The notes beneath the pieces are model-generated. The model worked only from the letters and a program-made list of their open reading frames with translations, made no database searches and had not been told where the DNA came from. The translations under genes and the position numbers were made by a program. Positions 1 to 37,739 of a DNA stretch of 37,739 bases are shown piece after piece. Position 1 is the stretch's first letter; the number at the start of each line of letters is the position of its first letter. Source of the stretch: Candidatus Hydrogenedentota bacterium (GTDB taxonomy: Bacteria; Hydrogenedentota; Hydrogenedentia; Hydrogenedentales; JAEUWI01). The DNA lies in the NCBI GenBank assembly GCA_016182605.1, contig JACPGE010000090.1:1-37739 (forward strand), in the 5' to 3' direction.

Positions 1-121
1 AATCGAACCCAGAGCAAGGAAAAGACGGCCGAAAAACTACCAGCTACTAACCAAACCAAGACGGGAATTCGTCGAAACACCCCACAGAGGAAAGAAAAGG
101 GGCCTTAAGTAAGTGCCATTC

Positions 122-184
122 GGGACTGTCCCCCGCACCGCCAGCGCTCACTCCCCCGCAACGGATGGAGTATTGCCGGCCCCG
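122..184 (+). repeat. GGGACTGTCCCC-type dispersed repeat, copy 1
   Basis: The first 24 bases match positions 36658-36681 exactly (GGGACTGTCCCCCGCACCGC plus CAGC), and the similarity continues at a lower level over 63 bases with the same length in both copies, ending in TTGCCGGCC-like sequence. Both copies are intergenic and lie at opposite ends of the window. The start, GGGACtGTCCC, is itself a short palindrome. Its function is unknown. Confidence 0.7.
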
Positions 185-261
185 CCTTGGAAGCACCGCA
201 GAAGCCGCCTTATTTGCAATATCATTTGCCGAAACGGGGGAAAATGTGATAAAAACATGAT

Positions 262-325
262 AGCCCGCATATTTCACCACTTCAGAGCTTTCCGGCAACG
301 AACGCGTGGAGCCCGTGATTTAGCC
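262..325. repeat. Partial copy of the 202-bp palindromic repeat family
   Basis: AGCCCGCATATTTCACCAC at 262-280 and AGCCCGTGATTTAGCC at 310-325 are the two signature blocks of the repeat found complete near 26.7 kb and 32.8 kb. Here they lie only 29 bases apart, so the middle is deleted or replaced. The order corresponds to the reverse complement of the 26.57-kb copy. Confidence 0.7.
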
Positions 326-472
326 GGGATAGCACTGCGAAAGCTGTTTTTTTGGGGCAGGAGGGACGAGATCACGCGTCACGGTGCTCTCCCACGGTCC
401 GAGTGGCCGTGTTCTATACGCAATGACGGGTGGCGGGCAGCCTTTGCGCCCGAAGGGAAATGAGGGTCTCAC

Positions 473-1846
473 GTGTCTGAACGGATATCGGGCGGAATCG
501 TTCTGGCGGGGATGGTCTTGCTGCTTTCCCTCTCCGGTTGCGGAGGCGGCAACTCCGGCGCCCACAATACCCGCGTGACCATCGACAGCAATCCCACCGG
601 TGCCGAGCTGATCGTGGCGGGTCAGATGTACCCGTCCACCCCAGTCACCATCGAAGGGCTCGTCCCCGGTTTCAACGACGTGGTGCTGATGAAGGAGAAC
701 TTCAAGACCACGGACGATCAGATCGAGGTGGTGGAGGGGAAAGACGACACCTTCGTCATCGACCTGGACCCGCTGGTGGGCTATCTGAGCATCGACTCCG
801 ACCCCATGGGTGCGGAAGTGTGGCTCAATGGGGAGGAGCGCATCGGGCTCACCCCCATGGTGAAATATCCGCTGCCCGTTGGGGATTACACCTATCAAAT
901 CCGCATGGAAAACTTTTACCCGCTCGACGAGAGTGTTTCTATCGGCATCGACGATCAGTACAGCAAGCGCAGCACGCTCGTGCCCATGGAATCGGAGCTG
1001 GCCGTGTTGTCGCGGCCCGGCGGCGCGAGCATCTTCATCAACAACCAGCTCCAGCAAAGCAACACGCCGGCAAAGTTCACGCTGGCGCCCGGCTCCTATC
1101 TCATCAGCGTGTATCTGAGCGGCTACGCCGAAAAGACGGAGCGGGTCGTACTCGAAGCGAACAAGCCCAGCCAGGTGCAACTGGAGATGGAGCAGGGCAA
1201 TGTGCCGAAGGGCATGGTGGTGGTGCCGGCCGGCGAATTCATCCGCGGCGAAGAAAAGACCGCCCCCGAAGAACAGCCGCGCACGAAGATCGATATTCCC
1301 GCCTATTTTATCGACAAGGCCGAGGTCACACACGAAGAATTCAAGAAAGTCTTCGCGGCGCACAAGGTGCCCGAAGGCCGCGGCCACTATCCGGTGACCG
1401 GGGTGAGCTATGATCAGGCCTACGCCTATGCCAAGGCCGTGGGGAAGCGCCTCCCTACCGAAGAGGAATGGGAGAAGGCCGCGCGCGGCACCGACGGCCG
1501 CAAGTTTCCCTGGGGAGAAGATTTTAACCTCCTCTGCGCCAATACCCTTGAAACCCAGACACAGGAAGCCCTGCCCGTGGGCAAGCGCCTCGAAGGCATG
1601 TCGCCCTATGGGTGCTTCGATATGAGCGGCAACGTCTATGAATGGACCAACAGCCTCTATCAGCCCTATCCTGGCAACACCCTGATCAACAAGAACTACG
1701 GGCAGATTTACCGCGTGCTGCGGGGCGGTTCCTTCATGACCAAGAACTTCGATGCGCGCTGTACGGCCCGGCATTTCGACAAGACCGATGCGGCGCGGCT
1801 CGACTACGGATTCCGCTGCGCCATGGACGCCACCAAGAAGAAGTAA
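473..1846 (+). CDS. Lipoprotein with PEGA repeats and a SUMF1/FGE-like C-terminal domain
   Basis: A predicted envelope lipoprotein of 457 residues starting at GTG. The N-terminus is a lipoprotein signal with lipobox LSGC (Cys23). Residues about 33-240 hold three PEGA-type beta repeats, recognisable from SNPTGAELIVAG, SDPMGAEVWLNG and SRPGGASIFINN, a domain common in surface proteins. From Met248 to the end is a formylglycine-generating-enzyme-like fold: RLPTEEEWEKAARG, FPWGEDF, MSGNVYEWTNS, LRGGSF and GFRC. True FGEs carry a catalytic Cys pair just after the RGGS motif; here that stretch reads RGGSFMTKNFDARC, so the first Cys is Thr and the second is not at the usual spacing. It is therefore more likely a binding or scaffold protein than a sulfatase activator. 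The gene after it begins 91 bases downstream. Domain assignment is firm; the role is inferred. Confidence 0.9.
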   Translation: MSERISGGIVLAGMVLLLSLSGCGGGNSGAHNTRVTIDSNPTGAELIVAGQMYPSTPVTIEGLVPGFNDVVLMKENFKTTDDQIEVVEGKDDTFVIDLDPLVGYLSIDSDPMGAEVWLNGEERIGLTPMVKYPLPVGDYTYQIRMENFYPLDESVSIGIDDQYSKRSTLVPMESELAVLSRPGGASIFINNQLQQSNTPAKFTLAPGSYLISVYLSGYAEKTERVVLEANKPSQVQLEMEQGNVPKGMVVVPAGEFIRGEEKTAPEEQPRTKIDIPAYFIDKAEVTHEEFKKVFAAHKVPEGRGHYPVTGVSYDQAYAYAKAVGKRLPTEEEWEKAARGTDGRKFPWGEDFNLLCANTLETQTQEALPVGKRLEGMSPYGCFDMSGNVYEWTNSLYQPYPGNTLINKNYGQIYRVLRGGSFMTKNFDARCTARHFDKTDAARLDYGFRCAMDATKKK

Positions 1847-1937
1847 TCGCGCGGATTGGCCGTGCGGTGTGCCGGTGCGTTATGCTCTTTCCGGGTGCCC
1901 CCCCAAGCCAGCGCTACCACCCCGAAGGAGACTACCC

Positions 1938-4598
1938 ATGGCTACACCCCCTCCCTGCGCCAGGGCAGCCCCAGCGCGGCGGCCCTTGCGCTGGTGGGAG
2001 AGTCTCCATGCCCGCCTCTCGCTCCTTCAGGCCTTGCTCCTGTGCGCGGTCGTCGGCCTCACCGTGCTGATTGTCTACACCGTCGAGCGCGCCATCCTCG
2101 TCGAGCAGCGCTTCGAAGTCACCACCCTGCTCGGCCGGCACGTCGTCTCCCAGCTTTCCGAGCGCATCGCGCTGGCGGAGTCGCTCGCCACCACCATCGC
2201 CAACGTGGCGGAGTCCATCCCGCGCGACGCCGCGCTCTATCATGAGGTTTTCCCCCGCCTGCTGGACTACGAGGGCGAATCGGCCTTCATCGCGGGCGGC
2301 GGCATCTGGCCCGAACCCAACACCTTCGATCCGGCGGAGGCGCGCTGCAGCTTCTTCTGGGGCCGCAATGCCGAAGGCGCGCTGCAATTTTACGGCGACT
2401 ACAACAACCCCGAAAGCCGCGGCTACCACGGCGAGATCTGGTACGTGCCCGCCCGCTACCTTCCCCCGGGAAGGGGTATCTGGTCCAACGCCTATCTCGA
2501 CACGTATTCGTATCAGCCCATGGTGACCTATACGGTTCCTCTCTACGATGCGGCCAAGAACAACTTGGGCGCGGCCACGGTGGACGTGAAACTGGACGGT
2601 ATCGACGAGATCTTCGCCAAGGCGGCCCAAACCCTGGGCGGCTACATCTTCGCAGTGGATCGGGAGAACCGGTTTATTTCCTTTCCGATTAAGGAGTGGT
2701 CCACCCGCTATTTCACCGATGAACAGGGCAAGATCACCGGCGACTACTTCAACATGGAAGATTTGGCCATGCAGCGTCCCGTTTACGGCCGCTTGCAGGA
2801 ATCGCTCGAACGCATGAATCAGGCCCTGATCTCCCGGGCCGAAAGCACGCCCCTCTACGCCGGAGGCCTCCCCGAGGAACTCGCCCTGCGGGGTTACCGG
2901 CTTCTCCACAAGACGCCCCGCCTGCTTGCCGCCGCCATTACCGACCCGCTCCATGGCGCCCCCGCCGGCGGTATGGAAGTCCAGCGCCACTTCTGGGAAG
3001 ACGACCCCGTGCTTGACGCCGCCGTGATGGCGACCGTCTTTCAAATGCCGGACACCTATTGGAAGGTCATCGTAGTGACGCCCACCGCCGGACTCTACGC
3101 ACAGGCCGGCGCGGCTACCCGCCATGTCGTGGTTTACGTTGCCGCACTCGAACTGATTGCGCTCTTCGCGATGTTTGTCGCCATCCGCTACCTCTATGCG
3201 CGCCCGATCCATCACATGGCAGGCAAGATGCGTGGCGTGGCCAATCACGCCGCAGACCTCACCCTGCGGCTCGACGACACCGCCCACGACGAAATCGGCA
3301 TGCTCGCCTATGAATTCAACGCCCGCACAGGCCGCCTCGCCCAGGCCCTCGCCGAACTGGAAGACAGCAACCGCTCCCTCTCCGAAGAAACCCGCGCACA
3401 CGCCGCCGATCTGCTGGAAATGAAGCGGCTGCGCGCCCTCCTCGGCAGTATCCTCGATGCCATGCCCTCCGCGCTCATCGGGGCCGACGCCGCCTCCCGC
3501 GTTACGCATTGGAACCGGAAAGCCGCGGAAGAAACCGGGATCAGCCCCCAGCACGCGCTTGGACGGCCGCTCCGGGAGGTCTACCCGGCGGTGGCGCCGC
3601 TCGTCGATATCATTGCCGATGCTATCGAGGGCCAGTCGGCCGTACGCGACATCCGTCTCGAAGATCATTCCGATCCAGAGCCGCGCCTGCTGCATGTATC
3701 GGTCTATCCCATCGGCGCGGAAGGCGCCCCCGGAGCCGTGGTCCGCATCGATGATGTCACGGAACGGGTCCACCTCGAAGAAGCCATGAGCCAGTCGGAA
3801 AAAATGCTTTCCCTTGGCGGCCTTGCCGCCGGCATGGCCCACGAAATCAACACCCCCCTCGCGGGCATCCTTCGAAATGTACAGGCTATCCAGAGCCGCA
3901 TTCAGCCCGGTCTGGAACAGAATGCCAGGATCGCCCGGGAGTGCGGCGCCAGCATGGAAGCGGTCGAATCCTATGTCACTCGCCAGGGCGTGCCGCCCAT
4001 GTTGAATCAGATCCGGGAAGCCGGCCACCGCGCCGCGGAGATTGTGATTAACATGCTCAGCTTCAGCCGCAAGAGCACCAGCCACTTCACCCGGAGAGAT
4101 CTGGCCAAACTCCTCGAAAAAACGGTGGACTTGGCTTCCAACGATTACGACCTGAGTCAGAAATACGGTTTCCGCCAGATCGAGATTCTCCGCGAGTATC
4201 CTCCCGGAACCCCGCAAGTGCTTTGCGAAGCCACCAATATCCAGCAGGTCTTTCTTAATATCCTCAAGAATGGCGCCGAGGCCATGGCCGGCAAACGGCG
4301 CGCCTGCGGAAACGGCCCGTACACCCCGCAGTTCCGCCTGCGCGTGCTGCCCGCGGGCAGCCACGTGCAGGTCGAGATTGAAGACAACGGCCCCGGACTC
4401 GATGAGGATATCCGCCGGCGGATCTTCGAACCCCTCTTTACCACCAAGGGCGCGGGCTTTGGCGCGGGCCTGGGCCTTTCGGTTTCCTATTTTATCATTA
4501 CGGAGAACCACGGCGGCGCCCTCTCCGTCCGATCCCAGCCTGGCACAGGGACCACCTTCTGCATCCGGATTCCCGTTGAGGGCCCCCCGGCCGCGTAG
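1938..4598 (+). CDS. Membrane sensor histidine kinase (dCache-HAMP-PAS-HisKA-HATPase)
   Basis: An 886-residue two-component sensor kinase. ATG 1938 is chosen because AAGGAG lies at 1925-1930; the frame stays open further upstream but overlaps the lipoprotein gene. One membrane helix at about residues 26-48 leads to a periplasmic sensor of some 330 residues that resembles a double Cache domain (YTVPLYD, then GAATVDVKLDGIDEIF). A second helix at about 397-420 is followed by HAMP, a coiled linker, a PAS domain (SILDAMPSALIGAD), and HisKA with the phospho-acceptor His635 in AHEINTPL. The ATPase boxes are NILKNGAEAM, EDNGPGLDEDI, FEPLFTTK and GAGLGLSVSY. The HEINTPL type of dimerisation box is typical of NtrB/DctB/ZraS-like kinases that often signal to sigma54 activators. 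No response regulator is adjacent, so it is an orphan within this window and its ligand is unknown. Confidence 0.93.
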   Translation: MATPPPCARAAPARRPLRWWESLHARLSLLQALLLCAVVGLTVLIVYTVERAILVEQRFEVTTLLGRHVVSQLSERIALAESLATTIANVAESIPRDAALYHEVFPRLLDYEGESAFIAGGGIWPEPNTFDPAEARCSFFWGRNAEGALQFYGDYNNPESRGYHGEIWYVPARYLPPGRGIWSNAYLDTYSYQPMVTYTVPLYDAAKNNLGAATVDVKLDGIDEIFAKAAQTLGGYIFAVDRENRFISFPIKEWSTRYFTDEQGKITGDYFNMEDLAMQRPVYGRLQESLERMNQALISRAESTPLYAGGLPEELALRGYRLLHKTPRLLAAAITDPLHGAPAGGMEVQRHFWEDDPVLDAAVMATVFQMPDTYWKVIVVTPTAGLYAQAGAATRHVVVYVAALELIALFAMFVAIRYLYARPIHHMAGKMRGVANHAADLTLRLDDTAHDEIGMLAYEFNARTGRLAQALAELEDSNRSLSEETRAHAADLLEMKRLRALLGSILDAMPSALIGADAASRVTHWNRKAAEETGISPQHALGRPLREVYPAVAPLVDIIADAIEGQSAVRDIRLEDHSDPEPRLLHVSVYPIGAEGAPGAVVRIDDVTERVHLEEAMSQSEKMLSLGGLAAGMAHEINTPLAGILRNVQAIQSRIQPGLEQNARIARECGASMEAVESYVTRQGVPPMLNQIREAGHRAAEIVINMLSFSRKSTSHFTRRDLAKLLEKTVDLASNDYDLSQKYGFRQIEILREYPPGTPQVLCEATNIQQVFLNILKNGAEAMAGKRRACGNGPYTPQFRLRVLPAGSHVQVEIEDNGPGLDEDIRRRIFEPLFTTKGAGFGAGLGLSVSYFIITENHGGALSVRSQPGTGTTFCIRIPVEGPPAA

Positions 4599-4912
4599 TA
4601 TGCAATACATACTTTCCACCGAGGGCCTCCGTCTGCTATCCTGTGGAACCCGGTGCGGCCCTGTGAGGGCGGCTGGGGCCGCCAGGGCGGGCGGATCGGG
4701 CTGTAAATAAGGCGATCCGGGTAAACAATTGTCAACTGGAAAGAAGCCTTGACAAGAATTTTGGTGTGTACTACAATAAAGCTCAAGGGTTTACAGCATT
4801 CTGAGCAAAAGATGTATTCTCAGTATTTACCCTGTTGTTGAGCATCGAGGGAGCCTGGGAGGTCGGCTGATTCAACGTTACGGGGTTCTGGGTTGGAGCA
4901 AGGGATTACATC
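4599..4912. other. Intergenic leader before the secretin operon
   Basis: These 314 bases hold no gene. The part up to about 4700 is GC-rich, with a small GGCGGC-TGGG-GCCGCC hairpin but no T-tract. The part from 4720 onward is AT-rich and contains the promoter described at 4749-4777, giving an untranslated leader of about 130 bases before the pilM-like start. Confidence 0.5.
4749..4777 (+). promoter_or_regulatory. Sigma70-type promoter of the secretin/pilus operon
   Basis: TTGACA (4749-4754), exactly 17 bases, then TACAAT (4772-4777). This is a consensus -35 and a five-of-six -10 at optimal spacing, in an AT-rich stretch directly upstream of the PilM-like gene. Transcription would begin near 4784. 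The match is seen in the sequence; its use is inferred. Confidence 0.75.
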
Positions 4913-7099
4913 ATGATTAGCTTCATGACCGGCCGGAAGAAACGGCTCGTGCTCGATATTGGGTCGAGCTGTATCCGCTTGTGTGAGCTTTCCCAAACCA
5001 AACAGGGCTATCAACTCACCAAGTACTACCAGCGCGAGTACAGCAGCGACCCCGCGCTCGAAGAAGATGAACGCAAAAAAATCCGGCTTCACACCTTGGC
5101 CAGCTTGCTAAAAGACGCCAAAGTCCGCACGCGCAAAACCATACTCGCCGTGCCGGGCCAATCGGTGTTTACGCGTACCCGGCCCCTGCCCCCGGTGCCG
5201 GAATACAAAGTCACCCAGATCGTCCGCTACGAAATCCAGCAGCAGATCCCTTTCTCGCTGGATCAGATCGCGATGGACTACCAGATCCTCAGCCGCACGG
5301 AGGCCGGCGGCTACGACGTCATGATGGCGGCCATCAAGGTCGACGTCGTCGAGAAGCACCTCGATGTGCTGCATGGCGTCAAACGCACCATCGATATCGT
5401 GGATGTATCGCCCCTGGCCGCGTACAACTGGCTCAAACATACCGGCGAATTTGGCGATCAGGGCGAATGCGTTGCCCTGATTGATATGGGCGCGGCCACC
5501 ACGGACATTGTGATCGAGCGCGAAGGCCAATTCCGCTTTACCCGGCCCCTCAACCTCGGCGGCAATGATATTACCCTCGCAATCGCCGCAGCCTTTGGCA
5601 TGAATTTTTCCGACGCGGAAAAGGCCAAGCGCGATCAGGCCTTTGCCCCCACGGGCGACCCGCGCGAAGGCAAGAGCGGCGAGATCATGGGCAACATCCT
5701 CCAGCGTTTCGTCGGGGAAATCATGCGTTCGTTCGCCTATTTCCGCTCCCTGCCCGGCGGCGGCCAGGTGAACCGGGTGATACTCTGCGGCGGGGGCGCG
5801 TGCCTGCGCAACATCATCCCCTACATGCAGCGCAATCTCGGCGTCGAAGTGCGTATTGCACAGCCCTTGGCCGGGCTCGCCATTGCGCCCGCGGCCCAGG
5901 CCGTCAGCAGCAATCCGGAGCAGGCATGCGTCTCTCTCGGGCTTGCGTTGCGGTGCTGCGAGACCGTGCCCATTGGCATCAATCTTATTCCACCCCGCAT
6001 CATGGAAATGCACCGCCAGCGCGAGCAGGCCTTTTACTGGGTGCTTTCCCTGGCGACCTTTGCCCTCATCATGGCCTCCATCATCCCGGTCAGCGCCAAG
6101 GAAGATGAGGTCGTGCAGAATCAGATCAAGCAACTCAAGCAAGCGCTGCGGGAGTACGATCCCCAAGTGGGCGCCATGGCCAACCCCGGCAGCGTGCCCG
6201 AGTCCAAGTTGAAGTCCGATTTCTCCGCCGCCAAGTCCGCCGTGGTAGGGCTCGCCGAAAAAGTCAAAACCCTGGACGGGGCCCGTGAAGGAAGGCACTT
6301 CTGGCTGGAAGAACTTTCACTCATCAACGATGCCCGGCCCACCACGGGCGGCAACGTCTATATCGCCAAGATCGAATCCACCTTTGTGGGCCAGGTGGAG
6401 AAACCCGGCGGGCGCGCCGGTGGCCGGGCCAATCGCGACGAGAACAAGCCGCGCTTTGGCGGCGCCCTCGTCAGCAACATGAACCGTGGCGGTGTTGCCG
6501 ACCTCGGTGTCCCCAGCACCGGATTTCCACCCCTCGAAGACGGTGGCGTTGGCGCGGGAGCCGGTCTTGGCATGTTGAGCCGCGGCAGTGGCGGCGGTGG
6601 TGGCCGGGGTGGCCGCGGCGCAAAAGAACAGGCGGGACCCGTACTGCAAGCCCCCAACGGGGTGGTGGTGATGGGCTATGCCGACAGCGCCCAGCTCATC
6701 AAGGAATTCGTGGACAATATAAGCAAGACCGAACGCACCCTCCAGAACCAATACAAACTGGCCGTGGAAAAGGTGCACTTCAATGAGGCCATCGTCCAGA
6801 AAGTCTACCGTGACGTCGTCTATGACACACTGAATACGTCCCAGTATATTGCCCCCGCCGGATTTGCACCCAACGACAGCCTATTCAGTTTTACCCTGAT
6901 CGTGCAGTTCAAAGGAGAACTCTATCCCGCCGCTGCCAAGCAGAAGCCCGCCGCAGCCGGGGCGCCTGGAATGGGGCCCGGAGGAGAAGGAGCCGAAGCA
7001 ATCCCGGACCTCTTTAAGCGCCGCAAGGAGCGGGCAGCCGCGGAAGCAGGAGGGGCAGGTGAGGCAGGTGGCGCGAAAGCGGGGGACTTGGACGGATGA
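4913..7099 (+). CDS. PilM-PilN-like fusion protein of a pilus/secretion system
   Basis: A 728-residue protein, about twice the length of a normal PilM. Residues 10-350 are an actin-like ATPase of the PilM/FtsA fold: LDIGSSCIRLCEL near the N-terminus, IDMGAATTDIVI in the middle and ILCGGGACLRNI for the adenosine motif. PilM normally sits on the cytoplasmic face and binds the N-terminal tail of PilN. Here it runs straight into a membrane helix (about 372-392, FYWVLSLATFALIMASIIPV), a short coil and a periplasmic part, as if PilN were fused on. Residues about 496-576 are a Gly/Arg-rich low-complexity stretch, followed by a small alpha/beta region (VVVMGYADSAQLIKEFVDNI) and a Gly/Ala-rich tail. 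ATG 4913 is used; ATG 4925 is an alternative. The stop overlaps the next start as ATGA. Confidence 0.88.
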   Translation: MISFMTGRKKRLVLDIGSSCIRLCELSQTKQGYQLTKYYQREYSSDPALEEDERKKIRLHTLASLLKDAKVRTRKTILAVPGQSVFTRTRPLPPVPEYKVTQIVRYEIQQQIPFSLDQIAMDYQILSRTEAGGYDVMMAAIKVDVVEKHLDVLHGVKRTIDIVDVSPLAAYNWLKHTGEFGDQGECVALIDMGAATTDIVIEREGQFRFTRPLNLGGNDITLAIAAAFGMNFSDAEKAKRDQAFAPTGDPREGKSGEIMGNILQRFVGEIMRSFAYFRSLPGGGQVNRVILCGGGACLRNIIPYMQRNLGVEVRIAQPLAGLAIAPAAQAVSSNPEQACVSLGLALRCCETVPIGINLIPPRIMEMHRQREQAFYWVLSLATFALIMASIIPVSAKEDEVVQNQIKQLKQALREYDPQVGAMANPGSVPESKLKSDFSAAKSAVVGLAEKVKTLDGAREGRHFWLEELSLINDARPTTGGNVYIAKIESTFVGQVEKPGGRAGGRANRDENKPRFGGALVSNMNRGGVADLGVPSTGFPPLEDGGVGAGAGLGMLSRGSGGGGGRGGRGAKEQAGPVLQAPNGVVVMGYADSAQLIKEFVDNISKTERTLQNQYKLAVEKVHFNEAIVQKVYRDVVYDTLNTSQYIAPAGFAPNDSLFSFTLIVQFKGELYPAAAKQKPAAAGAPGMGPGGEGAEAIPDLFKRRKERAAAEAGGAGEAGGAKAGDLDG

Positions 7100-8109
7100 C
7101 GCGAGGCCGGATCATAAGTGCGCTGATGCTTGTCGTGGTGGCCAGTACCTTTGGCGGCGTGTATCAGTTTTACTTCAAGCAGAAGCTGGAAGAGTATGCG
7201 CAAAATGCGAAATTTAAGAGCGACCTGGAGATCGCGCTAAAAGACCTCGAAGAAACCTTCATGAAGGCCAAGCCGGAAGAAGTGATTCAGCTTTGGCGCG
7301 GCAACCGTCAGCCCTGGCTGGACAGCGTCGAGCGCCGTACCAAGTATTTTGAGAACGAGGCCTGGTACGAGCACGAAGTTTATCCGAATGATGGATCTAT
7401 CCTGAGATTTTGGTATGATGACGCCTCCACGAAGATGGTGACGGAGTTTAACACCAAGGCCCGGGCCAAATTAGGATACAATTTTCCGGAAGATCTCCGG
7501 ATCAATTTGAATATTCCGTATGTAGACCAGTTGGCGCCGGCCGATGCTTCGAGTGAGCAGGCCCTCTACCAGCACCTGCGCCGCCTGAGTTTTGGCATCT
7601 CCGCGTGCGAACTGCTTCTGGATCACAATGTTTCGAACATTCAGAACCTGAGCCTATGGCGCAAGCGCAAGGTGCCCGCAACCCAGAACCTGATGGAATT
7701 GCAGACCTTCGGTGTTTCGTTCGCCATGAAGATGTCGGACTTGATCGCGCTTCTCGAAGAAATTCGGCTGGCGGACAATTATTTCACCGTGGATGCCATC
7801 GATATCAGCTATCCCTATATCGGTTATCCGAACGAGCCCCAGTTGAGCGTGCAGATGCTGGTGAGCGTGGCCGATTTTCTAGATCCGGTTGCGCCGGGCG
7901 CGGGTGGCGCCCCGGCGGCGGGCGGCGGGGGCCGGGCGACGGCCATGGCGCAGGCAGGCGGAGACGTGTCGGTGGAACAGATGTTCAAGCAGACGCTGGA
8001 GACCCGATCCAAGCGCCGCGCGGAAGCCGAGGGTGGTGCACAGGCGGAGCCGGGATTCTTTGGCAAGGCGTGGAAGCTCTTTAAGCGCTATGTGTTGTAC
8101 ATGAACTGA
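7096..8109 (+). CDS. PilO-like / Amuc_1100-like inner-membrane pilus protein
   Basis: A 337-residue bitopic protein with one N-terminal helix (residues about 5-23, ISALMLVVVASTFGGVYQF), then a coiled stretch and a mixed alpha/beta periplasmic domain. No catalytic motif is visible. Its place between a PilM-like ATPase and a PilP-like protein, its size and its single-helix topology match PilO, and also the Amuc_1100-type protein of Akkermansia, which sits in a comparable pilM-secretin cluster. Such proteins align the inner-membrane platform with the secretin. Residues about 266-288 are again Gly/Ala-rich. Translation is coupled to the preceding gene by an ATGA overlap. Assignment rests more on position and topology than on sequence identity. 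Confidence 0.65.
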   Translation: MTRGRIISALMLVVVASTFGGVYQFYFKQKLEEYAQNAKFKSDLEIALKDLEETFMKAKPEEVIQLWRGNRQPWLDSVERRTKYFENEAWYEHEVYPNDGSILRFWYDDASTKMVTEFNTKARAKLGYNFPEDLRINLNIPYVDQLAPADASSEQALYQHLRRLSFGISACELLLDHNVSNIQNLSLWRKRKVPATQNLMELQTFGVSFAMKMSDLIALLEEIRLADNYFTVDAIDISYPYIGYPNEPQLSVQMLVSVADFLDPVAPGAGGAPAAGGGGRATAMAQAGGDVSVEQMFKQTLETRSKRRAEAEGGAQAEPGFFGKAWKLFKRYVLYMN

Positions 8110-8182
8110 AGCGGAACGTGCATGCCCAGGCCCCCGTGCCGGGTATGCAGGCCGATACTGTGAGAATAAAGAAAACATTCCT

Positions 8183-8677
8183 GTGGATAGAGTCCGTAAA
8201 GCGATTAAATGGATCTGGCTGAACAAAGAACGCATGGTGCTTATCGTCATGCTGGTTGTTCTGATACAGCGTGTTTTCGAACTCTTCAAGGAACCGGAGG
8301 CAAGAGTAGAGAAGCGGATCGAACGCCCGGGGCCCCCGCCCGAGGAGCTGCAGCCGCCCGCAGTGCCGCCCGCGCCGCGCATCGACACCAAAGGCGCGTA
8401 CAGCCAGCTTGACCGGCGCAACCCCTTCACGATGACAGGAGGGGCGGCGGGCGCGGCGACGGAAGTAACGGCAGAAAGCCTGGGATTGAAACTCCGGCGG
8501 ATACAGCCGACGAATGGCGTTTTGCGGGCGCAGATCGACACCGAGTCCGCAAAACGGCAGTGGTACAGCGAAGGCGACACTTTCGAAGCCTATGTGCTGC
8601 AGTCTATCGACCCGGAGGCGAAGACGGTGGTGGTCTATGCGACCGAGTACGAGAGAGCGTTTACGCTAACGCAATAG
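8183..8677 (+). CDS. PilP/GspC-like secretin-linker protein
   Basis: A 164-residue protein read from GTG 8183; no good ATG lies upstream in frame. It has an N-terminal membrane helix (about 18-33, MVLIVMLVVLIQRVFE), a proline-rich linker (GPPPEELQPPAVPPAP) and a C-terminal small beta domain that begins at DRRNPF and ends ATEYERAFTLTQ. The motif of Asp/Arg-Asn-Pro-Phe followed by a beta domain of the LRRIQ...GVLRAQI type is what PilP and GspC homology-region proteins show; in those families this domain docks onto the N0 domain of the secretin. The next gene is the secretin, which fits. It is shorter than Escherichia-type PilP proteins, and the match is by pattern only. Confidence 0.65.
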   Translation: MDRVRKAIKWIWLNKERMVLIVMLVVLIQRVFELFKEPEARVEKRIERPGPPPEELQPPAVPPAPRIDTKGAYSQLDRRNPFTMTGGAAGAATEVTAESLGLKLRRIQPTNGVLRAQIDTESAKRQWYSEGDTFEAYVLQSIDPEAKTVVVYATEYERAFTLTQ

Positions 8678-8688
8678 CAACACATCAG

Positions 8689-8717
8689 TTGAGTCGATTA
8701 CGGCATTAGGGTATAGT
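8689..8717 (+). promoter_or_regulatory. Possible internal promoter for the secretin gene
   Basis: TTGAGT (8689-8694), 17 bases, TATAGT (8712-8717). The spacing is optimal and each hexamer has four or five consensus bases. It lies in the gap between the PilP-like gene and the secretin ATG at 8749 and could give extra secretin expression. Confidence 0.4.
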
Positions 8718-8748
8718 GCCTGAAAAAAGCGGAAGGACGTATCGCGAA

Positions 8749-11700
8749 ATGAACACAGGTTTGAGGCAAGGGCTGAAGTGGGCTTTGTGGATGGCCGCGC
8801 TGGCGGTGGCCACTCCCCTGGTTGGGCAAGAGGCCAGCGAATCCGCCTCGCCCGCCGCCCCCGCGGAATCTACCATCTCAGCATCGGATGAAGCGGTGCG
8901 GCGCGGGATCGAATTCTACGGAAAGGGCAGTTTCCGGGAGGCCCTCACCGAGTTCAACCGCGCCCTTTCCCTGGACCCCAACAATGTCCAGGCGATCGAA
9001 TACCAGGAGAAGTGTAACGCGCGCCTGAACCAGTCCGCGGCGGGAGCCGATCCCACGGCCGTGCCCAGTTTCGAGACCTTCGATCCCGATGCGCTGCAAA
9101 CCGGCCAGGAAACCCCCCAGCTTTCTCCGGAAGAGATCAAACGGCAGCGTGTGCGCAAGCTGAGCAAGGATGCGGCGCTCTACCTCGAAAACCAGCTCTA
9201 CGACACCGCCATGGAGATCTACGGGCACATCCTTCAGATCGATCCGCAGAACCGGGAGGCGCGCAAAGGCCTTCACGACGCGACCGTCGGCGCCGGCGCC
9301 CAGACCATCACGCAAACCGAAGACGAAGTGAAGGAAGATCGCCAGCGCATCCGCACCTACATCGAAGAATCCAAGACCCTCCCGGAAGGCGCCGATCCCA
9401 CCGGTATCAAGCAGTACCGCTTCAGCGTTCCGGAGATCGAAGAAGACTTTATCGAACAGGTCGAAAAAACGCCCATTCAGAAAATTCTGGAATCTCAGGT
9501 GGACTTCGAGTTTGAAGACATCCATGTCTCCGAAATTTTCCGCTTCATGCAGGACAGCTTCGAGCTGAACATCATCACCGACTCGCGCGCGCTGCAGCCG
9601 GAACAGAAAGTGCAGCCCAACGCGCAAGCCGGCGCGCCTGGCGCGCCCGGTGGCGCGCCCTTCCCGGGCGGACCGCCACAACGCCCTCAGGCGGGTGGAC
9701 GGCAGCAACGCCGCGAAGGCGGCACCGCCTTTGGGAACTTGGGCGCCATTGCCGCGCAACAGCAGGGGGGGCGTCCAGGCGGTCCGGGCCAGTTCGGTGG
9801 CCCCCAGGGCCAGTTTGGCCAGCAGAACGCCGGTCCAACCACCGAATACGACCCCTTCTATGGCCCCAAGAGCGACGGGATGATCCCCTATATCCTCATC
9901 AGCGACGTCTCGCTGGAGACCGCGCTGAAGGCCATCCTTCGGCCACTCGGGCTCGACTATACCGTGGAAAGCGATTTCCTCTGGATCTCCAGTCCCAGCA
10001 TTATTCGCCGGGAATCGTTCGAAACGGTGGAAACCCGCTACTACGAATTGCGCAACGCCGGCGCGGAAACCCTCTTCAAGGTGGTGCTCCGTAACCGCGG
10101 ACTCGGCGGGGGCGGCGGGGGTGGCTTGGGTGGCGGCGGCGGCGCGGGGGGCTTGGGTGGCGGTCGTGGCGGCGGCGGTCTGAGTGGCGGTGGTGGCGGT
10201 GGCTTTGGAGGTGCCGGTGGTGGTGGTGGCCGGACCGGTGGCGGTGGTTTCAGCGGCGGCGGTGGCGGTGCAGGCGGCTTGGGCGGTGGCCAGCAGGGCG
10301 GTCTGGGTGGCGGCCAGCAGGGCGGTCTGGGCGGCGGCGGCCGTGGCGGTGGCGCGGGTGGCGACGTGACCAGCAATTTCAGCAACATCTCCGATCTCTT
10401 CAGTTCGATCAATGACTCGCTCGTTGGGGAAATTCCAGCGACGCAGTTTATTGTGGGTCTCAACAACGCGGGAACGGGCGCCGGGGGTGGCGCCCGCGGG
10501 GGCGCAGCAGGCGGCGGCGGCGGCGGCTTCGGCGGCGCTCAGGGCGCGGCGGGGCTTGGCGGACCGCAAGGCAACTCGAATGCTTTTGTCGACGATGCTC
10601 CGATACTTCAGTTGCTGCGCCGTCTGATTCCAGACGTCTATGCAACCTCCTCGGATGAGCTGCTGTCCGACATGATCTACAATCCCTTGACGAACCTGTT
10701 GATTGTGAAGAACACGCCGAAGAATCTGGATGCGTTCGAAAAACAGTTGAAGCGTATCGACGTGACCCCGCGTCAAGTCAGTATCGAAGCCAAGTTCCTT
10801 ACGATCCGCGTGCAGGATTTGGACAAGATCGGATTCAAGTGGGATCTTGAAACTTCCGATCTCAACAACCGGGAGCGCGCCATCAATTTCGGCACCGGCA
10901 CCACCGGCGGTGGCACGGGGGGCGGCACCGGCGGCGGCACCACCAGCACGACCACCTATGATTACGACATCAATGGCGACGGCGTGGATGAATCCATTCC
11001 GTTCTATCAGCGTCCGGATGGCACGAGCGTGATTCGCAATACGGTGCGCAATGCCGAAGCCCTGGGCGATGTGATTACGGGGCCCACGGATTCCACCTTC
11101 AATCTGGTGACCAGCATCCTCGACAACTCCGATGGCGACAGCGTAAGTGTGACCTTCGACTTCCTGGACAGCCTCGACGAATCGGAGTTGCTCAGCGCGC
11201 CGCGTGTCACCACAATGAACCGCAAACCCGCCGTGATCGTCGACTACTCAACGGAGTACTTCGTATCGCAGATCTTCAACGAAGTCTTGCCGGGCACATC
11301 CAGCATCAACGGCACGACGGAGCCGGTCGTCCTTCAGCAGGTGCAGCCCACGGTCTTCAACTTCGGTATCGCCCTCTCGGTCACGCCCCAGATTCGCGAT
11401 AACGACGAAGTCCGCCTCTGGCTGAACCCGGAAGTGCGCAACCGCACGGGGGAAAAGCGCTTCCCCATCCGCCAGTCCATCGGAGACACCACCCTCGACA
11501 ACGAACTCGTGCTGCCCACGACTTCCTGGCAGGCCGTGTGGACCAACGTGGTCGTGCGCGACGGGGATACGCTGGTGCTTGGCGGGCTCGTGCAGGATCA
11601 AACGATCAAAGGGGAAGAGAAACTTCCCTATGTGTCCAAGCTGCCTGTTCTGGGCTTCCTCTTCCGTGGCAAGTCCCGCGAAGTGACCCAGTCCAGCCTG

Positions 11701-11772
11701 CTTATCTTCGTCACGCCCGACATCATCGACACCAGCGGTGCGCGTTACTTCGACGTGGCGGCGTCCCGCTAA
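8749..11772 (+). CDS. Outer-membrane secretin (GspD/PilQ family) with N-terminal TPRs
   Basis: A 1007-residue secretin forming the outer-membrane gate of a type II secretion or type IV pilus machine. ATG 8749 gives a clean signal peptide (WALWMAALAVATPLVGQEA), with GGAAGG upstream. Order: two TPR-like units at about residues 43-80 and 135-175; an N0/STN domain (FEFEDIHVSEIFRFMQDS) interrupted by a Gly/Pro/Gln insert at about 285-367; a second N domain interrupted by a very Gly-rich insert at about 454-541; a further Gly-rich stretch near 578-609; an N3-type domain (LLIVKNTPKNLDAFEKQL); and the C-terminal secretin pore from about 778, with LSAPRVTTMNRKPAVI, VRDGDTLVLGGLVQD and the hallmark KLPVLGFLFRGK. 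A short DINGDGVDE loop near residue 740 looks like a calcium-binding motif. Typical PilQ/GspD proteins are 650-750 residues; the excess is the TPRs and the Gly inserts. Confidence 0.94.
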   Translation: MNTGLRQGLKWALWMAALAVATPLVGQEASESASPAAPAESTISASDEAVRRGIEFYGKGSFREALTEFNRALSLDPNNVQAIEYQEKCNARLNQSAAGADPTAVPSFETFDPDALQTGQETPQLSPEEIKRQRVRKLSKDAALYLENQLYDTAMEIYGHILQIDPQNREARKGLHDATVGAGAQTITQTEDEVKEDRQRIRTYIEESKTLPEGADPTGIKQYRFSVPEIEEDFIEQVEKTPIQKILESQVDFEFEDIHVSEIFRFMQDSFELNIITDSRALQPEQKVQPNAQAGAPGAPGGAPFPGGPPQRPQAGGRQQRREGGTAFGNLGAIAAQQQGGRPGGPGQFGGPQGQFGQQNAGPTTEYDPFYGPKSDGMIPYILISDVSLETALKAILRPLGLDYTVESDFLWISSPSIIRRESFETVETRYYELRNAGAETLFKVVLRNRGLGGGGGGGLGGGGGAGGLGGGRGGGGLSGGGGGGFGGAGGGGGRTGGGGFSGGGGGAGGLGGGQQGGLGGGQQGGLGGGGRGGGAGGDVTSNFSNISDLFSSINDSLVGEIPATQFIVGLNNAGTGAGGGARGGAAGGGGGGFGGAQGAAGLGGPQGNSNAFVDDAPILQLLRRLIPDVYATSSDELLSDMIYNPLTNLLIVKNTPKNLDAFEKQLKRIDVTPRQVSIEAKFLTIRVQDLDKIGFKWDLETSDLNNRERAINFGTGTTGGGTGGGTGGGTTSTTTYDYDINGDGVDESIPFYQRPDGTSVIRNTVRNAEALGDVITGPTDSTFNLVTSILDNSDGDSVSVTFDFLDSLDESELLSAPRVTTMNRKPAVIVDYSTEYFVSQIFNEVLPGTSSINGTTEPVVLQQVQPTVFNFGIALSVTPQIRDNDEVRLWLNPEVRNRTGEKRFPIRQSIGDTTLDNELVLPTTSWQAVWTNVVVRDGDTLVLGGLVQDQTIKGEEKLPYVSKLPVLGFLFRGKSREVTQSSLLIFVTPDIIDTSGARYFDVAASR

Positions 11773-11799
11773 CCTTGTCCAGCATCATTCGAGACCACC

Positions 11800-11824
11800 G
11801 GGCGGCCCTGCGGGGCCGCCCTTT
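11800..11824 (+). terminator. Hairpin terminator of the secretin operon
   Basis: A perfect 9-bp stem GGGCGGCCC (11800-11808) and GGGCCGCCC (11813-11821) with the 4-base loop TGCG, followed by only three Ts. It lies 27 bases after the secretin stop and just before waaA. The short T-run makes its strength uncertain. Confidence 0.55.
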
Positions 11825-11833
11825 GTACAGTTC

Positions 11834-13093
11834 ATGTTGACTTCCCGCCTCTACAGTTTCGCGCTCCGGTGCGCCACGCCCATTGGCCGCCTTTGGCTGC
11901 GCCGGCAGCCGCGCCACGCGCCGCTTCTGGAGCGCTTCGCGCCCCGCGTACCGCAGACGGCCGCCCGTGCCGTGTGGATCCACGCGTGCAGCCTCGGCGA
12001 AGTCAACGCCGCCCAGCCTCTCGTTCAGGAACTTCAAAAGACACTGGGCGCGGAGCGCGTGGCCGTTTCGGCCTCCACGATCTCCGGCAAAGAACGCGCC
12101 ACCAAACTTTTCGGCGAGGACGGCACCTTTTTCTGCCCCTTCGACACGCCCGCCGCCGTGGACCACACGCTCGACGAACTGCGCCCGGCGGCCCTCGTGC
12201 TGATAGACACGGAGATCTGGCCCAATCTGATTCTGGGTTGCGCCCGCCGGGGTATACCGGTGCTCGTGATCAACGGCCGCCTCAGCGATCGCCATTTCAA
12301 GAAGTACCGTCGTCTTCGGAGGCTTTTCCGGCCCGTCTTCGAGAAACTCAACGGCGTGTACGTGCAGACGGACTTGTATGCCGATCGTTTTCGCGCTCTC
12401 GGTTGCCGGCCGGAGCGCGTGCACGTCACCGGCTCGCTCAAGTATGACGCCGTCGCCGTGGAGGCCGACCGCAGCGCGCGGGATCGGCTGCGCCGGGCCT
12501 GCGGTATCCCCGAGCAGGCGCCCGTGCTGGTTTTCGGCAGCACCCGCCCCGGCGATGAGCGGCTTGCGAGCGCATGCTGGAGCACCCTGCGTGAAGAACA
12601 GCCTGAACTGCGGCTGATCGTCGCACTGCGCCACGTGGATCGCGCCACAGAGACCACCGCATTTTTTGACGAGCCGGTACTGCTGCGATCCAGCGTGCAG
12701 GCCGGCAGGGCCCCCCAGGGCGAGCGCGTGATCCTGGTGGATACCCTGGGTGAACTGCCGCACTTCTATGCTCTGGCCGATGTGGCCGTGGTCGGCGGCA
12801 GCTTCTATCCCGGTGTGGAGGGGCACAACCCGCTTGAACCCGCAGCTCTGGGCATCCCGGCGGTTTTTGGCCCATACATGAGCAATTTTGGCGAACCCGC
12901 CGCCGTATTGGTGGCGGCCCGGGGCGCCATTCAAGTACCTTGTGCGGAAGACCTCTATGGTGTGTTGAGCCATTTGCTGGCCCAGCCCGTGGAGGCGCGG
13001 AACATCGGAACGCGCGCGCGCAAGGCTGTGCTCGATCGGCGCGGCGCCGTAGCGCGCAATGTGGCCGCCATACTCGGCCACCTGCCGCGCTGA
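11834..13093 (+). CDS. waaA: 3-deoxy-D-manno-octulosonic acid (Kdo) transferase
   Basis: A 419-residue GT30 enzyme that transfers Kdo from CMP-Kdo to lipid A precursor at the cytoplasmic face of the inner membrane, so this organism makes LPS with a Kdo core. ATG 11834 is chosen because it follows the secretin terminator and gives the family's normal length and N-terminus; the frame is open further upstream into the secretin gene. Family motifs are WIHACSLGEVNAAQPL near residue 45 with the catalytic-type Glu, then DTEIWPNLILGCARRGIPV, then the sugar-nucleotide end VVGGSFYPGVEGHNPLEPAA and FGPYMSNF. The hydrophobic N-terminal anchor is weak. The next gene begins 40 bases on and is unrelated in function. 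Confidence 0.95.
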   Translation: MLTSRLYSFALRCATPIGRLWLRRQPRHAPLLERFAPRVPQTAARAVWIHACSLGEVNAAQPLVQELQKTLGAERVAVSASTISGKERATKLFGEDGTFFCPFDTPAAVDHTLDELRPAALVLIDTEIWPNLILGCARRGIPVLVINGRLSDRHFKKYRRLRRLFRPVFEKLNGVYVQTDLYADRFRALGCRPERVHVTGSLKYDAVAVEADRSARDRLRRACGIPEQAPVLVFGSTRPGDERLASACWSTLREEQPELRLIVALRHVDRATETTAFFDEPVLLRSSVQAGRAPQGERVILVDTLGELPHFYALADVAVVGGSFYPGVEGHNPLEPAALGIPAVFGPYMSNFGEPAAVLVAARGAIQVPCAEDLYGVLSHLLAQPVEARNIGTRARKAVLDRRGAVARNVAAILGHLPR

Positions 13094-13133
13094 AGGCGCC
13101 GTGCCGCCCCGGCGCAATCGAAGGGTCCCGTCC

Positions 13134-14120
13134 ATGCATATACATGAACTGACAGGCCGTTGCGATCGCGCGGTGTCCTGGATGGCCGGCGGGCCCGCCC
13201 GCGGGGAAGCGATCGCGGCCTTCATCCTGCTTGCGCCCGCACTGCTCATCCTGATTGCGTTTACCGCCGTTCCCTTTCTGGGGGCGATTGCCCTGAGTTT
13301 GCAGCAGGGCCGCTACGACGCCCTGACGTATGTGGGACTGAAGAATTACGCCGATGTGCTCACCAACGGCGATTTTTGGAACAGTGTGCTGGTCACCTTC
13401 TACTACCTCATCGGCGTTGTGCCGGCTACCCTGCTGCTTGGCTTCTTTGCCGCGTATGCGCTCCACCGCGTCACACGCTTTCAGCATTTCCTCCGCACAC
13501 TCTACTTTCTGCCTTACATCACGCCCATCGTCGCGGCCGCCATGATCTGGCGCGCCCTGCTCAACACCGAACTGGGCTTGGTCAATCACCTCTTCGAAAC
13601 AATGGGATGGGCCCCCCAACAGTGGCTGCTCGAAGCGCGCGGCCTCCTGCACCTGCTCCTTCCCGATCGCTTCGCGCCGGGCTTCGGCCCCAGTCTCTCC
13701 CTCTGCTGCGTCATGATCTTCGACGTATGGCACAACACCGGCTTCGTGGTGGTGCTCTTCCTCGCCGGCTTCACCGCTCTTCCGCGTGAGCTGGAGGAGG
13801 CCGCGCGCATCGACGGCGCAGGCACGGTTGCGCTGATCCGCCACGTCTATCTGCCGTTGCTTGCACCCATCATCGTGTTCCTGCTCATCGTGGGCACCGC
13901 CGGCGCCTTCCAGGCCTTCAACAGCTTCTACGCGCTCACCTACGGCGGCAATCAGACGCTCGGCAGTACCGACAACCTCATGCTGTACCTGTACCGCTCG
14001 TTCTACGAATACGGCCGATGGGGCTATGGCAGCACCGTGGCCGTGATCTTGAGCGCCTTCATTGCCGCACTGAGCTGGATTCAATGGCGGGCCGCGCGCA
14101 ACCGGGTCTACGCGGCATGA
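13134..14120 (+). CDS. ABC sugar transporter permease (MalF/UgpA type)
   Basis: A 328-residue inner-membrane permease of a carbohydrate-uptake ABC transporter (CUT1 family). ATG 13134 is preceded by GAAGGG at 8 bases; the frame extends upstream into waaA but has no ribosome site there. Six membrane segments can be traced, from AAFILLAPALLILIAFTAVP to TVAVILSAFIAALSWI. The cytoplasmic EAA loop that contacts the ATPase is clear: ELEEAARIDGAGTVALIRHV followed by YLPLLAP. The YALTYGG and STDNLMLYLYRSFYEYG segments are usual for this family. The stop overlaps the next start as ATGA, so the two permeases are translationally coupled. The substrate cannot be told from sequence alone. Confidence 0.93.
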   Translation: MHIHELTGRCDRAVSWMAGGPARGEAIAAFILLAPALLILIAFTAVPFLGAIALSLQQGRYDALTYVGLKNYADVLTNGDFWNSVLVTFYYLIGVVPATLLLGFFAAYALHRVTRFQHFLRTLYFLPYITPIVAAAMIWRALLNTELGLVNHLFETMGWAPQQWLLEARGLLHLLLPDRFAPGFGPSLSLCCVMIFDVWHNTGFVVVLFLAGFTALPRELEEAARIDGAGTVALIRHVYLPLLAPIIVFLLIVGTAGAFQAFNSFYALTYGGNQTLGSTDNLMLYLYRSFYEYGRWGYGSTVAVILSAFIAALSWIQWRAARNRVYAA

Positions 14121-14926
14121 AGCGGGCGCTGCACGGGCTCTTTCTTGCCGCGGGCGCCGCGCTCTGCATCTATCCGTTTCTCTGGATGGCCGCGGCGGGT
14201 TTCAAGACCTTGACAGAAGCAACGACCCCCAGTCTGCGTCTCCTGCCGGAAGTCTGGCAGTGGCAGAATCTCCGGCTTACGCTGGAGGCCGCGCCTTTCC
14301 TTCGCTACTTTCTCAACTCCGTGTTCGTCGGCGCGTGCACCGCCGCGCTGATCGCCGTCACCGCCCTGGGCGCGGGCTATGCCCTCGCCTGCATTGCCTT
14401 CCGTGGCCGTGGCCTCGTCTTTGCGTTTGTATTGCTCACCATGATGGTGCCCTTCGAGATGACGCTCATCCCCAATTTCGTGCTCGTGGGCCGGCTGGGA
14501 TGGTACAACTCCTTCGCCGCCCTCATCGTGCCCTGGTGCGCCAACGGCTTTTCCATCTTCCTCGTCCGCCAGATGTTCAGCACGATTCCCCGTGATTATT
14601 TCGACGCGGCGCGCATCGACGGCTGCGGCCACTTCCAGTTCCTCCTCGCCATAGGCGCGCCCCTGGTGAAGCCCGCGCTCATCACCGCGGCGCTCTTCGC
14701 ATTTCTCGGCAGCTACAACAGCCTGCTGTGGCCCCTCGTCGTGACTACCGATGTGGCGCACCGCGTGATTCAGGTCGGCCTTACCGTATTTGCCACCGAT
14801 TCCGGCGTGCGCCTGAATCTGCTCATGTGCGCCTCTGCGATTGTCATCGCGCCCGTGGCCCTTCTATACTTCCTGTTCCAGCAACACGTCATGAACGCGG
14901 CCATCTCCTCTGGACTGAAAGGGTGA
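14117..14926 (+). CDS. ABC sugar transporter permease (MalG/UgpE type)
   Basis: The 269-residue partner permease of the same CUT1 importer. ATG 14117 overlaps the stop of the first permease. The N-terminal helix LFLAAGAALCIYPFLWMAAAG is followed by the periplasmic loop, the family pattern FLRYFLNSVFVGACTA, the MTLIPNFVLVGRLGWYNSF segment, the EAA loop (PRDYFDAARIDGCGHFQF) and a C-terminus ending AAISSGLKG, very like the VAAGALKG or GLTAGAVKG ends of MalG-type proteins. The solute-binding protein follows after four bases. As with many CUT1 loci, a shared ATPase encoded elsewhere probably powers the transporter. Confidence 0.93.
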   Translation: MKRALHGLFLAAGAALCIYPFLWMAAAGFKTLTEATTPSLRLLPEVWQWQNLRLTLEAAPFLRYFLNSVFVGACTAALIAVTALGAGYALACIAFRGRGLVFAFVLLTMMVPFEMTLIPNFVLVGRLGWYNSFAALIVPWCANGFSIFLVRQMFSTIPRDYFDAARIDGCGHFQFLLAIGAPLVKPALITAALFAFLGSYNSLLWPLVVTTDVAHRVIQVGLTVFATDSGVRLNLLMCASAIVIAPVALLYFLFQQHVMNAAISSGLKG

Positions 14927-14930
14927 TGTC

Positions 14931-16250
14931 ATGAAGGGACTACTGTGGCGGATCGGGATCGCGATTGCACTCGCGGGACTCACGGCAGGGTGTGGCGCCC
15001 CGGCATCCTCCCCGGCGGCCACCACGGAAACTTCGGCTCCCTTCGCCCCGCTCAATTCCGGCGCCGCCCTCTTCTGGGATCGCCAGACCACGGAATCCGC
15101 AGCGCTCATGCGCGCCCTGGCCGATGAATTCAACGCGGGCCATGCCGGGCTCCCCATTCAGGTGGAGCACGTCGGCGGCTATGGCGAGATCTTCCGCAAG
15201 GTCTCGGCCAGCATCCAGGCCCGCTCCCTTCCCGCCATGGTGGTCTCCTACGAAAGCATGACTGCCCAGTATGCCGTCTCCGGCGCTGTGCGCCCCCTCG
15301 ATGATCTTGTTTCGGATCCTGCCACGGGCCTGAGCGGGGAAGACCTCGCCGATTTCTTCCCCGCTGTGCTGGAGACCAACCGCTTCGAGGATCACAAGAG
15401 CGCGCTGCTCTCCTTCCCCTTCACCAAGAGCGTGCTCATGTTGTACTACAACACGCGCGTCCTCGCCGAAGCGGGCGTCGCCGGCCCGCCACAGACGTGG
15501 GCGGCCTTTCTGGAGGCGGCTCGTACGATCAAGGCGAAGACCGGGAAGAAGGCCTACGCCATTTCCGTCGACTGCTCCACCTTGAGTGCGATGATCTTCA
15601 GCCACGGCGGCGAGGTGATGAAAGAACACGTTTTGCAATACGATCGGCCCGCCGCCATTGCCGTGTTTGAATTGCTGGAGCACCTCGCGCGCGAAGAACT
15701 CGCCTATGCCATTCCCCCCAACACCTTCGACGACGAGGTGGCGCTCTCCAACGATCAGGTAGCCTTTACATTGCGCACCAGCGCCGGCAGCGCGCCACTC
15801 GCCCTGGCCATGGGCAACGATGCCACGCGCTGGGGCATGACCCGGATTCCGCAGGCGGATCCCGATCATCCCGCCACCATTCTCTTTGGACCCAACGTAA
15901 CGCTATTCCGCGTGGGGCAGGAACAGGAGGCCGCAGCGTGGAACTTCGTGAAGTTCTTCACGCGCAAAGACACCATGATCCGGTGGGCCACGCAGACCGG
16001 CTATCTGCCCGTGCGCCAATCCGTCGCGGGCGATCCTGTCATGGAAGCGTATTGGGCAGGCCAACCGGGGAACCGTACCGCGTTCGACTGCCTGAGCATT
16101 GCGCGATCGGAACCCAACGTGGCGGGCTGGCAACAGGTGCGCGATCTGGTGGAACGCGCCGCCTCCGCCGTCATCGGCAAACTGATGAGCGGCCGCGAAG
16201 CCGCCCTCGACTTGCAGCAAAAAGCCACCGCCGCCCTCGCGGAGTACTGA
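14931..16250 (+). CDS. Extracellular solute-binding lipoprotein (family 1, UgpB-like)
   Basis: A 439-residue periplasmic sugar-binding lipoprotein, the substrate receptor of the importer encoded just upstream. The signal ends in the lipobox LTAGC (Cys21) and is followed by an Ala/Ser/Pro/Thr linker. The core starts ALFWDRQTTESAALMRALADEF and continues VEHVGGYGEIFRKVSASIQA; the pattern of a hydrophobic first strand and the FNATH-like second strand is that of family 1 binding proteins such as UgpB and MalE. Further motifs are FPFTKSVLMLYYNTRVLAEAG, PQTWAAFLEAARTIK, and near the end AAWNFVKFFTRKDTMIRWAT with TGYLPVRQS. The ligand is unknown; UgpB-like proteins bind glycerol-3-phosphate or oligosaccharides. 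It converges on queE with three bases between the stops. Confidence 0.93.
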   Translation: MKGLLWRIGIAIALAGLTAGCGAPASSPAATTETSAPFAPLNSGAALFWDRQTTESAALMRALADEFNAGHAGLPIQVEHVGGYGEIFRKVSASIQARSLPAMVVSYESMTAQYAVSGAVRPLDDLVSDPATGLSGEDLADFFPAVLETNRFEDHKSALLSFPFTKSVLMLYYNTRVLAEAGVAGPPQTWAAFLEAARTIKAKTGKKAYAISVDCSTLSAMIFSHGGEVMKEHVLQYDRPAAIAVFELLEHLAREELAYAIPPNTFDDEVALSNDQVAFTLRTSAGSAPLALAMGNDATRWGMTRIPQADPDHPATILFGPNVTLFRVGQEQEAAAWNFVKFFTRKDTMIRWATQTGYLPVRQSVAGDPVMEAYWAGQPGNRTAFDCLSIARSEPNVAGWQQVRDLVERAASAVIGKLMSGREAALDLQQKATAALAEY

Positions 16251-16253
16251 TGA

Positions 16254-16925
16254 TCAGACGCCCTTCCGATCCGGCGGCCAGATGAACTTGTGCAACTGTA
16301 ACTGGAAACGCACGTCCGTCAGCCCGTCTTCCAGCATCCAGTCTACGATGTTCTTCGGGGTGGCCTCCAGAAATACCGGCGAGAACAAGACCGCCTTGCA
16401 GCGCTCCGTCAAACGGTGCGTGCGCACACAGTCCCGGCTCCACTCATAGTCGCGCCGGCTCGCAATCACAAACTTCACTTCGTCGCGCGACGCGGACAGA
16501 TACTCCAGGTTCGGCCAGTGGTTCTTCTCGCACTCGCCACTGTCTGGACACTTCAGATCCATGATCCGGATCACTTCAGGCCGGAGCGTGTTGATGGGAA
16601 GGGAGCCGCTCGTCTCCACCAGCACCGTGTACCCCGCTTCCACCAACGCGTCACACAGGTTCACGCAGCCCGCCTGTGCCAGCGGTTCGCCGCCGGTCAC
16701 CTCCACCAGGGGCAACCCAAACGCCTTCACCTGTTCCAGCAACGCCCCGATCGTCACCTTTTCTCCCCCATGAAAACTGTAGGTGGTGTCGCACCAGCGG
16801 CAACGCAGGTTACACCGTGCCAGCCGGATAAATGCGCACGGCAGGCCCGCCCAGGTCGATTCGCCCTGGATGCTGGCATAAGTTTCAATGATTCTAAGGG
16901 TCGATTGCGCTGTGACGGGGTTCAT
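16254..16925 (-). CDS. queE: 7-carboxy-7-deazaguanine synthase
   Basis: A 223-residue radical SAM enzyme that converts 6-carboxy-tetrahydropterin to 7-carboxy-7-deazaguanine on the way to queuosine or other deazapurines. The 4Fe-4S motif is CNLRCRWC (Cys38, Cys42, Cys45), in the usual C-x3-C-x2-C spacing. The N-terminal ETYASIQGESTWAGLPCAFI and the VTGGEPLAQ stretch are family hallmarks, and DLKCPDSGE and FQLQLHKFIW close the barrel. ATG 16925 is chosen because it begins directly before the conserved part; an upstream frame exists but gives an atypical extension. No other queuosine gene (queC, queD, queF) is nearby. The gene is monocistronic here. Confidence 0.95.
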   Translation of the reverse strand: MNPVTAQSTLRIIETYASIQGESTWAGLPCAFIRLARCNLRCRWCDTTYSFHGGEKVTIGALLEQVKAFGLPLVEVTGGEPLAQAGCVNLCDALVEAGYTVLVETSGSLPINTLRPEVIRIMDLKCPDSGECEKNHWPNLEYLSASRDEVKFVIASRRDYEWSRDCVRTHRLTERCKAVLFSPVFLEATPKNIVDWMLEDGLTDVRFQLQLHKFIWPPDRKGV

Positions 16926-17090
16926 CCAAGCTGCCTGGGCTGTGACGTAGTGGGAAAGGTGTGCTGGAAAGTATAGCGCTTCCGCCGGGGTGGAATCCTT
17001 TTCACGCCAGAGCCCCGCATCAGGCAGCCGGTGTGAATGCCGGGCTCCCGCCCAAAAATGTACCACGACCGAAACAGGAGTGAGCACCTA

Positions 17091-17100
17091 TTACACATAA
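17091..17100 (+). promoter_or_regulatory. Possible activator site of prepilin gene 1
   Basis: TTACACATAA starts 100 bases upstream of the -24 element of the first prepilin. The second prepilin has TTACAC 99 bases upstream of its own -24 element, inside an inverted repeat. Sigma54 activators usually bind about 80-150 bases upstream, so the shared word and position are suggestive. A six- to eight-base match alone is weak. Confidence 0.3.
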
Positions 17101-17190
17101 CGGTACACAACGGGACAAGTTTGCGAAAGCCGGAGCCCGACTGTTTTTGCATTCGGTGCATTCTTGGCAATTTACGAATTCTGAAATATA

Positions 17191-17207
17191 TTGGCATCAT
17201 TTTTGCT
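17191..17207 (+). promoter_or_regulatory. Sigma54-type -24/-12 promoter of prepilin gene 1
   Basis: TTGGCAT (17191-17197) and TTGCT (17203-17207) place the invariant GG (17193-17194) and GC (17205-17206) ten bases apart, as sigma54 requires; only the last base of the -24 box departs from TTGGCAC. The GC is 55 bases before the ATG. The paralogous downstream gene has the same arrangement. An overlapping sigma70-like reading exists (TTGGCA 17164, 17 bases, TATATT 17187). Confidence 0.65.
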
Positions 17208-17260
17208 TTTATAAATCGACGCGTGGCCTGTTCATCAATTCATCATCAAAGGAAACTACC

Positions 17261-18289
17261 ATGTTAAAGAAGTATCGGGGGTTCACCCTTATCGAACTCT
17301 TGGTCGTGATTGCCATCATCGGCATACTCGCGGCCATTTTACTGCCGGCTTTGGCCCGTGCCCGGGAAGCGGCGCGGCGCTCTTCGTGCCAAAACAATCT
17401 CAAACAGTTCGGAATTATTTTCAAGATGTATTCCAATGAAGCCAAGGGTGAAAAGTTTCCGCCCACGTCGGTAGCCAGTGCCGGTCTCCCGCAGTATTTT
17501 CATGGGTCGGCGCTATATCCCGAGTATTGGACCGACCCGAATCTGGCATTGTGCCCTTCGGACAGCGGTGTCGGCCTTGGCGGCGCGGCGGAACTTCCCT
17601 ATCCAGAGGCGGTCGCCCACGCTGCCCAGACCAAGGCGGCCAATCCGGGCGATGTTGGCATCGCCGCCTGTGCTGATGCCATCACTTCGGTTAGTCTTTC
17701 CTATGTCTACTTTGCCTGGGCCGGGGCAACGGTCTCCCAGCTTACCGATATCATCGGTAGCAAGTATGACCTCGGTTACGCCAACATCGGCAGTTCACAA
17801 CAGTTCAGCGAAAACTCGGGGGGCATGGCTGCGGCCGGTTGCCATTTTGCGGTGAACATATGGCCGATGGAACCCTTCGATGCCGACTTGGACAGTGCGC
17901 CCCGTTTCGAAGTGCACGATCCCGCCCGAGGCAACGGCGGTTTCACCGATGACGATGGTTCTCCGCTGCCGGAGCAGTACTACCGCTTGAGGGAGGGCAT
18001 TGAGCGTTTCTTCATCACCGACATCAACAACGCTTCCGGTTCCGCGAAGGCGCAAAGCACTATCACCATTATGATGGATTCATGGGCAAGTTCAGGCTTC
18101 TTTGCCAGTGTGGGCACGAGTGCCGTCCCGCTCTTTAACCACGTTCCCGGTGGCTCAAACGTGTTGTTTATGGATGGGCATGCGGCATTCCTCAAGTATC
18201 CCTCCGAGTACCCGATCAAGAATTCCGGCGACGGCACCTATGGCGCCAACTTTGACTGGGCCATGTCCCTTGCGGGCGGAACGGGTTGA
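17261..18289 (+). CDS. Type-II-like prepilin with H-X9-DG-type C-terminus, copy 1
   Basis: A 342-residue prepilin. ATG 17261 follows AAAGGA at 7 bases. The leader MLKKYRG is cut before [20 protein letters not shown], with Gly at -1 and Glu at +5, the features used by a PilD-type prepilin peptidase. The hydrophobic helix continues as [24 protein letters not shown], the start of the large-prepilin family seen in Planctomycetes, Lentisphaerae and relatives. The C-terminal [17 protein letters not shown] is the processing-associated H-X9-DG motif, here with ten rather than nine residues between His and Asp. It is closely paralogous to the next gene. It probably forms part of the pilus or pseudopilus that works with the secretin operon. 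It has its own promoter and terminator. Confidence 0.94.
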
Positions 18290-18332
18290 GTAGACGCCTT
18301 CTAATGCTCCATTAAGCCAAGCCCCGCGGCAG

Positions 18333-18370
18333 ACTTTGGGAGGCGCTTGAGTCGCCTCCCAAAGTTTTTT
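18333..18370 (+). terminator. Strong intrinsic terminator after prepilin 1
   Basis: A perfect 13-bp stem: ACTTTGGGAGGCG (18333-18345) and CGCCTCCCAAAGT (18353-18365), with a 7-base loop, followed by a run of six Ts (18365-18370). It separates the two prepilin genes into independent transcripts. Confidence 0.9.
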
Positions 18371-18407
18371 GCTCCGCGTACAGTGAGCGCTCCGTCTCCC
18401 AAACAAT

Positions 18408-18448
18408 GTGTAACGCTTGTGAAACACATGCCACCGCCTGTTACAGGA
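18408..18448. promoter_or_regulatory. Inverted repeat, possible activator site of prepilin gene 2
   Basis: GTGTAACGC (18408-18416) and GCGTTACAC (18440-18448) are perfect 9-bp inverted repeats with 23 bases between, located about 95-135 bases upstream of the -24 box. This is the usual place for a dimeric sigma54 activator site. The TTACAC half lies at the same distance as TTACAC in front of prepilin 1. Confidence 0.45.
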
Positions 18449-18541
18449 TGCGTTACACCATGATACAGGTGTGCCACCTAATGGCGATCATAAAGTTTCA
18501 TAAGACACGTAATTGCAGTGAGTTACGTTCAAGGTCCAATG

Positions 18542-18558
18542 TTGGCACCATTGCTGCT
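18542..18558 (+). promoter_or_regulatory. Sigma54-type -24/-12 promoter of prepilin gene 2
   Basis: TTGGCAC (18542-18548, a perfect -24 box) and CTGCT (18554-18558) with GG (18544-18545) and GC (18556-18557) ten bases apart. The GC is 56 bases before the ATG, against 55 in the first prepilin. No credible sigma70 pair is seen at this place. Confidence 0.65.
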
Positions 18559-18612
18559 TTAGACAGATGGTTCCAGGCGTACTCAATAAACATCATCAAA
18601 GGAAATAAGACC

Positions 18613-19647
18613 ATGCCAAAGAAGTACCGGGGTTTCACCCTCATCGAACTTCTGGTCGTCATTGCCATTATTGGCATACTTGCGGCCATCCTCCTGCCGG
18701 CCTTGGCCCGTGCCCGTGAAGCGGCACGGCGATCCTCGTGCCAGAACAATTTGAAGCAGTTCGGGATCATCTTCAAGATGTACTCGAACGAAGCCAAGGG
18801 AGAAAAATTTCCTCCCACCTCCGTTGCCGTACCCAACAGCGTCATCTCCGCCCAGTATTTCCACGGACCGGCGCTATATCCCGAATATTGGACCGACCCG
18901 AATCTGGCGGTGTGTCCCTCGGACACTACCTCCGGTCTGGGCGGATCGGATATCCCCTATCCGGAAGCCGTCTCGCTTGCGGCACAGACCAAGGCGGCCA
19001 ACCCCGGCGACCCCGCTTTTGCGGCGTGTTCCGACGCGATTACGTCCGCGGGCTTCTCGTATGTGTACTTCGCCTGGGCCGGCGGCACGGTATCCCAGTT
19101 GGCTGACATCATCGGCAGCAAGCTCGCCCTTGGGTACGCCAATTTTGGCGATGCCGAAACCTTCTCCGAAAACTCGAGCGGCATCGCGGATGCCGGCTGC
19201 CATTTCGCCGTCACGGCTTGGCCCTTGGCGCCCTTCGATGGCGATCTGCCCAGCGAAGAACGCGGCGAAATGCACGATCCTGCCCGCGGTAACGCCGGCT
19301 TCACCGACGATGATGGCTCTGCCCTGCCCGAATCCTATTACCGCCTCCGGGAAGGCATCGAGCGCTTCTTCATCACCGACATCAACAATGCAGCCGGTTC
19401 CGCGCAGGCGCAAAGCACCATCGCCATCATGACGGACTCATGGGCCAGCTCGGGCTTCTTTGCCAGCGTGGGCGAGAGCGCCATTCCGCTCTTCAACCAC
19501 GTGCCCGGCGGCTCCAACGTCCTCTACATGGACGGCCACGCATCCTTCCAGAAATACCCGTCGGATTATCCGATTGCAAATTCACCTTCGGGCACCTATG
19601 GCGCCAATTTTGACTACTCCATGTCCCTTGCGGGCGGGGTGGGCTGA
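18613..19647 (+). CDS. Type-II-like prepilin with H-X9-DG-type C-terminus, copy 2
   Basis: A 344-residue paralogue of the preceding gene, differing in only a few of the first 60 residues and drifting in the middle. ATG 18613 follows AAAGGA. The leader is MPKKYRG, cleaved before FTLIELL. The same central features recur ([54 protein letters not shown]), and the end is [19 protein letters not shown], again with ten residues between His and Asp. Third-position changes are frequent while protein changes are few, so the duplication is not recent and both copies seem kept by selection. Two similar but independently promoted pilins suggest alternative or co-assembled subunits. Confidence 0.94.
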
Positions 19648-19656
19648 TCACGCTCT

Positions 19657-19730
19657 TTTGTTCAACCTGTTGAACAAACCCTACAGCAGGCATCGGGAAG
19701 CGGTTTCGGCCGCTTCCCGATTGCTTATTG
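19657..19730 (+). terminator. Double hairpin terminator after prepilin 2
   Basis: First a 10-bp palindrome TTTGTTCAAC / GTTGAACAAA (19657-19678, loop CT). Then a 12-bp stem ATCGGGAAGCGG (19692-19703) and CCGCTTCCCGAT (19710-19721) with a TTTCGG loop, followed by the T-rich TTGCTTATT. The second hairpin is the more likely terminator. Confidence 0.7.
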
Positions 19731-19765
19731 GGGCAAATGCGAAGCAATACGCCTGGACAAATACT

Positions 19766-20449
19766 TCACAACCCCGTCCGTGATTCGCCAAGCGACTCGA
19801 GCACGGCAATCCAGCGGCTAAACAATGGACATGCTGAGCGGATGGACTCTATACCGATCTCAAGCGCGGCCAAACTGCCCAGGTACACTTTATCGTAACC
19901 GGGATAACATGCCTTGATTCGTTTGCCTGGAGCCGTCAACGGATCGTCATTGATGTCTTCTGGCGTTGGGAAGGCATCTCGAATAGCGCGAAACTGGTCT
20001 GAGAGATGGACTTGGTTGATGCCGCGCGCCAAACCGTCCGTATCGCTGAAGAGCAGACTTTCGAATTCATACATTTGCACATACGGGATGAAGCGCCGGG
20101 CGAGGTCAGTACCGATCGCAGCCTCAAGTTCGTCCTGAAGCGCCTGCAGCAAGACACGCGCCTTCTCTGCGCTTGTGCCCTGCCTGTCTGCCGCGGGCTT
20201 TCCCGGGAAATTCTGGGGGAGGCCATAATAGTCGAATATCGACGTGCAATAGGCGCCGGTATCGCTGCGGAGGCGATTGCCAATATCCCCAATCAGGCGG
20301 CCCTGATTTACATTTCCCCCCTTGCGCCCCGGTTTGCCAATCAACGACGGACGCAGACTCACGCCGTGCGGAAGCATATATTCGGCCAACACCTCGTTGA
20401 CAAACATTTCTTCCGTTTGACCTTCACAGACCACGTGAACCCGGATCAC
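19766..20449 (-). CDS. DUF4276 family (TOPRIM-like) partner of an AAA ATPase
   Basis: A 227-residue protein. GTG 20449 is chosen: it overlaps the ATPase stop as GTGA and has GGGAGG 8 bases before it. The N-terminal strand VHVVCEGQTEEMF with Glu9 and Glu13, the later IFDYYGLP and YVQMYEFESLLFSD, and the late KRIKACYPGYDKV are typical of DUF4276, a family regarded as related to the TOPRIM nuclease fold of OLD-type systems. Genes of this type nearly always follow an SMC-like AAA ATPase, as here, and the pair is considered a phage-defence or abortive-infection module by analogy with PARIS and AbiL. The likely role is nuclease effector. The GC content is lower than that of the neighbouring housekeeping genes, which fits transfer. 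Confidence 0.85.
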   Translation of the reverse strand: MIRVHVVCEGQTEEMFVNEVLAEYMLPHGVSLRPSLIGKPGRKGGNVNQGRLIGDIGNRLRSDTGAYCTSIFDYYGLPQNFPGKPAADRQGTSAEKARVLLQALQDELEAAIGTDLARRFIPYVQMYEFESLLFSDTDGLARGINQVHLSDQFRAIRDAFPTPEDINDDPLTAPGKRIKACYPGYDKVYLGSLAALEIGIESIRSACPLFSRWIAVLESLGESRTGL

Positions 20450-21552
20450 CGTCGCGGCCTCCCGCCTAGCACGTTCTTCTCCCACAGTTCCCCAAGCGTG
20501 TAATCCTCCAGCCAGTCTGCGAACTCCTGCGCCGTAAATCTCTTGAACACGGACGCCTCCTCTTCGCGCTCCACGACGATAAGGTCGTCAACAGTAAATT
20601 CGTTGATCAGTGGAACCGATTGCGTGGAAACGATTACTTGCATGCGTTCCGATGCGGATCTTAACAACGAACCCAATAAGGTGATCGCGTAAGGATGCAA
20701 TCCCAACTCCGGCTCATCCACAAGGATCGTGGAAGGCGGATCCGGTTGCAGCAATGCCGTGGCAAGACAGATGAACCGTATGGAACCATCGGAGAGCTGG
20801 CCCGGGTGAAAGACATAGCTGCTGTCAATCTGCCTCCAGAGAAGCAGCGCCTGTTCTTCCCCTGTAGCCAGCATTTCCGGAGAGAGTTCAAAATCGTCAA
20901 AAAAAGGCATGGCCAATCGAACCGTTCTGCGAATCTGTTCGTAGCTGTCCGGTGCTTGCTCTCGAATGCCAAAGAGAAATGCAGCCAGATTCGACGCATC
21001 CGATTCGAGCGCGGCGCCTTGGTGCAGGGAACTTTTCCTCTTTACACGTGCCGTGTCACTGGTATCGTGAAAATGAAACGTTCGCCAGCGCGAAATGGCG
21101 TCATAAAAATTCCCGCCAACATTGGACGGCTTCGAAGCGGTGACGTGCTGCCGCAATCGTGCTTCCTTGTGCCCCGATCCAAATTCCAGGACCCTTGCAG
21201 CACTTCCGCCCGCACAAGCACGCTCGTCCGAGAAAAAAAGCCCTTCGCCCGTCATGGGTTCCAGCACGAATTCGTACCAGTCTTGGCCAAACTCGATTCG
21301 CGACGTCAATCGTCCGGTCGTCTTCAGCCCGAAACTGAGAATGCGATCGGCATCACCCTGCTTCTGGATCCAATGCTGCAGATTGCCGGAGGCCATCGCG
21401 CGAAGCATCTGAAAATACGACAGAAAATTGCTCTTCCCCGCGCCGTTTGCGCCGATAAGCACGTTCAAACCGCGTACTTGAAAATTTTCAAGGCTCTGAA
21501 TGGACTTAAAGCCTTTGATGCTCAATCGGTCTATGGTCTTTCTCGCTCTCAA
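20446..21552 (-). CDS. AAA/SMC-like ATPase of a putative defence pair
   Basis: A 368-residue ABC-type AAA ATPase of the AAA_21/OLD-like group. The N-terminus RLSIKGFKSIQSLENFQV leads into the Walker A motif GANGAGKS (34-41). A long middle insert takes the place of the SMC coiled coil. The signature-like QLSDGSIRFICLATALL is followed by Walker B TILVDEPELGLHPY (Asp279, Glu280) and the late STQSVPLINEF, the H-loop region with Gln-Ser in place of the usual His. The start is TTG 21552 with GGAG at 9 bases; no ATG is available before the conserved part. It overlaps the DUF4276 gene by four bases. Such ATPases are thought to sense an invader and release or activate the partner. Confidence 0.9.
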   Translation of the reverse strand: MRARKTIDRLSIKGFKSIQSLENFQVRGLNVLIGANGAGKSNFLSYFQMLRAMASGNLQHWIQKQGDADRILSFGLKTTGRLTSRIEFGQDWYEFVLEPMTGEGLFFSDERACAGGSAARVLEFGSGHKEARLRQHVTASKPSNVGGNFYDAISRWRTFHFHDTSDTARVKRKSSLHQGAALESDASNLAAFLFGIREQAPDSYEQIRRTVRLAMPFFDDFELSPEMLATGEEQALLLWRQIDSSYVFHPGQLSDGSIRFICLATALLQPDPPSTILVDEPELGLHPYAITLLGSLLRSASERMQVIVSTQSVPLINEFTVDDLIVVEREEEASVFKRFTAQEFADWLEDYTLGELWEKNVLGGRPRR

Positions 21553-21861
21553 TCAACGTATCTCCGTACCTGTGAATCACGGTCAATTGCGTCACACCGA
21601 AACGTACACCGGGCCCACCCAAGCCCGTTGTGGCGCTTACGCGTGCGGTGGTGCATCCCGGCAAATTGCGGACCGCCCCTGACGGGCGTCTGACTCACTG
21701 TCCAGCAAAATGTTTTCGCACCAGATTGTACATGGCGGAACCGGAGAATTGAACCCCTGAGCCTGAGTCGCGTACACTATTCTACGCCTAATTGACGCAC
21801 CTAACAATGCGCCCAAGTCACACCTCCCCTTAACGAAGCCCATTCAGGCAGGATTGTACCC
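21553..21861. other. Divergent intergenic region between the ATPase and gpmI
   Basis: 309 bases without a gene. A possible gpmI promoter lies at 21749-21778. The reverse strand of 21739-21756 reads GGGTTCAATTCTCCGG, which resembles the T-arm of a tRNA 3' end, but no complete tRNA can be folded around it. Confidence 0.4.
21749..21778 (+). promoter_or_regulatory. Possible sigma70-type promoter of gpmI
   Basis: TTGAAC (21749-21754), 18 bases, TACACT (21773-21778), upstream of the gpmI start with a leader of about 77 bases. The hexamers are moderate matches. Confidence 0.35.
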
Positions 21862-23487
21862 ATGAGCGAATACTCCCTCAAGCCCCTGGCGGGCTACACC
21901 CCCTTCACCGGCCCCGTTGTTTTTATCGTGATGGATGGGGTGGGCATCGGCAAGCAGGACGAGTCCGACGGGGTTTTCCTGGCCTATACACCGAATCTGG
22001 ACGCGCTCGCGAAGGAGCCGTTGTACACGCGGCTCAAGGCGCATGGTATTGCAGTGGGTCAGCCGGCAGACGATGACATGGGCAATTCGGAAGTGGGCCA
22101 CAACACGCTCGGCGCGGGCCGGATTTTCCCCCAGGGCGCGAAGCTCTGCGGCGAATCGCTGAATTCGGGCCGCTTCTTTGAAGGCAAGTCGTGGAAGACC
22201 GCGGTGGAACATGCGCATGCCGGCGGCACGGTCCACTTCATCGGGCTCCTGTCCGATGGCAATGTGCACACCCACATCCGCCAGTTGCTGCAAATGCTCG
22301 AACGCTGCGCGGCCGAAGGCGTGCAGCGCGTTCGCGTTCACATCCTCACGGACGGCCGCGACGTGGGCGAGCGTTCCGCGCTCGGCTATATTGAAACGCT
22401 GGAGAACACGCTGAAGTCGTGCAGCGCGGGGGGGAAGGACTATCGCATCGCCTCGGGCGGCGGGCGCATGTACATCACCATGGATCGCTACGAGGCGGAC
22501 TGGGCCATGGTGGAGCGCGGCTGGAACACGCACGTGCTCGGCCAGGGCCGCACCTTCGCCAATGCCGCGGAAGCTGTGCAGACCTACTACGGCGAAGATC
22601 CCGACGTCACCGATCAGCACCTGCACGAGTTTGTCATCGTGGAGAACGGCGCGTCCATTGGCGCCATTGAAGACGGCGATGCGGTGCTCTGTTTCAATTT
22701 CCGCGGCGACCGCGCCATCGAACTTTCCCGCGCCTTTGAAGACGGCGACTTCGACAAGTTCGATCGCAAGCGCCGCCCGAACGTGTTCTACGCCGGCATG
22801 ATGCAGTACGACGGCGATCGGCATATCCCGAAGCATTTCCTGGTGGAGCCACTCAACATCCGCGGCACGATCAGTGAGTACCTCTGCGGCGCCGGCGTCA
22901 GCAGCTTCGCCATCTCGGAAACGCAGAAATACGGGCACATCACCTATTTCTGGAACGGCAACAAGTCGGGCTATATCGACGAAACCCTGGAGCGGTTCGT
23001 GGAAGTGCCCTCGGACAACGTCACCTTCGACAAACGCCCGTGGATGAAGGTGGCGGAGATTACCGACGCCCTGATAGCGGCCGTTGAAAGCGGGCAATAC
23101 AAATTCATTCGCGCCAACTATCCCAACGGCGACATGGTGGGCCATACGGGGCATCCGCTCGCCGTGCGCATCTCCGTGGAGGCGGTGGACCTGGGACTGG
23201 AGCGCCTGCTCAAGGCCGTGAAGAAGGCGGGCGGCATGGCGGTCATCACTGCGGATCACGGCAATGCCGATTTGCTGTTCACGGTGAAGAATGGCGTGCG
23301 CGAGCCCCACGTGGCGCACACCCTGAATCCCGTTCCCTTCATGATCAAGGACTACAGCGGGGCCAACGCGTGGAAGATCCGCCAACTCGGCACACCGGGG
23401 CTGAGCAACGTGGCCGCCACGCTGATCAACCTGCTTGGGTTCGAAGCGCCGGAAGACTATGATCGCGCACTGATCGAGCCGGCCTGA
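21862..23487 (+). CDS. gpmI: 2,3-bisphosphoglycerate-independent phosphoglycerate mutase
   Basis: A 541-residue glycolytic enzyme interconverting 3- and 2-phosphoglycerate through a phosphoserine intermediate with two Mn ions. FIVMDGVGIG gives the first metal Asp (Asp25), and MGNSEVGHNTLGAGR carries the catalytic Ser76. Later motifs are HTHIRQLLQMLERCAAEGV, HILTDGRDVG, SGGGRMYITMDRYEADWAMVERGW, FNFRGDRAIELS, NYPNGDMVGHTG and ITADHGNADLLF. ATG 21862 follows AGGCAGGA. Length is slightly above the 510-residue norm because of inserts such as the ENGASIGAIEDGDAV stretch. It faces the endolysin-like gene with five bases between the ends. Confidence 0.96.
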   Translation: MSEYSLKPLAGYTPFTGPVVFIVMDGVGIGKQDESDGVFLAYTPNLDALAKEPLYTRLKAHGIAVGQPADDDMGNSEVGHNTLGAGRIFPQGAKLCGESLNSGRFFEGKSWKTAVEHAHAGGTVHFIGLLSDGNVHTHIRQLLQMLERCAAEGVQRVRVHILTDGRDVGERSALGYIETLENTLKSCSAGGKDYRIASGGGRMYITMDRYEADWAMVERGWNTHVLGQGRTFANAAEAVQTYYGEDPDVTDQHLHEFVIVENGASIGAIEDGDAVLCFNFRGDRAIELSRAFEDGDFDKFDRKRRPNVFYAGMMQYDGDRHIPKHFLVEPLNIRGTISEYLCGAGVSSFAISETQKYGHITYFWNGNKSGYIDETLERFVEVPSDNVTFDKRPWMKVAEITDALIAAVESGQYKFIRANYPNGDMVGHTGHPLAVRISVEAVDLGLERLLKAVKKAGGMAVITADHGNADLLFTVKNGVREPHVAHTLNPVPFMIKDYSGANAWKIRQLGTPGLSNVAATLINLLGFEAPEDYDRALIEPA

Positions 23488-23492
23488 AGGGT

Positions 23493-24302
23493 TCAGGAAA
23501 CGTTTTCCGGCAAGAGCCGCTGTCCTGTCCGGTAGCAGGCGCTGAAGCGATCCATGCCGTGCGTGCCGCCGTTCACCACGCGCCGCGCCGCCTTCAAATC
23601 GTCCTCGAGCAGATAGGTCTTGATGCGAAGCTGTTTTTCGCGCAGGAACGCTGCCAGTATGCGCGCCGCGATGTTGGAGTCGTTCGCCAGTTCCGGATTC
23701 TCCAGAAGCTGATCGCCCATGCCCAACGCGTGGCCAATGCGCCCATAGTTCGCCCGGCCAGTCAATTGGATGAAGCCGCGCCCGCGAAAATCCGCGCCAT
23801 CCGCCGGACCGCGATTGCCCAGGTCCTTCCGGTAATCATACAAGTCAAACGGCTCCCCGGAGGGTGAGGTATTGTAGCGCGATGGCCGCTCCGAGATGGG
23901 GGCGAAGCCCGCCGTTTCCGCGCAGATAGTCGCAAGCGCCATCAATACCATCGGCCGCGACGACAGGCCCGCCACGCGCAATTCTTCCAGCACGTTGGGC
24001 AGATGCCGCTTGATGTTGCCCAGAGGCGCGCCGGGAAACATGTCGGAGACCATATCCACCGTGACGAGATTCACAACGGAGGCGTTTGCTCGAGGCGCCT
24101 CCGCCGGCAGCGACAGGGCCGCCCACACCGAGGGCCCCACCGTGCCATCCGGGGTGAGTCCCTCGCTGCGCTGAAACGCCAGCAAGGCCGCTTCCGTGCC
24201 GGGTCCGAAAATGCCGTCGGTTTCACCGGGGTTGAACCCGTTCTCCCGCAGTGCCGTCTGTACCAGACGCACCTCTTCTCCCTGATGTCCTCTACGAAAC
24301 AT
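23493..24302 (-). CDS. Peptidoglycan-binding GH19-like endolysin/chitinase
   Basis: A 269-residue protein with two domains. Residues about 1-62 are a PG_binding_1 three-helix module (GHQGEEVRLVQTALRENGF, GIFGPGTEAALLAFQ). After an Ala/Ser linker, residues about 90-269 form a lysozyme-like GH19 domain: ATICAETAGFAPISE with the catalytic-type Glu, then GADFRGRGFIQLTGRANYGR, the family hallmark, and a late RVVNGGTHGMDR. It should cleave peptidoglycan or chitin-like beta-1,4 glycans. ATG 24302 is preferred because AAGGGGG lies just before it; a GTG 14 codons upstream lacks a ribosome site. Neither start gives a signal peptide, so the architecture is that of phage endolysins or of an enzyme exported another way. 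No other phage gene is adjacent. Confidence 0.88.
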   Translation of the reverse strand: MFRRGHQGEEVRLVQTALRENGFNPGETDGIFGPGTEAALLAFQRSEGLTPDGTVGPSVWAALSLPAEAPRANASVVNLVTVDMVSDMFPGAPLGNIKRHLPNVLEELRVAGLSSRPMVLMALATICAETAGFAPISERPSRYNTSPSGEPFDLYDYRKDLGNRGPADGADFRGRGFIQLTGRANYGRIGHALGMGDQLLENPELANDSNIAARILAAFLREKQLRIKTYLLEDDLKAARRVVNGGTHGMDRFSACYRTGQRLLPENVS

Positions 24303-24384
24303 GGCTGCCCCCTTGGCGGTTACGTGCTCCAGAGATGAAATCACAAACGAGTGTTATATATTGAAACCATACCAATAATCAAAC

Positions 24385-24414
24385 AAAAAGCGCCGCCCAG
24401 TACAGGGCGTCGCC
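24385..24414 (-). terminator. Terminator of the sialidase/GDPD transcript
   Basis: Read on the minus strand, GCGACGCCC, loop TGTACT, GGGCGGCGC (one mismatch in nine) is followed by TTTTTG. It lies just beyond the sialidase-like gene end at 24432 and fits an intrinsic terminator for that transcript. Confidence 0.7.
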
Positions 24415-24431
24415 TGATGGGTTGAACGCTT

Positions 24432-25595
24432 TTATTGCACGGCGATTACGGTGCCTGCGATGTGCCGGGTTCCATCTTCCCGGTTAAAATAATACGTCAC
24501 CAGGTACTTCCCATTGGAGATGCGGCTCACCCACGGATAGCCCAGGTCGCCATTGCCGCCATCGTCCCGCAACACCACTTCCTGGCTCTGCGCGATATCC
24601 GTGCAGTCCGCGTTCAGGATCCGCGCACGAATCCCGTGCGGCGCGTGCCGGTACCCATAGACCAGCAAGACCCGGCCATCGTCCAGAAGCGTTGCGCAAT
24701 GAGGATGGCCCTGAAAACCGGCATCCTCCCAGGGCCCGAAGCTCTTCCCGCCGTCTTTGGATCGCGCCACCGCCGTGTGGTCGTCAAAGGCCTCCGTGCG
24801 CAGAAAGGCCACAAGATCGCCCTGCTTCGTCTCAATGAGGGCCGTCTCGTTAAACGAGATTTTCGTGTCCTGGGCCACCGGCGCCCGGTACTCCCAAGTA
24901 AGCCCTCCATCCTTAGAGGCCAAAAGATGCACTTCCGTCAGGCGCGGCTCCAGCCGGCTCTGGGAAGCCACCGCCCAGAACAGCGTTTTATCCTTGCCCT
25001 CCCACATGGGCCCGCGGTTATAGGCCGGGCAGGGCTCTTGTAGCACGGTGCGGGTTTCGTTGCCGGGAACCACCGGGGGAATGATGGGCCCCGTCCAATG
25101 GTGGCCGCCATCCACCGAGCGCAGGAGATAGCCGCCGATGAATCCAAAATCTCCGTGCCGAAGGGTTTCCGGCACCTTCGCGATCGCATTCTCGCGCAAC
25201 TGAACCCAGCCGTAGCTGCTGCACAGGATGCTGCCATCGTGCAGTTGGATCATGCACGGGTCCTGCGAGCCGCCAAAGGGGTGGGCAAACAGCAATTCCG
25301 GTTCCTGGGTCCAGGTCTCGCCATAGTCGGTCGATCGCACCGTCACCAGGTAGCTGTTCGGGTCCGTATGGTTCGAGCCGCTTTCCCCCAGGAAACGCCG
25401 TTCCGGCGCGCGGCGGAAGGCCACAATCAATTCGCCGTCCGGCCGTTGCACCACGCTGGGAAAGGCCGCGTAAAAGCGGTCATCGCTGTAAATGACGACA
25501 TCCTTCTCTTTCACGATGCCCGATTGCGCCCAGGCGCCCGCCGCGCACACACTCCAGGCACACAGCCACAAACCCACGGTCTTCATGATTGGCAT
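24432..25595 (-). CDS. Secreted sialidase-like (BNR/Asp-box) glycoside hydrolase
   Basis: A 387-residue exported protein with signal peptide MKTVGLWLCAWSVCAAGAWA and cleavage near AWAQS. It has the six-bladed propeller of sialidases: Asp-box motifs STDYGETW, SVDGGHHW, SKDGGLTW and SKDGGKSF mark successive blades. VVQRPDGELIVAFRRAPERR carries an arginine in the place where sialidases bind the substrate carboxylate, and FNETALIETKQGDLVAFLRT provides a Glu of the kind that activates the catalytic Tyr. Such proteins in PVC-type bacteria are often annotated exo-alpha-sialidase but many act on other sugars, so the substrate is open. It begins 11 bases after the GDPD gene, and the two probably share a transcript. 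The second Met (codon 4) is an alternative start. Confidence 0.88.
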   Translation of the reverse strand: MPIMKTVGLWLCAWSVCAAGAWAQSGIVKEKDVVIYSDDRFYAAFPSVVQRPDGELIVAFRRAPERRFLGESGSNHTDPNSYLVTVRSTDYGETWTQEPELLFAHPFGGSQDPCMIQLHDGSILCSSYGWVQLRENAIAKVPETLRHGDFGFIGGYLLRSVDGGHHWTGPIIPPVVPGNETRTVLQEPCPAYNRGPMWEGKDKTLFWAVASQSRLEPRLTEVHLLASKDGGLTWEYRAPVAQDTKISFNETALIETKQGDLVAFLRTEAFDDHTAVARSKDGGKSFGPWEDAGFQGHPHCATLLDDGRVLLVYGYRHAPHGIRARILNADCTDIAQSQEVVLRDDGGNGDLGYPWVSRISNGKYLVTYYFNREDGTRHIAGTVIAVQ

Positions 25596-25606
25596 CGCTC
25601 AATCCT

Positions 25607-26506
25607 TCACGGTTGATCCTGGCCGGCCGGCAGGGCCACCGGTTTCGGCCCGAACAGATGTTGATACACCGAGTCTATCTGAAAGCCATGGACACCCGCC
25701 GCATTCATGCGCGTAACATCCGCCGCCGCGTCCTCCAGGTGCCGGGTCTGCTCATAGCGGAAGATGTTGATCGCGGGAATGATAAGTATCCCTGCCGCTT
25801 TCAGGGTCTGAAGTTTCTGCTCGTCCAGATCCCGCGGCAGCCCAAACCAGAAGCGCTCGGAGAGCGGCGGCCGCCCGCCCTGGCGCAACGATGCCCACTC
25901 GGGTTCACTCAGGGTGAGCAGCGCAGCCTTCTTGAGCGCCAGGCGGATGCGCGCATCGCCATTGATGCACATCGTGGCGCGCCCGAGGCCGTGCTTGTCC
26001 ACACTTGCGCGCACGGCCTTGAAGAAGGCGCCGCTCTCGCCCTTCTTGCAGTCCAGCATCACGCCCAATCCGAGCGATTTGCACAGGGCCAGTGCGGCGT
26101 CGAGCGAGAGGAGGGGATCGCCATTTGCGAGAAAGCGTATGGATTCCAGTTCTGCCGCCGTGTGATCGAATATGGAGCCGGGCACGCCACAGGCTTCCTT
26201 CAATGACGGATCGTGGAAGACCATGGGTAGCTGATCGCTGCTCTCCTGAAGATCCAGCTCCACGAGGTCATAGCCCGCCTCGGCGGCCGCGCGAATGGCC
26301 GCGGGCGAGCACTCCGGGGAATTCGCCGAGACCACGCCGCCGCGATGCGCAATGAGCAACGGGCCGCGCGTGGCCAAGGCGTCGCGGTTCCGCAGGTCCA
26401 CCATCGCGCGTGGCGTGGCGGATGGTTCCTGGGCATCCATCGTTGTACTGCGCAGAAGCACCCAGACAACGGATGCGGCGGCGAAGCTCCAGAATCGGGC
26501 ATTCAT
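25607..26506 (-). CDS. Secreted glycerophosphodiester phosphodiesterase
   Basis: A 299-residue exported enzyme of the GDPD family, which hydrolyses glycerophosphodiesters to glycerol-3-phosphate and an alcohol. ATG 26506 gives a signal peptide (FWSFAAASVVWVLL) and has GGGAG 10 bases upstream; the frame runs further back only through the repeat region. Catalytic motifs are LLIAHRGG (His54, Arg55), VELDLQ (Glu83, Asp85) and VFHDPSL (His98). The later LGVMLDCKKG and QIDSVYQH complete the barrel. The usual glycerol-contacting ENT is replaced by SPE, as in a number of secreted paralogues, so the substrate may differ. It heads the two-gene unit with the sialidase-like protein. Confidence 0.9.
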   Translation of the reverse strand: MNARFWSFAAASVVWVLLRSTTMDAQEPSATPRAMVDLRNRDALATRGPLLIAHRGGVVSANSPECSPAAIRAAAEAGYDLVELDLQESSDQLPMVFHDPSLKEACGVPGSIFDHTAAELESIRFLANGDPLLSLDAALALCKSLGLGVMLDCKKGESGAFFKAVRASVDKHGLGRATMCINGDARIRLALKKAALLTLSEPEWASLRQGGRPPLSERFWFGLPRDLDEQKLQTLKAAGILIIPAINIFRYEQTRHLEDAAADVTRMNAAGVHGFQIDSVYQHLFGPKPVALPAGQDQP

Positions 26507-26567
26507 GAATGGCAACTCCCGGATAATGTTGAGCCCGCATTGTAGGGCCCGGCCCACGGGGCTTTCT

Positions 26568-26705
26568 AGCCCGTGATTTAGCCTGCCCAGTGAACGCCAG
26601 CATCGACGTTGCGCTGAGCATATTTCACCACGTTGCCAATCCGAATGCGATCCGGAGATCGCAAAGTGGTGAAATATGCGGGCTAGCCCGGATAAATCAC
26701 GGGCT
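26568..26705. repeat. Palindromic repeat copy A
   Basis: A 138-bp element bounded by 16-base inverted ends, AGCCCGTGATTTAGCC (26568-26583) and GGATAAATCACGGGCT (26690-26705), matching at 15 of 16. Inside is a perfect 14-bp inverted pair GCATATTTCACCAC (26618-26631) and GTGGTGAAATATGC (26666-26679), and inside that a 7-bp hairpin TGCGATC-CGGA-GATCGCA. The nested palindromes would form a long hairpin in DNA or RNA. There is no transposase. The 125 bases 26568-26692 recur at 26776-26900 with one difference. Confidence 0.9.
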
Positions 26706-26891
26706 CCAGCTGACGGAGCCATAACTCTCACTCACACTTGCTGTTGCCCAAACCTTGGATCCGGAAATGACAGACAGCCCGTGATTTAGCCTCCCCAGTG
26801 AACGCCAGCATCGACGTTGCGCTGAGCATATTTCACCACGTTGCCAATCCGAATGCGATCCGGAGATCGCAAAGTGGTGAAATATGCGGGC
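26690..26891. repeat. 202-bp repeat unit (first full copy, includes core copy B)
   Basis: This unit starts with GGATAAATCACGGGCTCC, has a divergent middle of about 70 bases, then AGCCCGTGATTTAGCC (26776) and the palindromic core B to GCGGGC. The unit at 32723-32924 has the same order and exactly the same length of 202 bases, although the middle has diverged. Core B (26776-26900) is 124 of 125 identical to core A. Together these fill most of the 529-base gap between the GDPD and signal peptidase genes. Confidence 0.85.
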
Positions 26892-27035
26892 TAGCCCGGA
26901 GAGTCCGGCCTGGATGGATCGGCCGCAAGGGCGCGGCAAAACAGGAATTCCTACCCGGGCATGAGGTACCATGGGGGCTTTCTTCCCAGAATTTACGCAG
27001 TAGCCGTGTTTCTTTGTGCAGGAATCCACCAGCTT

Positions 27036-28427
27036 ATGGCGAACGAATCACCCCAGAAGTCCTCCAAGCCCGAGACCTCCAAACCGAGCCATCTCGAAAG
27101 TATTGGCGGCATCTTTCTCATGCTGGGCATCACCATTGTGGCTGCCCGCTTCGTCTTCGACGTCGAAACTCCGCCCCAGTTGGTCTTTGGCGGCGTGGGC
27201 CTGACCATCGCCGGCGTGCTCGCCTGGTACTACAGCGGCATGCCCCGCCAGCAGGTCGTGGAGTGGATCAAGAGCGGGCTCTTCGCCGTGCTGCTCGCCC
27301 TGAGCATCCGCTGGGCCGTGGGCGAACCCTACCGCATCCCTTCCGGCAGCATGGAGCCCACGCTGCACGGCGACCCCGGTATCGGCCGCGGCGACCGCGT
27401 ATTTGTGAACAAATGGGTCTACGGACTCCGTTTCCCGTTCACCAAGTGGCGCATCTGGTACGGCCATCCCCCCGAGCGCTGGGACATCGTCGTGTTCAAG
27501 TCGGTGGAGGAAAACGCGCAGCATCCCACGCTGGTGAAGCGCGTGGTGGGGCTGCCGGGCGAGCGCGTCCTCATTCGCGACGGCAAGATTCATATCAACG
27601 GAGAAGCCATACCCTTCCCGGACTATTTCCCCGAGGACCAGTACTACACCGCCTCGCCGGGCATGCGTTTCGGCGTCATTCCGGAGGACCAGTACACCCA
27701 GATCCCCGAGGGCCACTACCTCGTTCTCGGCGACAACAGCGGCAACAGCCGCGATGGCCGTTACTTCGGCTGGCTGCCCAACGAGAACATCGTGGGCCGC
27801 GTGGCCAGCATCTGGTGGCCCCCCACGCGATGGCGCGACTTCACCGGCTTCTCGCATACCCTGTGGTGGCGCGCGCTGGTCACCGTTCTCGGCGTGCTCC
27901 TCGTGGGCCGCATGTTCGCAGGCCGCTCCTGGGTGGTCCTCGCGAATAATGGGAAGGGCCTGGATCACCTCTTCATCAATTTCCTGAAGGTGGGGCTGCG
28001 CATTCCCTTCACGCCCTACTGGCTGGCGCGCTGGGCCGTCTTCAAGCGCGGCGACCTCGTGCTCTATCATTGCCGCGAGGCACAACGCACCGAAGGCGAG
28101 CCGTTGCTAGGCCGTATCGCCGCCCTCAGCGGGGAGCAGGTGGCCCTGGTGGATGGCACGATGCAGGTGAACGGCGAGCCGCTCAACGGCGCCACCTGGC
28201 TGCAGCAGGGAAAGTACGGCTTCGATCATCCCGATGCCGAGTTTGGCAAGTCAGGGAAGAAGGCCAAGACCCAGGTGCCCGACGGGCATTACTTTATGCT
28301 TGCGGAAAACCCGGAAGACACCCACGCGCTCGACAGCCGCGTTATTGGCTTTGTGCCCAAGGCGGATATCGTCGGCACGGCAACGCGTGTGTGGTGGCCG
28401 CCTTCCCGTATCCGTGCGGTGGAGTAA
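27036..28427 (+). CDS. lepB: Signal peptidase I with a second, inactive S26 domain
   Basis: A 463-residue inner-membrane protease that removes signal peptides, nearly twice the minimal length. ATG 27036 gives a cytoplasmic leader and two helices (IFLMLGITIVAARFVFDV and LVFGGVGLTIAGVLAWYY). The first S26 domain has the catalytic IPSGSMEPT (Ser105) and LVKRVVGLPGE (Lys168), and the late LGDNSGNSRDGRYFGWLP. After a membrane-like segment near 270-295 a second S26-like half follows: RIPFTPYW where the Ser box should be, GRIAALSGEQ in place of KRVVGLPGE, and LAENPEDTHALDSRVIGFV in place of the GDNS...SR-FG box. It therefore lacks both catalytic residues. Both halves end in WWPP(T/S)R. The second half is probably regulatory or substrate-binding. 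Confidence 0.92.
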   Translation: MANESPQKSSKPETSKPSHLESIGGIFLMLGITIVAARFVFDVETPPQLVFGGVGLTIAGVLAWYYSGMPRQQVVEWIKSGLFAVLLALSIRWAVGEPYRIPSGSMEPTLHGDPGIGRGDRVFVNKWVYGLRFPFTKWRIWYGHPPERWDIVVFKSVEENAQHPTLVKRVVGLPGERVLIRDGKIHINGEAIPFPDYFPEDQYYTASPGMRFGVIPEDQYTQIPEGHYLVLGDNSGNSRDGRYFGWLPNENIVGRVASIWWPPTRWRDFTGFSHTLWWRALVTVLGVLLVGRMFAGRSWVVLANNGKGLDHLFINFLKVGLRIPFTPYWLARWAVFKRGDLVLYHCREAQRTEGEPLLGRIAALSGEQVALVDGTMQVNGEPLNGATWLQQGKYGFDHPDAEFGKSGKKAKTQVPDGHYFMLAENPEDTHALDSRVIGFVPKADIVGTATRVWWPPSRIRAVE

Positions 28428-28482
28428 CGCAATCTCCGCAAGGCTGAAGTGGCGGCGCCTTCATGGGGCGCAGAGGTAAACC

Positions 28483-29565
28483 GTGTTCGGGATCTATGTT
28501 CACATCCCCTATTGCCGCACCCTGTGCCCCTACTGCGACTTCGTCAAGGAACGCACCGGCGCCAGCGCGCCTGCGCCGTTTGTGGATGCGCTCCTGAAAG
28601 AGATCGATGCCTTTGAAGGCCCGGACGAAGCAGGCTCCATCTTCTTTGGCGGGGGCACGCCGTCGCTGCTGGAGGCCGGGGATCTTTCGCGCATCCTCGA
28701 CGCGCTTGCGCGGCGCTTCCGCATGGCCGGGCCCGAGATCACCACGGAATGCAATCCCGACGACATCACGCCGGATCTTGTGCGTGCCTTCCAGGATTGC
28801 GGCGTGAATCGCATCAGCCTCGGCGTGCAGAGCCTCGACGATCGCGTGTTGCGCTATCTTGGCCGCCGGCACGATGCCGCATCCGCGCTGCGCGCCTGTG
28901 ATCAGGTGGCCGCGGTTTTCGACACGTGGAACCTCGACCTCATCTTCGGCGCACCACCCATCGATGCGTGGCCGGAGACCCTGCGCGGGGTCCGCGCGCT
29001 CGACCCGCCGCACGTGGCCGCCTATGGACTCACCTACGAAGCCGGCACGCCCTTTGAACGCAAAAAGAGCGAAGCGGTGGATGACGACACCGCATTGCGT
29101 CTTTATCAGGACGTGGAAGCGGCCCTGGCGGAATACGCGCACTATGAGATATCCAACTTCGCGAAGCCGGGGCATGAAGCGAAGCACAACCTGGTCTATT
29201 GGCACAACGAGGGCTACGCGGGCTTCGGCACGGGCGCGTATTCGTTCGTCGATGGCATCCGTGCACGCAACCACGTCAAGACGGAAGACTATCTGCGCGC
29301 GCCGGGCGCGAAGTGCGAGTCGCTTGCGCTGACGGTCGAGGAGATCAAAGTGGAGACGCTTATCCAGCATTTCCGGTTGCGTGAAGGCCTGCCGCGCGCA
29401 GGCTATGCGGCGCGTTTTGGCGTGTCGCTCGAAGCGGATTTCGGCCCGGTGCTCGCGGCGCTCCAGGCCCGGGGCTGGCTCGAATCGACCGAGACCAACG
29501 TGCGCCCGACAGCCGAAGGCTTCTATCTCAACAACGAAATCGGTCTCGCCCTGGTGGACGCCTGA
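28483..29565 (+). CDS. hemW: HemW-like radical SAM protein
   Basis: A 360-residue member of the oxygen-independent coproporphyrinogen oxidase-like family, now regarded mostly as heme chaperones (HemW). It starts at GTG 28483 with AGAGGT before it. FGIYVHIPYCRTLCPYCDF carries the cluster cysteines Cys11, Cys15 and Cys18. Further hallmarks are FFGGGTPSLLEAGDLSRIL, TTECNPDDIT, RISLGVQSLDDRVLRYLGR, LDLIFGAPP, YEISNFAKPGHEAKHNLVYW and GFGTGAYSF. The length is normal, and the C-terminal HemW domain is present. It follows the signal peptidase by 55 bases on the same strand, so a shared transcript is possible. Distinguishing HemW from HemN needs more than motifs; the N-terminus favours HemW. Confidence 0.9.
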   Translation: MFGIYVHIPYCRTLCPYCDFVKERTGASAPAPFVDALLKEIDAFEGPDEAGSIFFGGGTPSLLEAGDLSRILDALARRFRMAGPEITTECNPDDITPDLVRAFQDCGVNRISLGVQSLDDRVLRYLGRRHDAASALRACDQVAAVFDTWNLDLIFGAPPIDAWPETLRGVRALDPPHVAAYGLTYEAGTPFERKKSEAVDDDTALRLYQDVEAALAEYAHYEISNFAKPGHEAKHNLVYWHNEGYAGFGTGAYSFVDGIRARNHVKTEDYLRAPGAKCESLALTVEEIKVETLIQHFRLREGLPRAGYAARFGVSLEADFGPVLAALQARGWLESTETNVRPTAEGFYLNNEIGLALVDA

Positions 29566-29572
29566 ATCGAAA

Positions 29573-30175
29573 TCACTTCTCCAGGCGGGCAAACCAGGCG
29601 TGCAGCATCTGCGCGTGGTTCTTGTTCTTGCCCACCGGGCCGCGCACTTCGATCACCTCGTGGATCGTGTCGCGCACATACGGATAGAAGAGAATCTGGC
29701 CGTTCAGGATCAGCGCCAGTTGCTCGCCAATGCCGTACTCCGTCACGTCCGTCATCCGCTCCGCCGCAACCGGGTTCAACTTGAGCTGGAACTGAAACCC
29801 CTTCTCGCCCAGATCTTCATAGACCAGATCCACCAGGTTTTTCCCCGTCAGCAACACCTCGTCCAGGACCGGATAAACTTCCTCCTCCGATTCCGGCGTC
29901 GGCAGGTAGGTCACGGGAATATAGCGCCGGTTCTGCGGCTGGGCGATAAAGCGCACCTCAAAGTCTGTCCTCGTCACAGGCGCCGCTTCGACGTCCACCA
30001 CCGGCGCCGCTTCGGAGTGTTCGCCGGGCGGTTCCGTCTCATGGTCCCGCGAATGGATCTCTGGCGGCGCACTCTCCGGGGGCCGCTTCGTCTCTTCGGC
30101 GCCAGGCTGCCCTGCGAACAGAGACAGTGCGAGCGCCGCCGAGATCAGGGATCGTATGGCCTTGCGGTACTCCAC
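29573..30175 (-). CDS. Exported protein with a SecD P1-head-like domain
   Basis: A 200-residue exported protein. GTG 30175 is used because AGGAAGG lies 6 bases upstream and it yields a signal peptide (YRKAIRSLISAALALSLFAG, cleaved near GAE). An acidic Pro/Glu-rich linker follows to about residue 75. The rest resembles the head of the periplasmic P1 domain of SecD: VLLTGKNLVDLVYEDLGEKG, FQLKLNPVAAERMTDVTEYG, then IGEQLALILNGQILFYPYV and VIEVRGPVG, matching the SecD pattern of IGKQLAIVLDG followed by P-I. No membrane-embedded SecD part is present, so it is a free periplasmic domain. The role is unknown. It is convergent with hemW, seven bases apart. Confidence 0.75.
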   Translation of the reverse strand: MEYRKAIRSLISAALALSLFAGQPGAEETKRPPESAPPEIHSRDHETEPPGEHSEAAPVVDVEAAPVTRTDFEVRFIAQPQNRRYIPVTYLPTPESEEEVYPVLDEVLLTGKNLVDLVYEDLGEKGFQFQLKLNPVAAERMTDVTEYGIGEQLALILNGQILFYPYVRDTIHEVIEVRGPVGKNKNHAQMLHAWFARLEK

Positions 30176-30411
30176 GTGGCGCCTTCCTTTGCGTTGCTGC
30201 TGCGTTCCGGTGATTTCATTGTACACACTTTCCCCGGGTGCGCCGAAAACATTTTCCATGGTGTCTGGCCGCCCCCTTTTCTGGATCGGAAAAGCCGCCA
30301 GCACGTATACTGTGCCGGGCTTGGGCATGGCCGTATGGGCCAGCGTCCATGCGTGTGCATGGGCACATCCGGCCCATTCTTCTTTCGCTCAACACGCTCT
30401 GGAACGCATTC

Positions 30412-31653
30412 ATGACGCATGCAGGCACGCCGGCGCCCGCCACGGGGAAACCACTCAAGATCGTCATCTTCCCCCTGGGATTCGGCCTGGCGCACGTAGG
30501 GCGCACCGTGGTCATCGCACGGGCCCTGCGCGATCTCGGCCACGACGTGGTCTTCGCCGGGGAAGACCCGGACCATCCGCGTTCCAAGCTCGATCACGCG
30601 ATCGCCGCAGGTTTCCGCGTCGTGCGCGCCAAAGAACCGCAACAGCACTGGGCCTGGGACCGATTCCACGATTACGGCATCTGGATTACCCTGTGGGACG
30701 TGCTGCGCACCAGCGAGTGGGCGCCCCTGGATCAGATCGTGGACGACATCATCCGCGTGTGCCACGAAGAAAAGCCGGATCTGATCCTCGGCGACGCGAG
30801 TGTCGGCGTGAGTACGGCGGGCCATATCCTCGGCATACCCGCGGCGGGCGTGCTGAATTCGTACAACGCCTATTTCATCCGCCCGTGGCGTTTCCACTGG
30901 TTCCTGGTCTACTTTCTCGACCGCTTCATCCTCGCGCCCATACGCAAACGGGTCTACGTCAAGTATGGCGTGAAGCCGGTCTGCGCGATCCGGCTCTTGC
31001 AGAACATGCCGTTGCTGTCGCCCGACCTGGAGGCCTTCCACACGCACCATCCCGGTTTCGCACAGTGGCAGGCCATCGGCCCCATCGTCGCGGAACCGCC
31101 CTGCGAACTGCCACCCTGGTTCGACGAACTGAGCGATGGCACGCCCAACATCTACATTACCATGGGCTCCACAGGCTTGCTGGAGGGCCTCCTCCGCCGC
31201 AGCTATGCCCTCTTCGCCACCGCGCCCTACCGCTTCATCGTTACCACCGGCGGACAGGTCTCCGAGGCCTGCATGGCAGAGGCGCCCGCGAACTTCCGCT
31301 TCGCCACCTATGCGCCCGGCTCGAAATTGCTGGAGCATTGCGAGGCCATGGTCTACCACGGCGGCAACGGCAGCATGTACCAGGCCCTGGCCGCGGGCGT
31401 GCCCATGGTGGCCCTGCCCAGCCACCTCGAGCAAAAGGTCTGCACTCTGCTCTTGAAGCAGCATGGCTTCGGCCTGATTGGTTCGGGGCGGCACACCGGC
31501 GCGGCAAAACTGTTGCGCATGATCAACGAAGTTGTGGAAAATCCGGAGTACCGCACGAACGCGCGCCGCTTCTCGCAGGATGTCCTCGACAGCACCGCCG
31601 CGAGCAAAGCCGCAAAAATCCTGATTGACCGCGCGTACCGGGGCAAGGCCTGA
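30412..31653 (+). CDS. GT-B glycosyltransferase (MGT/UDP-glycosyltransferase-like)
   Basis: A 413-residue glycosyltransferase of the GT1/GT28 type. ATG 30412 is chosen as the Met nearest to the conserved IVIFPLGFGLAHVGRTVVIARALRDLGHDVVFAG; an earlier Met at 30349 is possible. The N-domain acceptor half runs to about residue 220. The C-domain donor half starts GTPNIYITMGSTG and ends with the sugar-nucleotide motif VYHGGNGSMYQALAAGVPMVALPSHLEQ. The pattern resembles macrolide and MurG-like transferases that move a hexose to lipid or natural-product acceptors. No membrane helix is clear, so it is probably cytoplasmic or peripheral. The acceptor and donor are not known. Its 5' region runs divergently from the SecD-like gene. 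Confidence 0.88.
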   Translation: MTHAGTPAPATGKPLKIVIFPLGFGLAHVGRTVVIARALRDLGHDVVFAGEDPDHPRSKLDHAIAAGFRVVRAKEPQQHWAWDRFHDYGIWITLWDVLRTSEWAPLDQIVDDIIRVCHEEKPDLILGDASVGVSTAGHILGIPAAGVLNSYNAYFIRPWRFHWFLVYFLDRFILAPIRKRVYVKYGVKPVCAIRLLQNMPLLSPDLEAFHTHHPGFAQWQAIGPIVAEPPCELPPWFDELSDGTPNIYITMGSTGLLEGLLRRSYALFATAPYRFIVTTGGQVSEACMAEAPANFRFATYAPGSKLLEHCEAMVYHGGNGSMYQALAAGVPMVALPSHLEQKVCTLLLKQHGFGLIGSGRHTGAAKLLRMINEVVENPEYRTNARRFSQDVLDSTAASKAAKILIDRAYRGKA

Positions 31654-31713
31654 GCCGCGCGCGCAACGGAGTAAAAATGGATTTATAAGTCTATAGGACG
31701 TAAAGGCTCAAAT

Positions 31714-32613
31714 CTATCCCTTCAGCGCCTGTAGCAATGCGGCCTGAATCTCCGTGTGGCGGGACATTTCCATGTGGCCGATGCCGGTCAATTCCATATT
31801 TTCCGCGCCGTCGAGGCGGCTGCTCAGTTGAGGCGCGATCACAGTGTCGTGCAGGCTGTAGATCGAGGTCAGCCGGGGGTGCTGCCATGTGGAAGCGTTG
31901 AGTCCGGCGAGCCAGGCGTTTCCCGGGCGCATCTGTTTCGCGTTGCGCCAGGGACTCACATGCGCGTGCCGCGTGCCGTGGTGGGGGGAACCGATCGTAA
32001 TGATTTGAACGATGCGGTCGCGATGCGCGTAATGCTGATAACAAGAGCGCGAAACGAGCCCGCCCATGCTGTGCCCCACGAGGATGATGCGTTCGTTTCC
32101 CTCTTCCGCCACGGAGTCGAGCAGGGCTTCAAGCTGGCGTGTCGAGGTGTCGATGCTTGCCCAGAGCGGATCGAGGGTGATGGCGTAGAGGGCATGGGGC
32201 ACGTGTATTGCCACTTCCCGCTGCAGCGGCAGCCAGAAGCCGCTGTTGCAGCAAAAGCCGTGGACAAAGACCACCGCCGTGCCCGAGCTGCCCCCGCGCC
32301 ACTTTCCCGCGGGGCGCCGGGTGAGCGCCGGAATGTGGTAATACGTGTAAAGCGTGACCAGCGCCCACCACTCGCGCAGATAGAGCGCTATGGCGCCGCC
32401 GAAACCCAGTCGCCGATCCGGTGGCACGGGACTGCGCCCGAAAAAGGCGATGGCGAAGAGCAGCGTGTTCAGGGCCGTATAGACCAGCGCCATGCCCGCA
32501 ATCAGGGAGAGGGCCGCCCCCGCAACCGGATGTCCGGCGCGGCCGCCCAGAAAGGCTCCCAGCAGGACCAGGATCATGGCGATCAATACCTGAACCGGCC
32601 CGCGAATCGGCAT
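31714..32613 (-). CDS. Membrane-anchored alpha/beta hydrolase (lipase/PGAP1-like)
   Basis: A 299-residue serine hydrolase. ATG 32613 has GGGGGAG 8 bases upstream, better than the GTG three codons before it. The first 60 residues hold two hydrophobic segments (VQVLIAMILVLLGAFLGG and LIAGMALVYTALNTLLFAIA), so it is anchored in a membrane. The catalytic part begins TAVVFVHGFCCNSGFW (oxyanion HGF), then GHSMGG with nucleophile Ser182, SLHDTVIAP with Asp256 and IGHMEMS with His280. GSPHHGTRHA is typical of triacylglycerol-lipase or esterase members. It probably acts on lipids at the cell envelope. Neighbours give no direct clue. Confidence 0.9.
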   Translation of the reverse strand: MPIRGPVQVLIAMILVLLGAFLGGRAGHPVAGAALSLIAGMALVYTALNTLLFAIAFFGRSPVPPDRRLGFGGAIALYLREWWALVTLYTYYHIPALTRRPAGKWRGGSSGTAVVFVHGFCCNSGFWLPLQREVAIHVPHALYAITLDPLWASIDTSTRQLEALLDSVAEEGNERIILVGHSMGGLVSRSCYQHYAHRDRIVQIITIGSPHHGTRHAHVSPWRNAKQMRPGNAWLAGLNASTWQHPRLTSIYSLHDTVIAPQLSSRLDGAENMELTGIGHMEMSRHTEIQAALLQALKG

Positions 32614-33059
32614 GGCTGACACTCCCCCGTTTATGAAACGGCATGTTCCCCGCAGACCTCTCTATGGTACCTGATCCGGGCCCGGGAGCGAAAATGCGGG
32701 GCATGCCGGGCGGCCCCAATCCGGATAAATCACGGGCTCCAAACAATGTAGTCATAACATACGCCCACTCAAATCGTTGTCCCAACTTCAAGCCCGGGAA
32801 TAACAAACAGCCCGTGATTTAGCCTGCCCGGTGAACGCCAGCACCATCGCCACGCTGAGCATATTTCACCACTATTCCAATCCGAATCTAAACTGGAGGC
32901 CACAGAGTGGTGAAATATGCGGGCCAATTGGCAACCGTATGCATGGCCCTGATAGAATACAGGCACCCTGCATGCCTCGCCGGAGGTATTGTATCCGCCC
33001 ACCTTGGCCCGGCGGCATGTCCCGTTCAACCACGTCTTAGCCTGGAAGGAGTCTCTACC
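32614..33059. other. Intergenic region between the hydrolase and serC
   Basis: 446 bases, mostly occupied by the second full copy of the 202-bp palindromic repeat (32723-32924). The rest holds a possible serC promoter (TTGGCA 32928-32933, 19 bases, TAGAAT 32953-32958, weak by spacing) and the serC ribosome site at 33044-33051. No gene is seen. Confidence 0.5.
32723..32924. repeat. 202-bp palindromic repeat unit (second full copy)
   Basis: GGATAAATCACGGGCTCC (32723-32740), a divergent middle, AGCCCGTGATTTAGCC (32809-32824), GCATATTTCACCAC and GTGGTGAAATATGCGGGC. Same order and length as 26690-26891. The 14-bp inverted pair is conserved, but the inner hairpin of the other copy (TGCGATC-CGGA-GATCGCA) is replaced by non-palindromic sequence of the same length. 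Confidence 0.85.
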
Positions 33060-34148
33060 ATGTCGGAGCGTTTTCACAATTTCAGTGCGGGTCCCGCCGT
33101 ATTGCCCGTGCCAGTCCTGGAAGAAGTGCGCGAGGAACTGCTGTGCTATCCCGGCGCCGGGGCCTCCGTCATGGAAATCAGCCACCGTTCCGAGGCCTTT
33201 GACGCCATCCACGCGATGGCGAAGGACAACATCAAGGCGCTGCTGAATCTGCCCGACGACTACCAGATTCTCTTCCTGCAGGGCGGCGCTTCGCTCCAGT
33301 TTTCGATGCTGGCCATGAACTTCCTGAACGGCGGCGCGGCGGATTATGTGGAGTGCGGCACCTGGGCGCAGAAGGCCATCGGCGAAGCAAAGAAGCACGG
33401 CACGCCGCGCATTGTGTGGAGCGGCAAGGCGGAAAACTTCAAGCGCATGCCGCGCCCGGATGAAGTGAGCGTGGGCGCCGATGCCGCCTACCTGCATCTT
33501 ACCTCCAACGAAACCATTCAGGGCGTGGAAATGTTCGACCTGCCCGACGCGGGCAAGACGCCCGTCTTCTGTGATGCGTCGTCGAACTTCCTGTCGCGCC
33601 CCACCGGCATCACGAAGTACGCCCTCATGTACGCCGGCGCGCAGAAGAACATCGGGCCTTCCGGCGTGGCAGTGGCGCTGCTGCGCAAGGACCTGCTGGA
33701 ACGCGTGCCCGCGAATCTGCCCTCGCTTCTGGACTACAAACTGATGGCCGAGAACGACTCGCTCTACAACACGCCGCCCTGCTTCGGCATTTACATGATC
33801 GGCAAGGTGACCGGCTGGATCCGCAATACGATCGGCGGGCTGGACGCGATGGAAGCGCTGAACCGCAAGAAGGCCAACCTGCTCTACAGCGTGATCGATG
33901 CCAGCGGCGGTTTCTACAAGGGCCATGCGGAAGTGCAGAACCGCTCGCTGATGAACGTGACCTTTATCCTGGACGGCGGCGATCTCGAAAAGCGCTTCAT
34001 CAAGGAAGCGACGGCCGCGGGGCTGGACGGCCTCAAGGGCCACCGCTCGGTGGGCGGCTGCCGCGCCTCGATCTACAACGCACTGCCGCTCGAAGGCGTT
34101 CAGGCGCTGCACGATTTCATGGTGGAGTTCCAGAAGAAGAACGGCTAG
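33060..34148 (+). CDS. serC: Phosphoserine aminotransferase
   Basis: A 362-residue PLP enzyme converting 3-phosphohydroxypyruvate and glutamate to phosphoserine and 2-oxoglutarate (serine synthesis, and pyridoxine in some bacteria). ATG 33060 follows GGAAGGAG; an upstream frame exists but runs through the repeat. The N-terminus FHNFSAGPAVLPVPVLEE and SVMEISHRS are hallmarks, FLQGGASLQFSMLAMNFL holds the phosphate-binding loop, and AGAQKNIGPSG carries the PLP lysine, Lys196. RASIYNALPLEGV at the end contains the substrate-binding Arg. The gene has its own ribosome site and a strong terminator. Confidence 0.96.
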   Translation: MSERFHNFSAGPAVLPVPVLEEVREELLCYPGAGASVMEISHRSEAFDAIHAMAKDNIKALLNLPDDYQILFLQGGASLQFSMLAMNFLNGGAADYVECGTWAQKAIGEAKKHGTPRIVWSGKAENFKRMPRPDEVSVGADAAYLHLTSNETIQGVEMFDLPDAGKTPVFCDASSNFLSRPTGITKYALMYAGAQKNIGPSGVAVALLRKDLLERVPANLPSLLDYKLMAENDSLYNTPPCFGIYMIGKVTGWIRNTIGGLDAMEALNRKKANLLYSVIDASGGFYKGHAEVQNRSLMNVTFILDGGDLEKRFIKEATAAGLDGLKGHRSVGGCRASIYNALPLEGVQALHDFMVEFQKKNG

Positions 34149-34189
34149 GAATATCCGCCGCCCACAAGGGCGTTACCCTTTGCAAAGCC

Positions 34190-34224
34190 GGTGCCTGAAA
34201 CCCCGTGTTTCAGGCACCTTTTTT
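34190..34224 (+). terminator. Strong intrinsic terminator after serC
   Basis: A perfect 12-bp stem GGTGCCTGAAAC (34190-34201) and GTTTCAGGCACC (34207-34218) with loop CCCGT, followed by six Ts (34219-34224). Confidence 0.92.
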
Positions 34225-34267
34225 ATCCGCTCACCTGTTCATTCCACGCAAGCACGGGATTTCGCTC

Positions 34268-35149
34268 ATGGCAAAAATATTGATCGCCGGGTGTGGTTAT
34301 GTGGGCCGCGAACTCGCCCGCCTGCTGCTCCTCCAAGGCCACGACGTCTGCGGCCTGCGCCGCCACGTCCCGGCCAGCGACGCGCTGCCCATCCGCTGGA
34401 TTGCGGGCGACCTCAGCACGCCCGAAGGCCTGGATGCCCTGTCCGAATCCTTCGATCAGGTCTTCTATATGGTCAGCGCCGATGGGCATAGCCCCGAGGC
34501 CTATAGGCGTGCTTACGTGGCGGGCCTGCGCAACCTGATAGCGCGGCTGGCGGCGCTGGGTGCGGCCCCAGCGCGATGCTTCTTCGTGTCGAGCACGGGC
34601 GTCTACGGACAGAACAACGGCGAATGGCTGGACGAGTCGAGCCCGGCGGAACCTCGGGGCTTCAGCGGACCGATCCTGCTGGAGGGCGAGGCGCTGCTGG
34701 CGGCGTCCCCGTTCCCGCATACCGCGGTCCGCTTCAGCGGCATCTATGGGCCGGGGCGCGAACGCATGATCGACAGTGTGCGGCAGGGGACGGCGGTGAT
34801 TCATGAGAACGACCAGAGCGTGTTGAACCACATTCACCGCGACGATTGCGCGGGCTTTCTCGCGCATCTCTCGGGCATGGCTGCGCCCGCGGATCTGTAC
34901 CTGGGCACGGACAGTGAACCGGTACTGAAAGCGGACATGCTACAGTGGCTGGCGGCGAAATTGGGACGGCCCGCGCTGCCCGTGGCGCCTGCGCCGCCCC
35001 AAGACGCGGTGGAGCGCAGCCCACGCGGTGGCCACCGTTACTATTCGAATGCACGCATGCGGAGCACCGGATACGAACTGATCTATCCGGGCTACCGCGA
35101 AGGATACGGTGCATTAATCGACGCGCACGAAAGGACGAGGCAATTGTGA
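34268..35149 (+). CDS. NAD-dependent epimerase/SDR family protein (YeeZ-like)
   Basis: A 293-residue extended-SDR protein. ATG 34268 starts MAKILIAGCGYVGRELARLL, a Rossmann fold with the GxGxxG nucleotide loop. RWIAGDLSTPEGLDAL follows the second strand, FFVSSTGVYGQNNGEWLDES holds a Ser and Tyr in the positions of the SDR catalytic pair, and AVRFSGIYGPGRERMIDSVR and HRDDCAGFLAHL are typical of YeeZ-like enzymes. The cofactor is likely NAD(P); the substrate is unknown. The stop overlaps the MFS start as GTGA, so the two may act on the same compound. It sits after the serC terminator and must have its own promoter. Confidence 0.9.
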   Translation: MAKILIAGCGYVGRELARLLLLQGHDVCGLRRHVPASDALPIRWIAGDLSTPEGLDALSESFDQVFYMVSADGHSPEAYRRAYVAGLRNLIARLAALGAAPARCFFVSSTGVYGQNNGEWLDESSPAEPRGFSGPILLEGEALLAASPFPHTAVRFSGIYGPGRERMIDSVRQGTAVIHENDQSVLNHIHRDDCAGFLAHLSGMAAPADLYLGTDSEPVLKADMLQWLAAKLGRPALPVAPAPPQDAVERSPRGGHRYYSNARMRSTGYELIYPGYREGYGALIDAHERTRQL

Positions 35150-36483
35150 GACGCAGTTGGGCACACTTCCCCTTCAGCCCGGGCCGCTTCCCGTTTTTCT
35201 ACGGGTGGATCGTGCTTGCTGCGAGCGTGGTGGGGATTGTGGCCAGCACCCCGGGCCAGACGAACGGCGTGGGCGTCTTCACGGACTACCTGGTGGAAGC
35301 GCTGGGCGTGAGCCCGCTCGAACTCGCGCTGGCCTACATGTTCGGCACGGTCATCAGCGCCTTTTGTCTGCCCTATGCGGGACGCATGATCGACCTGTGG
35401 GGCGTGCGCATCATGGTGGTCTTCTCCACCGCCGGGCTCGGCTTCAGCATGCTCTGCATCGCCGCGATGGAGCCCATGACCCGCGCCGCCGAAGCCGTGC
35501 TCGATACGATTCCCTATGCCCACCTCTATGCGGCGACCCTGGTGAGCACGTTCAGTTTCTTTCTCATCCGCTTCTTTGGCCAGGGCTGTCTCACGATGGT
35601 TTCCCGCGTGATGGTGGGCAAGTGGTTCAACTACCGGCGGGGCCTGGCCTCCGGCGTCAGCGGCATCTTCATGACCCTCGGCTTCATGGCGGGCCCGTGG
35701 CTGCTCAATATCATCGTGCAGCACTACGGCTGGCAGCAGACGTGCATCCTGCTCGCGGTCACCATCGGCCTCGTTGTGGGGCTGGTGTGCTGGCTGTTCT
35801 ACCGCGACAATCCGGAGGAGTGCGGCCAGGTGATGGACGGCATCACCGATCCTGAATGGCTCGCCGCACAACGCAAGCGCGCGCCCGAAGACCTGCGCGA
35901 TTTCACGCGGCGCGAGGCCCTGCGTACGCGGGCCTTCTGGGCCTTCACCCTCGCGCTCGCCTCGCAGGGGCTCGTGCTCACGGCCTTCTATTTCCACCTC
36001 ACCGCGCTGGCCGTGGAGCAAGGGCTGACCCGCGATCAGATCTATGTGGTCATGCTCTACCTGCCCTGCGTGAGCATTCCGGTGAACGTCTTCGCGGGGT
36101 ACATCAGCGACAAGATCGATCTGAAGTGGCTGCTCTATGTGATGATGCCCACCCAGGCCATCGGCTCCTACGCCGTGACGGAAATGGGCAACTTTGCGGG
36201 CGAGATGCTCATGATCTTCGGCTACGGCGTGTCGGGCGGCCTCTTCGGCACGATCATGACCGTGTCCATGCCGCGCTTCTTCGGCCGGCTGCACCTGGGC
36301 GCGATCAGCGGCCTCAACATGTCCGTGATGGTCCTGTCGAGCGCGGTCGGGCCGGTCTCCTTCAGCAGCATCCACTACTTCACCGGCTCCTACCGCGAGG
36401 CCTGCTTTGCGAGTATGGTGCTGCCCCTGCTCGTGTGGGCGCTGGGCTTCCGCGTGCGCAACCCGCAGGAACGCGTGGCGTAG
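35146..36483 (+). CDS. MFS transporter (OFA/monocarboxylate-like)
   Basis: A 445-residue permease with about twelve membrane segments. GTG 35146 overlaps the epimerase stop and has GAGG at 5 bases; the longer frame upstream is a shadow of the epimerase gene. Early motifs are FPFFYGWIVLAASVVGIVAS and GVFTDYLVEALGVSPLELAL, the style of OFA or MCT-type transporters of small organic acids. KWFNYRRGLASGVSGIFMTLG is the conserved loop of this group, and AGYISDKIDLKWLLYVMMPT gives the second-half MFS motif. There is a cytoplasmic loop of about 70 residues after helix six. The substrate is unknown; coupling to the epimerase suggests a sugar or hydroxy-acid. Confidence 0.9.
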   Translation: MRRSWAHFPFSPGRFPFFYGWIVLAASVVGIVASTPGQTNGVGVFTDYLVEALGVSPLELALAYMFGTVISAFCLPYAGRMIDLWGVRIMVVFSTAGLGFSMLCIAAMEPMTRAAEAVLDTIPYAHLYAATLVSTFSFFLIRFFGQGCLTMVSRVMVGKWFNYRRGLASGVSGIFMTLGFMAGPWLLNIIVQHYGWQQTCILLAVTIGLVVGLVCWLFYRDNPEECGQVMDGITDPEWLAAQRKRAPEDLRDFTRREALRTRAFWAFTLALASQGLVLTAFYFHLTALAVEQGLTRDQIYVVMLYLPCVSIPVNVFAGYISDKIDLKWLLYVMMPTQAIGSYAVTEMGNFAGEMLMIFGYGVSGGLFGTIMTVSMPRFFGRLHLGAISGLNMSVMVLSSAVGPVSFSSIHYFTGSYREACFASMVLPLLVWALGFRVRNPQERVA

Positions 36484-36657
36484 TGGTCGATGGTGAGCGA
36501 CCCTGACCATCGTTCTGGCACACCGAACTCGCAACACACTGACAACCTGTTTCTCGTTCTCACGGAAGACCGTGGTAACGACGAACTGACAAAAGTCTCG
36601 CAGCGACAACTTCGCGCACCACGGGGACTGTCCTCTTTCCGAGTTTCACGAGGAAAA

Positions 36658-36720
36658 GGGACTGTCCCCCGCACCGCCAGCACGCACAATCCCGCAATCG
36701 ACGGACTTTTGCCGGCCTCG
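36658..36720 (+). repeat. GGGACTGTCCCC-type dispersed repeat, copy 2
   Basis: 63 bases matching 122-184: the first 24 are identical and the rest drifts without a change in length. A shorter GGGGACTGTCC occurs just before it. Confidence 0.7.
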
Positions 36721-36749
36721 TCTCGACTGGGGGAGCGTTTCAACGCTTT

Positions 36750-36831
36750 CTCGTTCCCATGGTCCTCCGTGGGAATGCGTAGTTTACTCGGGAATTTTAT
36801 ATGCATTCCCACGGAGGACCGTGGGAACGAG
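36750..36831. repeat. 29-bp inverted repeat pair with inner hairpins
   Basis: Positions 36750-36778 and 36803-36831 are reverse complements at 28 of 29 bases (arms start CTCGTTCCCA and GCATTCCCAC). Each arm contains its own hairpin, TTCCCACGG-AGGA-CCGTGGGAA in the second arm. Elements of this general kind are dispersed in many bacterial genomes; a degraded copy is at 36554-36583. Confidence 0.85.
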
Positions 36832-36842
36832 GGAAATGTCCT

Positions 36843-37652
36843 TCATGACTCGTTGTGGATTTTCTTTATTGCATCCTTTGCTGCATTTCGCAACGACTCT
36901 TGATCATCCGCCGCGATTCTCTGCAACATCGGCAGTGCTTCGCCCGCAGCCGGGCCAATAGCCCCGAGTACTTCAATCGCACGCACTTTTAACATTGCCT
37001 CGGATGTTTGCTCAATGAATTGCATAATAGCCGGCAACGCAAGGTACGCTCGATCGCATACCGAATCCAGCAAGTCGAGCGCCACCCATTGAGCGGCACC
37101 AGCCGTATAGTTTGTTGCGTTCACAGGATAATTGTCTTCCTCGACCGGCCAATAGGCTTCGCCCGTTAAAATGGTTCCAATGCCAGAAACAGCCTCATCA
37201 TAATCTTGAAGACATTCAACGGCCAGATATCGGTATCTCGTTGTCTCTTCAGCCGGGGCAACACTCAGCCAAAGCGTTAATTGAATGATTTCGTATGCTC
37301 GATCCTCTACAAGTGCACGAAGCCGCAGCTCTGCCGTTTCAGCGCACCCGAGCAATCGAATGACTGATCGAATTCGATAGCGCTCACTCTCTAGAGAAGT
37401 CAATCGTTGATCCGGAGTTCTATAGACCATGGCCTCCAAAATGGCTGGAAAGATTGTCGAATCTCTTTTCAATGACGTACTGTACGCTTTCGCAGTGCAA
37501 AAGAACTCCGGGTACTCAATTACGCACAGATAATAGAGGCAAGGCACGTACTCTCCATCTTCCGATGTGCGCGTCAAGATCTCGCCGTATATTAAAGCCC
37601 TCGTGAGTACCGTATACGCGGCTGTGTGAATTAGTTCTGGTTCATGCTGCAA
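36843..37652 (-). CDS. HEAT-repeat-like protein of unknown function
   Basis: A 269-residue protein without signal peptide or membrane helix. The C-terminal third is helical and HEAT-like: AYLALPAIMQFIEQTSEAML, KVRAIEVLGAIGPAAGEALP and MLQRIAADDQESLRNAAKDA form repeated helix pairs. The N-terminal half is also helical (YTVLTRALIYGEILTR) with a long acidic middle. The base composition is clearly more AT-rich than the housekeeping genes of the window, suggesting acquired DNA. The only in-frame start is TTG 37652, which overlaps the end of the preceding gene and has AGGAAGG only one base before it, so the true start is uncertain. HEAT proteins of this size are often found with polymorphic toxin or immunity genes; no such partner can be shown here. 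Confidence 0.6.
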   Translation of the reverse strand: MQHEPELIHTAAYTVLTRALIYGEILTRTSEDGEYVPCLYYLCVIEYPEFFCTAKAYSTSLKRDSTIFPAILEAMVYRTPDQRLTSLESERYRIRSVIRLLGCAETAELRLRALVEDRAYEIIQLTLWLSVAPAEETTRYRYLAVECLQDYDEAVSGIGTILTGEAYWPVEEDNYPVNATNYTAGAAQWVALDLLDSVCDRAYLALPAIMQFIEQTSEAMLKVRAIEVLGAIGPAAGEALPMLQRIAADDQESLRNAAKDAIKKIHNES

Positions 37653-37739
37653 GCCTTCCTGCCTTGGCGTTGGATAGGTCGAGTTTTTGCCGGATGAATT
37701 TCACGAGGTCCGGGGCCGTGGCGTCATCGGCGAGAAAAT
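37642..37739 (-). CDS. 3' end of an unidentified gene (truncated by the window)
   Basis: On the minus strand one frame is open from the window edge to TGA at 37644-37642 and encodes 31 residues ending APDLVKFIRQKLDLSNAKAG then RLAA. It overlaps the start of the HEAT-like gene by 11 bases, as expected for an operon. Too little is present to name a family. Confidence 0.4.
   Translation of the reverse strand, partial: FLADDATAPDLVKFIRQKLDLSNAKAGRLAA

What the first reader, a model, noticed from the sequence alone, without database searches (positions are those of the whole stretch)
26568..32924. A 202-bp palindromic repeat family with constant length
Units at 26690-26891 and 32723-32924 have the same order of blocks and exactly 202 bases although about a third of the sequence has diverged, and a partial copy is at 262-325. 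Inverted pairs (14 bp inner, 16 bp outer) are preserved. There is no transposase. Constant length with preserved palindromes points to a constrained structure, such as a MITE, REP-type element or RNA hairpin.
Basis: seen in the sequence. Interest (0 to 1): 0.6.

Follow-up and report, generated by a model that had tools for sequence, protein, structure and literature searches.

The report
IS1380-type MITE with two hairpins
The repeat is a small mobile DNA element without a gene of its own, present in roughly 180 copies in this bacterial genome and almost certainly moved by the enzyme of a larger IS1380-type jumping gene in the same genome; this is a known kind of thing, with an unusual internal layout.

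Summary
The repeats are real and form a large family. The genome has 174 right ends (18-mer, up to 2 mismatches; 0 with the reversed control) and 195 left ends (control 2), so roughly 180 elements; 83 of 97 units read end to end are 203 or 204 bp. The family is a MITE. The element is 5'-CCGGATAAATCACGGG...GTGGTGAAATATGCGGG-3'. It inserts at YTAR, duplicates 4-5 bp (43 of 76 exact 5-bp duplications; shuffled mean 8.7, maximum 18) and has imperfect terminal inverted repeats. The window's 'partial' copy is a complete 64-bp derivative (264-327) with perfect duplications. The likely mobiliser is an IS1380-family IS in the same genome: its right terminal repeat is identical over 17 bp, and its transposase start and end lie at four contig ends. 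Relatives' IS1380 elements have the same kind of ends and targets. Each terminal repeat is echoed inside by an inverted copy, giving two side-by-side hairpins. These inner arms are conserved (96-98%) while the loops are not (70%); loop classes are freely mixed between copies. No compensatory changes support a structured RNA. REP/RAYT is not supported. Why the inner arms are kept is open.

The parts
259..263 (.). Target duplication GATAG (CTATC on the minus strand), left side of the 64-bp copy
   Evidence: Read in sequence; pair confirmed
264..327 (-). 64-bp element with internal deletion: left terminal repeat joined to right terminal repeat, inner arms lost
   Evidence: CTATC|CCGGCTAAATC...GTGGTGAAATATGCGGG|CTATC
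328..332 (.). Target duplication GATAG, right side of the 64-bp copy
26566..26570 (.). Target duplication CTAGC left of the truncated tandem copy
26571..26682 (+). First copy of a tandem pair, 5'-truncated; looks like slippage between two AGCCCG motifs that removed the left terminal repeat and loop
   Evidence: 99% identical to query 87-205 of the full unit; slippage is inferred
26683..26687 (.). CTAGC shared between the two tandem copies
26688..26890 (+). Full element, 203 bp: L+ arm, L loop, L- arm, middle, R- arm, R loop, R+ arm (loop classes L2/M1/R0)
26693..26705 (+). L+ arm TAAATCACGGGCT (left terminal repeat)
26776..26788 (-). L- arm, inner inverted copy of the left terminal repeat
26826..26839 (-). 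R- arm, inner inverted copy of the right terminal repeat
26874..26890 (+). R+ right terminal repeat GTGGTGAAATATGCGGG, identical to the right end of the genome's IS1380 element
26891..26895 (.). Target duplication CTAGC right of the tandem pair
32716..32720 (.). Target duplication CCAAT (left)
32721..32923 (+). Full element, 203 bp (loop classes L1/M0/R2)
32924..32928 (.). Target duplication CCAAT (right)

Best explanation
A non-autonomous transposable element (MITE) of about 203 bp. Shown: terminal inverted repeats of the form CCSGSATAWWTCACSR, insertion at YTAR, a 4-5-bp target duplication, roughly 180 copies, nested and tandem insertions, internally deleted and solo-hairpin derivatives that are themselves flanked by duplications, and IS1380-family elements with matching ends in the same genome and in relatives. 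Inferred: the IS1380 transposase binds the terminal repeats in trans and moves the element by cut-and-paste; a few founders diversified, recombined in the conserved arms and middle (shuffling the loops) and were amplified. The inner inverted arms are probably kept because the transposase recognises them as well, or because they are re-copied from the selected outer arms; the data do not separate these.
For: Copy number: 174 right and 195 left ends. 43/76 full copies have exact 5-bp duplications against a shuffled mean of 8.7 and maximum of 18; the first four positions match in 67-69 of 76. 89% of 122 right ends are followed by NTAN, 76% by YTAR. Internally deleted copies (64, 105, 106, 163, 176 bp) also have YTAR-type flanks, exact duplications in most. 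One element is nested in another's R- arm at C29:38796. IS in the same genome: right ends at contig ends C94 and C126 with transposase C-terminus FTQALRNLENYPLRT*; N-terminus at contig ends C99 and C118, 65% identical over 23 aa to the G038 IS1380 protein; right terminal repeat identical over 17-18 bp. IS1380 (PF13701) elements of relatives G006, G038 and G096 have similar CCCGGA ends next to YTAR. A Phycisphaerales element (L229) has the same ends around an IS1380 transposase start. PMC10045372 states that IS1380 shares 4-bp duplications and CC..GG termini with piggyBac.
Against: No intact IS1380 gene is assembled in this genome (PF13701: none at E<=0.001); the link rests on fragments at contig ends. 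Similarity between IS and MITE stops after the terminal repeat, and the left repeats match in only 12 of 17 positions (and direct comparison), so this IS is not the direct parent. Some copies have mismatched flanks (8 of 76 differ at two or more of five positions). Transposition was not observed.
Confidence: 0.93

Rival explanations
1. REP/BIME-type palindromes mobilised by a RAYT (Y1 transposase).
For: Palindromic, intergenic, many copies; the genome has ten Y1_Tnp (PF01797) genes.
Against: None of the ten Y1 loci (2.2-3.3 kb each) contains an R arm; one weak L hit only. Target duplications and terminal repeats of a DDE-type element are present. A different palindrome (GGGACTGTCCCC) does flank one Y1 gene.
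Confidence: 0.02
2. A conserved structured RNA or regulatory hairpin kept for a host function (terminator, processing site, protein-binding site).
For: Both window copies fold better than shuffles as single-stranded DNA (z -5.3 and -4.0); inner arms conserved.
Against: No compensatory changes in 29 pairs, no Rfam match, copies in either orientation, both full window copies lie between divergently oriented genes, and nested or truncated copies are common. The low fold energy follows from the arms themselves.
Confidence: 0.04
3. A refinement rather than an alternative: the unit is a composite of two once-separate hairpin MITEs (L-hairpin and R-hairpin) that fused and then moved as one.
For: Solo R-hairpin elements with complete ends exist (C101:173099 with CTAGC on both sides) and solo L-hairpin elements occur (C29:46746, C8:8598); L and R loops vary independently.
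Against: Solo hairpins could equally be deletion derivatives of the full unit. Inner ends of the unit lack the terminal CCCG.
Confidence: 0.3

Closest known systems
IS1380-family insertion sequences (ISEcp1, ISPme1 relatives)
   Same: CC..GG termini, 4-5-bp target duplication, matching terminal repeats; transposase of PF13701 in the related elements
   Different: The 203-bp unit has no transposase gene and carries inner inverted copies of both terminal repeats
Bacterial MITEs in general (for example Chunjie, ERIC, TIMEs)
   Same: Short, non-coding, multicopy, terminal inverted repeats, target duplications, moved in trans; mosaic forms are known for TIMEs (PMC4133298)
   Different: Different terminal repeats and mobiliser (Tn3 family for TIMEs); here four arms form two hairpins with interchangeable loops
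piggyBac elements of eukaryotes
   Same: Distantly related transposase, 4-bp duplication and CC..GG ends (PMC10045372); piggyBac ends also carry internal repeats (general knowledge, not tested here)
   Different: Eukaryotic, TTAA target; the internal repeats of piggyBac are arranged differently. An analogy, not membership
IS1380-type MITEs in other genomes of the order (G041, G055) and in Thioalkalivibrio (L196, L199)
   Same: Same terminal core CCCGsATATyTCACC and YTAR flanks
   Different: Different interiors; no four-arm layout seen

Membership tests
MITE | Short, multicopy, no coding capacity | tested here: met
   203-204 bp in 83 of 97 units; about 180 copies
MITE | Terminal inverted repeats | tested here: met
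   CCCGGATAAATCAC at the left and CCCGCATATTTCAC at the right
MITE | Target site duplication | tested here: met
   43/76 exact 5-bp, 25 more with one mismatch; shuffles mean 8.7, maximum 18
MITE | Terminal repeats match those of an autonomous element in the same genome | tested here: met
   17-bp identity with the right end of the IS at C94 and C126; left end 12/17. No intact transposase gene is assembled, so autonomy of that IS is not shown
IS1380-derived | Matching ends flank an IS1380-family (PF13701) transposase | tested here: met
   Relatives G006, G038, G096 and L229
IS1380-derived | IS1380 transposase moves the element | not testable with these tools
   Needs an experiment
REP/RAYT | Palindromes next to a Y1 (RAYT) transposase gene | tested here: not met
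   Ten PF01797 loci, no R arm in any
Structured RNA | Compensatory base changes in the stems | tested here: inconclusive
   0 of 29 pairs, but the arms vary too little for a strong test

The most novel reading that the evidence does not exclude
The inner inverted arms are functional transposase sites, so the element is a four-site MITE whose transposase can choose between outer and inner ends, generating solo-hairpin derivatives and loop shuffling. This would be a bacterial parallel to the internal repeats of piggyBac ends.
Probability: 0.2. Interest if true: 0.5.

Novelty: new member of a known kind. Interest (0 to 1): 0.3.

Why it matters
It explains a conspicuous repeat family of an uncultured bacterium (probably Hydrogenedentota) as IS1380-driven, and many contig breaks in this assembly fall in or beside these elements. 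A search of the held papers for IS1380 together with 'miniature inverted-repeat transposable' found four papers; none appeared from its abstract to describe an IS1380 MITE, and only two of them were opened. The conserved inner arms with exchangeable loops give a natural data set for asking which sequences an IS1380/piggyBac-type transposase needs at its ends.

Tried and rejected
REP/RAYT: Y1 genes found but not near the repeats. RNA family: no Rfam hit; covariation absent. IS1380 gene in the genome by Pfam: nothing, later explained by contig ends holding only the first and last part of the gene. The full unit in 69 relatives: none. Viral contigs with the right-end 17-mer: one hit, with no YTAR flank, taken as chance. 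Many of the 44 genome-contig hits lack a YTAR flank and are probably chance; those with one are L190, L196 (one of its two ends), L199, L204, L208, L217, L220, L229, L232, L233. A strict 5-bp duplication was considered: the fifth base is C on the left in 69/76 but varies on the right, so many duplications are probably 4 bp with the element starting CCC, while TTAGT/TTAGT and CCAAT/CCAAT cases look like true 5-bp duplications.

Full report
Observation. Searching the genome that holds the window (6.76 Mb, 130 contigs) with the right-end 18-mer, up to 2 mismatches, gave 174 matches and 0 for the reversed control. The left-end 17-mer gave 195 against 2. Spacing is almost fixed: L+ (83) L- (50) R- (48 or 49) R+ in both orientations, 30 clusters with exactly this order of arms each way plus tandem and truncated forms. 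Of 97 units defined only by their outer ends, 46 are 203 bp and 37 are 204 bp.

Element boundaries. Lining up the flanks shows sequence running from CCGGATAAATC to ATATGCGGG, flanked on both sides by the same short word. In 76 full copies, 43 have identical 5-bp words and 25 differ at one base; shuffling partners gives a mean of 8.7 and a maximum of 18. The consensus is YTAR followed mostly by C. The fifth position is C on the left in 69 of 76 but more varied on the right, so the duplication is probably 4 bp in many copies and 5 bp in some (TTAGT, CCAAT). In the window: 32721-32923 is flanked by CCAAT; 26688-26890 by CTAGC, shared with a 5'-truncated tandem copy at 26571-26682; and 264-327 (minus strand) is a 64-bp complete element flanked by CTATC, with its interior deleted.

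Mobiliser. Two contigs (C94, C126) end inside another element with the same right terminal repeat, 17-18 bp identical to the MITE, preceded by the end of a reading frame FTQALRNLENYPLRT*. Two others (C99, C118) end inside the left part, with a CCCGGAAATTTCACCGC terminal repeat and an N-terminus MNTECSASQLEFQGFGSRKVQGAFD that matches the IS1380-family protein of relative G038, 65% over 23 aa. The G038 protein ends HAWHNLQHYPMRC, like the C94/C126 frame. The middle of the IS was not found in the assembly, which would explain the negative Pfam search; that the four ends belong to one IS type is inferred. The copy at C99 sits inside a copy of the MITE. In relatives, PF13701 elements have the same kind of end next to YTAR: G006 (two copies), G038, G096. 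A Phycisphaerales MAG carries a short element with these ends around an IS1380 transposase start (L229). The literature gives 4-bp duplications and CC..GG termini for IS1380 (PMC10045372).

Anatomy. Each terminal repeat is repeated inside in inverted orientation without its outermost CCCG, so a single strand can form two adjacent hairpins. Using copies chosen by outer ends only, mean column identity is 0.99 for both outer arms, 0.98 and 0.96 for the inner arms, 0.92 for the middle, and 0.71 and 0.69 for the two loops. Loops also diverge faster than inner arms within most loop classes (0.80-0.96 against 0.94-0.98). There are three L-loop classes and several R-loop classes, and they are mixed: for example L0 occurs with R0 and R1, L2 with R0 and R1. 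Recombination between copies in the shared arms or middle is the simplest reading (inference). Solo R-hairpins with complete ends and duplications (C101:173099, CTAGC on both sides) and solo L-hairpins (C29:46746, C8:8598) also exist.

Why the inner arms are kept. There are no compensatory changes, and the arms vary too little for that to be a strong test. Two readings remain: the transposase uses the inner arms, or the inner arms are re-copied from the selected outer arms. Host function is less likely given both orientations, nesting, tandem copies and, in the window, location between divergently oriented genes (GDPD-like/S26 signal peptidase at 26.6 kb; alpha/beta hydrolase/class-V aminotransferase at 32.8 kb).

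Distribution. The 203-bp unit was not found in 69 relatives, so it looks like a lineage-specific expansion. The same terminal core with other interiors forms other MITE families in the same order (G041, 42 hits; G055) and in Thioalkalivibrio (L196, L199). The order contains a named Hydrogenedentota MAG (L232, apparently the same record as G053's hit), so the host is probably Hydrogenedentota (inference).

Verdict. An IS1380-associated MITE family: ordinary in kind, large in copy number, with a four-arm layout and exchangeable loops that are unusual but not outside what is known of MITEs.

Noticed in passing
window 122-187 and 36658-36723: A second dispersed repeat, GGGACTGTCCCCCGCACCGCC (82% over 66 bp between the two); 17 matches in the genome, two of which (C77:32350 + and C77:33059 -) flank a Y1 transposase gene at C77:32433-32759, so this one is probably a REP/RAYT-type repeat.
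   Followed up: partly
window 36750-36831: A 32-nt hairpin, 94% complementary with an 18-nt loop (CTCGTTCCCATGGTCCTCCGTGGGAATGCGTA).
   Followed up: no
window 17258-17881 and 18610-19239: Apparent tandem gene duplication, 70-88% identical over several blocks at a spacing of about 1,355 bp.
   Followed up: no
L182 (G000:C99:1-300): The IS1380 element is inserted inside a copy of the MITE, at the CTAR of its L- arm.
   Followed up: yes
L045, L049 (G055): Another MITE family with ends CCCGCATATCTCACC and interior CGTCATTGCGAG...GAAGCAATCTC, YTAR flanks.
   Followed up: partly
L196, L199, L217 (Thioalkalivibrio): Elements of roughly 160-180 bp with the same terminal core in a gammaproteobacterium, YTAR at most ends.
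   Followed up: partly
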